A stretch of 64,000 nt of DNA from Roseospirillum parvum. Its GTDB lineage: Bacteria > Pseudomonadota > Alphaproteobacteria > Rhodospirillales > Rhodospirillaceae. The stretch covers positions 124,001-188,000 of the forward strand of contig NZ_FNCV01000002.1 of assembly GCF_900100455.1 (NCBI RefSeq). Reading direction: 5' to 3'. Below the pieces are notes generated by a model, which saw nothing but the letters and a program-made list of their open reading frames with translations, made no database searches and was not told where the DNA came from. The position numbers and the translations under genes are program-made. Shown in pieces: positions 1 through 64,000 of the stretch (position 1 is the stretch's first letter; every line of letters starts with the position of its first letter).

Positions 1-1265
1 CCACCGACGTGCACGTGCCGACGGTCGAGCTGGACTTCACCACCACCCCGCCGGCCGACGGCGACACCATCGACGTGACCATCGGCACCGAGACCTTCAC
101 CTTCGAGTTCGACAGCAACAACTCGGTGACCACCGGCAACATCTCGGTCGCCGCCACCGGCACCCTGGACACCGACATCCAGAACCTCGCCGACCAGATC
201 CAGAACACCATGACCAGCAAGTTCGGCGAAGGCACCTGGACCCAGGTCGATACCGCCAACGACGTGGTCTCCATCGGCGGCGGCCTGGGCGTCGGCGACA
301 TCACCTCCTCGGCCGCCACCCCGGAAGCCGCGGTCGCCGCGCCGGCGTCGGTCAACATCCAGGTCACCGGGCGCTCGCTGTCGGAGATCGTCGACGACAC
401 CGCCCAGGCCATCAACGCCTTCCTGGCCAGCCAGCAGGGCGTGCCGCCGACCGTGCCCGGCGGATGGGGTAGCCGGGTGGCCGGCACCACCGGCATCACC
501 TTCATCCCCGACGCCAACGACATCCAGTTCGACACCTCGGCCCTGCTCGACAGCAACGGCAACATCGCCTCGGTGCAGCAGGACCCCAACACCACCAACG
601 TCTTCACGGTGACCGGCGTCACCGCCACCCAGAACTGGCTGGGCTCCAACCCGGCCATGGTCGAGTTCAACGGCGACGGCTCGCCGGACAAGTTCTTCGG
701 CAACGACGAGGCCACCGCCGCCGACCCCCGGGCCCGCATCCACATCGACTGGACCAACGGCGCGCTCGACATGAACGACACCACGGTGACCAGCGGCGGC
801 AGCCCGGCGATCAGCCTGTTTGCCGGCAACTACAACGTGCCCGACGGCCTGACCCAGCAGGGCGACGCCTATCAGATCAACTACATCACCCAGAACGGCG
901 CCAAGTTCGGCAACTTCGCCGGCCTGTCGATCGGCGAGGACGGCATCGTCCAGGCGCTGTTCGACAACGGCGTCACCCGTCCGGTGTTCCAGATCCCCAT
1001 TGCCACCTTCGTCAACCCCAACGCCATGGAAAGCCTGACCGGCAACGCCTGGATCGAAACCGACGGCTCGGGCCAGCCGACCGTGCGCACGGCCGGCGAT
1101 GCCGGCGCCGGGTCCATCGCCTCGGCCGCCCTGGAGGCCTCCACGGTCGATCTGGGCGAGGAGTTCACCACCATGATCACCACCCAGCGGGCCTACTCGG
1201 CGGCGGCCAAGATCATCACCACCTCCGACGAGATGCTCGACGAGCTGGTCCGCATCAAGCGGTGA
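1..1265 (+). CDS. flgE: Flagellar hook protein FlgE, 3' part (5' end outside window)
   Basis: Forms the flagellar hook, the extracellular joint between rod and filament. The reading frame is open from base 3 and the start lies upstream, so about 420 C-terminal residues are visible. The final 50 residues carry the axial-protein C-terminal helix typical of FlgE/FlgG (LGEEFTTMITTQRAYSAAAK, then an ITTSDEMLDELVRIKR-like end). Just before it is the hook D1-type stretch 'GIVQALFDNGVTRPVFQIPIATF'-like, given here only in outline. The middle part, rich in Thr, Asp and Gly, matches the variable surface domains. It precedes a TPR glycosyltransferase-like gene. Identification is firm; total length is unknown. 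Confidence 0.9.
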   Translation, partial: TDVHVPTVELDFTTTPPADGDTIDVTIGTETFTFEFDSNNSVTTGNISVAATGTLDTDIQNLADQIQNTMTSKFGEGTWTQVDTANDVVSIGGGLGVGDITSSAATPEAAVAAPASVNIQVTGRSLSEIVDDTAQAINAFLASQQGVPPTVPGGWGSRVAGTTGITFIPDANDIQFDTSALLDSNGNIASVQQDPNTTNVFTVTGVTATQNWLGSNPAMVEFNGDGSPDKFFGNDEATAADPRARIHIDWTNGALDMNDTTVTSGGSPAISLFAGNYNVPDGLTQQGDAYQINYITQNGAKFGNFAGLSIGEDGIVQALFDNGVTRPVFQIPIATFVNPNAMESLTGNAWIETDGSGQPTVRTAGDAGAGSIASAALEASTVDLGEEFTTMITTQRAYSAAAKIITTSDEMLDELVRIKR

Positions 1266-1314
1266 TCCTTAAGCGCCCGACGCCCTCGGGGAGGTCACCA
1301 TCGGGGAGGTCACC

Positions 1315-2877
1315 ATGAGCCACCCCCCCGATGGTCCGCCGCCCGGCGCGTTGGTCGAGCAGGTCGAGGCCCACCTCACCGCCGGTCGGGCCGACAAGGC
1401 CCTGGCCCTGGCCGACAGCGCGCTGGCGCTGCACCCAACCCATCCGCGCCTCAACCGTCTGGCCGCCCGCGCCGCCGAGAACCTCGGCCGGCCGGCCGAG
1501 GTGGCCACCCACGCCCGCCGCCTGCTGGCGCACAAGCCGCGCGACGCCGAGGGGCTGACCCTGCTCGGCCGGGCGCTCGACCAACTGGGCCAGCCGGACG
1601 CCGCGGAGGTCGCCTGGCGGGCCGCCATCGCCGCCGCCCCCAGCGCCATCCCGGCGCGGCTCGCCCTGGCCGTCCACCTCACCGCCCGGCGGCGCGACGA
1701 GGAGGCCCTGCCCCTGCTCCACGGCCTGGCCCGCGACCTGCCCAACCGGCCCGAGGTGTGGCGCAACCTGGGCAATGCCCTGTTCCGCAGCCGCCGCGCC
1801 GGCGCCGCCCTGGAGGCCTTCTGGCAGGCCACCCGGCTGGCCCCGGACGATCCTCACGCCTGGATCGGCCTGGGCGTCGCCCGGCGCCGGCTGGACCGCC
1901 TGCCCGGCGCCATCGAGGCGCAGCGCCGCGCCGTTGCCCTGGCCCCCGAGTTGCCCGAGGCCAACTGGAACCTGGCCACCGCCTGCCTCGCCGCCGGCCG
2001 GCTGAAGGAAGGCTTCGCGCTCTACGAATGGCGCCTGAAGCGCCCGGGCCGCGCCCCCACCCTGCCCGACCTGCCGCTGTGGCACGACCAGCCGCTGGCC
2101 GGCCGGCGCCTGCTGGTGGCCATCGAGCAGGGCATCGGCGACATGATCCAGATGTTGCGCTTCCTGCCCGCCCTGGCCGAACGGGGGGCCGAGGTGACCG
2201 TGCAATGCCACCCGGGGTGCGGCCGTCTGTTCCAAAGCGCCCCCGGGGCCGCCCGGGTGGTCGAGGCCGGGGCGGCGCTGCCCGGCGACCTCGATCTGGT
2301 GGTGCCGGCGATGAGCCTGCCGCAGCGCCTGGGCATCGACGCCGACGATCTGCCCGGGGCGCTGCCCTGTTTGCGCCCGCCGACCGACGTCGACCTGCCC
2401 GGGTTGCCTGCCGGACGATGCGTCGGGGTGGTCTGGGCCGGCAACCCCAAGCACGAGGACGACCGCCGACGCAGCCTTCACCCCCGGCTGCTGGCCCCGC
2501 TCGGTCGCCTGCCCGGGACCACGCTGGTCTCGCTGCAGGTGGGGGCGCGGGCCCAATTGGCCGCCGGTCCCGACAGTCCGCCCCTGCTCGACGCCGCCCC
2601 CTGGCTGACCGACCTCGCCGCCACCGCCGCCCTGATCCAGCGTCTGGATACCGTGGTCACCGTCGATACCGCCGTCGCCCACCTGGCCGGCGCCCTGGGC
2701 CATCCGGCCCTGGTCCTGTTGCCCACCGGCGCCGACTGGCGCTGGGGCCCGACCGGAAGCTCAACCCCCTGGTACCCCGCGCTGACCCTGGTCCGGCAGA
2801 CCAAACCCGGCGACTGGACCGGGCCGGTGGCCGAGGTCGCCCAATGGCTGAGCGGCAAGGGGGCGCTGCCCCCTTGA
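1315..2877 (+). CDS. TPR protein with glycosyltransferase-like C-terminal domain
   Basis: 520 aa. The N-terminal half (about residues 10-240) is a run of TPR helices (for example PEVWRNLGNALF, PHAWIGLGVARRRL, PEANWNLATACLAAGRL). The C-terminal half resembles the glycosyltransferase-9-like domain often fused to TPRs: 'IEQGIGDMIQMLRFLPAL', 'GVVWAGNPKHEDDRRRS', 'DTVVTVDTAVAHLAGAL' and a closing 'DWRWGP...STPWYP' motif. Start ATG follows a GGGGAGG-type site. Lying directly after flgE, it could glycosylate flagellar or other surface proteins; this is inference. Oddity: the last residues KGALPP and the stop codon are supplied by the intergenic palindromic element. Confidence 0.75.
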   Translation: MSHPPDGPPPGALVEQVEAHLTAGRADKALALADSALALHPTHPRLNRLAARAAENLGRPAEVATHARRLLAHKPRDAEGLTLLGRALDQLGQPDAAEVAWRAAIAAAPSAIPARLALAVHLTARRRDEEALPLLHGLARDLPNRPEVWRNLGNALFRSRRAGAALEAFWQATRLAPDDPHAWIGLGVARRRLDRLPGAIEAQRRAVALAPELPEANWNLATACLAAGRLKEGFALYEWRLKRPGRAPTLPDLPLWHDQPLAGRRLLVAIEQGIGDMIQMLRFLPALAERGAEVTVQCHPGCGRLFQSAPGAARVVEAGAALPGDLDLVVPAMSLPQRLGIDADDLPGALPCLRPPTDVDLPGLPAGRCVGVVWAGNPKHEDDRRRSLHPRLLAPLGRLPGTTLVSLQVGARAQLAAGPDSPPLLDAAPWLTDLAATAALIQRLDTVVTVDTAVAHLAGALGHPALVLLPTGADWRWGPTGSSTPWYPALTLVRQTKPGDWTGPVAEVAQWLSGKGALPP

Positions 2878-3034
2878 CCCCCGCCGGGGGGACCAGGGGT
2901 CCCCCCGGACCCCCGCCGTGACTTAAAACCCCACCGAGGGGGGCAAGCCCCCCTCGGTGGGGTTTTGATTCATGGTGGGGTCTGGGGAGGCCCCCGGCCT
3001 CCCCAGCGGGGTTCAAAGGGGCGGCGCCCCTTTG
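2856..3034. repeat. Composite palindromic element, copy A (forward orientation)
   Basis: A 179-bp block filling the gap between two convergent genes. It is a series of five hairpins: an outer one (CAAGGGGGC-GCT-GCCCCCTTG), a left arm (CCGGGGGGACC-AGG-GGTCCCCCCGG), a centre, a right arm (CTGGGGAGGC/GCCTCCCCAG) and an outer right one (CAAAGGGGC-GGC-GCCCCTTTG). The central hairpin at 2925-2966 is a perfect 19-bp stem with a CAAG loop, bounded by A4 on one side and T4 on the other, as expected of a bidirectional intrinsic terminator. The first 22 bases are coding, forming the end of the TPR gene. Confidence 0.85.
2925..2966. terminator. Bidirectional intrinsic terminator inside element copy A
   Basis: Perfect 19-bp stem: AAAACCCCACCGAGGGGGG at 2925-2943, loop CAAG, and the complementary arm ending in GGTTTT at 2948-2966. 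A and T runs flank it on both sides, so it can stop transcripts from the TPR gene (plus) and the UDP-glucuronate decarboxylase gene (minus). Confidence 0.85.
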
Positions 3035-3038
3035 CAGC

Positions 3039-4013
3039 TCAGGCCATGCGGCTTCCGGCGAGCAGGTCCTCGAAGTACGGAATGGTCTTGGTCAGGCCGT
3101 CACGCAGGGCGATGGTGGGCTGCCATTTGAGGGCCGAGCTGGCGAAGGTGATGTCGGGCTGGCGCTGCATCGGGTCGTCCGCCGGCAGCGGCTTGAAGAC
3201 CAGCCGCGAGCCCGAGCCGGTCAGCTCGATGACGGTTTCGGCCAGTTGGCGGATGGTGAACTCGTCCGGGTTGCCGAGGTTCATGGGGCCGATGATCTCG
3301 TCCGGCGCGGCCATCAGCTTGAGGAAGCCGTCGATCAGATCATCGACATAGCAGAAGCTGCGGGTCTGGGTGCCCTCGCCATAGATAGTGATGGGCTCGC
3401 CCTTCAGCGCCTGGACGATGAAGTTGGAGACCACCCGGCCATCGCCCGGATGCATCCTCGGCCCGTAGGTGTTGAAGATGCGGGCCACCCGGATGTTCAC
3501 CCCGTGCTGGCGGTGATAGTCGAAGAACAGGGTCTCGGCGCAGCGCTTGCCTTCGTCGTAGCAGGCCCGTGGGCCGATGGGATTGACGTTGCCGCGATAG
3601 GTTTCCGGCTGCGGGTGGATTTCCGGATCGCCGTAGACCTCGCTGGTCGAGGCCTGGAAGATGCGCGCCCCCAGGCGCTTGGCCAGCCCCAGCATGTTGA
3701 TGGCGCCATGGACGCTGGTCTTGGTGGTCTGCACCGGGTCGTGCTGGTAGTGCACCGGCGAGGCCGGGCAGGCCAGGTTGTAGATCTCGTCCACCTCGAC
3801 GAACAGCGGAAAGGTCACGTCGTGGCGCATCAGCTCGAAGTGGGGGTGGTCGAGCAGGTGCACGATGTTGTCGCGCCCGCCGGTGAAGAAGTTGTCGACG
3901 CACAGCACGTCGGCCCCGGCGTCGAGCAATCGCTCGCACAGATGCGAGCCGAGGAAGCCGGCCCCCCCGGTGACCAACACCCGACGACGACGATACGGCA
4001 TGCGACCCATCAA
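3039..4013 (-). CDS. UDP-glucuronate decarboxylase (UDP-xylose synthase), SDR family
   Basis: 324 aa, the usual length of bacterial UXS. Converts UDP-glucuronate to UDP-xylose (or a 4-keto-pentose intermediate) in the cytoplasm for surface polysaccharide synthesis. The N-terminus has the NAD-binding '[17 protein letters not shown]' followed by '[11 protein letters not shown]', 'STSEVYGDP', and the catalytic Tyr/Lys in '[14 protein letters not shown]'. '[10 protein letters not shown]' and '[13 protein letters not shown]' are UXS family signatures. Start could be the first Met or the MPYRRR Met 12 bases later. It lies upstream of the composite element and downstream of a formyltransferase gene on the same strand, an arrangement reminiscent of the two halves of ArnA. 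Confidence 0.88.
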
Positions 4014-4094
4014 CCGGTTTCCATTTTCTCAAAGTTGCCTGCTGCGGCGCTTCTACCCCATCCGGCCGGGCGGGGAAACCACCTCGGCGCCGGC

Positions 4095-4802
4095 TCAGCG
4101 CCGGGAGCGCCCGGCGCGGCTGGCGGCGGCGGGGTCGCGCTGGTTGTCGAGCACGAAGCGCTGGCCGAAGATGCGGATCGACAGGGCATGCTCCGGCCCT
4201 TCGCCGACCGCCCGGTAGCGGCGGTCGAATTCGGCCGCGTCGATGCGGCTGGGCAGTTGGCACAGGGCCTCGAAATCGGCCCGCCGGTGGGCCGGGCCGG
4301 ACCACTGGACGTCCGGCAGGTGGGGCAGCGGGGTGTCGATGTCGGCCAGTTGCGGGGCCAGACGCCCGACCATGGCCAGCGCCGAGGCCAGGCTCAGCCG
4401 GTCGAGCCGCCAGCGTTCGGCCGGGGCGGGCATGGGGAAGCGGTCGACGGCGACAATCGGGCCGCTGTCCACCCCCTCGGCCATTTCGTGCAGGGTGGTG
4501 CCGAAGGTCGGCAGCCCCTGGTAGATGGCGTGTACCGAGGGATAGAGGCCGCGCACCTCGGGCGGTCCGGGGTGCAGGTTGTAGGCCGGGCCGGGCAGCG
4601 CCTTCAAAAGCGCCGGCGGCACCACCACGCCGCTGCAGAAGGCCATCAGGCGGACCCGGGGCGGCGCCTCGGCAAGGGCCTTTTCAAGATGGCCCAGGCT
4701 GTGGGCGACCTTCAGGCCCAGGCCCCGGTCGTCGCTTCTCAGGCGCCGGATCAGGTCGGGCACCGGCTCGGGATCGGTCAGCAGGATCAGGCAGCGGTTC
4801 AT
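4095..4802 (-). CDS. Formyltransferase-family protein (Fmt N-terminal domain only)
   Basis: 235 aa. Resembles the formyl-H4folate-dependent formyltransferase domain shared by Fmt, ArnA and sugar-nucleotide N-formyltransferases. The catalytic triad of that fold is visible: Asn and His in '[12 protein letters not shown]' and Asp in '[12 protein letters not shown]'. There is no Fmt C-terminal tRNA-binding domain, and no def gene is adjacent, so an initiator-tRNA role is unlikely. I chose ATG 4802 (MNRCLILL), since the protein fold starts there; an upstream in-frame ATG at 4874 would add 24 unrelated residues. It is 81 bp upstream of the UDP-glucuronate decarboxylase on the same strand, so formylation of an amino sugar is inferred. 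Substrate unknown. Confidence 0.7.
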
Positions 4803-4835
4803 GGCACGAGGCTCCGGGGCGGCACGATCCGCCGT

Positions 4836-4858
4836 CGGTGGGCAACTCTTGCCCACCG
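4836..4858. promoter_or_regulatory. Perfect 10-bp inverted repeat in the formyltransferase/fliF divergent region
   Basis: CGGTGGGCAA, a CTC spacer, then TTGCCCACCG. It lies 33 bp upstream of the formyltransferase start and about 165 bp upstream of fliF. No T-run follows on either strand, so an operator is more likely than a terminator. No known regulator is recognised. Confidence 0.45.
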
Positions 4859-5022
4859 TTAACACGTTCTTCACCGCCCGGCACTAGGGTCGTCAGGCTG
4901 GCTTGTCCCCCTTTATCGCAAAGGCCGGGGGCAAGGCGGCGACCACCGCTTAAGGCCGCACGCGCCGCCCCCCCATGCCCCGGGGCCGGCGCCGCCGGCA
5001 CCAACCGGGGACATCGAAGACC

Positions 5023-6681
5023 GTGGCCGGATTCGTTCAGCAGATGCGCAACCTGGGTCCCGCCCGCCTGGCCGCCATGGCCGGCATGGGGCTGGCCCTG
5101 TTGGCCTTCATCGCCTTTTTCGCCACCCGCTTCACGACCCAGCCGATGGAGCTTCTGTACGGCAATCTGGCGGCCGGCGAGGCGAAGACGATCATCGCCC
5201 AGCTCGAGGATCAGCAGATCCCCTACGAGATGCGGGCCAACGGCACCGAGATTTTCGTCCCCGCCGACCAGCAACTGAAGCTGCGCGTGCAGTTGGCCGA
5301 GATGGCGCTGCCCACCGGGGCCAGCATGGGCTACGAGGTGTTCGACCAGCAGGGCACCCTGGGCTCGACCAGTTTCATGCAGAACGTCAACCTGCTGCGC
5401 GCCCTGGAGGGCGAGTTGGCGCGCACCGTTCGAGCCATCGACAGCGTGCAGGCGGCGCGCGTCCATCTGGTGCTGCCCAAGCGCGAGATGTTCAGCCGCG
5501 AAACCCAGGAGCCCTCGGCGGCGGTCTACGTCAAGCTGAACGCCGGCAGCCTGAGGAGCGAGCAGATCACCGCCATCCAGCAGTTGGTGGCGGCCTCGGT
5601 GCCCCAATTGTCGCCGCAGAAGGTGTCGATCGTCGACGAGCACGGGCGGCTTTTGTCCAGCGGCTTCGAGGACCAGGAACAGATGGTCGCCATGCGCCAG
5701 GAGGAAATGCGCCGCGACTACGAGAGAACCCTGTCCGACAAGATCGTCAGCCTGCTCGAACGCACGGTGGGGCCGGGCAAGGTGCAGGCCCGGGTCAGCG
5801 CCGACATGGACTTCGACCGTCAGGTGATCGAGGAAGAGGTCTACGATCCGGACGGCCAGGTGGTGCGCTCGACCACGACGCGCGAGGAAACCATCGCCTC
5901 GACCGAGAACGATCAGGGCGCGGTGACCGTCGAGCAGAACCTGCCCGACCCCGGTCTGGGCGGCAACAACCCGACGGCCAGCAACAACGAAAGCCGGATC
6001 GAGGAAACGGTCAACTACGAGATCAGCCGCCGGGTCACCAACCGGGTCAAGGAAAGCGGCATCGTGCAGCGCCTGACCGTGGCGGTGATGGTCGACGGCA
6101 TCACCGAGCCGCCCCCCGCCGACGCCGCCGAGGACGCCCAGCCCACCTACACCCCGCGCAGCGAGGAGGACATGGAGAAGCTGGGCGCCCTGGTCCGCTC
6201 GGCGATCGGCTACGACGCCAACCGGGGCGATCAGGTGGAGCTGGTCAACCTGCGCTTCGCCCAGCTCGACACCGGCCTGGACGACGCCGTGCCGTGGGAA
6301 TTCCTGGGCTTCACCAAGGAAGAGGTGATGCGCATGGCCGAGGGCCTGGGCGTCGCCGTGGTCGCCATCCTGGCCATCCTTCTGGTGGTGCGACCGCTGG
6401 TCAACCGGGCCTTCGAGACCATGCCGGCGACCGACGAGCACGGCCAGCGCCTGCTCACCGCCGAGGGCGCCGGAGCGCCGCAACTGGCCGGACCGGGCGG
6501 CATGCCCATCCCCAGCGGCATGGTCGACGAGGATTTGGAAATCCCCGAGGACCTGATCGACATCGACAAGGTGGAAGGCCGGGTGAAGGCCTCCAGCCTG
6601 CGCAAGATCGGCGAGATCGTCGACAAGCATCCGGAAGAGGCGTTGAGCATCATCCGCAACTGGCTCTACCAGGAAAGCTGA
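5023..6681 (+). CDS. fliF: Flagellar M-ring protein FliF
   Basis: 552 aa from GTG 5023. FliF forms the MS ring in the inner membrane, the base on which rotor and export gate assemble. Two membrane spans are visible: residues about 17-38 (LALLAFIAFFATRF region) and about 443-462 (GVAVVAILAILLVV). Between them lie the periplasmic ring-building motifs ('ALEGELARTV', 'VQAARVHLVLPKREMF', 'EETVNYEISRRV'). The C-terminal tail binds FliG. An upstream ATG at 4975 would add 16 Arg/Gly-rich residues and lacks a good ribosome site, so GTG 5023 after a GGGGA is preferred. First gene of a long flagellar operon. Confidence 0.93.
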   Translation: MAGFVQQMRNLGPARLAAMAGMGLALLAFIAFFATRFTTQPMELLYGNLAAGEAKTIIAQLEDQQIPYEMRANGTEIFVPADQQLKLRVQLAEMALPTGASMGYEVFDQQGTLGSTSFMQNVNLLRALEGELARTVRAIDSVQAARVHLVLPKREMFSRETQEPSAAVYVKLNAGSLRSEQITAIQQLVAASVPQLSPQKVSIVDEHGRLLSSGFEDQEQMVAMRQEEMRRDYERTLSDKIVSLLERTVGPGKVQARVSADMDFDRQVIEEEVYDPDGQVVRSTTTREETIASTENDQGAVTVEQNLPDPGLGGNNPTASNNESRIEETVNYEISRRVTNRVKESGIVQRLTVAVMVDGITEPPPADAAEDAQPTYTPRSEEDMEKLGALVRSAIGYDANRGDQVELVNLRFAQLDTGLDDAVPWEFLGFTKEEVMRMAEGLGVAVVAILAILLVVRPLVNRAFETMPATDEHGQRLLTAEGAGAPQLAGPGGMPIPSGMVDEDLEIPEDLIDIDKVEGRVKASSLRKIGEIVDKHPEEALSIIRNWLYQES

Positions 6682-6703
6682 GACCTGAGGCGACGGGAAA
6701 ACG

Positions 6704-7723
6704 ATGGGACGGGTCAAGGAAGACTATCGCAGCCTGACCGGGGCACAGAAAGCGGCGGTGCTGCTGCTGGCCCTGGGCGAGGACCATTCCGCGCGCATCT
6801 TCGGCATGATGGATGACGAGGAAATCCGCGAGCTGTCGCAGATCATGGCCGGCCTGGGGACCATCTCCTCGAGCCTGGTCGAGCGCCTGTTCGTCGAGTT
6901 CGCCGACGCCATTTCCAACACCGGCTCGCTGGTCGGCTCCTACGACACCACCGAACGCCTGCTGATGAAGACCCTGCCCACCGACCGGGTCAACCAGATC
7001 ATGGAGGAAATCCGCGGTCCGGCCGGGCGCACCATGTGGGACAAGCTGGGCAACGTGAACGAGCAGGTGCTGGCCAACTACCTGAAGAACGAATACCCGC
7101 AGACCGTCGCCGTGGTGCTGTCCAAGGTGAAGCCCGATCACGCCGCCCGCGTGCTGGCCCTGCTGCCGGAGGGCTTCGCCATGGAGGTGATCATGCGCAT
7201 GCTTCACATGGAGGCCGTCCAGAAGGAGGTGCTGGACGGCGTCGAACGCACCCTGAGGACCGAGTTCATGTCCAACCTGGCCCGCACCGCGCGCCGCGAC
7301 GCCCACGAGATGATGGCCGAGATCTTCAACAACCTCGACCGCAACACCGAGGCCCGCTTCATCTCGGCGCTGGAAGAGCGCAACCGCGAATCGGCCGAGA
7401 AGATCAAGCAGCTCATGTTCACCTTCGAGGATCTGGCGCGCATCGACAGCCAGGGCATCCAGACCCTGCTGCGCTCGGTCGAGAAGGACCGTCTGGCGAT
7501 GGGCCTCAAGGGAGCCTCGGAAACCACCAAGGAGCTGTTCTTCGGCAACATGTCCGAACGCGCCGGCAAGATGCTGCGCGAGGACATGGAGGCAATGGGC
7601 CCGGTCCGCCTGCGCGAGGTGGACGAGGCGCAGAACGAAATCGTCACCCTGGCCAAGGAGCTGGCCGCCAGTGGCCAGATCGTCATCTCCGAGGGCAAGG
7701 AAGACGACGAGCTGGTGTACTGA
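6704..7723 (+). CDS. fliG: Flagellar motor switch protein FliG
   Basis: 339 aa, standard length. FliG sits on FliF in the cytoplasmic C-ring and interacts with MotA to generate torque. The N-terminal domain ([20 protein letters not shown]), the middle domain containing an EHPQ-equivalent stretch ('[14 protein letters not shown]'), and the C-terminal torque helix region ('[19 protein letters not shown]', charged residues conserved) are all present. The stop TGA shares one base with the ATG of fliH, so the two are translationally coupled. Confidence 0.95.
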
Positions 7724-8835
7724 TGACACGCCCGGTCATTGCCCCCTCGGCGACCGCCGCCACTCCGCCCGACCCCCACGGCTCGGCCCGCCCGGAGAAG
7801 GGCGCGCCGGTGCGCCGCTTCCTGTTCGATCGACGCTTCGACCGGCCGGCCGAGGCCACCCCGGCGGCCGACAACGAAGGCAGCGAGGAAACCCGCCCAC
7901 TGTACGACCTGTACGACCTGGGCGACGAGGATCCCGCCCTGCCCGGCGTCGACCAGCCCCCGGAATCGGCCGACGAGCCGGAAGAGACACCGCCGCCCCC
8001 CACCTACAGCGCCGAGGAGCTGGAAGAGGCGCGCGCCGAGGCCCACGCCCGGGGCCGCGCCGAGGCCTTCGAGGAAATGGCCACCGCCATCGACCGGCAG
8101 GCCGCCGACGCCCTGGAAAGCGTCGCCCAGGTGCTGCCCGAGGCGGTGCGTCAGGTGCGCGCCCTGACCGACACGGCGGTCGAACAGGCGGCCGGGGTGG
8201 CCGCCGCCATCGCCCGCAAGGTGCTGCCGGCCAGTGCCGATCAGGTCATGCTGGACGAGTTGAAGGCCCTGCTGGCCAGCGTCCTGCCCGACCTGCTGGA
8301 AGAACCGAGGCTGGTCGTCCGGGTCCACGAAAGCCTCGCCGAGACGGTGCGCCAGCGCCTGCAGCCAATGGCCGAAACGGCCGGCTTCGAGGGCCGTCTG
8401 GTGGTCATCGGCGACACCCTGACCGCCCCCGGCGATGGCCGCGTGGAATGGGCCGGTGGCGGGGTGGAACGCCGCCTGGACCGGCTGTGGGCGCAGATCG
8501 ACACCGCCCTGTCGGAACACCTGGGCACCCACCCCGACCTCACCGAAACGCCACCGGCCGGCCCGACGCTGGGTCAGGCCGCCCCGGCGGCCCAGCCCCA
8601 GACGGCCCCGACCGATGCCGGGCCAGCGGATGCCGAACCGACGAATGCCGAACCAGCGGATGCCGGGCCGGTCGACGACGAGCCGACCACCGCCCCCACC
8701 CCGGCGGCGGCCGCGCCCGCCGAGCCTCCGCCCGCCGGCCCCGATGCCGATGCCGATGCCGATGCCGATGCCGGCCCCGACACCGATGCCGGTGCCAAGC
8801 CCGAAACCGACTCCGACCCACCTTCCGCCCGATAG
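7723..8835 (+). CDS. fliH: Flagellar export regulator FliH, with a repetitive C-terminal tail
   Basis: 370 aa. FliH binds and regulates the export ATPase FliI. The core, about residues 100-270, has the long charged helix 'YSAEELEEARAEAHARGRAEAF' (AxxxG-like repeats) and the globular 'ADQVMLDELKALLASVLPDLLEEPRLVVRVHES' region, quoted in part. Position between fliG and fliN supports the call. ATG overlaps the fliG stop. The last roughly 90 residues are low complexity: repeats of (T/A)(D/N)AEPADAGP and then a run of Asp-Ala pairs encoded by tandem GATGCC hexamers. This tail is longer than usual and probably disordered. Confidence 0.82.
   Translation: MTRPVIAPSATAATPPDPHGSARPEKGAPVRRFLFDRRFDRPAEATPAADNEGSEETRPLYDLYDLGDEDPALPGVDQPPESADEPEETPPPPTYSAEELEEARAEAHARGRAEAFEEMATAIDRQAADALESVAQVLPEAVRQVRALTDTAVEQAAGVAAAIARKVLPASADQVMLDELKALLASVLPDLLEEPRLVVRVHESLAETVRQRLQPMAETAGFEGRLVVIGDTLTAPGDGRVEWAGGGVERRLDRLWAQIDTALSEHLGTHPDLTETPPAGPTLGQAAPAAQPQTAPTDAGPADAEPTNAEPADAGPVDDEPTTAPTPAAAAPAEPPPAGPDADADADADAGPDTDAGAKPETDSDPPSAR
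8611..8775 (+). repeat. In-frame tandem repeats in the fliH 3' end
   Basis: Irregular 15-bp units of the type CCAGCGGATGCCGAA (8611-8670) followed by five consecutive GATGCC hexamers (about 8743-8772). Both repeat lengths are multiples of three, so copy-number change would lengthen or shorten the tail without a frameshift. Confidence 0.7.
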
Positions 8836-8847
8836 GGGACCCCGGCC

Positions 8848-9207
8848 ATGGCCGACGACGAACTGCGACTGAATGAACTGAGCGGCTCCACGCCGCCGTC
8901 GTCCAACACCGGCGACACCACCCTGGAGGAGATGCCCGACGTCCCCGACCGGCCGCGCTCGGCGGCCGACCTGGAGGCGGTCTACGACATCCCGGTCCAG
9001 GTCTCCGCCGTGCTCGGCAAGTCGTCGATGGAGGTCAACCAGCTCCTCAAGCTGGGCCGGGGCGCGGTGGTCGAGCTGGACCGCAAGGTCGGCGAGGCGA
9101 TCGACATCTACGTCAACAACCGGCTGGTCGCCCGGGGCGAGGTGGTGGTGGTCGAGGAGCGCCTGGGCGTGACCATGACCGAAATCATCAAGACCGACCG
9201 CAGCTAA
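8848..9207 (+). CDS. fliN: Flagellar motor switch protein FliN
   Basis: 119 aa. C-ring component that binds CheY-P and the export machinery. The C-terminal SpoA/surface-presentation domain is clear: 'VYDIPVQVSAVLGKSSMEVNQLLKLG', 'VVELDRKVGEAIDIYVNN', 'ARGEVVVVEERLGVTMTEI' (each typical of FliN). The N-terminal 40 residues are acidic and variable, as usual. It lies 12 bases after fliH and 18 bases before the motA-like gene in one operon. Confidence 0.93.
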   Translation: MADDELRLNELSGSTPPSSNTGDTTLEEMPDVPDRPRSAADLEAVYDIPVQVSAVLGKSSMEVNQLLKLGRGAVVELDRKVGEAIDIYVNNRLVARGEVVVVEERLGVTMTEIIKTDRS

Positions 9208-9225
9208 GGGGCACGGGACCGGGCC

Positions 9226-10122
9226 ATGGCCGACAACGGCGACTTCGACATCCCCCCCCTGCCCGAGGGCCTGACCGCCCGTCGGCCGGTCGGCGGCGCC
9301 TCGAACGCCGGCGCGGCGGCGCGCCCGATGAGCCGGGCGGAGCGGCCGATCAGCGATCCGGTCACCCTGTTCGGCATCCTCGGCGCCCTGGTCCTGATGA
9401 TCACGGCGATTGCCCTGGGCGGCTCGCCGCTGGCTTTCCTCGACCTGCCGAGCATCCTGATCGTGCTGGGCGGCACCCTGGCCCTGACCCTGGCCAGCTT
9501 CGGCCTGCCCGAGCTGCTGGCCACCGGGCCGGTGATCTGGCGCACCGCGCTCTATCGCCGCCCCGATCCGGACGAGGCGGCGCGTGGCATGCTGGAGCTG
9601 GCCGAACGGGCCCGCCAGCAGGGGATCCTGAAGCTCCAGGGGCCGACCCTGGAGGCCCTGAAGTCGACCCCCTTCCTGCACAAGGGGATCGGGCTGGTCA
9701 TCGACGGGGTCGAGGAAAGCGAGATCGAGGACATGCTGCACGCCGAGCTGGCGGCCACCGTGGCCGACCGCCGGCAGGCCGCCCAGGTGCTGCGCAAGGG
9801 GGCCGAGGTGGCCCCGGCCATGGGCCTGATCGGCACCCTGATCGGGCTGGTCCAGATGCTCGGCCGGCTGGAGGACCCGAGTACCATCGGCCCGGCCATG
9901 GCGCTGGCCCTGCTGACCACCTTCTACGGCGCCTGTCTGGCCAACCTGGTGCTCGCCCCGCTGGCCAGCAAGCTTGAGTTGAACGCCGCCGACGAGCAAC
10001 TGACCATGAGCCTCCAGCTCATCGGCGTGCTCTCCATCAACCGCCAGGACAACCCGCGCCGCCTGGAGATGCAGGTCAACAGCCTGCTGCCCCCGGGCCG
10101 GCGCATCCAGTTCTTCGACTGA
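9226..10122 (+). CDS. MotA/PomA-family flagellar stator protein
   Basis: 298 aa inner-membrane protein of the proton/sodium channel family (MotA/TolQ/ExbB). Four membrane spans are predicted by eye: about residues 47-66 and 70-92 in the N-terminal half, and about 197-217 and 222-245 in the C-terminal half. The signature 'LRKGAEVAPAMGLIGTLIGLVQML' and 'IGPAMALALLTTFYGACLANLV' are diagnostic (quoted in parts). The cytoplasmic loop contains Arg/Glu residues that contact FliG. The N-terminal 45 residues are an extra hydrophilic extension. No motB partner follows; it must be elsewhere. Confidence 0.85.
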   Translation: MADNGDFDIPPLPEGLTARRPVGGASNAGAAARPMSRAERPISDPVTLFGILGALVLMITAIALGGSPLAFLDLPSILIVLGGTLALTLASFGLPELLATGPVIWRTALYRRPDPDEAARGMLELAERARQQGILKLQGPTLEALKSTPFLHKGIGLVIDGVEESEIEDMLHAELAATVADRRQAAQVLRKGAEVAPAMGLIGTLIGLVQMLGRLEDPSTIGPAMALALLTTFYGACLANLVLAPLASKLELNAADEQLTMSLQLIGVLSINRQDNPRRLEMQVNSLLPPGRRIQFFD

Positions 10123-10175
10123 CCTTTCTTCGGCTGACCTTTCACCACGGACCTTATCGGGAGCACCTCAAGGGC

Positions 10176-11546
10176 ATGCGGCTACTCATCATCGGCAGCC
10201 TGGGCGGACAGATCGGGGCAGCCTCGCGGCTGGCCATGCAGCGTGGCGCCAAGGTGATCCAGGCGGACGACATCGACGGCGGCGTGGACATCCTGCGCCA
10301 CGGCGGGGCCGATCTGGTGATGATCGACGTCACCCTCGATGTCGACCGGCTGATCGGCATGCTCGACGCCGAGCGCATCGCCACCCCGGTGGTCGCCGCC
10401 GGGGTGGGCAGCGACACCCAGGCCGCGGTGCGGGCGATCAAGGCCGGGGCGCGGGAATACGTGCCCCTGCCGCCCGACGCCGAACTGATCGCCGCCATCC
10501 TGGAAGCCGTCACCGCGGACGCCCAGGCGCTGATCCACGCCGACCCGGCGATGGCCAAGCTGCTCGCCATGGCCGAGAAGATCGCGCCCAGCGAGGCCTC
10601 GGTGCTGATCTGCGGTGAATCGGGCACCGGCAAGGAGATGATCGCCCGCCACATCCACCAGAAAAGCCGCCGCGCCGAGCGCGAGATGATCGCCGTCAAC
10701 TGCGCCGCGATCCCCGAGAACCTGCTGGAAAGCGAGCTGTTCGGCCACGAGAAGGGCGCTTTCACCGGGGCCGTGGCGCGCCGCGTCGGCAAGTTCGAGG
10801 AAGCCTCCGGCTCGACCCTTCTGCTCGACGAGATCAGCGAGATGGACCCGCGCCTGCAGGCCAAGCTTTTGCGCGCCATCCAGGAAAGGGTGATCGACCG
10901 GGTCGGCGGCCGCCAGCCGGTGAAGGTGGACGTGCGCCTGATCGCCACCACCAACCGCGACCTGGCCGAGGAGGTGCGCAAGGGCACCTTCCGCGAGGAC
11001 CTCTACTTCCGCCTGAACGTGGTCACCGTGGCCCTGCCGCCGCTGCGCCAGCGCCCGGCCGACATCGACGTGCTGATCCCCCATTTCGTGCGCAAGTACA
11101 GCCAGATGAACGACCTGCCCGAACGCCCGGTCAACGCCCAGGCGCGCGACCTTCTGCGCCGCCACCGCTGGCCCGGCAACGTGCGCGAGCTGGAGAACAC
11201 CCTGCACCGCGCCGTGCTGCTGGCCCAGGGCCCGGAGATCGACCCCGACGCCATCGCCCTGCTCGACGGCCCCTCGGTCCCCGGCGCGACGTCCGACGGC
11301 GACCCCGCCGCCCTGGCCGGCACCGGCACCGCCGGGCTGGTCGGCCGCACGGTGGCCGATGTCGAACGCGACCTGATCCTGGAGACCCTGGGCCACACCC
11401 TGGGCAACCGCACCCACGCCGCCAACATCCTGGGCATTTCCATCCGCACCCTGCGCAACAAGCTGCGCCAGTACGGCGACGAGGGCCTGAGCGTGCCGCC
11501 GCCCCCGGGCGAGGCCCGCCCGGCCCCCGGACCGACGAGAGGCTAG
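10176..11546 (+). CDS. flbD: Sigma-54-dependent flagellar regulator FlbD
   Basis: 456 aa activator of sigma-54 flagellar promoters. Residues 1-120 form a receiver-like domain, opening MRLLIIGSLGGQIGAA as in FlbD. The acidic pair near the N-terminus is absent, the usual Lys is missing (YVPLP), and only the Asp in 'VMIDVTLD' remains. The AAA+ domain has Walker A GESGTGKE, the sigma-54 contact loop GAFTGA and Walker B-like 'LLLDEISEM'. The C-terminal Fis-type helix-turn-helix is 'NRTHAANILGISIRTLRNKL'. In Caulobacter, FlbD works with FliX; no fliX is seen here. Confidence 0.9.
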   Translation: MRLLIIGSLGGQIGAASRLAMQRGAKVIQADDIDGGVDILRHGGADLVMIDVTLDVDRLIGMLDAERIATPVVAAGVGSDTQAAVRAIKAGAREYVPLPPDAELIAAILEAVTADAQALIHADPAMAKLLAMAEKIAPSEASVLICGESGTGKEMIARHIHQKSRRAEREMIAVNCAAIPENLLESELFGHEKGAFTGAVARRVGKFEEASGSTLLLDEISEMDPRLQAKLLRAIQERVIDRVGGRQPVKVDVRLIATTNRDLAEEVRKGTFREDLYFRLNVVTVALPPLRQRPADIDVLIPHFVRKYSQMNDLPERPVNAQARDLLRRHRWPGNVRELENTLHRAVLLAQGPEIDPDAIALLDGPSVPGATSDGDPAALAGTGTAGLVGRTVADVERDLILETLGHTLGNRTHAANILGISIRTLRNKLRQYGDEGLSVPPPPGEARPAPGPTRG

Positions 11547-11552
11547 GCGGCG

Positions 11553-13694
11553 ATGGCCGACGATCCTTCCAGCGGCGGCGCCTCGCCCGACACCGACACG
11601 GCGGCCGGCGGCTTCGACTTCCAGGCCTTCGGCAAGCGGGCCCAGGACGCCCTGAAGCGCGGCGATCTGGGCTTCGCGGCGGCGATCATCGCCGTTCTCG
11701 CGGTGCTCATCCTGCCCATGCCGGCGTGGCTGCTGGACATCATGCTGGCCATGTCGCTGACCTTCTCGGTGCTGGTCCTGATGACGGTGATCTTCATCAG
11801 CCGGGCGGTGGAGTTCAACGCCTTCCCGGTGGTGCTGCTCATCGCCACCCTGCTTCGGCTGTCGCTGAACCTCGCCTCGACCCGCCTGATCCTGGCCGAG
11901 GGGCACCAGGGGACCGACGCCGCCGGTCAGGTCATCGAGGCCTTCGGCGGCTTCATCATGGGCGGCAACTTCGTCATCGGGGTGATCGTCTTCGCCATCC
12001 TGGTGCTGGTCAACTTCATGGTCATCACCAAGGGCGCGACCCGCATCGCCGAGGTCACCGCCCGCTTCACCCTGGACGCCCTGCCCGGCAAGCAGATGGC
12101 CATCGACGCCGACCTCTCGACCGGCCTGATCGACGAACCGGAAGCCCGCCGCCGGCGCCTGGAGCTGCAGAACGAAAGCGACTTCTTCGGGGCCATGGAC
12201 GGTGCCTCGAAGTTCGTGCGCGGCGACGCCGTGGCCGGCATCATCATCACCGCCATCAACATCGTCGGCGGCATGATCATCGGCATGGTGCAGAACGACC
12301 TGACCTTCGCCGAGGCCGCCAACACCTATACCCGCCTCACCGTCGGCGACGGTCTGGTCAGCCAGATCCCGGCCCTCATCGTCTCGGTCGGGGCCGGCCT
12401 GATGGTCTCGAAAAGCGGCCTGACCGAGGCCACCGACACCGCCCTGGTCGGCCAGTTCACCAACTACCCAAAGGCCCTGGGCATGAGCTCGGGGATGGCC
12501 CTGCTGCTCGCCCTGGTGCCCGGCACGCCGTTCCTGCCCTTCGTCCTGCTGGCCGGGGTGACCGGCACCGCCGCCTGGTACGCCGGGCGTCAGCAGGATC
12601 GGGTCAAGGCCGCCGCCGACGCCGAGGCGGTCGAACTGGAACGCCAACAGATCCCGATCACCGAGGAGCCGATCAGCGCCGCCCTGAAGATCGATCTGGT
12701 CCGCCTGGAGCTGGGCTACGGCCTGCTGCCCATGATCAACGACACCAACACCCGGCTGACCGACCAGATCAAGGCGCTGCGCCGCGCCCTGGCCCAGGAC
12801 ATGGGCTTCGTCATGCCCTCGGTGCGCATCCAGGACAACATGCAGCTTCCCGCCAACGCCTATGCCATCCACATCAAGGACGTCGAGGCCGGGCGCGGCG
12901 ACCTGAGGCCGGCCATGCTGCTGGTCATGGACCCGCGCGGCGAGGACATCACCCTGCCCGGCGAGCGCACCCGGGAACCCACCTTCGGCCTGCCCGCCGT
13001 GTGGATCGACCCGGCGGCGCGCGAGGAGGCGCTGTTCCGGGGCTACACCGTGGTCGACCCGCCGACCGTCATCACCACCCACCTGACCGAGGTGGTGCGC
13101 GACAACATGCAGGAGCTTCTGTCCTACGCCGAAACCCAGAAGCTGCTCGACGAGTTGGACAAGGACCAGCAGAAGCTGATCGCCGACATGGTGCCGGCGC
13201 AGATCACCGTCAGCGGCATCCAGCGGGTGCTCCAGAACCTGCTCGCCGAGCGCATCTCCATCCGCGACCTGCCGACCATCCTGGAAGGCATCTCCGAGGC
13301 CTGCGGCATGACCCGCAACATCATGCTGATCACCGAGCACGTGCGCGGCCGGCTGTCGCGCCAGCTCTCCGACGCGGCGGCCGACGACGAGGACATCGTG
13401 CCCCTGGTCACCCTGACCCCGGAGTGGGAACAGGCCTTCGCCGAAAGCCTGATCGGCCAGGGCGAGGAACGCCAGTTGGCCATGGCGCCGTCGAAGCTGC
13501 AGGAATTCATCGTCGCCGTGCGCCAGACCTTCGAGCGCTTCGCCATGCAGGGCGAGACGCCGGTGCTGCTCACCTCGCCCTCCATCCGCCCCTACGTGCG
13601 CTCGATCGTCGAGCGCTTCCGGCCGATGACCGTGGTCATGTCGCAAAACGAGATCCACCCCAAGGCCCGCATCAAGACCCTGGGGCAGATCTGA
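11553..13694 (+). CDS. flhA: Flagellar export gate protein FlhA
   Basis: 713 aa, typical length. Membrane part of the type III export gate. The first 340 residues hold about eight transmembrane helices, starting with 'LGFAAAIIAVLAVLILPMP'. The FHIPEP-family signature 'RLSLNLASTRLIL' and the 'GDAVAGIIITAINIVGG' stretch are present. The C-terminal half is the cytoplasmic substrate/chaperone-docking domain ('DPPTVITTHLTEVVR', 'PTILEGISEAC'). It starts 6 bases after flbD, within the operon. Confidence 0.95.
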   Translation: MADDPSSGGASPDTDTAAGGFDFQAFGKRAQDALKRGDLGFAAAIIAVLAVLILPMPAWLLDIMLAMSLTFSVLVLMTVIFISRAVEFNAFPVVLLIATLLRLSLNLASTRLILAEGHQGTDAAGQVIEAFGGFIMGGNFVIGVIVFAILVLVNFMVITKGATRIAEVTARFTLDALPGKQMAIDADLSTGLIDEPEARRRRLELQNESDFFGAMDGASKFVRGDAVAGIIITAINIVGGMIIGMVQNDLTFAEAANTYTRLTVGDGLVSQIPALIVSVGAGLMVSKSGLTEATDTALVGQFTNYPKALGMSSGMALLLALVPGTPFLPFVLLAGVTGTAAWYAGRQQDRVKAAADAEAVELERQQIPITEEPISAALKIDLVRLELGYGLLPMINDTNTRLTDQIKALRRALAQDMGFVMPSVRIQDNMQLPANAYAIHIKDVEAGRGDLRPAMLLVMDPRGEDITLPGERTREPTFGLPAVWIDPAAREEALFRGYTVVDPPTVITTHLTEVVRDNMQELLSYAETQKLLDELDKDQQKLIADMVPAQITVSGIQRVLQNLLAERISIRDLPTILEGISEACGMTRNIMLITEHVRGRLSRQLSDAAADDEDIVPLVTLTPEWEQAFAESLIGQGEERQLAMAPSKLQEFIVAVRQTFERFAMQGETPVLLTSPSIRPYVRSIVERFRPMTVVMSQNEIHPKARIKTLGQI

Positions 13695-13736
13695 TGACCC
13701 GGCACCCCCCCACGCGGCCCGGCGGAGGCCTCGAAC

Positions 13737-15137
13737 ATGCGGCTTAAATGCTTCACCGCCGACAGCATGACCGCCGCCATGGCCCAGGTGCGGGCCGAGC
13801 TGGGCGACGACGCCATCATCGTCTCGACCCAGCGCATGGCCGAGGGCCAGGGGGTGCGCATCACCGCCGCCCTGGAGGAAAGCGCCATCGAGGCCGACCT
13901 CGAGCCGCCCCCCAGCGGCCAGGCCCCGTCGCTGGCCGCCCGCCTGGCCGAGGAGCTGGAGTACCACCGCCTGCCCGAGGACCTGGCGGCCCGCCTGATG
14001 AGCCGCGCCGTCAGCGGCCCCGGCGGCAGCGCCGCCGACCTGCTGGCCGGGGCCCTGGACGGCCTGTTCACCTTCGCCCCGCTGCCCGAGCGGGCCGCCC
14101 CGCGCGCCTTCATGGTGATCGGCCCGCCGGCCTCGGGCAAGACCATCACGGTGGCCAAGCTGGCCGCCCGGGGGCGCATCGCCAACCGCTCGGTGGCGGT
14201 GATCAGCGCCGACGTCATCCGCGCCGGGGCGCTCGGCCAGTTGTCGGCCTTCACCGACATCCTGGGCATCGAGCTGGGCCGCGCCCGGGGACCGCAAAGC
14301 CTGGCCGCCCGGCTGCGCGACAGCAAGGGCGGCGACGGCCAGCGGGCGGCCGATCTGGTGTTCATCGACAGCCCCGGCATCAACCCCTTCAACGATCAGG
14401 ATCTCGACTATCTGGCCGCCCTGCTGGGGGCCGCCGAGGTGGAGCCGGTGCTCACCCTGGCGGCCGGCGGCGACCCGCTGGAAATGGCCGAGATGGCCGA
14501 GGTCTTCGCCGGCCTGGGCGCCACCCGGCTGCTCCCCACCCGGCTCGACCTGACGCGCCGCCTGGGCGGCGTGCTGGCCGCCGCCGACGCCGCCGGCCTG
14601 AGCTTCTGCAACGTCTCGGCCAGCCCCCACGTGGCCAGCGGCCTGAGCCCGCTGAGCGCCGACGTGCTGGCCCGCCTGCTGCTGCCGCCGGAGCTGGCCG
14701 AGGCGCGGGCGCCCGCCATCGCCGAGGCGCCGCCGTCCGCGACGCCCGCCCCCGGCCGCGCCGACCCCAACACCAAGGCGCTGGCCGAGTCCCTGGCCGA
14801 GAAGTTCGCCCGCACCTTTGCCGAGACCCCCGCCGAGACTCCCGCCGAGCCCCCCGCCGAGCCCCCCGCCGAACTGGCGGCAAGCCCGCCCGCCGCGCCG
14901 AACCGCACGCCAACCCGCCGGGCCCAGCCGACCAACGACCAGGACGACTGGATCGCCGCCCTGAACGACGACGCCCCGCGCCCGCTGTTCGGCCCGGCCG
15001 GGCGCACCGCCGAAGCCGCCGCCGCCAGCCCCACCACCGCCGATGTGGCCCCCGATCCGGCCCCCGATCCGGCCCCCGATCGGGCTGCCGAGCGGCGCGC
15101 CGCGGCGCGCAACCGGCGCATCGACAACGACCCGTGA
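13737..15137 (+). CDS. flhF: SRP-type GTPase FlhF with a long disordered C-terminal tail
   Basis: 466 aa. FlhF is an SRP-family GTPase that sets flagellum number and position. It begins with the family start MRLKCFTADSMTAAMAQV and 'LGDDAIIVSTQR'. The NG domain has P-loop GPPASGKTITVAKLAARG near residue 128, 'VISADVIRAGALGQL' and 'DLVFIDSPGIN' (DxxG region). The G4-type element is unusual ('LLPTRLDLTRRLGG'). After about residue 322 comes a 145-residue tail of Pro/Ala/Glu repeats (ETPAETPAEPPAEPPAE) and Asp-Pro-Ala repeats, not part of the usual FlhF fold. Confidence 0.88.
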   Translation: MRLKCFTADSMTAAMAQVRAELGDDAIIVSTQRMAEGQGVRITAALEESAIEADLEPPPSGQAPSLAARLAEELEYHRLPEDLAARLMSRAVSGPGGSAADLLAGALDGLFTFAPLPERAAPRAFMVIGPPASGKTITVAKLAARGRIANRSVAVISADVIRAGALGQLSAFTDILGIELGRARGPQSLAARLRDSKGGDGQRAADLVFIDSPGINPFNDQDLDYLAALLGAAEVEPVLTLAAGGDPLEMAEMAEVFAGLGATRLLPTRLDLTRRLGGVLAAADAAGLSFCNVSASPHVASGLSPLSADVLARLLLPPELAEARAPAIAEAPPSATPAPGRADPNTKALAESLAEKFARTFAETPAETPAEPPAEPPAELAASPPAAPNRTPTRRAQPTNDQDDWIAALNDDAPRPLFGPAGRTAEAAAASPTTADVAPDPAPDPAPDRAAERRAAARNRRIDNDP

Positions 15138-15240
15138 CGCCCCCGCCCACCACCCGTGACGACCACCGCCCGCCTTTCCCGCCCGCCACCACCCGCCCGC
15201 CCGTGACGCCCCCGCCACCCACCCTCAAGGAACCCTGTGG

Positions 15241-16080
15241 ATGACCCAGCCTCCCGTCACCCCGCCGTCCCTGGCACCGCGCCCGGTCGCCCCGGCCAGC
15301 CCCGCCCGCTCCGGCCCGGGCGGGCTGCCCAACGTGCTGGCCGTGGCCTCGGGCAAGGGCGGCGTGGGCAAGACCTGGTTCGCCATCACCCTGAGCCACG
15401 CCCTGACCCGCCTCGGTCAGCGGGTGCTGCTGTTCGACGGCGACCTGGGGCTGGCCAACGTGGACATCCAGCTCGGCCTGATGCCCCGCCACGACCTGGG
15501 CAACGTGATCGCCGGCCGGCTGACCCTCAACCAGGCCGCGCTGCGCTACGAGGCCGGCGGCTTTGATGTCGTCGCCGGGCGCTCCGGCTCGGGCAGTCTG
15601 GCCAACGTGCCGCCGTCGCGCCTGCAGCTTTTGATGGGCGACCTGGAAACCATGGCCAATCCCTACGACAAGGTGCTGATCGACCTCGGCGCCGGGGTCG
15701 AGCGGCCGGTGCGGCTGCTCGCCGCCCAGGCCTCGACCATCCTGGTCGTCACCACCGACGAGCCGACCGCGCTGACCGACGCCTACGCCTTCATCAAGGT
15801 CACCGCCCACCAGCGCCCGGGGGTCGACATGCGGGTGGTCATCAACTCCGCCAACTCGACCCGCGAGGGCGAGCGCACCTACCAGACCCTGCTCAAGGCC
15901 TGCCAGGGCTTCCTCAAGATCAGCCCGCCGCTGGCCGGCATCATCCGCCGCGACGCCCGGGTCCGCGAGGCCATCCGCAACCAGACCTCGATCCTCATCC
16001 GCTCGCCCAACGCCGAGGCCGCCGCCGACGTCGAGGCGATCGCCAGCCGCCTGCTCCAGCCGGCGGCGCGGCAGGGCTGA
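15241..16080 (+). CDS. flhG: MinD-like ATPase FlhG/FleN
   Basis: 279 aa. Partner and antagonist of FlhF that limits flagellum number. The deviant Walker A GKGGVGKT is at residues 38-45, followed by 'RVLLFDGDLGLANVDIQLGL' and 'DLGNVIAGRLTLNQA', which are FlhG/FleN hallmarks. 'DKVLIDLGAGV' replaces Walker B and 'VVTTDEPTALTDAYAFIK' is conserved. The first 28 residues are a Pro/Ala-rich leader. The 100 bases between flhF and flhG contain short repeated CGTGACGCCCCCGCC-like blocks but no gene. Confidence 0.92.
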   Translation: MTQPPVTPPSLAPRPVAPASPARSGPGGLPNVLAVASGKGGVGKTWFAITLSHALTRLGQRVLLFDGDLGLANVDIQLGLMPRHDLGNVIAGRLTLNQAALRYEAGGFDVVAGRSGSGSLANVPPSRLQLLMGDLETMANPYDKVLIDLGAGVERPVRLLAAQASTILVVTTDEPTALTDAYAFIKVTAHQRPGVDMRVVINSANSTREGERTYQTLLKACQGFLKISPPLAGIIRRDARVREAIRNQTSILIRSPNAEAAADVEAIASRLLQPAARQG

Positions 16081-16117
16081 GCGCCGCCCGCCGGCGACCC
16101 ATCACAAGGGGGCGACC

Positions 16118-17818
16118 ATGTCGACGCCGGTGCCACCCGTTCCGCCGCCTGCCACCCCAAGCGCCACGCCGGCGCCGCCGGTGGTCATCCTCAGCGCCGC
16201 GCCGCCGGCGCTCGCCGCGTTGCCCAGCCAGGGGCTGGTCGAGCTGCTGGTCAGTGGCGGCGGCAGCCCCGCCACCCTGGCCGGCCCGGGCGGCCCCCTC
16301 AGCCTGACCAGTCCGCTGCCGCTGCCCGAAGGCAGCACCGTCACCCTGCGCCTGGGACCGCAAACCGGCACTGGCACGCCCGAGATGGGCCAGCGCGGCG
16401 CCCGGCTGATCGCCGTGGATGGCCGCCCGCCCGGCGCCCCGCCGGGCACCCCACCCGCCGGCCCCCCGGGCACCCCTCCCGGCAACCTCGCCGGAGGCCC
16501 GCCGGGCACACCTCCGGGCGGCGCCTCGGCGGCTGCCGGGGCGCGGGCCGGCGCGGTCAGCCTGACCACCGGTCCGGGCCCCCTGCTGACCGCCACCGTG
16601 CTCCAGGCCCCCGGCCTTTCCCCGCCCACCGGCACCGCTTCCGGGCCGTTGACCCAACCGCTCCCCGGGGGCACCAGCCTCGGGGTGCGGATCGCCGCGA
16701 TCAGTCCGCCCACGCCGGGCGGCGCGGCCACCGCGGGAAGCGCCCCCATCCCAGGCGCCGGCACGCCCAGCCCGACGCCGGGCACACCCCCGATCCCCCC
16801 CGGCGCCCCCCCCGCGACATCCCAGCCGCCGAGCCAACCAGCGCCGCGCCCCGCCACCCCGCTGCAGGCCGGCGCCCCCACAGGCGTCCCCACCCCACCC
16901 CCGGCTTCCCCCGCCGCCCCGCAAAGCTTCAGCCCGCCGCTGATCCTGAGCGGTCAGGTGGCGCCCAACACCAGCGCCGGCCAACCGCTGATCCAGACCC
17001 CGGCCGGCCTGCTCGCCGTCCAGGTTCCTCCCGGCACCGACCTGCCGCCGGGCAGCCGGGTCGGCCTGGAGGTCGCGAGCCTCACCCCGCCCCGCCCGGC
17101 CGCGCCCACCGTCCCCCCGACCCCCATCCTCTCCCAACCCGGGCCGGGCTGGCCGGCGCTCGATCAGGCCCTGGAGCTGCTCGCCCGCAACGATCCGCCG
17201 GCGGCCCGCCAACTGGCCGAAAGCCTGCCCCGCGACGGTCCCCGCCTGCTTGCCGCCTCGGTCGGCTTCATGGGCGCCCTGCGCGCCGCCGACGGCCGCC
17301 CCTGGCCGGGCGGCGATGCCGGCCGCGCCCTGGCCAACGCCGGCCCAAAGGGCGGTGAGCTGGCCCGCCGGCTGACCTCCGACCTGAAGGAAATGGCCGG
17401 CCGGCGCGGCGAGGCCCTGGGCAGCGAATGGCGCACCCTGACCCTGCCCTTCGCCGATGGCGCCGAGATCAGCCGCATCCGCATGGTGGTCCGCCGCTCG
17501 CCCGACCCGGAGGACGAGGACTCCCCGCCCGGACGCCGCAAGGGCGGCACCCGCTTCGTCATCGACCTTGAACTGAGCAACCTGGGGGCGCTGCAACTGG
17601 ACGGCCTCTATACCCCGGTCGACAAACGCCTCGATCTGATCCTGCGCAGCCGCCACCGCCTGCCCGACGACATGCGTGCCGAGCTGCTGTACCGCTTCAC
17701 CGAAAGCAGCGAAGCCATCGGCCTCAACGCCAGCCTGACCCTGCAGATCACCCAACACTTCGTCACCCCGGAGGCGTTGACCTCCCAAGACTCCCACGGC
17801 GCCGGCACCGTGGTCTGA
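16118..17818 (+). CDS. Putative flagellar hook-length control (FliK-like) protein, Pro/Gly-rich
   Basis: 566 aa, last gene of the flagellar operon. Residues 1-330 are very rich in Pro, Gly, Thr and Ala (for example PPGTPPAGPPGTPPG), with little predicted fold. The C-terminal 190 residues are ordered: 'EWRTLTLPFADGAEISRIRM', 'GTRFVIDLELSNLGALQLDG', 'LDLILRSRHRLPDDMRAEL'. This resembles the FliK C-terminal domain in layout (beta strands, helical end) and FliK also has a long Pro-rich ruler region. The assignment rests on position, composition and this weak resemblance. It could be an operon-specific protein of unknown role. Confidence 0.55.
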   Translation: MSTPVPPVPPPATPSATPAPPVVILSAAPPALAALPSQGLVELLVSGGGSPATLAGPGGPLSLTSPLPLPEGSTVTLRLGPQTGTGTPEMGQRGARLIAVDGRPPGAPPGTPPAGPPGTPPGNLAGGPPGTPPGGASAAAGARAGAVSLTTGPGPLLTATVLQAPGLSPPTGTASGPLTQPLPGGTSLGVRIAAISPPTPGGAATAGSAPIPGAGTPSPTPGTPPIPPGAPPATSQPPSQPAPRPATPLQAGAPTGVPTPPPASPAAPQSFSPPLILSGQVAPNTSAGQPLIQTPAGLLAVQVPPGTDLPPGSRVGLEVASLTPPRPAAPTVPPTPILSQPGPGWPALDQALELLARNDPPAARQLAESLPRDGPRLLAASVGFMGALRAADGRPWPGGDAGRALANAGPKGGELARRLTSDLKEMAGRRGEALGSEWRTLTLPFADGAEISRIRMVVRRSPDPEDEDSPPGRRKGGTRFVIDLELSNLGALQLDGLYTPVDKRLDLILRSRHRLPDDMRAELLYRFTESSEAIGLNASLTLQITQHFVTPEALTSQDSHGAGTVV

Positions 17819-17820
17819 GG

Positions 17821-17988
17821 GCAAAGGGGCGCTGCCCCTTGAACCCCGCCGGGGGACCCAGGGGGGCCCCCCGGACCCCCTCCGGTCGTTGGCGTGGAAC
17901 GCAACCGCCGAGACAGAGCAGGCAATGGCGGGGGTCTGGGGGACCCCCAGGGTCCCCCAGCGGGGGCAAGGGGGCAGCGCCCCCTTTT
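17821..17988. repeat. Composite palindromic element, copy B (central hairpin missing)
   Basis: 168 bp between two genes pointing the same way. The outer hairpin (GGGGC-GCT-GCCCC) and left arm (GGGGG...GGGCCCCCC) are present, as are a right arm (CTGGGGGACCC/GGGTCCCCCAG) and outer right hairpin (GGGGGC-AGC-GCCCCC). The A4/T4 central terminator stem found in the other four copies is replaced by about 45 bases without a strong hairpin (about 17887-17930). Confidence 0.75.
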
Positions 17989-18061
17989 CACCGCACGGTG
18001 GACGCGCCCCCCCTGGCCGGTGTTTGATCGGGCCGACGCGGATACTGGGGAGATCGGTTCG

Positions 18062-19312
18062 GTGCGGGTTCATGTGGTGGTGCCGTTGCTGTTGCGTCCC
18101 GACGCCGGCGGGCATGTGAAGTGTTGGCAGCGGCTGGCCGAGGCGGCGACGCGGCAATCCGAGGTCGACCTGACGGTGCACTTCATGGGCCACGGCGGCG
18201 GCGTCGAGGCGTTGGCGCCCAACGTGCGCTATCGGCTGCATCGGCCGGTGTTCAGCACGGCGTGGCTGCCTTTCCTCTCGCACACCCCGGACGCCACCGA
18301 CCTGGGGCCATGGCACCCGGGGCTGGCCAGGGCGCTGGCCGGGGCCGAGGTGATCCACACCACCGATGCCTTTTTCTGCTTCGCCAAGACGGCGCTCGGG
18401 GTGGCGCGGCGGCGCGGCATTCCGCTGGTCAACTCGCTGCACACCGACACCCCCGGCTACACCCGGCTGTACACGGCCCTCACCGTGAAGCGGCTGCTGG
18501 GCGACGGCTGGCTGGCCCGCCGCTTGCTGGCCCCACCGTTTTCGATGGCGGCCCGCGCCGAGGCCGGGCAGCGGCGACGGCTGGCGGCCCATCAGGCGGT
18601 GAGCCGCCACGCCCTGGTTTCGCGGCCGGAGGAGCGGGCGGCGGCGCTCGCGGTGCTGCCCGAGGCCCGGGTCGGCACCCTGCGCCGGGGGGTGGATCGG
18701 GGGCGCTTCAACCCGGGCCGCCGGGATCGCGCCCGGCTGGCCGCCGAGATGGGTATTCCCGAGGACCGGCCGCTGGTGCTGTTCGTCGGCCGGGTCAACG
18801 ACGGCAAGGGGGTGATGGTGCTGGCCCGCGCCCTGGCCGAGCTGAAGGCGAAGGGGCAACGCTTCCACCTGCTGTGCGCCGGCGAGGGCGACCGGCGGGA
18901 CGACATCACCGCCCTGCTCGGCGAGGCCGCCAGTTGCCCCGGGCCGCTGCCCCAGGACACGGTGGCCCGCCTCTACGCCGACGCCGACCTGTTCGTGCTG
19001 CCCAGCGCCCACGAGGTGCTGGGCAACGTGGTCATGGAGGCGCTGGCCGCCGGCACCCCGGCGGTGGTCAACCGCGACAGCGGCATGGATGCCTGGGTCC
19101 GCCCGGGGCAGACCGGGGCGGTGGCCGAGGGGGCCGACCCCGGCCACTGGGCCGGGGTGCTGGCCCCCCTGCTGGCCGACCCGGCGCGGCTTCAGGCGAT
19201 GGGCCGGGCGGCCCACGCCGACGCCGAGGCGCGGCTGCCGACCTGGGACGGGGTGCTGGCTGAGGACCTGGTGCCGCGCTGGCGGGCGGCGTTGAGGGAG
19301 GGAGCGCGGTGA
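18062..19312 (+). CDS. GT4-family glycosyltransferase
   Basis: 416 aa from GTG 18062, chosen because a GGGGA lies about 10 bases upstream and the Rossmann strand begins at once (VRVHVVVPLLL). GT-B fold: acceptor-side 'HTDTPGYTRLYT' resembles alpha-mannosyltransferases of the MgtA type, and the donor domain has 'RPLVLFVGRVNDGKGVMVLARAL' and the EX7E-like 'SAHEVLGNVVMEALAAGTPAVV' (quoted in parts). Cytoplasmic; transfers a sugar from a nucleotide donor to an unknown acceptor. Its stop overlaps the GTG of a PIG-L deacetylase gene, so the pair likely acts on one glycoconjugate. Confidence 0.82.
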   Translation: MRVHVVVPLLLRPDAGGHVKCWQRLAEAATRQSEVDLTVHFMGHGGGVEALAPNVRYRLHRPVFSTAWLPFLSHTPDATDLGPWHPGLARALAGAEVIHTTDAFFCFAKTALGVARRRGIPLVNSLHTDTPGYTRLYTALTVKRLLGDGWLARRLLAPPFSMAARAEAGQRRRLAAHQAVSRHALVSRPEERAAALAVLPEARVGTLRRGVDRGRFNPGRRDRARLAAEMGIPEDRPLVLFVGRVNDGKGVMVLARALAELKAKGQRFHLLCAGEGDRRDDITALLGEAASCPGPLPQDTVARLYADADLFVLPSAHEVLGNVVMEALAAGTPAVVNRDSGMDAWVRPGQTGAVAEGADPGHWAGVLAPLLADPARLQAMGRAAHADAEARLPTWDGVLAEDLVPRWRAALREGAR

Positions 19313-20124
19313 GCCATTCCGAGCTGCCGCAAGGGCTGGCCGAGGCGCGGCGGCTGCTGATCGTCGCCCCTCACCCGGACGACGAGGTGGTCGGCTGCGC
19401 CCTGCTGCTGGCCCGGGCGCGGGCCCGGGGCTGTGCCCTGTCGGTGCTCTTCCTGACCCACGGCGAGCCGGCCCCGGCGGCCCTGTGGCCGTGGCAGCGG
19501 GCGGCCCAGCCGGAGCGGGTCGCGGCCCGTCTGGGCGAGGCCGAAAAAGCCCTGGCCCGGCTCGGCGCCACCCTGGCCGGCCCGTGGCCCGCGTGGCCGA
19601 CCCGCCAGTTGCGCCACCACCTGCCCGAGGCCCGGGCCCGCCTGCGGGCGGCCATTGCCACCAGCGACCCCGACGCCGTGCTGGTGCCCGCCTTCGAGGG
19701 GGCCCACCAGGACCACGACGCCACCCACGCCCTGGCCGCCACCCTGACAACCGACACCCCAGCCCTGTGGGAGTACGCCGCCTACAGCCGGGGCTCGGGG
19801 CGGCCCCAAAGCACCACCTTCTTCGCCCCCCGGGGCGACGAAACCCGGCTTCTGCCGAGCCCCGAGGAGGCAGCGGAAAAGCGGGCCCTGCTCGGCCTCT
19901 ATGCCTCGCAGCGGGGCAATCTGGCGCACATCGACACGGCCGGCGAGCACCTGCGCCGGTTCCGGCCGGCCGCCGACTACGGCCGCCCGCCCCACCCGCC
20001 GCCGCTGTTCTGGAGCCGCTTCCACTGGGTGCCGTTCAGCCACCCGCGCATCGACCAGACGCCGCTGGCCGAGGTCTACCCCGTCCTCGGCGCCTTCGTG
20101 GACGATCCGCGCTCCCGGCCCTGA
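19309..20124 (+). CDS. PIG-L (LmbE-like) family deacetylase
   Basis: 271 aa. Zinc-dependent N-acetyl-sugar deacetylase family (MshB, BshB, PIG-L). The metal-binding motif 'APHPDDEVVGCALLL' is at residues about 24-38 and the second His region is 'PAFEGAHQDHDATHALA'. GTG start overlaps the glycosyltransferase stop by four bases. By analogy with glycosyltransferase/deacetylase pairs such as MshA/MshB or BshA/BshB it probably de-acetylates an amino-sugar product of its neighbour. The actual product is unknown. Confidence 0.85.
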   Translation: MSHSELPQGLAEARRLLIVAPHPDDEVVGCALLLARARARGCALSVLFLTHGEPAPAALWPWQRAAQPERVAARLGEAEKALARLGATLAGPWPAWPTRQLRHHLPEARARLRAAIATSDPDAVLVPAFEGAHQDHDATHALAATLTTDTPALWEYAAYSRGSGRPQSTTFFAPRGDETRLLPSPEEAAEKRALLGLYASQRGNLAHIDTAGEHLRRFRPAADYGRPPHPPPLFWSRFHWVPFSHPRIDQTPLAEVYPVLGAFVDDPRSRP

Positions 20125-20127
20125 TTC

Positions 20128-20142
20128 TGCAAATAGTTCGCA
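20128..20142. promoter_or_regulatory. Fur-like 15-bp imperfect palindrome
   Basis: TGCAAATAGTTCGCA, with 5 of 7 positions symmetric, followed directly by TTT. The TGCAAAT/TTTGCA half-site pattern is that of Fur-family sites in proteobacteria. It abuts the -35 hexamer of the promoter of the orphan gene at 20220. Confidence 0.45.
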
Positions 20143-20171
20143 TTTACAAATCGAGCCGCCTCGGCTATGGT
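20143..20171 (+). promoter_or_regulatory. Sigma-70-type promoter of the orphan gene
   Basis: -35 TTTACA (20143-20148), 17-bp spacer, -10 TATGGT (20166-20171). It is the best sigma-70 match noticed outside the photosynthesis genes, and leads into a 5' leader of about 40 bases with AAGGAGG at 20204-20210. Confidence 0.55.
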
Positions 20172-20219
20172 TCCCTCACCATTCGGCAGACACCGGAACG
20201 TTCAAGGAGGGAAACCGCC

Positions 20220-20756
20220 ATGCCCTGCCACCTCAGCATCGTCGCAGCGGACCCGACGCCGGCACCGCCGACGCGCCAGGCACTGTTGTGGGCGTTGGAG
20301 GAAGGGATGGCCGGCGACCCGGCCGACCCCGACGAGGGGCTGGCCATCCTCTGCCAGCGCAGCTTCGGCCTGGCCGACTGCGAGGCCGTGCTGGCCGGCG
20401 CCGCGAGCCTTGGCGCCGCCTGGCGGCGCACCGCCCGCCGCCCGCTGCCGGCCTGCCTGATCCTGGCCGACCCGGCCCAGGCCAGGCGCCTGCGGCGGCG
20501 CCGGGCCGAGGACCTGCTGACCCTGGTTTCCCTGTTCCTGGCCGGTGCCGACAGCCACGCCAGCGGCCTCGCCCAGTGGCTGTGCCGGGGCACCGCCGGC
20601 CGTCTGGCCCTGATCGCCAAGGCCCGCCGGCTGGCCGACAGTCTGGTCCGCTGCGGCCTCGCCGCCGGCGACCTGTCGCCCGTGGCGAGCCGGCCCACCC
20701 CGCGCCAGCGCGGCGGGGCGACGCCGCTGCCCTGCCTCGCCGCCGCCGCGCCCTGA
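20220..20756 (+). CDS. Unknown 178-aa protein behind a Fur-like site
   Basis: Not recognised. The start ATG 20220 is fixed by an ideal ribosome site (AAGGAGG, 9 bases upstream). The protein is soluble, with no signal peptide or membrane span, and is predicted to be helical. It has seven Cys residues scattered through it (near residues 3, 45, 54, 79, 121, 144 and 171) and an Arg-rich helix 'ARRLRRRRAEDLL'. A promoter and a Fur-like palindrome precede it, so iron-responsive expression is possible. A GC-rich hairpin follows it. It may be a small regulator or metal-linked protein, but no function should be assumed. Confidence 0.65.
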   Translation: MPCHLSIVAADPTPAPPTRQALLWALEEGMAGDPADPDEGLAILCQRSFGLADCEAVLAGAASLGAAWRRTARRPLPACLILADPAQARRLRRRRAEDLLTLVSLFLAGADSHASGLAQWLCRGTAGRLALIAKARRLADSLVRCGLAAGDLSPVASRPTPRQRGGATPLPCLAAAAP

Positions 20757-20791
20757 CCACGACGCGCCCCCACCCCGAGCTGGCTGGACGA

Positions 20792-20817
20792 GGCGACCCG
20801 GAAAAGCCCGGGTCGCC
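20792..20817. terminator. Hairpin between convergent genes
   Basis: GGCGACCCGG, loop AAAAGC, CCGGGTCGCC: a perfect 10-bp stem between the orphan gene and the FAH-family gene. It lacks a T-run, so it may need help or only protect 3' ends. Confidence 0.5.
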
Positions 20818-20822
20818 CGACC

Positions 20823-21683
20823 TCAGTCTTCCGGGGTCGCCTCGACCGGCAGGGTCATCTGGCCCAGGGTCAGACCGTCCGGGCCGTCGATGCCCAGGCG
20901 CACGGTCTGCCCGGGCCTCAGGTACTCGCCGCGCCCCATGCCGACCCCGGCCGGGGTGCCGGTGGCCAACACGTCGCCCGGCTTCAGGGTCATGAACCGG
21001 GAGACATAGGCGATCAGCTCGGCCACCCCGAAGATCATGTCGCCGGTCTGTCCGTTCTGGCGCATCTCGCCATCCACCGACAGCCACAACCCCAGGCTCT
21101 GCGGGTCGGGCACTTCGTCGGCGGTGGTCAGCCAGGGGCCGAGCGGGCAATAGGTGTCGCACGACTTGCCCTTGATCCACTGGCCGCCCCGGTCGATCTG
21201 GAAGCTGCGCTCGGAGACATCGTTGAGCACCGCGTAGGCGGCCACGTGGTCCAGCGCCTGGGCCTCGGAGACCCGGCGCGCCGGGCGCCCGATGATCACC
21301 GCCAGCTCCACCTCCCAGTCGGTGCGGGTCGAGCCCGGGGCCAGACGGATGGCGTCGCACGGGCCGGACAACGCCGAAGTATGCTTGGAAAACAGGATCG
21401 GCTCGGCCGGCGGGGGCAGTCCGGTCTCGGCGGCGTGGTCGCGGTAGTTGAGGCCGATGCACAGGATGTTGCCGATGCCGACCAGCGGCACGCCGAGGCG
21501 CGGCGCGCCCATCACCGGCGGCAGGCTGTCCGGGTCGAGCCCCGCCAGCCGCTTCAGGCAGGCCGGATCGAGCGCCCCCGGAGTCAACTCGGGCAGGCGG
21601 GCGGAGAGGTCGCGGATCGACCCGTCGGGGGTCATCAGGCCGGGCTTTTCGGCCCCCGGCGAACCGTGGCGAAGCAGGCGCAT
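20823..21683 (-). CDS. Fumarylacetoacetate hydrolase-family protein
   Basis: 286 aa. FAH-superfamily C-C bond hydrolase/isomerase, cytoplasmic and Mg-dependent. Family motifs: 'CIGLNYRDHAAETG', 'PILFSKHTSALSGP', the metal-binding acidic pair in 'DWEVELAVIIG', 'NDVSERSFQ' and 'KPGDVLATGTPAGVGMG'. The 60-residue N-terminal domain plus hydrolase domain matches the ureidoglycolate lyase / 2-hydroxyhepta-2,4-diene-1,7-dioate isomerase subgroup, but the substrate cannot be told from sequence. Single gene, diverging from the cyclase gene. Confidence 0.85.
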   Translation of the reverse strand: MRLLRHGSPGAEKPGLMTPDGSIRDLSARLPELTPGALDPACLKRLAGLDPDSLPPVMGAPRLGVPLVGIGNILCIGLNYRDHAAETGLPPPAEPILFSKHTSALSGPCDAIRLAPGSTRTDWEVELAVIIGRPARRVSEAQALDHVAAYAVLNDVSERSFQIDRGGQWIKGKSCDTYCPLGPWLTTADEVPDPQSLGLWLSVDGEMRQNGQTGDMIFGVAELIAYVSRFMTLKPGDVLATGTPAGVGMGRGEYLRPGQTVRLGIDGPDGLTLGQMTLPVEATPED

Positions 21684-21916
21684 GGCAGGGGGTGCTCTCT
21701 GGTCGTGACAGCGTCCCGAGGGAGGCTTGGCCCCGAGTCTAACCCCGCCGAGTCGCCGACGGAACCGGCAATGCGGCGCCCCGTGAGGCCGGTCACAGAC
21801 GCCAGCCAGACCCCGCCGCCGACCGGCCGGACCAGGCGATTGCCCTTGACCCGGAAAGCCGGCGTGGGATGCTCGGTGGGTGGAGGCGTCGGAAGGCGCG
21901 AGGGAAAGCGAACCGA

Positions 21917-24205
21917 ATGGGCGGAACGGACGGCAGCGATATCGGCACCACGCCGCTCTGGCGGCGCCGGCTGGGGTTGCGCGTGCCGCTGGCCGTCAAC
22001 CTGTTCACCATCATGGCCGCCCTGACCCTGGGCGTGGTGCTGGTGATGACCGGCTTCACCGCCGTCAAGGGCCGTCAGGTGGCCGAGGCCACCGGGCGCA
22101 CCCTGTCGCGCGAGGTGACGGCCAGCGTGGCCCACCAGGTGGAGGCGCTGTTCGCCCCGGCGGCGGTGCTCGCCCGGCTGTCGGCCAGCCTGCCCGATCT
22201 GGCCCGCCCGCCGGACCTGCTGATCCATCCGGCGGGCTGGTACATCATGCAGGCGCTGGACGCCTATCCGGCCCTCTACTCGGCCTACATGGGCTACGCC
22301 GACGGTGCCTTCTACCAGATCATCGCCATCCCCCACGAGTCGGCCGACACCCTGCGCGCCAAGCTGCGCAACCGCATGGTGGCGCGGGCCCACGGGGCAC
22401 CGCCCGGGACGCGCTTCATCCATCGGGTGATCCTGACCCCGGACCCGGGACGGCGGCTGGAGGTGTGGACCTACCTCGACCCGGCGCGCCAACTGCTCGG
22501 CTCCAAGGTGGTCGAGAACCCCAGCTACGACCCGCGCCGACGCCCCTGGTACCGCCAGGGCCGCGACAGCCAACAGGTGGCGCTGACCGACATCTACACC
22601 TTCGACAGCCTGGGCTCGGCCGGCCTGACCCTGGCCCGCGGCTTCGATGGCAACCTGCCCGGGGTGTTCGGGCTCGACCTGACCCTGACCGCCATCGCCG
22701 CCTTCCTGGAACAGCAGGCGTTGACCCCCAACGGTCGCCTGCTGGTGGTCACCACCGACGAGCAGGTGATCGCCTATCGCGGCCCCGAGGGCCTGCGCAC
22801 CGGCGCCGAAATGGTGCGCGGCCGGCCGCTCGCCCTGGGCGACCTGGGCGATGCCGGAATCGTGCACGCCCTGCTCGCCAAACGTGCGGCGGCCGACGTG
22901 GCGCTGATCGACGAGGCCGCCGGGAACGACGGTCCGCTGCTGGTCCGCCGAGTGCCGGTCAACCTGCCCGGCGGGCAGCCCCTGGTGGTCGCCATGGCCG
23001 CCCCGCTGGCTGACTTCACCGGCCCGGTCGACGACCTGCTCGCCGACAGCCTGCTGTTCGCCGCCGCCCTCGCCCTGCTCGGCCTGCCGCTGACCTATGT
23101 GGTGGCCCGGCGCATGTCCCACGCCCTCAACCAACTGGCCGCGGAGGCGGCACGCATCCGCGAGCTGGATATGAGCGGCGAGGTACGGGTGCGCTCGCCG
23201 GTCCGCGAAATCCACGATCTGGCCACCGCCCAGCAGACCATGAAGAAATCGCTGGCCACCTTTGGCCACTATGTGCCCAGGGAGCTGGTGCGCCAGATCG
23301 TCGCCGCCGGGGGCGAGGCCCGGCCGGGCGGCGAACGGCGCGAGCTGAGTCTGATGTTCACCGACATCACCGGCTTCACCCCGCTGGCCGAAAGCGTCGA
23401 GCCGGAGGACCTGATGGTCCGCGTCTCGCACTATTTCGAGGAGATCACCGCCGCCGTCACGGCCAACGGCGGGGTGATCGACAAGTTCATCGGCGACGCC
23501 GTGATGGCGCTGTGGAACGCCCCCACCCTGAACCCGGACCATCCCCGGCTGGCCGCCCTGGCGGCGCTCGAGGCCCACCGGCGGGTGGCGGCCTTCAACG
23601 CCGGACTGAAGGAAAACCGCCTGCCGCCGTTCCCGACCCGCTTCGGCCTGCACCTGGGCGAGGCGGTGGTCGGCAACCTGGGCTCCTCGGAACGGATGGA
23701 CTATTCGGCCATCGGCGCGACGGTCAACATGGCGGCGCGGCTGGAAGGGCTGAACAAGGTCTACGGCACCGGGATCCTGCTCTCCGAGCACCTCCGCCAA
23801 CGCCTGGACGGCGCCTTCGTCACCCGCGAGGTGGACCGGGTTCAGCCCAAGGGGTCGCGGGAAGCGGTGCGCATCTTCGAGTTGCTCGGGGTCCATCCCA
23901 GGGGTCGACTGGCTGGCGGCCCAGGTGGCGGCCCAGGTGGCGGCCCAGGTGGCCCCCCAGGTACCGTGAGCGGCCACACCGTGAACAGCGGCACGGTGGC
24001 CTTCGCCAGCCGCTGGGCGGCGGCTCAGGACCGCCTGCGCCGCCTGCAGGACTTCGCCGGCGCGGCGCGGCTCTTCGCCGAGTTGGCCGGGCAGCGCCCC
24101 GACGACCCCTTGGCCATCAAGTACCGCGACCTGACGGCCCGTCTGGCCGCCGACCCGACCGCCGCCGACCAATGGACCGGGGTGCGCCGGATGGAGGAGA
24201 CATGA
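21917..24205 (+). CDS. Membrane-bound class III adenylate cyclase with extracytoplasmic sensor
   Basis: 762 aa. Transmembrane helix 1 at about residues 23-48, a periplasmic Cache-like sensor (about 50-370, including 'YDPRRRPWYRQG' typical of dCache domains), helix 2 at about 372-395, a HAMP-like linker, then the cyclase domain (about 470-660). Metal-binding Asp residues are in 'LMFTDITGF' and 'GDAVMALW'; Lys of 'DKFIGD' and Asp of 'MDYSAIGATVNMAARLEG' are the ATP-selecting pair, so cAMP is the expected product. A Gly/Pro tandem-repeat linker leads to a C-terminal helical segment. Start ATG 21917 follows GAGGGAAA. Its stop overlaps the next gene, a binding protein, suggesting joint sensing. 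Confidence 0.85.
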   Translation: MGGTDGSDIGTTPLWRRRLGLRVPLAVNLFTIMAALTLGVVLVMTGFTAVKGRQVAEATGRTLSREVTASVAHQVEALFAPAAVLARLSASLPDLARPPDLLIHPAGWYIMQALDAYPALYSAYMGYADGAFYQIIAIPHESADTLRAKLRNRMVARAHGAPPGTRFIHRVILTPDPGRRLEVWTYLDPARQLLGSKVVENPSYDPRRRPWYRQGRDSQQVALTDIYTFDSLGSAGLTLARGFDGNLPGVFGLDLTLTAIAAFLEQQALTPNGRLLVVTTDEQVIAYRGPEGLRTGAEMVRGRPLALGDLGDAGIVHALLAKRAAADVALIDEAAGNDGPLLVRRVPVNLPGGQPLVVAMAAPLADFTGPVDDLLADSLLFAAALALLGLPLTYVVARRMSHALNQLAAEAARIRELDMSGEVRVRSPVREIHDLATAQQTMKKSLATFGHYVPRELVRQIVAAGGEARPGGERRELSLMFTDITGFTPLAESVEPEDLMVRVSHYFEEITAAVTANGGVIDKFIGDAVMALWNAPTLNPDHPRLAALAALEAHRRVAAFNAGLKENRLPPFPTRFGLHLGEAVVGNLGSSERMDYSAIGATVNMAARLEGLNKVYGTGILLSEHLRQRLDGAFVTREVDRVQPKGSREAVRIFELLGVHPRGRLAGGPGGGPGGGPGGPPGTVSGHTVNSGTVAFASRWAAAQDRLRRLQDFAGAARLFAELAGQRPDDPLAIKYRDLTARLAADPTAADQWTGVRRMEET
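23915..23962 (+). repeat. 12-bp tandem repeat inside the cyclase gene
   Basis: Three units of GGCGGCCCAGGT plus one variant (GGCCCCCCAGGT), in frame, encoding a Gly-Gly-Pro-Gly linker between the catalytic domain and the C-terminal helices. Confidence 0.75.
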
Positions 24206-25602
24206 GCCTGCCCCGGCGAGCCTTCCTGAGCGGCGCCGTGGGCGTCGGGGCGGCCCTGCTGACCGGCGGCGCCGGCCCGCTCGGGCGCACCAACCAGCCC
24301 TTGAGCCTGTGGACCACCGACCTCGAGCCCCGGCGCCGCATCACCATGCGCCACCTGCTGGATGTCCAGCGGGCGCTGTCCGGCGGTCCCCGCGTCAACA
24401 TCGAGGTGGTGCCCGAGGAGGACCTGGTCGACCTTTTGCGGCTGGTCCGCGCCGGGCGCAGCCTGCTGCCCCGCCCCGATTTGATCAACACCGGCGCCGA
24501 CGCCCTGCTGGCGCTCGACGCCGAGGGCTTCCTCGATGCCGCCGCCACCGCCCGGGTGGTGGTCGATGTCGGGGCGCTCGACTTCCAGCCCGGCGCCCTG
24601 GCCGCCCTGCGCCGCCCCGATGGCAGCCTGCTCGCCGTGCCCTTCCACGGCTGGCCGCAGGTGATCTGGACGCGCGCCGACTGGCTGGCCGACGAGCACG
24701 GCCTGGAGCCGCCGCGCACCATCGACGAGTTGCTGACCGCCGCCCGCCTGCTGAACGACCCGGCCCGCGACCGGCGGGGCGTCATCCTCGGCACCGGCGG
24801 CGACTACTACACCCAGCAGTGCTTCATGATGATCGCCCGCGCTTTCGGCGCCGCCGTCTTCACCGCCGACGGGCCGAGCCTCGACAGCCCGGGCATGGTC
24901 GAGGCGCTGAGGGTCTACCGCGAGTTGGCCAACCACGCCGGGCCGGGCACCCTGACCTGGCGGGCCCGCGACTACTACCTGCAGGGCCGGGCCGGGATGC
25001 TGTTCTACTCCACCTTCCTGATGGACGATCTGGCCATCCCCGAGGTGGCCGCCGACTCGCTGGGCGGCGATCATTTCGACGACCTCCCCGGGGCCCCCTT
25101 CGATTCCACCCTGGTCCGCCACAGCGCCCCGGTGGTCGCCCTGCGCCAGGGCGGCCGGGTCGGCGCCTTCAACTCGATCAACGGCCTGGGGCTGACCGCC
25201 CGCGGCGACCCGGCACGGCGCCGGGCGGCGCGCCAGGTGGCCCGCTTCCTGTTCCGCCGCGATGCCTACATCACCTGGCTGCACATGTCGCCGGGCGGCA
25301 TGCTGCCGGTGCTCGGCGGGATCGGCGGCGACGATGCCTTCCTGCGCGACCGGCTCGGCGTGCTGCGCACCTTCGGCCGGGACACCACCCAGCGGCTGGC
25401 CGACGCCCTCAAGACCCCGGCCACCTTTTCCATCGTCAGCGGCCACGATCCGGGACGGGCCTACGCCGAGCCCCGGGCCGGGCTGATCTACGCCGAGCGG
25501 GTGGTCGGTCACATGGTGGCCCGGGTGGTCGGCGGCTTCCGCGACCCGGCCAGTGCCGCCGCCGAGGCCCAGCGGGAGGCGTTGCGCTTGCTGGGCCGCT
25601 GA
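24202..25602 (+). CDS. Extracellular solute-binding protein (family 1), twin-arginine signal
   Basis: 466 aa. The N-terminus MSLPRRAFLSGAVGVGAALL is a short Tat-like signal (RRAFL) without a lipobox Cys, so a soluble periplasmic protein is expected. The body is a family-1 (maltose-type) solute-binding fold: 'LSLWTTDLEP', 'VPFHGWPQVIWTRADWL', 'GTGGDYYTQQCFMMIARAFG', 'GRAGMLFYSTFLMDDLA', 'NSINGLGLTA'. No permease or ATPase gene is adjacent. Its ATG overlaps the stop of the adenylate cyclase gene, so it may present a ligand to the cyclase sensor rather than feed a transporter; this is inference. Confidence 0.82.
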   Translation: MSLPRRAFLSGAVGVGAALLTGGAGPLGRTNQPLSLWTTDLEPRRRITMRHLLDVQRALSGGPRVNIEVVPEEDLVDLLRLVRAGRSLLPRPDLINTGADALLALDAEGFLDAAATARVVVDVGALDFQPGALAALRRPDGSLLAVPFHGWPQVIWTRADWLADEHGLEPPRTIDELLTAARLLNDPARDRRGVILGTGGDYYTQQCFMMIARAFGAAVFTADGPSLDSPGMVEALRVYRELANHAGPGTLTWRARDYYLQGRAGMLFYSTFLMDDLAIPEVAADSLGGDHFDDLPGAPFDSTLVRHSAPVVALRQGGRVGAFNSINGLGLTARGDPARRRAARQVARFLFRRDAYITWLHMSPGGMLPVLGGIGGDDAFLRDRLGVLRTFGRDTTQRLADALKTPATFSIVSGHDPGRAYAEPRAGLIYAERVVGHMVARVVGGFRDPASAAAEAQREALRLLGR

Positions 25603-25720
25603 GCCGGTGCGCGCCGTCTCAACCGAACGGTCATCGCTCGGCCCTTCCCGGCCATCGGCCCAATGGGCTACCGTTGACTCTCCATCCAGGGACTCCCCAT
25701 CCAGCCAGGAAAGATGGATC

Positions 25721-28528
25721 ATGACCGAAGCGCCAACCTCGCGGTTGTCCGACGCCACGGCCCTGCCCAAGGTCGACCGCGACCTGCGCCACCTGATGGA
25801 CGCCTTCGCCGAGGTCCTGCACGAGATCGGCGAGGGCGAGCTGGCCCGGCGCCTGCCCTGGCCGGCCGAGAACGGCGCCCCCATCGCGCTCGACGCGCCG
25901 GGGGTCAACGACTGGCCGCAGGACCTCGACGACCCCTTGACCGAACGGGCCGTGGAAGCCCGCTCCATCGCCTTCCAGTTGCTGCATCAGGCCGAGGAGA
26001 ACGCCCTCGCCCAAAGCCGCCGGCAGGTGGAAAGCGAGGGCGCCCTGGATGCCGACTCGGGCTCCTGGGAATACGTGCTCAGCCGGCTGGCCGCCGATGG
26101 CTGGAGCGAGGCCGAGATTGCCGCCGCCCTGGTCGAGGTCCACGTCGAGCCGGTGCTCACCGCCCACCCGACCGAGGCCAAGCGGGCCAGCGTGCTGCAC
26201 CACCACCGGGCCATCTACCGCCTGCTGGTCGACGCCGAGAACCAGATGTGGACCCCGGGCGAGCGGGCCAGCCTGCGCGAGGACATGAAGGCGGCCCTGG
26301 AACGCCTGTGGCGGACCGGCGAGATCCTGCTCGAAAAGCCCACCGTGGCCGGCGAACTGGGCATCGTGCTCCACTTCCTGGGCGACGTCTTCCCGGCCAC
26401 CCTGCCCTGGCTCGACCGCCGCCTTTTGACCGCCTGGCAGCGTGTCGGCTTCGATCCGGCGAGCCTGGACGAGGCCACCCGGCGGCCCCGCCTGAGCTTC
26501 GGCAACTGGGTCGGCGGGGACCGCGACGGCCACCCCCTGGTCACCCCCGAGGTCACCGCCCGCACCCTGGAAAGCCTGGCCACCCGGGCCCTCGACAACC
26601 TGCGCGCCGCCCTGGCCCGGCTCGCCGCCGGGCTGTCGCTCAGCGTCTCCCGCCAGGCCGTGCCGGAAGCCCTCAGCCACCGCCTCGACGCCCTGGCCGA
26701 GGCCCTGGGCGAAGCCGCCCCGCCGGCCCTGGCCCGCAACCGCGATGAGCCCTGGCGCCAACTCCTCAACCTGATGATCGCCGCCCTGCCCGACCCGCTC
26801 GGCCCGCCGGCCCCGGGCCGCTACCGGACGGCCGACGCGCTGCTGGCCGACCTCGACCTGTTGAGCCAGACCCTGAAGGAGATCGGCGCCGAGCGTCTGG
26901 CCCGCCGCGACGTCACCCCGGTGCGTCGGCAGGTGGCGACCTTCGGCTTCCATCTGGCGGCCCTCGACATCCGCCAGAACAGCGCCTTCCACGACCGCGC
27001 CCTGGCCGACCTTCTGACCGCCGGCGGCATCGACGGCGCCGACTACGCCGACTGGCCGATGGACCGCCGGCGCCAGATGCTCGACCGCGAGTTGGCCTCG
27101 CCGCGCCCCTTCATCCACGACGGCCGCCGGGCCGGCCCCCACGCCGAGGCGGTGATCGGCGCCCTGGCGGTGGTCGCCCAGCGCCTGGAAACCCACGGCC
27201 CGGCCGGCCTGGGCGCGCTGATCGTCAGCATGACCCGCGACGTGGCCGACCTTCTGGCCGTCTACCTGCTGGCGCGGGAGGCCGGCCTGCTCGCCTTCGG
27301 CGAGGACGGCGCCGCCTGTCCGCTGCCCGTGGTGCCGCTGTTCGAGACGATCGAGGATCTGGCCCACAGCCCGGCCATCCTCGACGCCTTCCTGGCCCAC
27401 CCGGTGACCCGCGCCAGCCTGGCCCGGCAACAGCGCCAGAGCGGCGCCCCCAGGCCCAGCCAGCAGGTGATGATCGGCTACAGCGACAGCGGCAAGGACG
27501 GCGGTCTGGTGGCCAGCCAATGGGGCCTGCATCAGGCCCAGGCCGCCATGGTCGAGGTGGCCGAGCGGCACGGCGTCACCTTGCGCTTCTTCCACGGCCG
27601 GGGCGGCACCATCAGCCGCGGCTCCGGCCCCACCCACCGCTTCGTGCGCGCCCAGCCGCCCGGCGCCATCGACGGGGCCCTGAGGCTGACCGAGCAGGGC
27701 GAGACCATCTCGCAGAAATACGCCAACGTGGTCACCGCCGCCCACAACCTGGAACTGCTCACCGCCGGCACCCTGAACGCCACCCTGCGCGGCCGCCGGG
27801 CCAGTCGCGCGGCCCACCCGCTGGCGCCCATCATGGCGCGGCTGGCCGAGACCAGCCGGACCCGCTACCGCCAGCTTCTCGAAACCCCCGGGTTCATGGA
27901 CTTCTACGCCCAGGCGACGCCGATCGACGTGATCGAGGCCAGCCGCATCGGCTCGCGCCCGGCCCGGCGCACCGGCAAGCGGACCATGGAGGACCTGCGC
28001 GCCATCCCCTGGGTCTTCGCCTGGAGTCAGGCCCGCTTCCTGGTCTCGGCGTGGTACGGCGTGGGCAGCGCCCTGCTCGACCTCTTGGACGACGACCCGG
28101 AGACCTTCGAGCGCCTCGCCACCTGCAAGCGCGACGCCGACTGGCCGCCCCTGCACTACCTGATCAGCAACGCCGCCACCGGCTGGGCCACCGCCGATCC
28201 GGCGATCATGCAGCGCTACGCCGGGCTGGTCGGCGACCCGGTCACCCGGCAACGCCTGCTCGACCCGATCCTCGACGAATACGAACGCACCCGCCACGGC
28301 CTGGAGGCCATCTACCAGGGCCCGCTGGCCGACACCCGGCCCCGCGTCCACCACGTGCTGGCCCTGCGCGGCCCGGCCCTGGAACCGATCCACCAGCGCC
28401 AGATCAAACTGCTCCAGGCGTGGCGCGAGGCCAAGAACAACGACCACGCCGACCAGGCCGACGCCCTGCTGCCGCCGCTGCTGCAAACCGTCAACGCCAT
28501 CGCCGCCGGCCTCGGGGCGACCGGGTAA
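25721..28528 (+). CDS. ppc: Phosphoenolpyruvate carboxylase
   Basis: 935 aa, usual length. Adds bicarbonate to PEP to form oxaloacetate, an anaplerotic reaction. Active-site motifs: 'VLTAHPTEAKRASV' (catalytic His, about residue 148), 'GYSDSGKDGGL', 'FHGRGGTISRGSGPT' (mobile loop) and 'RIGSRPARR'. 'PWVFAWSQARFLVSAWYG' is also conserved. The C-terminus ends ...AAGLGATG rather than the QNTG/RNTG seen in most family members. Monocistronic, with about 120 bases upstream and composite element C starting two bases after the stop. Confidence 0.95.
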   Translation: MTEAPTSRLSDATALPKVDRDLRHLMDAFAEVLHEIGEGELARRLPWPAENGAPIALDAPGVNDWPQDLDDPLTERAVEARSIAFQLLHQAEENALAQSRRQVESEGALDADSGSWEYVLSRLAADGWSEAEIAAALVEVHVEPVLTAHPTEAKRASVLHHHRAIYRLLVDAENQMWTPGERASLREDMKAALERLWRTGEILLEKPTVAGELGIVLHFLGDVFPATLPWLDRRLLTAWQRVGFDPASLDEATRRPRLSFGNWVGGDRDGHPLVTPEVTARTLESLATRALDNLRAALARLAAGLSLSVSRQAVPEALSHRLDALAEALGEAAPPALARNRDEPWRQLLNLMIAALPDPLGPPAPGRYRTADALLADLDLLSQTLKEIGAERLARRDVTPVRRQVATFGFHLAALDIRQNSAFHDRALADLLTAGGIDGADYADWPMDRRRQMLDRELASPRPFIHDGRRAGPHAEAVIGALAVVAQRLETHGPAGLGALIVSMTRDVADLLAVYLLAREAGLLAFGEDGAACPLPVVPLFETIEDLAHSPAILDAFLAHPVTRASLARQQRQSGAPRPSQQVMIGYSDSGKDGGLVASQWGLHQAQAAMVEVAERHGVTLRFFHGRGGTISRGSGPTHRFVRAQPPGAIDGALRLTEQGETISQKYANVVTAAHNLELLTAGTLNATLRGRRASRAAHPLAPIMARLAETSRTRYRQLLETPGFMDFYAQATPIDVIEASRIGSRPARRTGKRTMEDLRAIPWVFAWSQARFLVSAWYGVGSALLDLLDDDPETFERLATCKRDADWPPLHYLISNAATGWATADPAIMQRYAGLVGDPVTRQRLLDPILDEYERTRHGLEAIYQGPLADTRPRVHHVLALRGPALEPIHQRQIKLLQAWREAKNNDHADQADALLPPLLQTVNAIAAGLGATG

Positions 28529-28529
28529 C

Positions 28530-28712
28530 CAAGGGGGCGCTGCCCCCTTTGAACCCCCGCCGGGGGGACCAGGGGCCCCCCCGGACCCCCGCCGTGACTT
28601 AAAACCCCACACAGGGGGGCTTGGCCCCCTGTGTGGGGTTTTGATTCAGGGTGGGGTCTGGGGAGGGCCTCCCGGCCTCCCCAGCGGGGGTCAAGGGGGC
28701 AGCGCCCCCTTG
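28530..28712. repeat. Composite palindromic element, copy C (forward orientation)
   Basis: 183 bp between convergent ppc and the EEP gene, same orientation as copy A. Outer hairpin with GGGGGC-GCT-GCCCCC, left arm GGGGGGACC...CCCCCCGG, centre at 28601-28642, right arm CTGGGGAGG/CCTCCCCAG and outer right hairpin CAAGGGGGC-AGC-GCCCCCTTG. The right end encodes the last codons of the EEP gene. Confidence 0.85.
28601..28642. terminator. Bidirectional intrinsic terminator inside element copy C
   Basis: 18-bp stem AAAACCCCACACAGGGGG (28601-28618), loop GCTTGG, complementary arm ending GGGGTTTT (28625-28642). The stem sequence differs from copy A, but both arms changed together so pairing is kept. 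Confidence 0.85.
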
Positions 28713-29527
28713 CCGGCGAGCCGCACCAGCAGCCCGATGTGATCGCTGGGCCAGGTGCCGTCAGCGCCCGGGGTATTCAGCACCGGGCGGCACTCGGTGA
28801 CCTCGAGGTGCGGGCCATCGGCCCCGGGCAGCAGCAACAGGTGGTCGATGCGGCCGCTTTCCGGGGGCAGGTCGCGGTGGGTGGCGAATTCCGGGTCGGC
28901 GGCGCCGGCCATCAGGTCGATCGCCGGATGCCCGGGGTGATCGATCAGCCAGTGCAGGCAGGCACCGTCCGGCGGGCAGTTCATGTCGCCGCCGAGCAGC
29001 ACGCTGGGCCGGCCGGGCTGGGTGTCGAGGTGCGACAGGATGGCCTGCAACTGGGCCAGCCGCAGGCCGTCCGCCTGCTCAAGATGGGACAGATGGGTGT
29101 TGACCACCACCAGATCGCCGTGCGGGGTGGCCAGCCGGGCGACCAGGGCCTGCCGGTCGCCGTCGGCGGCGTCCTTGGGCAACTCCAGCACCTCGTAGCG
29201 GTCCAGCGGTCGGCGCGACAGCAGGGCCAGGCCCGAGGTGCTGGAGACGCTCCGCCCCTCCACCTGGCGTGTCTTGGCGCGCGCCGCCGGGGCGATGGCG
29301 AACAGGCCCAGGCGCTCGGCCAGCGCTTCGGCGGTCGACAGGCCGAGGGAGGGGGCGGCGAAGGCTTCCTGAAGCAGCACCACATCGGGCGCCAGGGCGG
29401 CCAGCCCGTCGGCCATCAGGTCGAGCCGGCGGCGGTACGGCCCTTCGCCTTTCCAGGTGTTGAGCGTGACCACGCTCAGCGCCCAGTCGGCCTGGGCGGG
29501 GGGCGGGGGGGCGGCGGTCGGGTTCAC
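28691..29527 (-). CDS. Endonuclease/exonuclease/phosphatase (EEP) family hydrolase
   Basis: 278 aa. Metal-dependent phosphodiesterase fold (DNase I, sphingomyelinase, AP endonuclease superfamily). Motifs: 'VVTLNTWKGEGPYRR', 'PDVVLLQEAF' (catalytic Glu), 'VVNTHLSHLEQ', 'LLGGDMNCPP' (Asp/Asn), 'RIDHLLLLP' and the terminal 'WPSDHIGLLVRL' (Asp-His). No signal peptide, so probably cytoplasmic. GTG start 29527. Its last residues, GKGALPP, and the stop lie in palindromic element C and are identical at DNA level to the end of the unrelated TPR gene at 2877. Substrate unknown. Confidence 0.82.
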   Translation of the reverse strand: MNPTAAPPPPAQADWALSVVTLNTWKGEGPYRRRLDLMADGLAALAPDVVLLQEAFAAPSLGLSTAEALAERLGLFAIAPAARAKTRQVEGRSVSSTSGLALLSRRPLDRYEVLELPKDAADGDRQALVARLATPHGDLVVVNTHLSHLEQADGLRLAQLQAILSHLDTQPGRPSVLLGGDMNCPPDGACLHWLIDHPGHPAIDLMAGAADPEFATHRDLPPESGRIDHLLLLPGADGPHLEVTECRPVLNTPGADGTWPSDHIGLLVRLAGKGALPP

Positions 29528-29552
29528 GCGGCGGGGTCCTCGGATTCAATCA

Positions 29553-29572
29553 GCGCGGCAATATCGCCGCGC
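29553..29572. other. Inverted repeat in the leader of the EEP gene
   Basis: GCGCGGC, AATATC, GCCGCGC: a perfect 7-bp stem 26 bases upstream of the EEP GTG, in the short gap between pbpC and the EEP gene. It could be an operator, an mRNA hairpin or the end of the pbpC transcript. Confidence 0.4.
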
Positions 29573-29611
29573 ACCATGAACCTGTTATATGGGCGTAACA
29601 ATCCAAGGGTT

Positions 29612-31705
29612 TCAAGGGGACAGCCGGGCCGGGCCGGGTCCCTCGCGGCGCAGCCAGACGGTCGCCGAGGCGGCCCGGCCGGCGGCGTCGACCACCGTCA
29701 GGCGGGCCGCGCCGGGGCCTTGCGGTTGCCAGCGGGCGGGCCGCCGCCAGTCGCCCGGCCGGCTGCCCGGCAGGTCGGCCAGCGGGCGACCATCGACCAG
29801 CCAGGTCAGCGGGGCCTGCCCGCCGGCCGCTTCCAGGGTCACACCCCGCCGCGCCCCGGCCCAGTCGAGGACCAGTCCGTCGCTGGGAAAGCCCAGACGC
29901 GGCCCCTCCCCCCGGCCCGGGGTCGGCGGCTCGAAACGGGCCAGGGCGGGGGGCAGATCGGCCGCCGAGGCCGCCACCAGACGCCCCGGCGGCGGTGGCG
30001 GCGGACGGCGGTCGTCGCCGGGCAGTCGGGCGAAGGCCTTGAACAGCAGCGGCGCGGCGGTGTCACGCCCGATCCGCCCGGGGCTCGGCGAGCCATCGGC
30101 CCGCCCCACCCAGACGCCGATCGCCATGCCCCCGTCAAAACCCAGCGCCCAGGCATCGCGATAGCCGTAGGAGGTGCCCGTCTTCACCGCCACCCCAGGC
30201 AGGAAGCCGGGCGGCGGCGGAGCGGTGCGCAGGATCTGCCCGACCTCCCAGGCGGCCACCGGGTCGAGCAGTTGGCGCACCGGCGGCGCCTCGGCCGGGC
30301 GCGGGGTGAGGGCCGGCGGCCGCCAGCGCCCGCCGGTCCCGAGCATGGCGTAAAGGCCGGTCATCTCGCGCAGTGTGACGCCCACCCCACCCAGGGCCAG
30401 GGCAAGGCCGGGCGGTGCCTCGCCGGGCAGGCGCGGCGTCACCCCGGCGGCGGTCAGGCGGGCGGCCAGACGGGCCGGGCCGACCCGGGCCAGAAGCTTG
30501 ACCGCCGGCACGTTCAGCGACAGGGCCAGCGCCTCGCCGACCGTCACCTGACCCAGATAGCCGCCGGAAAAGTTGGTCGGCCGATAGCTTCCGAAGCGGG
30601 TCGGCACGTCGTCGATCAGGGTCTTGGGGTGGGCCAGCCCATCGGCGAAGGCAAGGCCATAGATCAGCGGCTTGAGGGTCGAGCCGGGCGAGCGCACGGC
30701 GCGCGACATGTCCACCGCCCCCTGGCGGGCGGTCTCCAGCAGCCCCGGCGAGCCGACCACGGCGCGGACCTCGAAGCTGGCCAGATCGACCGCCACCAGG
30801 GCAGCCGAGGTCTTGGCGTCGAGCCCCGCCACATGCTCGGCGACCAGGGCTTCGAGATCGACCTGGAGGGCGGCATCCAGGGTGGTGCGCACCACCGGCC
30901 CGGGAGCGGTCTCGACCAGTTCGCGGGCCACATGGGGGGCCAGCCGGGGCAGCGCGTGGCGCCGGCTGGGCAGCGGCTCGGCGGCCGCCCGCGCCGCCTC
31001 GGCGGCCGACAGCAGGCCGGCCTCGACGGCCACCGCAAGCACCCGGTCGCGGGCCCGGCGGGCGGCCTCGGGGTGGCGGTCGGGGCGCAGGCGCTCCGGG
31101 GCCTGGGGCAGGGCGACCAGCAGCGCCGCCTCGGCCGGCGACAGACGCGCCGGCGGCTTGCCGAGCCAGGCCAGACTGCCCGCCCGCACCCCCTCCAGGT
31201 TGCCGCCGAAGGGAGCCAGGGTGAGGTAGGCCCGCAGCACCCCGTCATCGCCCAGGGCGCGGGTCAGGGCCAGGGCGCGGGCCGTCTCGCGCAGCTTGGC
31301 GGCCAGGGTGCGCGGCGCCGGGTCGAGCCGCCGGGCGACCTGCATGGCCAGCGTCGAGGCGCCGCTGACCACCCCGCCGGCCAGCAGGTTCTGCCCGGCG
31401 GCGCGCAGCACGGCCGGGGCGTCGACCCCCGGGTGTTGGCCGAAACGGCGGTCCTCGCGGGCCTTCAGCAAGGCCCGGTAGAAGGGGTCCACCTCGGCCA
31501 CCGCGACCGCCAGCCGCCAGCGCCCGTCGGGGCTGAGGAAGGGACGCAGCAGGGTGCCGTCGCCGGCCACCACCTCGGACGACACGGCGGGCAGGGCGCG
31601 CGACAGCGGCCGGGCGGCCAGCCAGTCGACCAGCAGCGCCGGGCCGAACAGACCGGCCAGCCCGGCCAGCCCGATCCCCCCGGCGAGCAGGCGGCGGGCG
31701 ATCAT
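29612..31705 (-). CDS. pbpC: Penicillin-binding protein 1C
   Basis: 697 aa. Bifunctional peptidoglycan synthase anchored by an N-terminal helix (about residues 8-28). GT51 glycosyltransferase: 'KAREDRRFGQHPGVD' and 'GASTLAMQVARRL'. Transpeptidase: Ser nucleophile in 'SPGSTLKPLIYG' (about residue 338), 'SLNVPAVKLL' and 'KTGTSYGYRDAW'. The C-terminal 90 residues are the PBP1C-specific domain ('VTLEAAGGQAPLTWLVDGRPL'-type, in part). The ATG overlaps the stop of the alpha-2-macroglobulin gene by four bases, the usual yfhM-pbpC pair. Confidence 0.93.
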   Translation of the reverse strand: MIARRLLAGGIGLAGLAGLFGPALLVDWLAARPLSRALPAVSSEVVAGDGTLLRPFLSPDGRWRLAVAVAEVDPFYRALLKAREDRRFGQHPGVDAPAVLRAAGQNLLAGGVVSGASTLAMQVARRLDPAPRTLAAKLRETARALALTRALGDDGVLRAYLTLAPFGGNLEGVRAGSLAWLGKPPARLSPAEAALLVALPQAPERLRPDRHPEAARRARDRVLAVAVEAGLLSAAEAARAAAEPLPSRRHALPRLAPHVARELVETAPGPVVRTTLDAALQVDLEALVAEHVAGLDAKTSAALVAVDLASFEVRAVVGSPGLLETARQGAVDMSRAVRSPGSTLKPLIYGLAFADGLAHPKTLIDDVPTRFGSYRPTNFSGGYLGQVTVGEALALSLNVPAVKLLARVGPARLAARLTAAGVTPRLPGEAPPGLALALGGVGVTLREMTGLYAMLGTGGRWRPPALTPRPAEAPPVRQLLDPVAAWEVGQILRTAPPPPGFLPGVAVKTGTSYGYRDAWALGFDGGMAIGVWVGRADGSPSPGRIGRDTAAPLLFKAFARLPGDDRRPPPPPPGRLVAASAADLPPALARFEPPTPGRGEGPRLGFPSDGLVLDWAGARRGVTLEAAGGQAPLTWLVDGRPLADLPGSRPGDWRRPARWQPQGPGAARLTVVDAAGRAASATVWLRREGPGPARLSP

Positions 31706-34700
31706 TGGGCCGCCGCCGCCCCGATCACCATTTCGCCCATCGCCCCCCAGCCGGCGTCGCGCGGCCGGTACATGTCCTCCACGTAGGGCGCCGGCAGGAC
31801 GTAGGTGCCGGGGGTGACGGCGCGCACCAGATAGGCCAGCGCGCGCGACTCGGTGCCGTCGATGTCGAGCGCCGCCACAAAGCGGTCGTCGCGCCGCTCG
31901 GCGTGCTCGGGCTGGGTCAGCCTGGGCAGCCAGTCGAGGCCGGCGAGGCCCCGGCCGCGCCCGGTGGCGACGTTCTCGATCTCCAGCCCGGCCGGCAACA
32001 GGTCGACCACCAGGGCCTGACGGGGCCGGCTGTCGGCCGCCTTGAGGCGGATCAGGGCGACCAGCACGGCATGCGCCGGCACCGCCGCCGGATCGACCGG
32101 GTTGCCGTCCAGGTCGTGGAAGGTGCGCTCGATGGTGAAGCCGCGCCCGCGTTCGGCGGCCCGCGGGGTAGCCGGGATGCCGCGCACGTCGAGGCTGGTG
32201 AACAGCGGGCCCGGCCCGGCGTTGGCGACCATCAGCCCCCGGTCCAGGGCCGCGCGGTCGGGGCTCAGAGTCAGCGGGCCGGCCACCGGATCGGCCCCGG
32301 CGACGGCGATGCGGCTGTCGGCCTGATCGGCCAGCAGGTGGCCGGCGGCCAGGGCCAGCCAGGCCTGCTCCTGGGTCGACAGCCAGCGCCGCGCGGCCCG
32401 CCGCGCCGCCACCTCCTCGGCCAGGGCCAGGGGAGCGAGGCCGGGCAGGTCGTGCTCGGCGGCCAGGGTCAGGCGGGCCGCCAGATCGCGCAGCGGCGAG
32501 CCGTAGTCCGGCGCCCCGCCCTTGAAGCTGGCCCGTTGCAGCGGGTCATGGTCGTCCAGGGCGGCGAGGCGCGCCCGGTCGCCGGCCAGCAGCAGGGCGG
32601 CGGCCAGATGGTCGCGGGCCAGCCCGGTCGGCAGGTCGCCGCCCCGGGTGTCGGCCAGCCAGCGCAGCGAGCCCAGGGCCGGCCGGCCGGCCCGGGCCAG
32701 CACGTAGTGGGCATAGGCCAGGGCGGGCAGCCGGGCGGTCGGCGCCTCGCCGGTGGTGGTCAGGCGCGCCAGATAGTCGAGGCCCCGGGCCAGCGCGAAG
32801 TCGGGCACGGTGACCCGCCCGCTGGCCTGGACGCGGAGCAGGAAATCCAGGGCATAGGCGCTGAGCCACGGATGGGCGCCGCCGCGCGGGCTCCACGCCG
32901 CGAAGGCCCCATCGCCGCGCTGGCGGGCAATCACCCGATCCACCGCCCGGGCCACCCGGCGGTCCAACTCGGCCTGGCTGGCCGGGGCGGCCATCCCGGC
33001 CCGGGCGGCCAGGGCGGCGCCGTCGATCAGGGGCAGGGCGGCGCTGACCGTCTGCTCGGTGCAGCCATAGGGGTAGGCGGCCAGGCTTTCCACCAGCCCG
33101 GCCAGCCCGAGCCGGGGCACCCCACCGAAGGCGGCGGCCACTTGCACGGTCTCCGGCAGCAGGCCCTGGGTCACCTCGGCATCCAGGGTGACGCGGCCGC
33201 CGGGCGGCAGTTGCGCGGTCAGGTGACGGGTTTCCACGGTCTGCGCCGGACGCACGGTGAGCGCCCAGGTGCGGACCCGCTGGCGGCCGTCGGGACCGCT
33301 CAGGCGGACGGTCAGCCGTCCCGGGCCGACCGCCGTGCCGAGCAGCTCGAAGCCCAGCCCACGCCGCGCCCCCTTCGGCAATTCCAGACTGGCCCGGGCC
33401 GGACTCACCGCCAGGGCGCCGGTGGTTTCGGCCTCGACCGTCCAGGTGCCCGGGGTGGCGGCCAGATTGTGCACCTCAAGGCCGATGCGGGCGGCGTCGC
33501 CGGGGGCCAGGAAGCGGGGCAGCCCGCCGGCGATGACCAAGGGATCGCGGACCAGCAGCGGCGCCTCGGCGGCGCCCACCGCGTTCGGGCTCCAGGCCAC
33601 CGCCATCAGGCGCAGGCGGCCGTTGAAGTCGGGCAGGTCCAGGGCCACCTCGGCCCGCCCGTCGGCGTCCACCGCCACCGGGCCGGAGAACAGGGCGACC
33701 GTCTCGATGGGGCTGTCGTCCAGGCGGGGGCCGTGACCGCCCAGGGCGTCGCCGCCCGAGCGCGGGATGCCGCGCCCCCCGGCCCGGGGCCGGATCAGAC
33801 GGCCGTAAAGGTCGCGCATCTCCACCCCCAGGCGGCGCTTGCCCAGGTAGTGGCCGGCCGGATCGGGGGTGGCGAAGCCGGTCAGGCCGAGGATTCCCTC
33901 GTCGACCGCGGCCAGGGTCAGGTGCACCGCGCCCTCGGCGACCCCGGCGCCGGCCACCTGGAGGGGAATGTTCACCGTCTGCCGGGGCGTCACCTCGGCC
34001 GGCGGATCGAGGCTGACGCTCAACCGGCGCGGCGCCGGATCGACGCCGACCCAGGCCAGCCCGACCGCCCGGCCGGGGCCGTGTGTCTCGGCCCCGTCCA
34101 CCGCGCCCGGCGTGAACAGGGTGGCCGAGACATAGGCCCCGACCCCCCAATCCTCGGTCACCGGCAATTCCAGGGTGGTGGTCCCGGGCTCGACCGTCAG
34201 GGCCCGGGTGGTCACCACCTGCTGGTGGGCCACGGCGACCAGCAACTGGCCGGCCCGGGGCACGGTGACCGCCACCCGGGCGGTGTCGCCCAGCGCCACG
34301 GCGGCGCTCTCGGTTTCCACCTTCAGGGTGTCCGGGGTGTCGTCGTCGGCCAGACGGGGGCTCCACCAGCCGGCCCGGAAGCGCACGGCGCTCAGGGCCC
34401 GGCCCTCGGGGTCGAACACCTCCAGCCGGTAGCTGCCGTTTTCCATGCGGCGGGCCAGCCGGGCCGGACCCTCGGCGGGCAGGGTGAGGGTGCCGCCGGC
34501 CACCGAGCGTTCACGGGTGACGGCGCGGACCTGCCAGCGGTCGCCGTCCAGCGTCCATTGGTAGTCGCGGATTTCCTCGATCAGCTCCCAGCCCAGCGGG
34601 CCGGGGGTCGCCGCCTGCCCGTCCGGGGTGCGGGCGATGACCTCGAAGGCGGCCTCGGCGTCGGCCGCCAGGGGGCCGGAGAACAGAGGCTTGAGGCCGA

Positions 34701-36981
34701 TGAAGAACGGCCGGTGATCGACCGGCAGGGTCATCTGGCGGCGCACCACGCGGCCCGAGGGTTCGCGCACCTCCACCTCAAGGCGGGCCTCCAGCGGGGC
34801 CAGGGTGTCGGGCAGGGCGGGCAGGATCAGCGGCAGACGGGCCTGGCCGTCGGCATCGGTGCGCGCCTCGGCCAGCGGTTCGGTGCGGCCGGTGGGCGGC
34901 GCCAGCGGGCCGAAGCTGTAGCCCGCCGCGTTGGGGAAGGGATCGGGCGCGGCGACCACCCGCACCTGCCCGGTGACCGCCAGATCGGCCGCCGGAGCGC
35001 CGTAGAGGAAATCGGCCTGCACCGTCAACCCGGCCGGCGGGGCGCCGCTTTCCAGGCGTGCCCGGTCGCTGTCCAGGGCCACCTCGACGCGGGCCGGGAC
35101 GAAATCCTCGAGCAGGAAATCGGCGCTGCCGATGGGCGGCCGGTCGGGATCGACCCGCGCCACCAGCCGCCAGGTGCCGGTCGGCCAGTCGGCGCCGGTG
35201 TCCAGCGACAGCACATGCCCGCCCGCCCCGTCGCCCGGACTGACCCGGCGCCACGCCTCGGAGCCATCCGGACGCAGCAGGCTGAAGGTCAGCGGCGCCG
35301 TGGCCGCCCGCGCCCGGTCGTCGCGCAGCAGGGCAGTCAGGTGGACCGTCTCGCCGGGCCGGTAGATGCCCCGCTCGGTGGTCAGGAAGGCGTCCAGCGG
35401 GCCGGGCGGCGGCCGCCCCTCGACCCCCCGGTCGGAGAGGTCGAAGGCGGGCCGGGTCAGATCGAGGAAGGCGAAGTCGGCGTCCGCGCCGCCGCGCCGG
35501 GCGACCACCGCCACCGGGGTGCGCCCGCCGTCGCCGGCCAGCAGCCCGGCGGGCAGGCGGGCCAGCCCCTCGGCATCGGTGGTGGCGCGGCCCAGGGTAT
35601 CGGTGTTGCGGGCGATCAGGCGCACCTCGACCCCCGCCACCGGGCGGGCATCGGACAGCCGGCGCAGGGCCACGGTCAGACCATCGGCGCCGGTCAGGGC
35701 GCTGAGCCCGAGATCGGTCACGGTCAGCCACTGGGTGGCCTGGGCCGTCCAGTCCTTGACCTCGGGCCACAGCGGGCGGGCGGTCAGCGCATAGAGCCCG
35801 GGCGGCCGGTCGTCGGGCAGCAGGCCGGCCAGGGGAACCAGGGTGGTGGTCTCGCGATTGGGCTGGTCGGGCAGGTCGATCTCGCCCCGCCACAGCGCCT
35901 CGCCCACGTTGGCGGCCAGCCACTGGGCATCCCACTGGCTGAGGTCCTGGAACAGCCGCCCCTCGCGCAACTGGCCGGCCAGGGCGTCGTCGCCCAGGCG
36001 GTAGAGGGCCAACTCGGCCCGGGTCACGTTGATGGCGCTCAAGGGCACTTCGGGATCACCGTCGCGCGGCAGCACATGGCCGGGCTCGGGGAAGGCGACC
36101 CGGGGGGCGCGGGCCGGCACGTGGATATCCAGCTCGCGGCTGGCCGGCAGGCGGGCCGGGCCGGCCGCCGGCAGTCCGGCGCGCAGGGTCAGATCATAGC
36201 TGGCGGCGTGCTCGAAGCCCTCCAGGCACAGCCGGGTGTCGTTCACGGTCAGGGCCAGATCGACGGTCGGCGTCACCGTCACATAGTCGGCGTAGCCATC
36301 GGCCCCGTCGCGTTTGAGCGGCGCCGAGAAGGTCAGGCACAGACTGGCCCGGGGGCGCTCGGCGTCCAGAGCCTGATCCTTCAGGCGCAGGCTGCCGGGG
36401 GCCAGCCACAAGGTGCGCTCGGCCCGCCCGGGGGTGGGCGCCACCGCCTCGGCCCAGGCGGCGAGGCGCCACGCCGCGCCGTCGGCGCCGCGCGCCTCCA
36501 GCACCCGCGACAGGAGGTCAAGCGCCGGGCCCTTGACCGCCGGATCGTCGCTGCCGGCCTGGGCGATCCAGGCGGCGGCCGCGGCTTCCAGGGCGGCGGC
36601 GTCCTGGCCCGCCTCGTAGCCGGCCAGGGTCAGCCAGTGGCGCGGCGCCCCGGCGCCCAGGGCGATGGCCTGACGCTGGATGCGCACCGCCGCCCACCAG
36701 TTGGCGTCCTCGGCCGCCGCCCGGGCCTCGGTCAGGGTGCGCTGGATCAACGCCCCGTCGGTGCTCCGCTCGGCCTCGTCCAGCACCCGTTTGGCATAGG
36801 CCCGGGTGGCGGCAATGACCTCGTGCACCGGAGCCAGGGCGGTGGCCGCCCGCGCCGCCTGATCGGCTGCCTGATTGGCCGACTCGGGCGGCGGTTGGGT
36901 CGGGGCCTGGGCCGCCACCGGCAGGGCGGCGAGGGCGCAGATCAGCAGCAGAACCAGGGCTGGCGGCGAGCGGCGGAGCAT
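31702..36981 (-). CDS. Bacterial alpha-2-macroglobulin (YfhM type)
   Basis: 1759 aa from ATG 36981, which has GGGAGG 8 bases upstream and a Sec signal (LRRSPPALVLLLICALAALP). Large periplasmic protein that traps proteases by a thioester. The thioester motif 'YPYGCTEQ' (Cys near residue 1306) is intact. Upstream are MG-type beta domains with 'RGIYRPGETVHLTALLRD' and 'KVETESAAVALGDTARVAV'. 'VAAVDEGILGLTGF' and 'DFNGRLRLMAVAW' are family signatures. Unlike E. coli YfhM there is no clear lipobox, so it may be free in the periplasm. Coupled to pbpC, with which it is thought to guard the envelope after outer-membrane breach. Confidence 0.92.
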   Translation of the reverse strand: MLRRSPPALVLLLICALAALPVAAQAPTQPPPESANQAADQAARAATALAPVHEVIAATRAYAKRVLDEAERSTDGALIQRTLTEARAAAEDANWWAAVRIQRQAIALGAGAPRHWLTLAGYEAGQDAAALEAAAAAWIAQAGSDDPAVKGPALDLLSRVLEARGADGAAWRLAAWAEAVAPTPGRAERTLWLAPGSLRLKDQALDAERPRASLCLTFSAPLKRDGADGYADYVTVTPTVDLALTVNDTRLCLEGFEHAASYDLTLRAGLPAAGPARLPASRELDIHVPARAPRVAFPEPGHVLPRDGDPEVPLSAINVTRAELALYRLGDDALAGQLREGRLFQDLSQWDAQWLAANVGEALWRGEIDLPDQPNRETTTLVPLAGLLPDDRPPGLYALTARPLWPEVKDWTAQATQWLTVTDLGLSALTGADGLTVALRRLSDARPVAGVEVRLIARNTDTLGRATTDAEGLARLPAGLLAGDGGRTPVAVVARRGGADADFAFLDLTRPAFDLSDRGVEGRPPPGPLDAFLTTERGIYRPGETVHLTALLRDDRARAATAPLTFSLLRPDGSEAWRRVSPGDGAGGHVLSLDTGADWPTGTWRLVARVDPDRPPIGSADFLLEDFVPARVEVALDSDRARLESGAPPAGLTVQADFLYGAPAADLAVTGQVRVVAAPDPFPNAAGYSFGPLAPPTGRTEPLAEARTDADGQARLPLILPALPDTLAPLEARLEVEVREPSGRVVRRQMTLPVDHRPFFIGLKPLFSGPLAADAEAAFEVIARTPDGQAATPGPLGWELIEEIRDYQWTLDGDRWQVRAVTRERSVAGGTLTLPAEGPARLARRMENGSYRLEVFDPEGRALSAVRFRAGWWSPRLADDDTPDTLKVETESAAVALGDTARVAVTVPRAGQLLVAVAHQQVVTTRALTVEPGTTTLELPVTEDWGVGAYVSATLFTPGAVDGAETHGPGRAVGLAWVGVDPAPRRLSVSLDPPAEVTPRQTVNIPLQVAGAGVAEGAVHLTLAAVDEGILGLTGFATPDPAGHYLGKRRLGVEMRDLYGRLIRPRAGGRGIPRSGGDALGGHGPRLDDSPIETVALFSGPVAVDADGRAEVALDLPDFNGRLRLMAVAWSPNAVGAAEAPLLVRDPLVIAGGLPRFLAPGDAARIGLEVHNLAATPGTWTVEAETTGALAVSPARASLELPKGARRGLGFELLGTAVGPGRLTVRLSGPDGRQRVRTWALTVRPAQTVETRHLTAQLPPGGRVTLDAEVTQGLLPETVQVAAAFGGVPRLGLAGLVESLAAYPYGCTEQTVSAALPLIDGAALAARAGMAAPASQAELDRRVARAVDRVIARQRGDGAFAAWSPRGGAHPWLSAYALDFLLRVQASGRVTVPDFALARGLDYLARLTTTGEAPTARLPALAYAHYVLARAGRPALGSLRWLADTRGGDLPTGLARDHLAAALLLAGDRARLAALDDHDPLQRASFKGGAPDYGSPLRDLAARLTLAAEHDLPGLAPLALAEEVAARRAARRWLSTQEQAWLALAAGHLLADQADSRIAVAGADPVAGPLTLSPDRAALDRGLMVANAGPGPLFTSLDVRGIPATPRAAERGRGFTIERTFHDLDGNPVDPAAVPAHAVLVALIRLKAADSRPRQALVVDLLPAGLEIENVATGRGRGLAGLDWLPRLTQPEHAERRDDRFVAALDIDGTESRALAYLVRAVTPGTYVLPAPYVEDMYRPRDAGWGAMGEMVIGAAAAQ

Positions 36982-37180
36982 GGCGGGGCCTCCCGAAGGT
37001 GAGTTGCCCGTCCAGTCTATCGCAGTCAATCGTGGCGCGCGCAGGGCAGGCCGCGTCGATGCTGGCCAGCGGCCGGGGGTTTGGGCATACTCGCTGGAAA
37101 ACAAAGTGGTATGGGGCCGCTCCCGGCAAAACCCTGGGGGGAGGAGAGCGGTCGCGACGATAACAGGGGGAGTTGCCGCC

Positions 37181-38713
37181 ATGAACCTGGCTCACCTGCT
37201 GGCCCGGGCGGGGCGCGCCCATGGGGCCCGGCCCGCCGTTGCCCTGGGCACCACCGTCACCCACGATCAGGCCCGCCTCGCCGGGCGGGTCGCCGCCCTG
37301 GCCGCCACCCTGCGCCAACGTTTCGGTCTGGCCGAGGGGGCGCGCATCGGCTTGGCCATGAAGAACTGCCCGGCCTACGTCGAGGTGATGTTCGCCGCCT
37401 GGTGGGCCGGGCTGGTGGCGGTGCCCATGAACCCCAAGCTGCACCCCAAGGAATTCGCCCACATCCTGACCGCCAGCGGGACCCGGGTGTGCTTCGTCAC
37501 CGCCGATCTGGCCAGCGCCATCGCCGAGGCGGCCAACGAGGCGCCCGACCTCGACCAGATGATCGAGGTGGACAGCGCCGAGTACGAGGCCCTGTTCACC
37601 GACCACGCCATGGAGCCCTTCAACCGCGCCGGCGACGATCTGGCCTGGCTGTTCTACACCTCGGGCACCACCGGCCGCCCCAAGGGGGCCATGCTCAGCC
37701 ACCGCAACCTGCTGGCCATGAGCCTGTGCTACTTCGCCGACGTCGACACCATCGCCCCGGGCGACGCCATCCTGCACGCCGCCCCCATGAGCCACGGCTC
37801 GGGCATGTACATGCTGCCCCACGTGGCCGGCCTGGGGATGCAGGTGATCCCCGAAAGCGGCGGCTTCGAGCCGGCGGAAATCCTCGAGCTGTTCCAAGCC
37901 CACCAGGGCGTCGCCATGTTCGCCGCGCCGACCATGGTGCAGCGCCTGATCGACGCCCCGGGCGCCGAGGCGGCGGCCCACTCCGGCCTCAAGACCATCG
38001 TCTATGGCGGCGGGCCGATGTACGTCTCGGTGTGCAAGCGGGCGCTCGACCTGCTCGGCCCCCGGCTGGTCCAGATCTACGGCCAGGGCGAAAGTCCGAT
38101 GACCATCACCGCCCTCTCCAAGGCCCTGCACGCCGAGCGCGGCCATGCGCGCTGGGAAGAACGGCTGGCCAGCGTCGGCATCGCCCAGAGCGCCGTCGAG
38201 GTGATGATCGCCGACCCCGAGGGCCACGCCCTGCCCGACGGCGAGATCGGCGAGGTGGTGGTGCGCGGCGAAACCGTCATGAGCGGCTACTGGCAGGACC
38301 CCGGCGCCAGCGCCAAGACCCTGCGCGACGGCTGGCTGTACACCGGCGACATGGGCAGCCTCGACCCCGAAGGCTTCCTGACCCTGAAGGACCGCTCGAA
38401 GGACGTGGTCATCTCGGGCGGCACCAACATCTACCCGCGCGAGGTGGAAGAGGTCCTGCTGACCCACCCCAAGGTGGCCGAAGTCGCCTGCCTGGGCCGC
38501 CCCCACCCAAGCTGGGGCGAGGAGTTGGTCGCTTTCATCGTGCCGGCCGGGGACGCCCCCCTCGACCCGGCGGAACTGGACGCCCTGTGCCTGGACAACA
38601 TCGCCCGCTTCAAACGCCCCAAGGACTACCTCCTGGTCGACCACCTGCCCAAGAACATCACCGGCAAGGTGCTGAAAACCGAACTGCGCCAGTGGCTGAA
38701 ATCGCGGCCCTGA
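37181..38713 (+). CDS. AMP-dependent acyl-CoA synthetase/ligase
   Basis: 510 aa. ANL-superfamily adenylating enzyme that activates a carboxylic acid to an acyl-CoA. Motifs: P-loop-like 'LFYTSGTTGRPKGAMLSHRN', 'IYGQGESPMTITAL' (the usual TE is GE), 'GWLYTGDMGSLDPEGFL', 'LKDRSKDVVISGGTNIYPREVEE' (hinge and A8; quoted in part) and the catalytic Lys in 'KNITGKVLKTELR'. ATG 37181 follows GGGGGAG. Substrate length is unclear; medium/long-chain fatty acids or aromatic acids are possible. Divergent from the alpha-2-macroglobulin gene; the 200-base gap shows no convincing promoter. Confidence 0.88.
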   Translation: MNLAHLLARAGRAHGARPAVALGTTVTHDQARLAGRVAALAATLRQRFGLAEGARIGLAMKNCPAYVEVMFAAWWAGLVAVPMNPKLHPKEFAHILTASGTRVCFVTADLASAIAEAANEAPDLDQMIEVDSAEYEALFTDHAMEPFNRAGDDLAWLFYTSGTTGRPKGAMLSHRNLLAMSLCYFADVDTIAPGDAILHAAPMSHGSGMYMLPHVAGLGMQVIPESGGFEPAEILELFQAHQGVAMFAAPTMVQRLIDAPGAEAAAHSGLKTIVYGGGPMYVSVCKRALDLLGPRLVQIYGQGESPMTITALSKALHAERGHARWEERLASVGIAQSAVEVMIADPEGHALPDGEIGEVVVRGETVMSGYWQDPGASAKTLRDGWLYTGDMGSLDPEGFLTLKDRSKDVVISGGTNIYPREVEEVLLTHPKVAEVACLGRPHPSWGEELVAFIVPAGDAPLDPAELDALCLDNIARFKRPKDYLLVDHLPKNITGKVLKTELRQWLKSRP

Positions 38714-38734
38714 GGGCCTGCCGCCTGCCGGCGG

Positions 38735-38913
38735 CAAAGGGGGCGCCGCCCCCTTGACCCCCGCTGGGGAGGCCGGGGGCCTCCCCAGACCCCACCACGA
38801 GTCAAAACCCCACAGAGGGGGCAAGCCCCCTCTGTGGGGTTTTAAGTCATGGCGGGGGTCCGGGGGGGCCCCTGGTCCCCCCGGCGGGGATCAAAAGGGG
38901 CAGCGCCCCTTTG
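38735..38913. repeat. Composite palindromic element, copy D (inverted orientation)
   Basis: 179 bp between convergent genes. The arm order is reversed relative to copies A and C: the CTGGGGAGG...CCTCCCCAG arm comes first and the GGGGGGCCCC/CCCCCCGG arm second, showing that the element is directional. Centre at 38804-38843. Confidence 0.85.
38804..38843. terminator. Bidirectional intrinsic terminator inside element copy D
   Basis: 18-bp perfect stem AAAACCCCACAGAGGGGG (38804-38821), loop CAAG, and complementary arm ending GGGGTTTT (38826-38843). Confidence 0.85.
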
Positions 38914-38926
38914 CCACCGGCAGGCG

Positions 38927-39679
38927 TCAGGCACCGAGGACGGCGATCAGGTAGCCGTAGGCCGTGTGGTGAGCCTTGAACAGGGCCATTTCGCGGCGGG
39001 TCTCGGCGATGGCGGCGATAAGGTGGGGATCGTCCGCCGGCTCGGCTTCCAGGCGTGCGAGGTTGGCGGCGAGCGGCGTGTAGTAGCTCTCCCACCACGC
39101 CTCGGCGGGCAGGCGGTGGGCCGACAGCAGCCCGAACCCGGCCGCCTCGGCGCGGGCGATCAGGCCGCTGGCGGTGGTCATCCCGGGGTAGGCCTCGGCC
39201 CAGTGGCGGGCCGCCTCGGGCGGCGGGTCGGGGGTGAACCAGACGCACTCGGAGAGCACCAGCACCCCGCCCGGCCTGAGCAGCGGACGCCACGCGGCCA
39301 GCGCCGCCGGCACACCGACCGCATAGGCGGCGCCTTCCGACCAGATCAGATCAAGGCTGGCCGGCCCGAGGCCGGGGTCCAGCATGTCGGCCACCCGGGG
39401 GATGACGCGCCCGGCGGCGGGCGGCGGGGCGGCTTTCAACTGGTCGATGAAGTCGGCCGCGAAATCGACCGCCACCACCTCGGCATCCAGATGTTCGGCG
39501 ATCTGGCGGGCGGCGACGCCGCTGCCACAGCCCAGATCGGCGACCCGGGGACGGGCCGGCAACCGGGGCGCCAGATCGTCGAGCAGGCGCGCCGTCAGCG
39601 CCGTCGAGCCGGGCCCCTGGCGGGGCAGACCCCGGTGCAGGGCGATCAGCGCCGCGATTGCGGGGTCGGACTCGGTCAT
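38927..39679 (-). CDS. SAM-dependent methyltransferase (class I)
   Basis: 250 aa from ATG 39679. Rossmann-fold methyltransferase: motif I 'VADLGCGSGVAARQIAEHL', acidic end of strand 2 in 'VVAVDFAADFID', 'DLIWSEGAAYAVG' and motif 'LLRPGGVLVLSECVWF'. No signal peptide. The C-terminal Trp/Tyr-rich helices ('EAWWESYYTPL') probably shape the acceptor pocket. Eight bases separate it from the stop of the upstream trcR gene on the same strand, so they are likely co-transcribed. Substrate unknown. Confidence 0.82.
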   Translation of the reverse strand: MTESDPAIAALIALHRGLPRQGPGSTALTARLLDDLAPRLPARPRVADLGCGSGVAARQIAEHLDAEVVAVDFAADFIDQLKAAPPPAAGRVIPRVADMLDPGLGPASLDLIWSEGAAYAVGVPAALAAWRPLLRPGGVLVLSECVWFTPDPPPEAARHWAEAYPGMTTASGLIARAEAAGFGLLSAHRLPAEAWWESYYTPLAANLARLEAEPADDPHLIAAIAETRREMALFKAHHTAYGYLIAVLGA

Positions 39680-39687
39680 CGGCCGGC

Positions 39688-40383
39688 TCAGCCGTCCTTG
39701 GTTTCGGGGTCGTCGCTGCCGGCGTCGTCGTCGCTGGCGCTGCTCCACACCGGGCCGCCGAACACCGAGGCGGCATCGGGCGCCGGGCCGTCGCGCGGCG
39801 AGATTTCCTCGGCCGGCGCTTCCTCGACCGGGGCGGCGGGCTCGTCGGGCTCGGCGATGGTGTGGCGGCGCGGGCTCAGGGCGACCATTTTCTCGAGGTC
39901 GGCCTCGGAGCACAGACCCAGGGTAACCGGATTGCGCGGCTTCAGGTTGGCGGCGTTCCAGTGGGTCTTGTCGCGGATGGCGTTGAGGGTCGGCTTGGTG
40001 GTGCCGATCAGCTTGCAGAGCTGGGCGTCGGTCAGCTCCGGGTGGTGCTTGAGCAGCCAGGCGATGGCGTCCGGGCGATCCTGCCGCTTGCTGACCGGGG
40101 TGTAGCGCGCCCCCTTGGCCCGGGTCTGCGGGCGCGGGTTGTCGGTGCGGGCCAGCTTCAGCTTACCCTCGGGGTTGGCCTCGCAGGCCTTGATGTTGTC
40201 GGCCGTCAACTGGCCGTTGGCCACCGGGTCGAGACCGACGATCCCCTGGGCCACCTCGCCATCGGCGATGGCCTGGATCTCCAGCTCGTGCATGCCGGTG
40301 AAGTCGGCGATCTGCTCGAAGGTCAGCGCCGTGTTCTCGACCAGCCAGACGGCGGTGGCCTTGGGCATCAGGGGCAGGGACAT
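39688..40383 (-). CDS. trcR: TrcR-like cell-cycle regulator (DUF1013)
   Basis: 231 aa. Alphaproteobacterial DUF1013 protein, called TrcR in Caulobacter. It starts MSLPLMPKATAVWLVENTAL and continues with 'FEQIADFTGMHELEIQAIAD', 'QDRPDAIAWLLKHHPELTDAQ' (in part) and 'IGTTKPTLNAIRDKTHWN', which reads as two helix-turn-helix-like units. The acidic C-terminal 60 residues (PAAPVEEAPAEEIS and an Asp run) are variable. A minus-strand promoter lies 130 bases upstream. Confidence 0.8.
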   Translation of the reverse strand: MSLPLMPKATAVWLVENTALTFEQIADFTGMHELEIQAIADGEVAQGIVGLDPVANGQLTADNIKACEANPEGKLKLARTDNPRPQTRAKGARYTPVSKRQDRPDAIAWLLKHHPELTDAQLCKLIGTTKPTLNAIRDKTHWNAANLKPRNPVTLGLCSEADLEKMVALSPRRHTIAEPDEPAAPVEEAPAEEISPRDGPAPDAASVFGGPVWSSASDDDAGSDDPETKDG

Positions 40384-40515
40384 GGACGACTCTTCCAGGG
40401 TTTTGTTGGTTGGATGAGGGCAAAGGTTCGCCGGCCCGCCAGCCACCCCGAAAGCAGGGGACCGGCAGGGGAGGCGCGCTGTCGAAACGGGGAGCCTCCG
40501 GATCACGGACATTTC

Positions 40516-40544
40516 CGTTTACGGCATTCGCGGCCCGGGGTCAA
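40516..40544 (-). promoter_or_regulatory. Candidate promoter of trcR
   Basis: Read on the minus strand: TTGACC (40544-40539), 17-bp spacer, TAAACG (40521-40516). It points toward trcR, leaving a leader of about 125 bases. The -35 is good; the -10 is only a half match. Confidence 0.4.
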
Positions 40545-40669
40545 ACGGCTTGGGACCGCGCCAGGCGTGAGGGGAAGACTTGGGGGGTGCCGCCGGGGCT
40601 CGACAAGGCGGGGCGGCCTGGGTCATGGTGGCGATCGGCACGTTCCCCCTTTCGACCAGGAGGCCCGCC

Positions 40670-40861
40670 ATGGACACCGACGATGTGGCCCCGCCCCCGG
40701 CCCCGCCGCTTGGCCTGCTGGGACGTAATCTGGACGGCATGTCGCTGGCCGATCTGGCCGACTATATCGAGCAGTTGAAGGCCGAACAGGCCCGCGCCGA
40801 AGCCATGATCGAGGCCAAGAAGGCGGCCCGGGCGGGCGCCGAAAGCATCTTCGGCGGCTGA
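40670..40861 (+). CDS. Small DUF1192-family protein
   Basis: 63 aa. Start ATG 40670 is set by AGGAGG seven bases upstream. After a Pro-rich start (VAPPPAPPLG) it has 'LDGMSLADLADYIEQLKAEQ' and an Ala/Lys helix ending AESIFGG. This is the conserved DUF1192 pattern common in Alphaproteobacteria. Function unknown; likely a short coiled coil. It is divergent from trcR and 57 bases upstream of the 3-hydroxybutyrate dehydrogenase gene. Confidence 0.75.
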   Translation: MDTDDVAPPPAPPLGLLGRNLDGMSLADLADYIEQLKAEQARAEAMIEAKKAARAGAESIFGG

Positions 40862-40918
40862 CGCCACCCCCGCCAGCCCGACGCCGTCCGCGCCCACCAA
40901 CCGACAGGGAGAAGAGAC

Positions 40919-41704
40919 GTGAGCCTTCAAGGAAAAAGCGCCGTGGTGACCGGCTCGACCAGCGGCATCGGGCTGGGCATCGCCCGCGCCCTGGCCGCCG
41001 CCGGGGCCGAGGTGATGCTGAACGGCTTCGGCGAGGCGGCCGAGATCGAGGCCCTGCGCCAGGAGATGGAACAGACCCACGGCGTGCGCGTGCTGTATCA
41101 CCCGGCCGACCTCTCCCAGCCCGAGCAGGCGGTGGACTTGGTCAAGCAGGCGGAAAGCGCCTTCGGCAAGGTGGACATCCTGGTCAACAACGCCGGCATC
41201 CAGCACGTCGACAAGGTGGAGGACTTCCCGCCCGAGCGCTGGGATCAGGTGATCGCCATCAACCTGTCGGCCGCCTTCCACACCACCCGGGTCGCCGTGC
41301 CGGGGATGAAGGCGCGCGACTTCGGGCGCATCATCAACATCGCCTCGGCGCACGGCAAGGTGGCCTCGGTGAACAAGGCGGCCTATGTGGCGGCCAAGCA
41401 CGGCATTGTCGGGCTGACCAAGGTGGTCGCCCTGGAAACCGCCGAGCAGCACATCACCGTGAACGCCATCTGCCCGGGCTGGGTGCGCACGCCGCTGGTC
41501 GAGGCGCAGATCGAGGCCCGGGCCAAGCAGAGCGGCCGCCCCTACGAGGAAGAGGCGGCCCTGCTGCTGGGCGAGCGCCAGCCCTCCAGGCGTTTCGTCA
41601 CCCCGGAGCAGATCGGCGCCTTCACGGTGTTCCTGTGCGGGCCGGACGGCGACGGCATCACCGGCGCCGACCTGTCGGTGGACGGCGGCTTCACCACCCA
41701 CTGA
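40919..41704 (+). CDS. bdhA: 3-hydroxybutyrate dehydrogenase
   Basis: 261 aa, GTG start with GGGAGAAGAG upstream. SDR enzyme that oxidises (R)-3-hydroxybutyrate to acetoacetate with NAD, the key step in using poly-hydroxybutyrate monomers. 'VTGSTSGIGLGIARALA' (cofactor), 'LVNNAGIQHVDKVEDFP', catalytic Ser in 'NIASAHGKVAS', 'YVAAKHGIVGLTK' (Tyr/Lys) and 'CPGWVRTPLVEAQI' are all typical of BdhA, as is the insertion before 'RRFVTPEQIG'. Followed 8 bases later by a thioesterase gene. Confidence 0.92.
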   Translation: MSLQGKSAVVTGSTSGIGLGIARALAAAGAEVMLNGFGEAAEIEALRQEMEQTHGVRVLYHPADLSQPEQAVDLVKQAESAFGKVDILVNNAGIQHVDKVEDFPPERWDQVIAINLSAAFHTTRVAVPGMKARDFGRIINIASAHGKVASVNKAAYVAAKHGIVGLTKVVALETAEQHITVNAICPGWVRTPLVEAQIEARAKQSGRPYEEEAALLLGERQPSRRFVTPEQIGAFTVFLCGPDGDGITGADLSVDGGFTTH

Positions 41705-41712
41705 GCCGCCTC

Positions 41713-42177
41713 ATGCTGCCCAAAACCGCCGGCCTCGACGACTTCGCCTACCGCACCCCGATCCAGTTGCGCTGGGGCGATTTCGATCTGTTCGACCACG
41801 TCAACAACGTCGCCTATTACAGCTATTTCGAACACATCACCCTGACCTTTTATCGCGAGCACCTGGGCCTGGACGTGGTCCAGGGGCCGCTGTTGTGTCT
41901 GGTGGTGGAGAATGGCTGCCGCTTCCTGGCCCCCATCGATTCCGGCGAGTACAAGGACGCCGGGCGGATGATCACCGGGGGCTTGAGGGTGGTCCGGCTG
42001 GGCACCAGCTCGGTGACCTACAATCTGGGCCTGTTCGCCCAGGACGCCGGGCAACCGGCCGCCCTGGCCTACTGGATCCACGTCTTCGTCGGCCGCGGGT
42101 CGGGCCGCCCCGAGCCGATCAGCGAGCCGGCCCGGGGGCGGCTGGCCGACCTGGTCGCCGGGCCAATCGAGAGTTGA
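41713..42177 (+). CDS. Hotdog-fold acyl-CoA thioesterase (4HBT family)
   Basis: 154 aa. 4-hydroxybenzoyl-CoA-thioesterase-type hotdog protein; the catalytic Asp is in '[21 protein letters not shown]' (quoted in parts), with '[16 protein letters not shown]' and '[15 protein letters not shown]' following. Cytoplasmic. ATG 41713 is 8 bases after bdhA and the stop is 10 bases before the EctC-like gene, so the three probably share a transcript. Substrate not evident; a short or hydroxyl acyl-CoA would fit the neighbour. Confidence 0.85.
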
Positions 42178-42187
42178 GGAGGGCTCC

Positions 42188-42574
42188 ATGTTCACCCGCA
42201 CCCTGGCCGAGGTCGAGGCCGGGCCCAACTTCGTCGACTGGGGCAACGGCACCAGCCACCGGCTGCTGACCCGGGCCGACGGCATGGGCTTCACCGTTAC
42301 CCACACCGTGGTCCGGGCGGGCAGCGAAAGCCTGCTGCACTACCGCAACCATCTGGAGGCCTGCACCTGCATCGCCGGGCGCGGCGAGGTGGAGGACGAA
42401 GAGGGCACCGTGTTCCCGCTCGAACCGGGCACCATCTACGTGCTCGACCAGCACGACAAGCACTGGCTGCGCGCCGACCCGGGCCAGGACATGGTGCTGA
42501 TCAGCGTCTTCAACCCGCCGCTTGAGGGCAGCGAGAAACACGACCTGAACAACCCGGACGGCTCGGGCTACTGA
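42188..42574 (+). CDS. Solitary ectoine synthase-like cupin (EctC family)
   Basis: 128 aa, ATG after GAGGAGG. EctC cyclises N-gamma-acetyl-diaminobutyrate to ectoine. Matches along the length: '[12 protein letters not shown]', '[20 protein letters not shown]', '[20 protein letters not shown]' and 'FNPPLEG'. The three iron ligands described for EctC (Glu in NHLEA, Tyr in IYVLDQ, last His of DQHDKH) are all present. However ectA, ectB and ectD are not nearby. It could be an orphan EctC using imported precursor, or a related cupin with another substrate. Confidence 0.78.
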
Positions 42575-42620
42575 CGACACGCCCCCCGGGCGGCCCGCCT
42601 TGACACCCAGCCTTCGCGGC

Positions 42621-42744
42621 CTGCCCTCCCGCCGGTCCTTCACGGCCCACCCTCCCGCCGGTCTTTCACGACCCACCCTCCCGCCGGTCTTTCACGACCC
42701 ACCCTCCCGCCCGTCTTTTCACGACCCACCCTCCCGCCCGTTGG
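42621..42744. repeat. 26-bp tandem repeat array after the EctC-like gene
   Basis: About four and a half units of CCACCCTCCCGCCGGTCTTT plus CACGAC, with unit 1 diverged and unit 4 one base longer. The array fills most of the 265-base gap between the convergent EctC-like and puhB genes; no gene is seen in this gap. Confidence 0.8.
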
Positions 42745-42768
42745 GCAGCCTCCCCCGAAACGCCGAAA

Positions 42769-42786
42769 GGCCGCCCGAAGGCGGCC
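42769..42786 (-). terminator. Terminator-like hairpin after puhB
   Basis: Read on the minus strand: GGCCGCC, TTCG tetraloop, GGCGGCC, then TTTCGG. The stem is 7 bp with a very stable UUCG-type loop, 54 bases after the puhB stop. The T-run is short (3). Confidence 0.55.
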
Positions 42787-42839
42787 CATCTCGTGGTCTG
42801 GTGTGGCGCGGGTTGGGGACCCGATTGAGGGAACCCGGC

Positions 42840-43547
42840 TCAGGTAACCGAGCGACGCACCGGTCCGCCTTGGGACGGAGTCGGCGCCCCAGTTTCGGCA
42901 TCAAGCTCGGCATCAAGCTGGGCATCCGGGGCGGCTCCCCCCTCGCGCCCCACGCGGGCCTGTTCGGCGGCGATGGCCTTGGCCAGGATCTCGCCCACCT
43001 GCTGCGGGTTGTCGAGGGCGCGCAGCATGGGCTGGGTCTTGGTGAAGTGCCACGGCCGGGTGTGCGGCCACAGGTGGAAGAAGGCCAGCCGGTCCTTGTG
43101 ATTGAGCACCATGGGAATGTCCCCGGTGCCGTCCGGATGGATCTTCAGCGACACCGTCTCGATCTTCGAGAACGGCAGGTTGATCGATCTGGGCAGGGCG
43201 ATCCCGAAGCGCATCACCACCCGACGGCTGGTGATGGTGTAGATCGATCCCCGGGCGACGGCCCAGGCGTAGACATACAGCAGGCCGACCACGAACAGGC
43301 CGGGAATGGCGGGAATGAGGGTCGCCTCCACAACCTGGGAAGCCGGCTGGCCATCCGCGAAGGCGGAATACCCGGCCCAGGCCATCAGGAGAGCGAAATA
43401 GAAGGTCACCGCGCGAACGTGCAGGGCGCGGAAGGCCAGGCCTTTGCGGCCTGGCCCCCCTTGCCACAGGATCTGCTCGTCCTCGGGTGGGTGTTCCGGA
43501 AGCCCGGGAACGGGCTCCGACTCGTACTCACCCATCACATCGGTCAC
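42840..43547 (-). CDS. puhB: Photosynthetic complex assembly protein PuhB
   Basis: 235 aa from GTG 43547 (an ATG four codons later at 43535 is the alternative; GAGG sits 8-10 bases before the GTG). Inner-membrane factor for reaction-centre and LH1 assembly. Acidic N-terminus (MGEYESEPVPGLPEHPPEDE), then hydrophobic helices at about residues 45-66 and 72-97 ('VTFYFALLMAWAGYSAF', 'PGLFVVGLLYVYAWAV') and a PH-like cytoplasmic domain: 'IYTITSRRVVMRFGIALP', 'INLPFSKIETVSLKIHPDG'. Last gene of the superoperon here; puhC and puhE do not follow. Confidence 0.88.
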   Translation of the reverse strand: MTDVMGEYESEPVPGLPEHPPEDEQILWQGGPGRKGLAFRALHVRAVTFYFALLMAWAGYSAFADGQPASQVVEATLIPAIPGLFVVGLLYVYAWAVARGSIYTITSRRVVMRFGIALPRSINLPFSKIETVSLKIHPDGTGDIPMVLNHKDRLAFFHLWPHTRPWHFTKTQPMLRALDNPQQVGEILAKAIAAEQARVGREGGAAPDAQLDAELDAETGAPTPSQGGPVRRSVT

Positions 43548-43563
43548 GAGAACGGACCTCGCC

Positions 43564-44328
43564 TTACTTGTTGGCGTACAGGGTACCGCCGGCGTAGTAG
43601 GCCTGGATGCGGTCTTCCTCACGCAGGGTGATCTGCTCGGCGCTCTTCGGCGTCGGCACGTTGGCGAAGCTCTTGGCGTCCATCGACTTCACGGTAACGG
43701 TACGGGTGAGGTCGTTGAAGACGGCCATCGGCATCGGCACCAGAACGGTCTTGCCGGCCTTGGCACCGCCCTCGGCGCCGCCCAGGCTGACTTCCAGGTA
43801 GCGGATGATGTTCTCGGCCCGGTCGACCCAGACGTCGCTCACCGCGCCAACGGTGGTGCGGCAGCCGGCAACCACGGCCATGCCGCGCGGATCGGGATCC
43901 TCCGGAGCCAGCCACAGGTCGGCGTCGGTGCGCAGGGGCACGATGCGGGTGCGGCCTTCCAGGGTCTTGTCCGGGGTGTCGGCACGCTCGGCGTAGGCGG
44001 CGGGGCCGACGCCATCGACCAGCGGATCGCCGGTCGGGTCAAGCGGGGCGCCCGGGAAGTTGCCAACCCGGGTGGCCTTGATGGCCCGGGTGTCGCGCGC
44101 CGCGTTGGGCGCCGAGTAGGTGCCGCCCTGCGGCTTGTAGAAAATCTTCGGGGCGGGCAGGTTCCACGGCCCGATGGACATGATCTTGCCGTCGGTGTCG
44201 CGCTCCAGCGGGTAGCCTTCGCGGCGGTCTTCGCGACGCAGGTAGAAGATCACGCCGAACAGGAAAATCCAGAACGCGTAGAGGACGATCTGGGCAACGT
44301 CCATGTAGCTCGAAAAATCGCCAATCAT
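43564..44328 (-). CDS. puhA: Photosynthetic reaction centre H subunit
   Basis: 254 aa. H subunit that caps the reaction centre on the cytoplasmic side. One membrane helix near the start ('DVAQIVLYAFWIFLFGVIFYLRRED', residues about 10-33, quoted in part), then the PRC-barrel body: 'EGYPLERDTDG', 'LRTDADLWLAPEDPDPRGMAV', 'VGAVSDVWVDRAENIIRYLEV' (in part) and 'EQITLREEDRIQAYYAGGTLYA' (in part). ATG 44328 has GGAGG 7 bases before it. Located between lhaA and puhB as in other purple bacteria. Confidence 0.96.
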   Translation of the reverse strand: MIGDFSSYMDVAQIVLYAFWIFLFGVIFYLRREDRREGYPLERDTDGKIMSIGPWNLPAPKIFYKPQGGTYSAPNAARDTRAIKATRVGNFPGAPLDPTGDPLVDGVGPAAYAERADTPDKTLEGRTRIVPLRTDADLWLAPEDPDPRGMAVVAGCRTTVGAVSDVWVDRAENIIRYLEVSLGGAEGGAKAGKTVLVPMPMAVFNDLTRTVTVKSMDAKSFANVPTPKSAEQITLREEDRIQAYYAGGTLYANK

Positions 44329-44391
44329 TGCATGGCCTCCTTCAGGGACATCTGGCTGGCCGGGGAACTCGGCCAAGCCGGGCAACACGAA

Positions 44392-46266
44392 CTAGCCGGG
44401 GAACTCGGCCAGTCCGAAGCGCGGCGGCGGTCCGCGCCGGTCGCCTCCCCCATAGCGCACCATGGGGCCAACGACGACCAGGGTCGCGAACAGCAACACC
44501 ACTTCGAGAGAATACACGAGTCCGTATCCGGTGTAAGGGGTTTCTAACGCCTCACCGAGCAATCCGTTCTCGGCCAGCGAGCCGAGAACGTCCTTCAGGC
44601 CACCGCCCACGGCGATGGCAAAGCCCATGGCGGTGGCCTGCACGGCGCCCCAGGCGCCCAGCGCCAGACCACTGCCGCCTTCCGTGGCCAGGGCCATGGC
44701 GGCGGTCATGGTGCCGACGGCGAACAGGCCGGCGCCAAAGCCGATCAGCACGGTGCCCACCCGGAACAGCCCTTCCGAGCCGAGCGGCGCGGCGAACAGC
44801 ACGGCGGTGAAGGCGATGATGCCGGCCAGCACCCCGAAGGCGGCCAGCCGGTGGGGGTCGAAGCCCTTCGACAACCCCTTGCCGGCCAGCGCGAAGCCGG
44901 CCAGCGAGCCGGCCGCCAGCAGCGCCGTCAGGAAGGTGGTCGAGCCGACCGACATGCCCAGGATCTCGCCGCCATAGGGCTCGAGCAGGATGTCCTGCAT
45001 GGTGAAGCCGGCGGTGCCCAGGCCGGTGACCACCAACAGGCGGGCCGGCCGCCCCTGCTCCATGAACTCGGCCCAGGTCTCGCGGAAGCTGGGGCGCGGC
45101 GCCTCCGGATCGGTGGCCTGGGGATTGCGCGCCTCCTGCTTCCACAGGGCGATGGTGTTGAACACCAGGGTGATCACCGCCGCCCCCTGGATGACCTGGA
45201 TCAGGCGGAAGTGACTGAAGTCGAGCAGCGCGCCGGCAAAAACGATGCCCGCCAGGATCTGGCCGACCAGCAGGAACACATAGAGCAGCGCCACGACGCG
45301 CGGCCGGGTGTCCTCGGGCGCCAGATCGGTGGCCAGGGCAAGGCCGGCGGTCTGGGTGGTGTGCAGCCCCGCCCCGACCAGCAGGAAGGCCAGCCCCGCG
45401 GCGGCCCGGCCGATGATCTCGGGCGACTCCATCTCGGTCTGCCCGGAAAGCACCAGCAGGGCGAAGGGCATGATCGCCAGACCGCCGAACTGCAACAGGG
45501 TGCCGAACCAGATGTAGGGCACCCGTTTCCAGCCCAGCACCGACTTGTGGGTGTCCGACTTGAAGCCGATCAGCACCCGGAAGGGCGCGAAGACGATCGG
45601 CAGGGCGACCATGGTGGCGACCAGCCAGGCCGGCACGTCGAGCTCGACGATCATCACCCGGTTCAGGGTGCCGGTCAGAAGCACCATGGCCATGCCGACC
45701 GAGACCTGGAACAGGGCCAGACGCAGCAGCCGTTTCATCGGCAGCTCGTCGGTCGCCGCGTCGGCGAAGGGCAGGTTGCGGTTGATCAACTCGCCCCACT
45801 TCTCGCGGTTGGCCTGGGCCTGGGCCTGCCGGGCCGCCTTTTCGGCCGGGCTCATCTTATCGGCGCCGGAGAGACGATCCGAGGCCTGTTTGGCCCCCTG
45901 GCGCAACGGCCGGGTGAGGGCGGCAATGGCGGGCGTGATGGTGTTGTCGATGTCGCCGGCCTTGTTGACCGCGTTGGCGAAGCCGCGCAGGCCACGACCA
46001 AGGGCGCCCTCGCCGGGCGGCCCCTGGGCGGCGGGCCGGTCAGCCCCACCCGGGGCCTCGCCGCTTTCGTCCCGCCGGGCGGCGCGCTCGGCCGCCTGCT
46101 GGCGGGCCTCGGCGCGGGCCTTGGCGAGGCGGACCATGATCTGGCGCACCTGTTCGCCCAACCGCTCCAGGGCGGGCTTCAGGTTGGCGGCCAGTTTCTC
46201 CACCTCCGGGACCAGCCGGGCCAGCCCCTCCTTGACCTGTTCGACGGCCTCGCTCAGACGACTCAT
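44392..46266 (-). CDS. lhaA: Light-harvesting assembly protein LhaA (BCD-type MFS), extended N-terminus
   Basis: 624 aa. Polytopic membrane protein (PucC/BCD family) that aids LH1 assembly and probably delivers bacteriochlorophyll. The MFS part starts near residue 177 ('KRLLRLALFQVSVGMAMVLL') with 'LNRVMIVELDVPAWLVA', 'FKSDTHKSVLGWKRVPYIW' and about 12 helices. Before it is a 176-residue hydrophilic extension: a predicted amphipathic coiled coil (residues 1-65, 'EAVEQVKEGLARLVPEVEKL'), then a Gly/Pro linker and a charged helix rich in Ala/Gln. Known LhaA proteins are about 470-490 aa, so the extension is unusual. The start overlaps the bchM stop (ATGA). Confidence 0.85.
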   Translation of the reverse strand: MSRLSEAVEQVKEGLARLVPEVEKLAANLKPALERLGEQVRQIMVRLAKARAEARQQAAERAARRDESGEAPGGADRPAAQGPPGEGALGRGLRGFANAVNKAGDIDNTITPAIAALTRPLRQGAKQASDRLSGADKMSPAEKAARQAQAQANREKWGELINRNLPFADAATDELPMKRLLRLALFQVSVGMAMVLLTGTLNRVMIVELDVPAWLVATMVALPIVFAPFRVLIGFKSDTHKSVLGWKRVPYIWFGTLLQFGGLAIMPFALLVLSGQTEMESPEIIGRAAAGLAFLLVGAGLHTTQTAGLALATDLAPEDTRPRVVALLYVFLLVGQILAGIVFAGALLDFSHFRLIQVIQGAAVITLVFNTIALWKQEARNPQATDPEAPRPSFRETWAEFMEQGRPARLLVVTGLGTAGFTMQDILLEPYGGEILGMSVGSTTFLTALLAAGSLAGFALAGKGLSKGFDPHRLAAFGVLAGIIAFTAVLFAAPLGSEGLFRVGTVLIGFGAGLFAVGTMTAAMALATEGGSGLALGAWGAVQATAMGFAIAVGGGLKDVLGSLAENGLLGEALETPYTGYGLVYSLEVVLLFATLVVVGPMVRYGGGDRRGPPPRFGLAEFPG

Positions 46267-46961
46267 GGCCGGACCAACTCCAACGCCTGCGAAATGTAGA
46301 AGCCCCGGGTGATGCGCCGGGTGCGCCCGATGCGCCACGCGCCGAGCACCGGATCGGCGGCCAGCATCTCCTTGAGGCGGGCTTCGCCGATCGGCTCGAT
46401 GGCCGGCGAGCGGTCGGAGCGCGGAAACACCTTGCCGACCACGTGCATGGTGGCAAGCAGCGGGGTGCGCGGGGCGAAGGTGAAGACCATCGCCCGCGAG
46501 GTGCGCCGGGCCAGCCCGGAGAGCACGGTGACGATGTCCTCGCCGCGGTAATGGATCAGCGAATCCATGGCCACCACGCAATCGAAGGTGCCCAGGGTGG
46601 GGTCGGCGTAGTCGCCGACCCTGAAATCGATGGCCTCGGCCGGCACATCCTCGGGGGTACGCTCGCGGGCCTGATCGATCAGGTTGCCGGCCACGTCGAC
46701 CGCCACCACCTTGGCCCCGCGCCGCGCCGCCTCGACGGCCAGCGCCCCGGTGCCGCAGCCGGCATCGAGCAGGCGCTGGTCCTTCATCTCGCCCAGCCAG
46801 TCGAGCAGGGTGTCGCGCATTTCCTGGCGGCCCTGGCGCACGGTTTCGCGGATGCCGCTCACCTTGTCGTCCGAGGTCAGCTTCTTCCACGCCTCGACAG
46901 CGGTGGCGTTGAAGTAGTCGGTGACCTCGCGGCGACGCGATTCAAAGGTCGGCGTGGGCAT
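46263..46961 (-). CDS. bchM: Mg-protoporphyrin IX O-methyltransferase BchM
   Basis: 232 aa. Transfers methyl from SAM to the C13 propionate of Mg-protoporphyrin IX in bacteriochlorophyll synthesis. Motifs: 'REVTDYFNATAVEAWKKLTS', SAM-binding 'LLDAGCGTGALAVEAARRGA', 'VVAVDVAGNLIDQAR', 'DCVVAMDSLIHYRGEDIV' and 'MVFTFAPRTPLLATMHVVGK'. These are the BchM/ChlM family patterns. Lies between bchL (1-base gap) and lhaA (4-base overlap). Confidence 0.95.
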   Translation of the reverse strand: MPTPTFESRRREVTDYFNATAVEAWKKLTSDDKVSGIRETVRQGRQEMRDTLLDWLGEMKDQRLLDAGCGTGALAVEAARRGAKVVAVDVAGNLIDQARERTPEDVPAEAIDFRVGDYADPTLGTFDCVVAMDSLIHYRGEDIVTVLSGLARRTSRAMVFTFAPRTPLLATMHVVGKVFPRSDRSPAIEPIGEARLKEMLAADPVLGAWRIGRTRRITRGFYISQALELVRP

Positions 46962-46962
46962 C

Positions 46963-47850
<888 letters not shown>

Positions 47851-47883
47851 TCAACTCCTTGGCATCTTTGGGTGGGCAACCGC

Positions 47884-50800
47884 TCAGGCGGCCACCCCCT
47901 CTTCGGAATCGGTCACCCCCTCCAGACGATCCTCCAGTTCCTCGCCGGCTTCGCGCAGGGCTTGAAGCATGTCGTCGTCGGGGGTCCAGTAGTTGCGTTC
48001 GTGGGCTTCCAGCAGACGGTTGGCGACCCGGGCCGAGGCCATCGGGTTGAGCTCGGCCATCCGCTTGCGCATCTCGGGATCGAGCAGGAAGGTCTGGGTC
48101 AACTGCTTGTAGACCCAGGGCGCCACCTGCCCGGTGGTGGCCGACCAGCCCATGGTGTTGGTGACATGGGCCTCGATCTGGCGCACCCCCTCGTAGCCGC
48201 TGGCCAGCATGCCCTCGTACCACTTGGGATTGAGCACCCGGGTGCGGGTCTCCAGGGCGACCTGCTCGGCCAGGGTGCGCACCTTGCCGCTGCCCTTGGT
48301 CTGGTCGCCGATGTAGACCGGCACGGCGCCGCCCTTGGCCCGACTCACCGCCCGGCTGATGCCGCCCAGGGTGTCGAAGTAGTGGTCGACGGTGGTCACC
48401 CCCAGTTCCACCGACTCCAGGTTCTGGTAGGCCATGTCGACGTCGCCGAGCGCCGTCTGCAGCAACTCGGTCTGCTGGGTCGGCTTGCCCGAGCGGCCAT
48501 AGGCGAAGCTCTTGCGGCGGCTGTAGACCTCGGCCAGTTCGTCCTCGTTCTCCCAGCGCCCGCTGTCGACCAGCTGGTTGACGTTGGAGCCATAGGCCCC
48601 GTCGGCGTTGGAGAAGACGCGCAGGGCCGCCGTCTCGAAGTCCACCCCCTGGCGTTCCATGTAGTCCAGGGTGTGCTTGCGCACGAAGTTCTGCTCCGGC
48701 GGCTCGTCGGCGCTGGCGGCCAGATAGGCGGCCTCGGCCAGCAGGCGGGTTTGCAGCGGCAGCAGGTCGCGGAAGATGCCAGAGAGGGTCATCACCACGT
48801 CGATGCGCGGCCGGCCCAGTTTCTCCAGCGGCACCAGATCGGCCCCGGCGAGACGGCCGTAGCCGTCGAAGCGCGGCTTGGCGCCCATCAGCGACAGGGC
48901 CTGACCGATCGGGCCGCCGCCGTTCTTCAGGTTGTCGGTGCCCCACAGGACCATGGCGATGGAACTGGGGTAGCCGTTGCCGGCCTCGCGGTGGGTCTCG
49001 ATCAAAAGCTCGGCCTGCCGCGCCCCGTCCTCGACCGCGAACAGGGTCGGCAGACGGAAGGGATCGAAGCCGTGCATGTTGCGCCCGGTGGGCAGGATGG
49101 CCGGGGTGCGCAAAAGGTCGCCGCCCGGCGCCGGGCGGATGTAGCGCCCGTCCAGCGCCTTCAAAAGGCCGGCCATTTCCTGGTTGTCGGCCATCAGGCG
49201 GGCGATGGTGGCCAATTCCTCGAACATGGCCACCGCGTCGGCGTCGTCGGCCACCCCGGCGCGGGCGATCACCGACTGGGCGCCGGCGCCGTCATGGACC
49301 AGGGACTCGAGCAGCTCGCGGGCCGGCGTGGCGCCATGGGTCGCCTCGGCGACGGCGGCCAGCAGGTCGACCCGGGCCTCGGCCGACGGGGCGCTGCCGA
49401 AAGTGTGCAGGCCGAAGGGGATCAGGGTGTCCTCAAGCTCGATCAGGCGGGTGCGCAGGGCCTCCACCTCGGCCGCCTGCTCGTCCGGCTTCCAGCACGG
49501 CTCGGCGGGACAGAGGTCGATGTCGGCGGCCTGGGTCTGGATCAGCTCGGCCAGCCGCACCCGCTCGTCCTCGGCGTCGGGCGGCAGGGCGCGCCAGCGG
49601 TCCATCGAGTCCTTGAGGTCGAGCAGACCGCTGTGCAGCCCGGCATGGGTGATCGGCGGCGTCAGGTAGGTGATCAGGGTGGCCGCCGAGCGCCGCTTGG
49701 CCAGGGTCCCTTCCGAGGGATTGTTGGCGGCGTAGAGATAGATGTTCGGCAGATCGCCGATCAGCCGCTCGGGCCAGCAGCGGTCGGACAGGCCGACCTG
49801 CTTGCCGGGCATGAATTCCAGCGCCCCGTGGGTGCCGTAGTGGACCACGGCGTGGGCGTCGTAATCGCGCGACAGCCAGCGATAGAAGGCCGAGAAGGCG
49901 TGGGTCGGGGCGAAGCCGCGCTCGAACAGCAGGCGCATGGGGTCGCCTTCCCAGCCGAAATTGGGCTGGATGCCGACGAAGACGTTGCCGAAGCCGGCCC
50001 CCAGGATGAACAGGTCGGCCCCGTCGGTCAGTTCGCGGCCCGGGGCCGGGCCCCACTGGGCCTCGATCTCGGCCAGCCACGATTCGCCCTTGACGTGGTC
50101 GTCGGCGCTGACCCGGGCGTGGACGTTGGCCGGGGTGCCATACAGCGCCGCGTTGCCCTCCAGGATGGCCTTGCGCAGGGCCTCCTCGCTCTCCGGCACC
50201 TCGACCTGATAGCCCTCGGCCTTCATCGCCTTCAGGGTATCGAGCAGCGAGGCGTAGACCCCGAGATAGGCCGCCGTGCCGGTGGCCCCGGCGTTGGGCG
50301 GGAAGTTGAACAGGATGATCGCCACCCGCCGCTCGCGGGCCGGAGTGCGGCGCAGGCGGACCAGGCGGGCGACCCGGGCGGCCAGCGCCTGGGCGCGCTC
50401 GGGATTGGCCCGCATCTCGCCGGCGCCGCGCCCCTTGGTGGGGTTGCGGCTGGTCGCCTCGGGGCCCGAGGCGGTGGCCCCGCCGCCCTCGTCGCCGCCC
50501 TCCACGGTGTCGGTGCGGCCGCCGAAGGTCATCGGCGCGATGGCCCCGTCGAGTTCCGGGATGGCCACCATCATGGTCGCCTCGACGGGCAGCAGGCCAA
50601 GCTCGGACTCGGCCCACTGGTCGAGGGTCTGGAACTCCACCGCGTGGGTGGTGAGATAGGGCACGTCCAGCTCGGCCAGCATGTCCTCGGCCGCCCGGCT
50701 GTCGTTGTAGGCCGGTCCACCGACCATGGAGAAGCCGGTCAGCGAGACCACCGCGTCGACCACGGTGCGGCCGTCCTGGCGGAAGAAGGCCTCCACGGCG

Positions 50801-51699
50801 GGACGCGAATCAAGCCCGCTGGCATAGGCCGGCACCACCTTCAGCCCCTTGGCCTCCATGGCCCGGATGACGCCGTCATAGTGCGCCGTGTTGCCGGCCA
50901 GCACGTAGGAGCGCATGACCAAAAGGCCGACCGTGCCCTTCACCTCCCCCTTGGGGGCCGGCAGGTCGGCCACGTTCTCGCTGACCCGGCCGGGCAGCGT
51001 GGGATGGTACAGCCCGACCTCGGGATACTCGATGGCCGGGGCCGCCTTCACCGCGCCCTTGAGGGCCGCCCGGTCGCCGCTGCTGTAGCGGCCGACCAGG
51101 AAGCGCACCATGTTGGCGATGTTCTCGTCCGAGCCGGCCAGCCAGTATTGCAGGGTCAGGAAATAGGCGCGCACGTCCTGGGCCTTGCCCGGGACCAGAC
51201 GCAGGATGCGCGGCAGGCGGCGCAGCATGGCCATCTGCTGGGCCCCGGCGCCGCCGCCGTCCTTGCCGGCGCTTTCCCCGCGCAGCTTCTTGAGCAGGGT
51301 CATCAGGCTGCCCTGGGGGGCGGCCATGTCGAAGCCGCCGAGACGGGTCAGCTTGACCACCTCGCTGGCGGCCAGACAGCCGACAATGGCGTCGCACTCG
51401 GCGCGGCGGGCCTCCAGCGCCGGCAGCACGGCCTGGATCTGGTCTTCCAGGAACAGCATGGTGGCGATGATGACATCGGCCTCGGCGATGTCGTCGCGGC
51501 AGCGCTGGGCGGCCTCGGGGTCGTCGGCCCACTCGACCGCGCAGTGCAGGGCCAGGGTGAGGCCGGGCAGGTCGGCCTTCAGCGCCTGACGGGCCCGGGC
51601 CACGGCCCCGGACAGGTGCCCGTCCAGGGTGATGATGACCACCTTGACCGGCGTCGCGGCCAGATCGCCCTTAATTGCCGAAGTGTGCTTTTGCGTCAT
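47884..51699 (-). CDS. bchH: Magnesium chelatase subunit H
   Basis: 1271 aa, usual length. Binds protoporphyrin IX and inserts Mg with BchI and BchD, the first committed step to bacteriochlorophyll. CobN/BchH signatures: '[18 protein letters not shown]', '[19 protein letters not shown]', '[20 protein letters not shown]', '[10 protein letters not shown]' and '[20 protein letters not shown]'. The bchI and bchD genes are not in this window. Its 5' end overlaps the 3' end of bchB by 29 bases. Confidence 0.97.
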
Positions 51700-53251
51700 A
51701 GAGCGTATCGACCGTTATGGTTGAGACACCGCGCTCGGCCGCGAAACGCTCGGTATTGCGTCGGGCCTTGCCACGCACGAAAAACGGGATCTTCTTCAAC
51801 TCTTTCTCGGCCGCCGGCTCCCACGCCGGCTGACCCGGCGCGGCGGCCACGGCAACCGTGGTCTCGGCCGGGGCCTCGTCGGCCTCGGCCGTGGCCCGCC
51901 GGCCACCGGCCGGCAGGTGCGACGGCCCGGCCTCGCCGTGGAACTCGAAATCCTCGCGGAACATGCCAAGCAGGTGTTCCTCCAGGCCCATCATCAGGGG
52001 ATGGACCCAGGTGTCGAACAGCACGTTGGCGCCCTCGAAGCCCATCTGCGGGGCGTAGCGGGCCGGGAAGTCCTGGACGTGCACCGGGGCCGAGATGACG
52101 GCGCAGGGCAGGCCCAGACGCTTGGCCACGTGGCGCTCCATCTGAGTGCCCAGGACCAGATCGGGATGGGCCTCGGCGATCGCCTTTTCCACTTCCAGGT
52201 AGTCGTCGCCGATCACCGCCGTAAGGCCGCGCTCGGTGGCGGCGGCGCGGATGTCGCGGGCCCACTCGCGGCTGTAGGTGCCCAGGCCGACCACCTTGAA
52301 GCCCATCTCCTCCTCGGCGACGCGCAGGGCGCCGAGCACGTGGGTGGCGTCGCCGAACAGGAAGACCCGCTTGCCGGTGAGGTAGTTGGAGTCGACCGAG
52401 CGGGAGTACCAGGGCAGCCGGCAGCGCGCCTCGGCGAGCACCGGCTCGGGGTCGACCCCGGCCAGCTCGGCCACCTCGCGCACGAAGTCGCGGGTGGCGC
52501 CATAGCCGATGGGAATGGTGCGCACGGTGGGCTGCTTGAAGGTGCGCTCCAGCCAGCGGGCCGCGATGTCGGCGATCTCCGGGTAGAGCACGATGTTGAA
52601 GTCGGCCTCGCCGAGGCGGGCCAGATCGGCCGGACTGGCCCCCAGCGGCGCCACCACGTTGATCTCCACCCCCAGGCGCTCCAACAGGCCGGTGATTTCC
52701 TGAAGGTCGTCGCGGTGGCGGAAGCCGAGTGCCGTCGGCCCCAGGATGTTGGCCCGGGCCGGGCTGTCGGACAGGCGGGGCGACAATTCCTCGTCCGGCC
52801 CCGGGGCGTAAGGCGCGGCCAGCCCGCGGACCAGCCGGTAGAAGGTTTCCGCCGCCCCCCAGTTTTCCTTGCGCTGGTAGGCCGGCAGGTCGAGCGGGAT
52901 GGCCGGAATGGACAACCCCAGTGCCTTGGCCAGACCGCCCGGGTCGTCCTGCAACAGCTCGGCGGTGCACGAGGCGCCGACCAGCAGGGCCTGCGGCTTG
53001 AAGCGCTCGGCGGCGGCGCGGGCCTGCTCCTTGAACAACTCGGCGGTGTCGGCCCCCAGGTCGCGGGCCAGGAACGAGGTGTAGGACACCGCCGGCCGCT
53101 TGTCCGAGCGCTCGATCATGGTGAACAGGAGGTCGGCGTAGCTGTCGCCCTGGGGGGCGTGGAGCACGTAGTGGACGCCCCTCAACGCCGTCGCCACCCG
53201 GATGGCGCCGACATGGGGCGGTCCTTCATATGTCCACACCGTCAACTGCAT
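51671..53251 (-). CDS. bchB: Dark protochlorophyllide reductase subunit BchB
   Basis: 526 aa. With BchN forms the MoFe-protein-like catalytic heterotetramer that reduces ring D of protochlorophyllide without light. Start ATG 53251 ([20 protein letters not shown], the conserved BchB start). '[20 protein letters not shown]' carries a conserved Cys; '[20 protein letters not shown]' and the C-terminal domain '[16 protein letters not shown]' are typical. A roughly 70-residue Pro/Ala/Glu-rich linker (about 415-480) separates core and C-terminal domain. The 3' end overlaps bchH. Confidence 0.96.
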
Positions 53252-53401
53252 GGCCGCTGCCCCAGACCCCCGTTTCGCTGGCCTCGCCGGTCGCCTCCCG
53301 CCGGTGGCGGAAGGGATCGGCATCCTATCTCATAACCTTCAAACAATTCCAGGGTTTGCACGACGGGCCCTGGGGCCCGGCCGGGCATCGTCCCGAAGTA
53401 T

Positions 53402-55177
<1,776 letters not shown>

Positions 55178-55381
55178 TCATCGGAAGGGCGGCGACCCGA
55201 AGGTTCGCCACCATTAAGGTTGATCCCCAACCCCCAAGGGCTCGCCCCCAGGGCTCGACCGGCACGGTCGGGACGGGACGCGCCCGGCTGGACCGGCGGG
55301 CCACCCGGCCGGCGGCCCCGCTAGAGAGGCGATCCCACCCCGCCCTGTCAAGGCCCGCCGTCGAACCCCGGAACCCGGCGC

Positions 55382-55433
55382 CCTTGGCGACCGGCCTTGG
55401 CGACTGGCCTTGGCGACTGGCCTTGGCGACCGG
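55382..55433. repeat. 13-bp tandem repeat in the bchF leader
   Basis: Four exact-length units of CCTTGGCGAC(C/T)GG. They lie downstream of the bchF -10, so they would be transcribed in the 5' leader of the superoperon. Confidence 0.8.
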
Positions 55434-55470
55434 CACAAGGGACGGCTTGCCCCCGGGCGAGCGGGGCGGC

Positions 55471-55500
55471 AGTCTAGGCAGGGGTGGGGCAGAGTGTCAA
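55471..55500 (-). promoter_or_regulatory. bchF superoperon promoter
   Basis: Read on the minus strand: consensus -35 TTGACA (55500-55495), 18-bp spacer, -10 TAGACT (55476-55471). The perfect -35 with a weak -10 matches other PpsR-controlled photosynthesis promoters and the bchG promoter in this window. Confidence 0.65.
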
Positions 55501-55512
55501 CCAGCCCAGACG
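55495..55512. promoter_or_regulatory. Near-match PpsR/CrtJ box at the bchF promoter
   Basis: TGTCAACCAGCCCAGACG fits TGTC-N10-GACA with a single mismatch in the last base (G for A). It overlaps the -35 hexamer, the usual place for repression. A further degenerate GTC-N10-GAC lies immediately upstream, partly made of the perfect palindrome GTCAACTTGAC (55512-55522); PpsR sites often occur in pairs. Confidence 0.5.
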
Positions 55513-55724
55513 TCAACTTGACTTGACTGCCCCGAGCGCGCACACTTTGCCCTGTCCGGTGGCCGCCTGGGGATTGGGCGGACCGGCTGGGCCTTGATGT
55601 TTTCCGATCCTGGTCAGGCGTCCCCGGAGGGGGGTGACGCCGGGCGTGGTGCGACCAACCCTGAAAGGCCGCACCCGCCGTACAGGTTATTGCGCGTGTT
55701 ATCGCGCACTGTACTGTATTGATT

Positions 55725-55749
55725 GCGCACTGTCGTGCGCGCGGTTTTT
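55725..55749 (+). terminator. Intrinsic terminator-like hairpin in the ppsR upstream region
   Basis: GCGCAC, loop TGTC, GTGCGC, then GCGGTTTTT. A second hairpin (TGCGCG/CGCGCA, 55691-55708) lies just upstream. It points toward ppsR, about 380 bases before its start, with no gene upstream to terminate. It could end a small RNA or attenuate ppsR. Confidence 0.5.
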
Positions 55750-55878
55750 GGGCTGCGGAGGGAGCCGACCCGGCGGCCCATCCCGTCCGACAAGGGGCGG
55801 GGTGGGCTGTCGGTGTCCCCGGTGGATGCCGGGACCGGTGATCCACGGGGGGTGCAGGGGGGATCGCCCCGGTTCATC

Positions 55879-55918
55879 GCCGGCTCAGGGCCGGCTCAGG
55901 GCCGGCTCAGGGCCGGCG
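55879..55918. repeat. 11-bp tandem repeat upstream of ppsR
   Basis: Three full units of GCCGGCTCAGG plus a partial fourth. Each unit contains the palindrome GCCGGC. Confidence 0.75.
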
Positions 55919-56126
55919 AGCCGCGGCCGAGGGAGCTTAAAGGGAGGGGTATTGGGGGAATGCGAAGCGCTGGGCCCAGGCCCGTGCGGGGGGTGACAGG
56001 TGTGTCCGCAAGGCGGGCGCCCGCCCCTTGGCGCATGATATGTGACGACGCGCGGATCCACCGCGCGGGACGGGATGGCACGCGCGCCGTCACGTCCCGC
56101 GCGGGATCGGCCGGGGGGCGCCCGCC

Positions 56127-57605
56127 ATGAAGTCGTTCCGCGCCCCGGCCGAGGTCCTCGGGCGGCTCGACCCGGCGACCACCTCGGCGGTCATCGCCGC
56201 CGCCGCCGATCTGGTCCTGGTCATCGACGCCGAGGGCATCGTGCGCGATCTCGCCCTGGGCCGCGACGATCTGGCCCGCGAGGGAGTCGGCGAGTGGATC
56301 GGCCGCCCCTTCGCCGCCACCGTCACCCCGGAAAGCCGCCCCACCCTGGAAGCCCTGTGCCACGAGGCCCGCGCCGCCGGCAACGAGCCGCGCTGGCGGC
56401 AGGTCAGCCACCCGGTGCCGGGCGGCATCGACCTGCCGGTGCTCTACACCGTGCTCGCCGTCGACGATGCCCGCCGGCTGATCGCCCTGGGCCGCGACCT
56501 GCGCTCCATCGCCGCCCTGGAACAGCGCCTGCTCGCCGCCCAGCAGACCCTGGAACGCGACTACGCCCGGCTGCGCGGCCTGGAAACCCGCTACCGGCTG
56601 CTCTTCAAGCAGGCCGCCGAGGGCATCCTGATCGTCGATTCCGCCTCGGCCAAGGTGCTGGAGGCCAACCCGGCGGCCCACGCCATGCTGGGCGACGACG
56701 GCCGCCCGCTGGCCGGCCGCGCCTTTCCCTTCGGCTTCGAGCCGCCCAGCATGCCCGGCCTGGAAGGCCTGCTCGCCTCGGCCCGCGAACTGGGCGCGGC
56801 GGGCGAGGTGCGGGCCCGCCTGGGCCACGAGCGGGGCGAGGTCTCGGCGGCCGCCGCCCTGTTCCGCCAGGAGCACGGCCCCTGCCTGCTGATCCGTCTG
56901 GCGCCGCTCGGCGCCGGGGCCGGGCTGGCCGCCCTGCCCCGCCTCGGCGGGCTGGCCGTGCAGGCCCTGGAATCCATGCCCGACGGCTTCGTGCTGACCG
57001 ATCCGGCGGGCCGCATCCTGTCGGCCAACCAAGCCTTCCTGACCATGGTCGAGATCAGCACCGAGGATCAGGTGCGCGGCGATTCGCTGGGCCGTTTCCT
57101 GGGCCGCCCGGGGGTCGACATCGGGGTGCTGCTGGGCACCCTGCGCCAGCGCCCCCGGCTGCCCCACCTGACCAGCACCCTGGCCACCGAGGCGGGCGGC
57201 ACCCGCGACGTGGACATCGCCGCCGTCGCCCTGGAGGCGGCCGACCCGCCCTGCCTCGCCTTCGCCATCCGCGACATCACCCGCCGCCCGCGCTCGACCC
57301 CGCGCCCCGCCTCGCCGACCCCGACCCGGACCATCGTCGCCGCCCTGACCGCCGAGGAGAACGACCCCTCGGGCAGCGGCCTCAACCGCGCCGTGGCCCA
57401 TCTGGCCGAGCAGGTGGGCCAGGTGCCGCTGCGCGACATCATCCGCGACACCACCGACCTGATTGAGCGCATGTGCATCCAGGCGGCCCTGGAAATGACC
57501 GGCAACAACCGCGCCTCGGCGGCCGAAATGCTTGGCCTGAGCCGGCAGAGCCTGTATGTGAAGCTGCGCCGTTTCGGGCTCTCCGAGGCCGAGGGCGAGG
57601 AGTAG
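56127..57605 (+). CDS. ppsR: Photosynthesis repressor PpsR/CrtJ
   Basis: 492 aa. Redox-responsive repressor of bacteriochlorophyll, carotenoid and light-harvesting genes in oxygen. Domains: an N-terminal PAS-like region (about 20-130), a helix linker 'EQRLLAAQQTLERDYARLRG', PAS1 (about 155-275, 'QAAEGILIVDSASAKVLEAN'), PAS2 (about 285-400, 'ALESMPDGFVLTDPAGRIL') and a Fis-type DNA-binding end 'NNRASAAEMLGLSRQSLYVK'. Two Cys positions match those discussed for redox sensing: near residue 253 (GPCLLI) and near 450 just before the helix-turn-helix (ERMCIQAAL). Adjacent to bchG on the same strand; no aerR beside it. Confidence 0.94.
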   Translation: MKSFRAPAEVLGRLDPATTSAVIAAAADLVLVIDAEGIVRDLALGRDDLAREGVGEWIGRPFAATVTPESRPTLEALCHEARAAGNEPRWRQVSHPVPGGIDLPVLYTVLAVDDARRLIALGRDLRSIAALEQRLLAAQQTLERDYARLRGLETRYRLLFKQAAEGILIVDSASAKVLEANPAAHAMLGDDGRPLAGRAFPFGFEPPSMPGLEGLLASARELGAAGEVRARLGHERGEVSAAAALFRQEHGPCLLIRLAPLGAGAGLAALPRLGGLAVQALESMPDGFVLTDPAGRILSANQAFLTMVEISTEDQVRGDSLGRFLGRPGVDIGVLLGTLRQRPRLPHLTSTLATEAGGTRDVDIAAVALEAADPPCLAFAIRDITRRPRSTPRPASPTPTRTIVAALTAEENDPSGSGLNRAVAHLAEQVGQVPLRDIIRDTTDLIERMCIQAALEMTGNNRASAAEMLGLSRQSLYVKLRRFGLSEAEGEE

Positions 57606-57651
57606 CCCCGAGGCCCCGCGCCGCAAGGATCGGCCGCCGGTCGGGCGGCAG

Positions 57652-57669
57652 TGTCCATCTCGATTGACA
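57652..57669. promoter_or_regulatory. Perfect PpsR/CrtJ box upstream of bchG
   Basis: TGTCCATCTCGATTGACA is an exact TGTC-N10-GACA (TGT-N12-ACA) site. Its right half contains the -35 TTGACA of the bchG promoter, so PpsR bound here would block RNA polymerase. Confidence 0.8.
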
Positions 57670-57693
57670 CCTTCCCCGAACCGCCCCTAACGT
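57664..57693 (+). promoter_or_regulatory. bchG-pucC-bchP promoter
   Basis: -35 TTGACA (57664-57669), 18-bp spacer, -10 TAACGT (57688-57693). It is 45 bases upstream of the bchG ATG and lies in the gap after ppsR, so bchG need not depend on ppsR transcription. Confidence 0.65.
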
Positions 57694-57737
57694 GCCGATC
57701 CTCCCTGCCCTGTTCCAGAGACACCCGACGCGCCGAC

Positions 57738-58667
57738 ATGAACCAGCCCGCCCCGCCCCCGGATCCCACCTCCCCCGCCGAGCCGGTCCCCACCTCCGGC
57801 CGCAAGATGGCGCCCTGGGTCGAGGTGCTGCACCCGATCACCTGGTTCCCGCCGATGTGGGCCTTCGGCTGTGGCGTCGTCTCCTCCGGGGTGCCCGACT
57901 GGGGGCGCTGGTACGTGATCCCGCTCGGCATCCTGCTCGCCGGGCCGCTGCTGTGCGGCACCAGCCAGGTGGTCAACGACTGGTACGACCGCCACGTCGA
58001 CGCCATCAACGAGCCCGATCGCCCGATTCCCTCCGGCCGCCTGCCCGGCAAAACGGGCTTCTATCAGGCCCTGTTGTGGAGCGCCCTGTCGCTGCTGGTG
58101 GCCTGGATGCTCGGCCCCTGGGTGCTGGCCGCCTCGGCCCTGGGGCTGGGGCTGGCCTGGATCTACAGCGCCCCGCCCTTGCGCCTGAAGGGCAACGGCT
58201 GGTACGGCAACGCCGCCGTCGGCATCGCCTACGAGGGACTGCCCTGGTTCACCGGCGCCGCCGCCATGGCCGGCGGTTTTCCCCACTGGGAAGTGGTGGT
58301 GCTGGCCCTGCTCTACAGCGCCGGCTGCCACGGCATCATGACGCTCAACGACTTCAAGTCGGTCGAGGGCGACACCCACACCGGCCTGCGCTCCCTGCCC
58401 GTGCAGCTGGGCGTCGAGAAGGCGGCCCGGCTGGCCTGCGCGGTGATGGCCGCGCCCCAGGTGGTGGTCATCGCCCTGCTCCTGATCTGGGGCCACACCC
58501 TGGCCGCCGGGCTGGTCACCCTGGTGCTGGGGCTGCAGGCCCTGGCCATGCTGCGCTGGATGGAGCGCCCCCGGGAACTGGCCCCGTGGTACAACCAGAC
58601 CGGGGTGACGCTGTATGTCTCGGGCATGATGATCAGCGCCGTGGCCATCATGCCCGCCGCCGGATAG
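57738..58667 (+). CDS. bchG: Bacteriochlorophyll synthase BchG
   Basis: 309 aa inner-membrane prenyltransferase (UbiA family) that esterifies bacteriochlorophyllide with geranylgeranyl or phytyl diphosphate. Start ATG 57738. 'APWVEVLHPITWFPPMWAFG' and the Asp-rich site 'NDWYDRHVDAINEPDRPIPS' are diagnostic; the second Asp region is 'MTLNDFKSVEGDTHTGLRSL'. About eight or nine membrane helices. First of the bchG-pucC-bchP group, 13 bases before the next gene. Confidence 0.96.
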   Translation: MNQPAPPPDPTSPAEPVPTSGRKMAPWVEVLHPITWFPPMWAFGCGVVSSGVPDWGRWYVIPLGILLAGPLLCGTSQVVNDWYDRHVDAINEPDRPIPSGRLPGKTGFYQALLWSALSLLVAWMLGPWVLAASALGLGLAWIYSAPPLRLKGNGWYGNAAVGIAYEGLPWFTGAAAMAGGFPHWEVVVLALLYSAGCHGIMTLNDFKSVEGDTHTGLRSLPVQLGVEKAARLACAVMAAPQVVVIALLLIWGHTLAAGLVTLVLGLQALAMLRWMERPRELAPWYNQTGVTLYVSGMMISAVAIMPAAG

Positions 58668-58680
58668 GGAGCCCCCCGCC

Positions 58681-60069
58681 ATGGCCGCCGCCCTCCCGAT
58701 CAGCGACCACCGCCCCCTCGGCTGGTGGGGCATCGCCCGCCTGGGGCTGATCCAGACCGCGCTGGCCGCCATCGTGGTGCTCGCCACCTCGACCTTCAAC
58801 CGGGTGATGGTGGTCGAGCTGGCCCTGCCGGCCATGCTGCCCGGCGCCCTGGTCGCCTTCCACCACGCCCTGCAGTTTTTGCGCCCGCGCTGGGGCTGGG
58901 GCTCGGATGTGGGCGGCAAGCGCGCCGTGTGGATCGTCGGCGGGGTGACCATCCTGGGAGCCGGGGGCATTCTCGCCGCCGCCTCGGTGGCGTGGATGGA
59001 AACCTCGTACGCCGCCGGGCTGGCCGGGGCCATCGCCGGCTATTTCCTGATCGGCATCGGAGTCGGCGCCGGCGGCACCTCGCTGCTCGCCCTGCTCGCC
59101 TCGCGGGTCGCCCCGGCGCGCCGCGCCGGCGCCGCGACCATGGTCTGGATGATGATGATCGCCGGCTTCGCGGTCACCGCCGGGGTGGTCGGACAGGTGC
59201 TCGATCCCTACTCGCCCGAGCGGCTGGTCATGGTCACCGCGGTGGTCGCCGCCGTCGCGGTGGTGGTCAGCCTGCTCGCCGTGTGGGGCCTGGACAAGCC
59301 GGCCCGCCCCACCCACGCCGACAGCGCCGCCGACCCGGCGGGCCCGGAAAGCACCCCCAAGCCCAGCTTCAAGACCGCCCTGCTGGGCGTCTGGGAGGAC
59401 GCCGAGAGCCGCCGCATGGCGCTGTTCATCTTCGTCTCCATGCTTGCCTACAGCGCCCAGGACCTGATCCTCGAGCCGTTCGCCGGCACCGTCTTCCACT
59501 ACACCCCGGGCGAGAGCACCTCGCTGGCCTCGTTCCAGCACGGGGGGGTGTTCGTCGGCATGTTGCTGGTCGGCCTGCTGGGCAGCCTGTTCAAGGGCCG
59601 CCTGTTGGGCTCGCTCAGGCTGTGGACGGTGTTCGGCTGTCTGGCCTCGGCGGTTGCCCTGTCCGGGCTGGTCATGGCCGCCCTGGTCGGCCCCGAGTGG
59701 CCGCTGAAGGGCGCCGTGCTGACCATGGGCATCACCACCGGGGCCTACGCGGTGGCCGCCGTCGGCTCGATGATGGGCCTGGCCGGGCGCGGCGAGGCCG
59801 GCCACGAAGGCATCCGCATGGGTGTCTGGGGGGCCGCCCAGGCCATCGGCATGGGCCTTGGCAGCTTCGGCGGCACGGTCGCCGTGGACGCCGTGCGCGC
59901 CCTGGGCGGCGCGCCCCATCTGGCCTACGCCAGCGTCTTTGCCGCCGAGGCCCTGCTGTTCCTGGCCTCGGCCCTGATGGCGGCGCGCATCGCCGACGCC
60001 TCGAAAACCACGCCGGCCGATCTGACCACCCCGCTGGGCCCCGATCTGGCGCCCGAAACCCAATCCTGA
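58681..60069 (+). CDS. PucC/BCD-family transporter (ORF428 type)
   Basis: 462 aa, about 12 membrane helices. Same family as LhaA and PucC, proposed to handle bacteriochlorophyll or assist antenna assembly. Motifs: 'LIQTALAAIVVLATSTFNRV', 'VELALPAMLPGALVAFHHA', 'IGIGVGAGGTSLLALLASRV', 'SAQDLILEPFAGTVFHYTPG' and 'IRMGVWGAAQAIGMGLGSFG'. Its place between bchG and bchP matches ORF428 of Rhodobacter. Second copy of this family in the window. Confidence 0.9.
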   Translation: MAAALPISDHRPLGWWGIARLGLIQTALAAIVVLATSTFNRVMVVELALPAMLPGALVAFHHALQFLRPRWGWGSDVGGKRAVWIVGGVTILGAGGILAAASVAWMETSYAAGLAGAIAGYFLIGIGVGAGGTSLLALLASRVAPARRAGAATMVWMMMIAGFAVTAGVVGQVLDPYSPERLVMVTAVVAAVAVVVSLLAVWGLDKPARPTHADSAADPAGPESTPKPSFKTALLGVWEDAESRRMALFIFVSMLAYSAQDLILEPFAGTVFHYTPGESTSLASFQHGGVFVGMLLVGLLGSLFKGRLLGSLRLWTVFGCLASAVALSGLVMAALVGPEWPLKGAVLTMGITTGAYAVAAVGSMMGLAGRGEAGHEGIRMGVWGAAQAIGMGLGSFGGTVAVDAVRALGGAPHLAYASVFAAEALLFLASALMAARIADASKTTPADLTTPLGPDLAPETQS

Positions 60070-60097
60070 CCACCAGCCACGGGACCCTGACCGACCC

Positions 60098-61324
60098 ATG
60101 ACCTCCTCCGACACCTTCGATGCCGTCGTCGTCGGCGGCGGCCCGGCCGGCGCCACCGCCGCCACCGATCTGGCCCGGGCCGGCCACAAGGTCCTGCTGC
60201 TCGACAAGGCGGGCCGCATCAAGCCCTGTGGCGGCGCCATCCCGCCGCGCGCCCTGCGCGATTTCGACCTGCCGGAAAGCGTGCTCTGCGCGCGGGTTAC
60301 CTCGGCCCGCATGATCTCGCCGGCCGGCGCCCGGGTCGACATGCCGATCGAGGGTGGCTTCGTCGGCATGGTCGACCGCGAGCACTTCGACGAGTGGCTG
60401 CGCGTGCGCGCCGCCGAGGCCGGCGCCGAACGCGCCGCCGGCACCTTCACCCGCCTCGACCGCGATGACGACGGCACCGCCGTGGTCTGCTGGCAGAGCA
60501 AGCAGGACCTGGACGACAAGGGCCGCGAGGCGCCGGAACAGCGCACCCGGGCCCGCTTCGTCATCGGCGCCGACGGGGCCCGCTCGCAGGTCGGCAAGCA
60601 GGCCGTGCCGGGGGCCGACAACGTGCCCTGCGTCTACGCCTACCACGAGATCATCGAGGCCCCGGCCGCCGGCACCGACCTCGGCCCCAACGGCCCCTGG
60701 GACCCCAACCGCTGCGACGTCATCTATGACGGCCGCATCTCGCCCGACTTCTACGGCTGGGTCTTCCCCCACGGCAAGAACGCCAGCGTCGGCATGGGGA
60801 CCTTCGTCAAGGGCACCTCGCTGCGCGACGCCACCGCCCGCCTGCGCCAGGACTGCGGCCTGACCGAGGCCAAGACCCTGCGCACCGAAGGCGCGCCGAT
60901 CCCCCTCAAGCCCCTGAAGGTGTGGGACAACGGCCGCGACGTGGTGCTGGCCGGCGACGCCGCCGGGGTGGTCGCCCCGGCCTCCGGCGAGGGCATCTAC
61001 TATGCCCTCTATGGCGGCCGGCTGGCCGGCGAGGCGGTCGCCGAGGCCCTGAAGACCGGCGACGCCGGCGCCCTGGCCCTGGCCCGCAAGCGCTTCATGA
61101 AAGCGCATGGGCGGGTCTTCTGGATCCTCGGCATCATGCAGAGCTTCTGGTACAAGTCCGACCCCCGGCGCGAGCGCTTCGTCAGCATGTGCCGCGACAA
61201 GGACGTCCAGAACCTGACCTGGCAGGCCTACATGAACAAGGAACTGGTGCGCGCCAACCCGCTGGCCCACGTGCGCATCTTCCTGAAGGACACCGCCCAC
61301 CTGCTGGGTCTGGTCAAACCCTGA
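60098..61324 (+). CDS. bchP: Geranylgeranyl reductase BchP
   Basis: 408 aa. FAD-dependent reductase that converts the geranylgeranyl tail of bacteriochlorophyll to phytyl. Motifs: dinucleotide-binding 'VVVGGGPAGATAATDLARAG', 'KPCGGAIPPRALRDFDLP', 'VIGADGARSQVGKQAVPG', 'YGWVFPHGKNASVGMG' and 'LAGDAAGVVAPASGEGIYYA'. ATG 60098 is 28 bases after the pucC-like gene. Ends at TGA just before a small membrane-protein gene. Confidence 0.95.
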   Translation: MTSSDTFDAVVVGGGPAGATAATDLARAGHKVLLLDKAGRIKPCGGAIPPRALRDFDLPESVLCARVTSARMISPAGARVDMPIEGGFVGMVDREHFDEWLRVRAAEAGAERAAGTFTRLDRDDDGTAVVCWQSKQDLDDKGREAPEQRTRARFVIGADGARSQVGKQAVPGADNVPCVYAYHEIIEAPAAGTDLGPNGPWDPNRCDVIYDGRISPDFYGWVFPHGKNASVGMGTFVKGTSLRDATARLRQDCGLTEAKTLRTEGAPIPLKPLKVWDNGRDVVLAGDAAGVVAPASGEGIYYALYGGRLAGEAVAEALKTGDAGALALARKRFMKAHGRVFWILGIMQSFWYKSDPRRERFVSMCRDKDVQNLTWQAYMNKELVRANPLAHVRIFLKDTAHLLGLVKP

Positions 61325-61335
61325 CCCCGCCGCCC

Positions 61336-61599
61336 GTGGAATTGCCCTTCACCCTGGCCACCCTGCTCGACCTGATCCTGCTTGGCATGGTCCTGGAAGG
61401 CGCGGCGCTGATCGTCTGGCGGCGGCGCACCGGCAAGGGCCCACGGGTCGGCGCGACCGTGCGCGTGCTGCTGGCCGGCGGGCTGGTGCTCATCGCCTGG
61501 CGGGCCCACCTGGCCGGCGCCCCGCTCCCCGGGGTCGCCCTGATCCTCGGCCTGGGCGGGCTGGCCCACCTGCTCGACATCAAGGGGCGCTGGGAGTAG
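61336..61599 (+). CDS. Small hydrophobic protein downstream of bchP
   Basis: 87 aa from GTG 61336 (VELPFTLATLLDLILLGMVL). Three predicted membrane helices: about residues 6-26, 43-57 and 62-78, separated by a basic loop 'WRRRTGKGPRVGA'. It ends 'LLDIKGRWE'. The reading frame starts 11 bases after bchP and has codon use like its neighbours. No ribosome site stands out, so the start is uncertain (an ATG lies at 61387). Function unknown; it may be an accessory of the photosynthesis cluster. Confidence 0.6.
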   Translation: MELPFTLATLLDLILLGMVLEGAALIVWRRRTGKGPRVGATVRVLLAGGLVLIAWRAHLAGAPLPGVALILGLGGLAHLLDIKGRWE

Positions 61600-61663
61600 C
61601 CCTCTTGCCACGGCCCGGCCGGGCCCCGATCATGGGCCACCATCCCCAGCCGGAGCCCGCCCC

Positions 61664-62575
61664 ATGACCCTGCCCGCCGCCCTGGCCAAGAACCTGCGCC
61701 TGCCGGTGATCGCCGCGCCGATGTTCCTGGCCTCCGACCCGGGACTGGTCACCGCCTGCCGCAAGGCCGGGGTGATCGGCACCTTCCCGGCCCTCAACCA
61801 GCGCTCCTCGGCGGGCCTGGATGCCTGGCTCAAGGAGATCGACGCCGCCGCCGGGCCCGGCGACGCCGCCTACGGCGTCAACCTGATCGTCCACAAGAGC
61901 AACCCGCGTCTGGAAGAAGACCTGGAAATCTGCGCCGCCCACAAGGTGCCGCTGATCATCACCTCGCTCGGCGCCGCCCACAAGGTGACCGACCGGGTGC
62001 ACGACTGGGGCGGCATCGTGCTGCACGACGTGATCAACCGCCGCCACGCCGAAAAAGCCCTGGAAGCCGGGGTCGACGGCCTGATCCTGGTCGGCGCCGG
62101 AGCCGGCGGGCACGGCGGGTTCCTCAACCCCTTCGCCCTGATGGCCGAGATCCGCCCGCTGTTCGACGGCCCGCTGATCCTCGCCGGGGCCATCTCCACC
62201 GGAGCCCAGATCGCCGCCGCCCGGGTGCTCGGCGCCGACGCCGCCTACCTCGGCACCCGCTTCCTGGCGACCGCCGAATGCGCCATCCGCGACGATTACA
62301 AACAGGCCATCCTCACGGCCCGGGCGGCCGACATCGTGACCACCGCCGCGGTCAGCGGCATCCCCGGCAACTTCCTGAAACCCAGCCTGGACGCCGCCGG
62401 CATCGACCCGCGCGCCGAAACCAAAAACCTCGACATGACCGAAGAGGTGAAAGCCTGGCGCGACATCTGGTCGGCCGGCCACGGCGTCGGCAGCATCACC
62501 GATTGCCCCCCCGTGGCCGAACTGATCCAACGCCTCGCCACGGAATACCAAAACGCCCTGAACGCCGTCGGCTGA
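61664..62575 (+). CDS. Nitronate monooxygenase (2-nitropropane dioxygenase-like)
   Basis: 303 aa. FMN-dependent TIM-barrel enzyme that oxidises alkyl nitronates, or a related enoyl-reductase-like flavoprotein. Motifs: 'LPVIAAPMFLASDPGLVTAC', 'VIGTFPALNQRSS', 'AGVDGLILVGAGAGGHGG' (phosphate-binding Gly-rich and the catalytic His), 'AGAISTGAQIAAARVLGADA' and 'YLGTRFLATAECAIRDDYK'. Single gene, 64 bases after the small membrane-protein gene, followed by composite element E. Confidence 0.88.
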   Translation: MTLPAALAKNLRLPVIAAPMFLASDPGLVTACRKAGVIGTFPALNQRSSAGLDAWLKEIDAAAGPGDAAYGVNLIVHKSNPRLEEDLEICAAHKVPLIITSLGAAHKVTDRVHDWGGIVLHDVINRRHAEKALEAGVDGLILVGAGAGGHGGFLNPFALMAEIRPLFDGPLILAGAISTGAQIAAARVLGADAAYLGTRFLATAECAIRDDYKQAILTARAADIVTTAAVSGIPGNFLKPSLDAAGIDPRAETKNLDMTEEVKAWRDIWSAGHGVGSITDCPPVAELIQRLATEYQNALNAVG

Positions 62576-62591
62576 GGCGTCGGCTTCGCCG

Positions 62592-62774
62592 CAAAGGGGC
62601 GCCGCCCCTTTGAACCCCGCTGGGGAGGCCGGGGGCCTCCCCAGACCCCACCCTGAATCAAAACCCCACCCAGGGGGGCTTGCCCCCCCTGGGTGGGGTT
62701 TTAAGTCACGGCGGGGGTCCGGGGGGGCCCCTGGTCCCCCCGGCGGGGGTTCCAAGGGGGCAGCGCCCCCTTGG
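62592..62774. repeat. Composite palindromic element, copy E (inverted orientation)
   Basis: 183 bp between convergent nitronate monooxygenase and dapB genes, oriented as copy D. Outer hairpin CAAAGGGGC-GCC-GCCCCTTTG, CTGGGGAGGCC arm, centre at 62660-62702, GGGGGGCCCCTGGTCCCCCC arm, outer right hairpin CCAAGGGGGC-AGC-GCCCCCTTGG. Confidence 0.85.
62660..62702. terminator. Bidirectional intrinsic terminator inside element copy E
   Basis: 19-bp stem AAAACCCCACCCAGGGGGG (62660-62678), loop CTTGC, complementary arm ending GGGGTTTT (62684-62702). Confidence 0.85.
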
Positions 62775-62804
62775 CGGTGAGGCCCACGCCCCGGCCGATG
62801 GCGT

Positions 62805-63602
62805 TCAGAGGCCCAGGACGTCGAACATGGAGTAGTGGCCTGGGTCTTTGTTTTTCAGCCACATGGCGGCGAGCACGGCGCCGCGGGCGAAGAGGGTTCG
62901 GTCGCTGGCTTTGTGGGTCAACTCCAGGCGTTCGCCGTTGCTGGCGAAGATCACCGTGTGGTCGCCGATGACGTCGCCGCCGCGCAGGGTGGCGAAGCCG
63001 ATTTCGCCGTCCGGGCGGGGGCCGGTGTGGCCATCACGGGTGGTCCGGGCCACCTCGTCGAGTTTGACGCCGCGGCCTTCGGCGGCGGCCTGGCCCAGGC
63101 CGAGGGCGGTGCCGGAGGGGGCATCGACCTTGTGGCGGTGGTGCATTTCCAGCACCTCGATGTCGTATTCGGGGCCCATCAGGGCGGCCACCTGGCGGGT
63201 CAGGGCGGTCAGCACGGTGACCCCGACGCTCATGTTGGGGGCCTGGACCAGGGCGATCTTCTCGGCCGCCTGGGCCAGAAGCTCGTGGTCTTCGCCCGAC
63301 AGGCCGGTGGTGCCGATGACCAGGGCGGTGCCGGTTTCCATGGCCAGGGCGAGGTGGCTGCGGGTCGCCGCCGGGGTGGTGAAGTCGATCACCACCTGGG
63401 CCTTTTCGAACAGGGCGCCGGGGTTGTTGGTGATTTCGGCGCCCAGGGTGTCGCGGCCGATGAGGGTGCCCATGTCCTTGCCGAGCAGGCCGCCGTGCGG
63501 GCGTTCGGTGCCGCCGACCAGTTGCGCTCCTTCGGTGGCCACCACCTGGGTGACCAGGGCGCGGCCCATGCGGCCGGCGCATCCGACGATGCCGATTTTC
63601 AT
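62805..63602 (-). CDS. dapB: 4-hydroxy-tetrahydrodipicolinate reductase DapB
   Basis: 265 aa. NAD(P)H-dependent step of lysine/diaminopimelate synthesis, needed for peptidoglycan. '[18 protein letters not shown]' (cofactor), '[18 protein letters not shown]', '[11 protein letters not shown]', the substrate-binding '[19 protein letters not shown]' and '[20 protein letters not shown]' are all family signatures. ATG 63602. A tRNA gene lies about 100 bases upstream on the same strand. Confidence 0.96.
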
Positions 63603-63704
63603 GCTTGGCGCCTCCCAGCCTTGATCGAACGCCCCGTCCTCGACCGGCGCGGGCGGCGTTCGGCCGCCCGGGCGGGGGCACGGAACGCGATCAACGGGAG
63701 GAGG

Positions 63705-63781
63705 TGGCGCACCCGACAGGATTCGAACCTGTGACCTCCGCCTTCGGAGGGCGGCACTCTATCCAGCTGAGCTACGGGTGC
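63705..63781 (-). tRNA. tRNA-Arg (anticodon CCG)
   Basis: 77 bases including an encoded CCA. On the minus strand: acceptor GCACCCG pairs with CGGGTGC, D-arm GCTC...GAGT, anticodon stem CCGCC/GGCGG enclosing loop CTCCGAA (anticodon CCG, codon CGG), variable loop, and T-arm CAGG-TTCGAAT-CCTG. All cloverleaf stems close without mismatch problems. Confidence 0.95.
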
Positions 63782-63895
63782 CCATCGGGGCGGGACGGCG
63801 GGGCCGTCCGTGAACGGGCTGTATAGCCCATCGCCCCGGGGGCTGCCAAGGGGGAATGCCGGTGCGGAAAGCCGGGGAAGAAAAGGCGGCCTCCG

Positions 63896-64000
63896 TCAGG
63901 TGGCGAGCCCGATGTGGCTGTGGCCGAAGACGGGAACGGCGAAGCTGGCCTGGGGGTCGGGGGCAAGGTCGGGCCGGGTCAGGGCCAGCACGTCGCCCTG
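63896..64000 (-). CDS. C-terminal end of an unidentified gene
   Basis: The minus-strand frame is open from the window edge to a TGA at 63896-63898, showing 34 residues that end 'SFAVPVFGHSHIGLAT'. Codon use (C/G third positions) fits a real gene. Too little is visible to name a family. Confidence 0.4.
   Translation of the reverse strand, partial: QGDVLALTRPDLAPDPQASFAVPVFGHSHIGLAT

Follow-up and report, generated by a model that had tools for sequence, protein, structure and literature searches.

Results

A class III nucleotide cyclase with a periplasmic sensor domain is encoded directly ahead of a solute-binding protein (SBP), and the two likely constitute one receptor, with the SBP docking on the Cache domain to control the cyclase. 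The pair was found in a 64-kb stretch of DNA (hereafter the window). It also occurs in distant bacteria, where no matching importer genes follow, which is why we regard the SBP as probably the sensor subunit of the cyclase.

Organization of the gene pair

All window features described here lie on the forward strand. The cyclase gene (21917-24205) encodes a dCache-HAMP-cyclase receptor of 762 residues, as judged from its translation, the list of open reading frames, a PF00211 match and a structure model; a start at the alternative in-frame ATG, 21869, would lengthen the protein by 16 residues. Its TGA (24203-24205) overlaps the ATG of the SBP gene (24202-24204) within an ATGA at 24202-24205. 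The SBP gene (24202-25602) encodes a family-1, YcjN-like protein of 466 residues, identified by translation, PF01547, a profile match to YcjN and a structure model. A Shine-Dalgarno-like run for the SBP, GGAGGAG (24193-24199), is embedded in the end of the cyclase gene and stops two bases ahead of the SBP start codon. The same four-base overlap is present in G046, and one-base overlaps occur in G015 and G032. The original prediction had described a class III cyclase with a periplasmic Cache-type sensor, whose stop codon overlaps the ATG of a family-1 solute-binding protein, with neither permease nor ATPase. The coordinates and the overlap are exact, and the domain assignments and the lack of importer genes are borne out by the searches below.

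The cyclase and its sensor domain

The catalytic domain (residues 471-660; 23327-23896) is delimited by PF00211 (50.5 bits against a Pfam cut-off of 21.9), residue alignment and fold matches. The structure model of the cyclase (pLDDT 88.7, pTM 0.54) matches CyaB (3r5g, Z 26.0) and Cya2 (2w01, Z 26.3), and the best 50 fold matches listed for the whole model are exclusively cyclase domains. The protein retains the metal-binding aspartates D483 and D527 and the Asn-Arg pair N604 and R608; the catalytic D, K, D, N and R are intact in 13 of 13 aligned pair cyclases. The clues to the substrate are mixed. K523, the usual adenine-reading lysine, favours ATP and is found in 43 of 43 aligned proteins, while the specificity position, 597, is the less usual Ser in the window protein (S597) and the class IIIb residue Thr in 10 of the 13 pair cyclases; the guanylyl cyclase Cya2 is among the tied top folds. 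The genome holds eight class III cyclases, this one included.

In the model, a transmembrane helix, a periplasmic alpha/beta region and a further transmembrane helix follow one another. The first helix spans approximately residues 23-48 (21983-22060; hydropathy windows starting at residues 19-34, model helix 25-89) and the second approximately residues 371-396 (23027-23104; hydropathy windows starting at residues 371-380, model helices 365-415 and 430-452). The segment after the second helix suggests a HAMP-like region and a coiled linker; the HAMP label is our reading, and a Pfam search of the cyclase returned no HAMP match.

The intervening periplasmic region (approximately residues 49-370; 22061-23026) is a dCache sensor, as indicated by profile matches to PctA, PctB and 7k5n, a phmmer match to PctB and the strands of the model. 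Its Pfam dCache_1 match lies below the cut-off (20.4 versus 45 bits), and a six-row profile searched against the PDB matched the dCache structures 7k5n, PctA and PctB with E-values of 2.8e-12 to 2.7e-11. The dCache_1AA amino-acid motif, listed for PctA as Y121, R126, W128, Y129, Y144 and D173 in the available passages of PMC10104139, is complete at all six positions: Y204, R209, W211, Y212, Y227 and D254 (22526-22678), with PctB aligned over YDPRRRPWY. Nine of the 13 pair cyclases reproduce the motif exactly, and the remaining four depart from it by Tyr to Phe only; cyclases that have no SBP partner commonly carry it as well. Such a full motif makes a direct second input possible: on this sequence evidence, the Cache domain may itself bind an amino acid, beside the input from the SBP.

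The solute-binding protein

The SBP matches PF01547 with 56.2 bits against a Pfam cut-off of 26, and its profile matches YcjN (8vqk) with an E-value of 5.6e-67. Its model (pLDDT 93.3) shares the fold of 7v09 (Z 46.4) and YcjN (Z 45.5). The N-terminal RRAFLSG marks the protein as a putative Tat substrate; of the six further SBPs from the order of the window, four have a twin arginine, which is therefore not a trait of the family. Residue conservation in the SBP was counted by group, 15 cyclase- or Cache-linked rows versus 51 importer-linked rows.

Recurrence of the pair and gene contexts

The pair is kept, always with the cyclase first, in 14 genomes from three phyla (six from the order of the window, four Desulfovibrionaceae, three spirochaetes and one unplaced proteobacterial MAG). 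Conservation of the pair had been named as a check in the original prediction, and it rules out chance neighbours. Among 60 related genomes, all five close SBP relatives (E 1.3e-64 or better; 16 weaker matches lie outside this count) adjoin a cyclase relative, which in one of the five (G033) is incomplete near a contig end. Eighty SBP relatives were then collected by sequence alone among 84,980 species genomes. Eleven stand behind a dCache-cyclase, three of them (L125, L186, L189) with fewer than 160 bases behind the SBP, where a permease could escape view; 65 have ABC permeases behind the SBP and no adjacent cyclase, four of them (L123, L133, L137, L165) with fewer than 320 bases visible ahead of the SBP. 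One of the remaining loci lies behind a Cache-HAMP protein without a catalytic domain, and three fall in no class. The 25 SBP matches in 317 genomes of the order divide into 6 cyclase-linked, 1 Cache-linked and 18 permease-linked, with none linked to both. At both G046 and L116, the pair is preceded by a polyamine importer that has an SBP to itself.

The SBP could in principle serve an ABC importer encoded elsewhere, the cyclase gene being merely co-transcribed. Its closest relatives beyond the pair are indeed importer SBPs, and a sugar-type importer in the genome (C26:66329-69220) might accept a second SBP. We judge this unlikely. No permease match was found in the open reading frames of the whole window, nor did an ABC ATPase query match there. 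The best-matching importer permeases of the genome (C26:66329-67995) reach only 122.6 and 97.7 bits against the cognate permease family and come with their own adjoining SBP at C26:68360, so that the genome-wide search, another check set out in advance, yielded no free cognate permease. Moreover, the paired SBP stays with the cyclase in all 14 genomes, and no cognate permeases accompany it in any visible flank.

The history of the SBP family agrees with this separation of contexts. A single branch parts importer-linked from cyclase-linked SBPs in a tree of 52 rows (support 100/99; 200 of 200 bootstrap trees), from which, as from the outgroup tree, 30 near-duplicates and G033 were left out, and an 83-row tree shows one context change (SH-aLRT 98). 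When a distant outgroup is added, the cyclase-linked SBPs do not form one group (two changes), and that run gave no single direction of change. SBP and cyclase distances correlate over 13 pairs, G033 being left out (r 0.87, p 1e-4; 0.82 without L113 and L114), and the truncated L115 was left out of the cyclase alignments. Host phylogeny may be a partial cause of this joint divergence.

It is also quite improbable that the cyclase responds directly to an amino acid bound at its dCache motif while the SBP belongs to the same regulon but acts independently, as a scavenger or buffer for instance, and makes no contact with the receptor. Cyclases without an SBP partner do exist, and the motif of the pair cyclases is common among them too. 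Such independence leaves unexplained, however, why the SBP has either one context or the other, why the order of the genes is fixed, why start and stop codons overlap, and why the two proteins diverge together. That the enzyme makes cGMP instead of cAMP, with the SBP still its partner, is most improbable of all, the Ser at 597 and the top structural match to Cya2, tied with CyaB, being set against the invariant K523 and the Thr of most pair cyclases.

Cyclases without the SBP and a second SBP family

Coupling to an SBP is not a property of the whole cyclase family: none of 29 further alphaproteobacterial wider-family cyclases (L194-L222) has a match to two SBP models, the only families covered, in flanks that reach at most 1.5 kb and in some cases less. 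Most wider-family cyclases have no adjoining SBP, including a close cousin (L005 in G007; 42% identical), so the cyclase fold can do without one. Near the unpaired G007 cyclase (L056), an SBP_8-type gene at a distance of 1.4 kb was rejected as a partner, as it encodes a PRK11622-type importer SBP; an ABC ATPase match lies in the same stretch.

Family 5 SBPs are coupled to relatives of the window cyclase in contigs of three genomes, where they stand in tandem. In two family 5 cases, a cyclase of the same subgroup has a gene for a small cyclic-nucleotide-binding protein next to it, and the first two residues of the amino-acid motif are lost in the two family 5-linked cyclases checked. More tentatively, one may imagine SBP-gated cyclases as a family spread over at least three phyla, with cAMP set by dual periplasmic inputs (an amino acid through dCache and a sugar-type solute through a YcjN-like SBP), a single importer/receptor switch within the SBP family, and family 5 SBPs coupled to relatives of the cyclase.

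Discussion

Proposed mechanism

Beyond what is directly observed (the pair, its domain content, the intact catalytic residues, conservation, the absent cognate importer genes and joint evolution), we propose a mechanism for a receptor composed of cyclase and SBP. The exported SBP would close on a small solute, by analogy with its family a carbohydrate, and dock on the dCache domain. Its loaded or empty state would then change the cyclase dimer through the HAMP-like region and linker, with control presumably running from SBP to enzyme, and would thereby set the rate of cyclic nucleotide synthesis by the catalytic domain, probably of cAMP from ATP. An amino acid bound by the Cache domain itself could be a further input, making two in all. 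The two-part sensor of the original prediction thus stands in its layout, the pair being conserved and no cognate permease being found, whereas the idea that the SBP presents its ligand to the receptor is less supported because the Cache domain has all six motif positions.

Relation to known systems

SBPs gate chemoreceptors, sensor kinases, c-di-GMP enzymes and Ser/Thr kinases, while adenylate cyclases are named as receptors outside the SBP-gated ones, according to the available passages of PMC9602780. No report of an SBP-gated adenylate cyclase was found in the open-access literature searched, in agreement with the earlier remark that the layout is seldom described for cyclases. In NspS-MbaA of Vibrio cholerae and Sinorhizobium meliloti, an importer-type SBP is likewise reported to act as sensor of a membrane second-messenger enzyme, but there a polyamine-type SBP is combined with an enzyme acting on c-di-GMP, as opposed to a sugar-type SBP of family 1 with a class III cyclase here. 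In LuxP-LuxQ and TorT-TorS, as in our proposal, the sensor of a membrane receptor provides the docking site for a periplasmic SBP, although these receptors are histidine kinases and their SBPs belong to another family. The dCache_1 amino-acid receptors PctA and PctB have all six motif positions in common with the window cyclase, but they have chemoreceptor output and are not known to have a dedicated SBP.

YcjN is the closest Escherichia coli protein to the window SBP by sequence profile and fold. It differs in being a lipoprotein from a sugar import and metabolism gene cluster, and the available passages on it make no mention of a cyclase (PMC11543891). In CuaDSR of Ruminiclostridium cellulolyticum, a family-1 SBP distinct from that of the importer binds the outer domain of a HAMP receptor; there, unlike here, the signal goes to a histidine kinase, and the genes of the importer, CuaABC, lie adjacent (PMC10384115, available passages).

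If our reading is correct, this conserved SBP-cyclase unit would extend the SBP-gated mechanism to cAMP and would give this cyclase, one of eight of class III in the genome, a testable extracellular input. It would also offer a natural case in which the service of one SBP family to importers and to receptors can be compared side by side.

Domain architecture and gene arrangement of the pair

The cyclase gene (21917-24205) and the solute-binding protein (SBP) gene (24202-25602), both read as translated ORFs on the + strand, share the four bases ATGA at 24202-24205, in agreement with the original prediction, and a GGAGGAG run precedes the SBP start. Upstream of the cyclase lies an FAA-hydrolase gene on the opposite strand (20823-21683); downstream is a PEP carboxylase ORF (25553-28528), whose listed start lies within the SBP gene and was probably placed too far upstream. 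Nothing in either flank points to a transporter.

The cyclase carries a clear PF00211 domain (50.5 bits). The predicted periplasmic Cache-type sensor is recovered by a profile built from six relatives, which matches the dCache structures 7k5n, PctA and PctB, with dCache_1 itself under the Pfam cut-off. The structure model (pLDDT 88.7, pTM 0.54) comprises, in order, a first TM helix, a periplasmic alpha/beta region, a second TM helix, linker helices, the catalytic domain, which compares with CyaB and Cya2 at Z 26, and C-terminal helices. The active site is intact: D483, K523, D527, N604 and R608 are kept in all 13 pair cyclases (those with an SBP gene beside them) examined, and at position 597 ten of them have Thr and three, including the window cyclase, have Ser. 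The product is thus probably cAMP. The genome encodes 10 cyclic-nucleotide-binding domains that could read this signal, none of them tied to the window cyclase. C-terminal to the catalytic domain, a Gly-Pro-rich repeat (23917-23964) is modeled with low confidence (pLDDT <50 for residues 674-680) and is absent from five aligned relatives.

Within family 1, the SBP is of the YcjN-like type (E 5.6e-67 for the profile against YcjN), and its model superimposes on 7v09 (Z 46.4) and YcjN (Z 45.5), an E. coli protein whose ligand is given as unknown in an excerpt of PMC11543891. The structural matches ranking next bind sugars, so a carbohydrate would be our guess for the ligand. Its N-terminal twin arginine recurs in four of the six other SBPs compared from its order and was not found in the desulfovibrio and spirochaete SBPs compared at the N-terminus.

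The cognate importer is missing

Permease models matched no ORF across the 64-kb window and an ABC ATPase query likewise gave no match, which bears out the predicted lack of both components. An importer encoded elsewhere in the genome fares poorly as an alternative. The permease query consisted of models of both permeases that accompany this SBP family elsewhere; its best genome matches (C26:66329-67995, contig C26, 122.6 and 97.7 bits) already have their own SBP at C26:68360. The genome contains 10 family-1 SBP matches and 30 permease matches. Judged by coordinates, three SBPs lack a nearby permease: that of the window and the two at C12:126132 and C20:131875.

Conservation of the pair

All five close SBP relatives in a set of 60 related genomes adjoin a cyclase relative, the cyclase of genome G033 being incomplete with a contig end nearby. 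An SBP-alignment scan of one genome per species (84,980 species) gave 107 loci, of which the best 80 were kept. Among these, 65 have ABC permeases behind the SBP and no adjacent cyclase (two permeases each, except at L153, where the contig ends), 11 have the SBP behind a dCache-cyclase, one (L115) behind a Cache-HAMP protein, and three have neither permease nor cyclase: L148 and L176 at contig ends, and a true orphan spirochaete SBP (L182:5905-7266). Upstream sequence is shorter than 320 bases at importer loci L123, L133, L137 and L165, and downstream sequence shorter than 160 bases at cyclase-linked loci L125, L186 and L189. With L113, L114 and L187 recognized as the loci of G015, G032 and G007 and each pair counted once, the two surveys together yield 14 distinct pairs, each in its own genome: six in the window's order (the window, G007, G015, G032, G033, G046), four in Desulfovibrionaceae (L116, L119, L128, L158), three in spirochaetes (L180, L186, L189) and one unplaced (L125). 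The pairing foreseen in the original prediction is thus conserved. Across the window's order (317 genomes), 25 SBP matches divide into six that are cyclase-linked, one that is Cache-linked (G634, identical in sequence to L115) and 18 that are permease-linked and more distant; none of the 25 has both linkages.

The cyclase always precedes the SBP. The overlap is four bases in the window and G046 and one base in G015 and G032, as also in L186 and L189 with the ORFs as listed; the remaining pairs have small gaps, approximate because they were taken to the profile start. The Cache-HAMP protein at L115:4559-5917 (same as L229:143-1501, a Rhodospirillales MAG) lies upstream of its SBP, with no cyclase catalytic domain found within the 13-kb locus; it may be an assembly fault or a receptor without an output of its own. 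At importer locus L155, a weak sensor-like ORF lies ~5 kb downstream.

Other neighbors vary. In G046, the pair is immediately preceded on the same strand by a PotFGHI-like polyamine importer that has an SBP of its own (L055:3923-7988), and a PotDAB-like one diverges from the pair of a Desulfovibrio MAG (L116:338-3631); these possibly hint at polyamine physiology, and none was found at the other pair loci examined. A GAF/HD-GYP-type (HD_5) gene is directly upstream of the pair in G015 (L053:12432-15715, - strand) and G032 (L054:12093-15032, - strand), preceded in G015 by a weak family-3 SBP match (27.3 bits vs 26.4). In a Pseudodesulfovibrio MAG, a dCache chemoreceptor gene (L119:7583-9595, + strand) follows the SBP by ~300 bases.

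Joint divergence of SBP and cyclase

An 83-row SBP tree, in which long branches were flagged, separates importer-linked from cyclase- or Cache-linked proteins by a single change (branch SH-aLRT 98). A more careful 52-row tree leaving out G033 and near-duplicates gives the same split (100/99), present in 200/200 bootstrap trees counted. With an outgroup of six distant importer SBPs, the importer group stays intact (94/99) and the cyclase-linked rows are split (two changes), so either state, importer- or cyclase-linked, may be ancestral. Pair cyclases also cluster in their own tree (three changes vs a shuffled mean of 11.8), except that the spirochaete trio stands apart and an unpaired G007 cousin (L005) falls within the cluster. 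SBP and cyclase identity distances correlate across 13 pairs (r 0.87, p 1e-4; 0.82 without L113 and L114), to which host phylogeny may contribute.

Proposed mechanism

By analogy with the SBP-controlled receptors NspS-MbaA and CuaD-CuaS, and with LuxPQ and TorTS, where an SBP docks on its receptor, the SBP would most likely dock on the cyclase dCache domain and its state would set cyclase activity. The original prediction went further, with the SBP presenting its ligand to the cyclase. The pairing stands; a simple handover to the Cache pocket is disfavored for the window pair, as the window cyclase retains the amino-acid motif of PctA (Y204, R209, W211, Y212, Y227, D254). Of the 13 pair cyclases, nine match this motif at every position and the other four deviate by Tyr to Phe only. 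Unpaired cyclases commonly carry it as well, so it is no marker of pairing. The motif evidence speaks instead for two inputs or pure docking. Among SBP-activated receptors, an excerpt of PMC9602780 counts chemoreceptors, sensor kinases, c-di-GMP enzymes and Ser/Thr kinases; adenylate cyclases are mentioned there only as a receptor class. A word-ranked search of the open-access literature found no SBP-gated adenylate cyclase among the top matches listed, consistent with the view that such a layout is seldom described for cyclases.

Three cyclase relatives adjoin family-5 SBPs, and no permease was detectable on the same stretches: two SBP genes in G033:C157, one cut at the contig end (L067:7756-10116), three in G017:C99 with uncertain ORF starts (L068:4353-8835), and one in G006:C18 (L071:4091-5614), the genes being in tandem in two contigs. 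Both aligned cyclases of this kind (L014, L015) have lost the first two motif positions. A single-domain cyclic-nucleotide-binding protein (PF00027, 122 aa, L015:3429-3794, - strand) sits between SBP and cyclase in G017:C99, and another (123 aa, L065:9859-10227, - strand) adjoins the same-subgroup cyclase of G006:C2; these are possibly dedicated effectors. Given the family-5 SBPs beside three relatives, SBP coupling to this dCache-cyclase receptor type seems to have arisen more than once.
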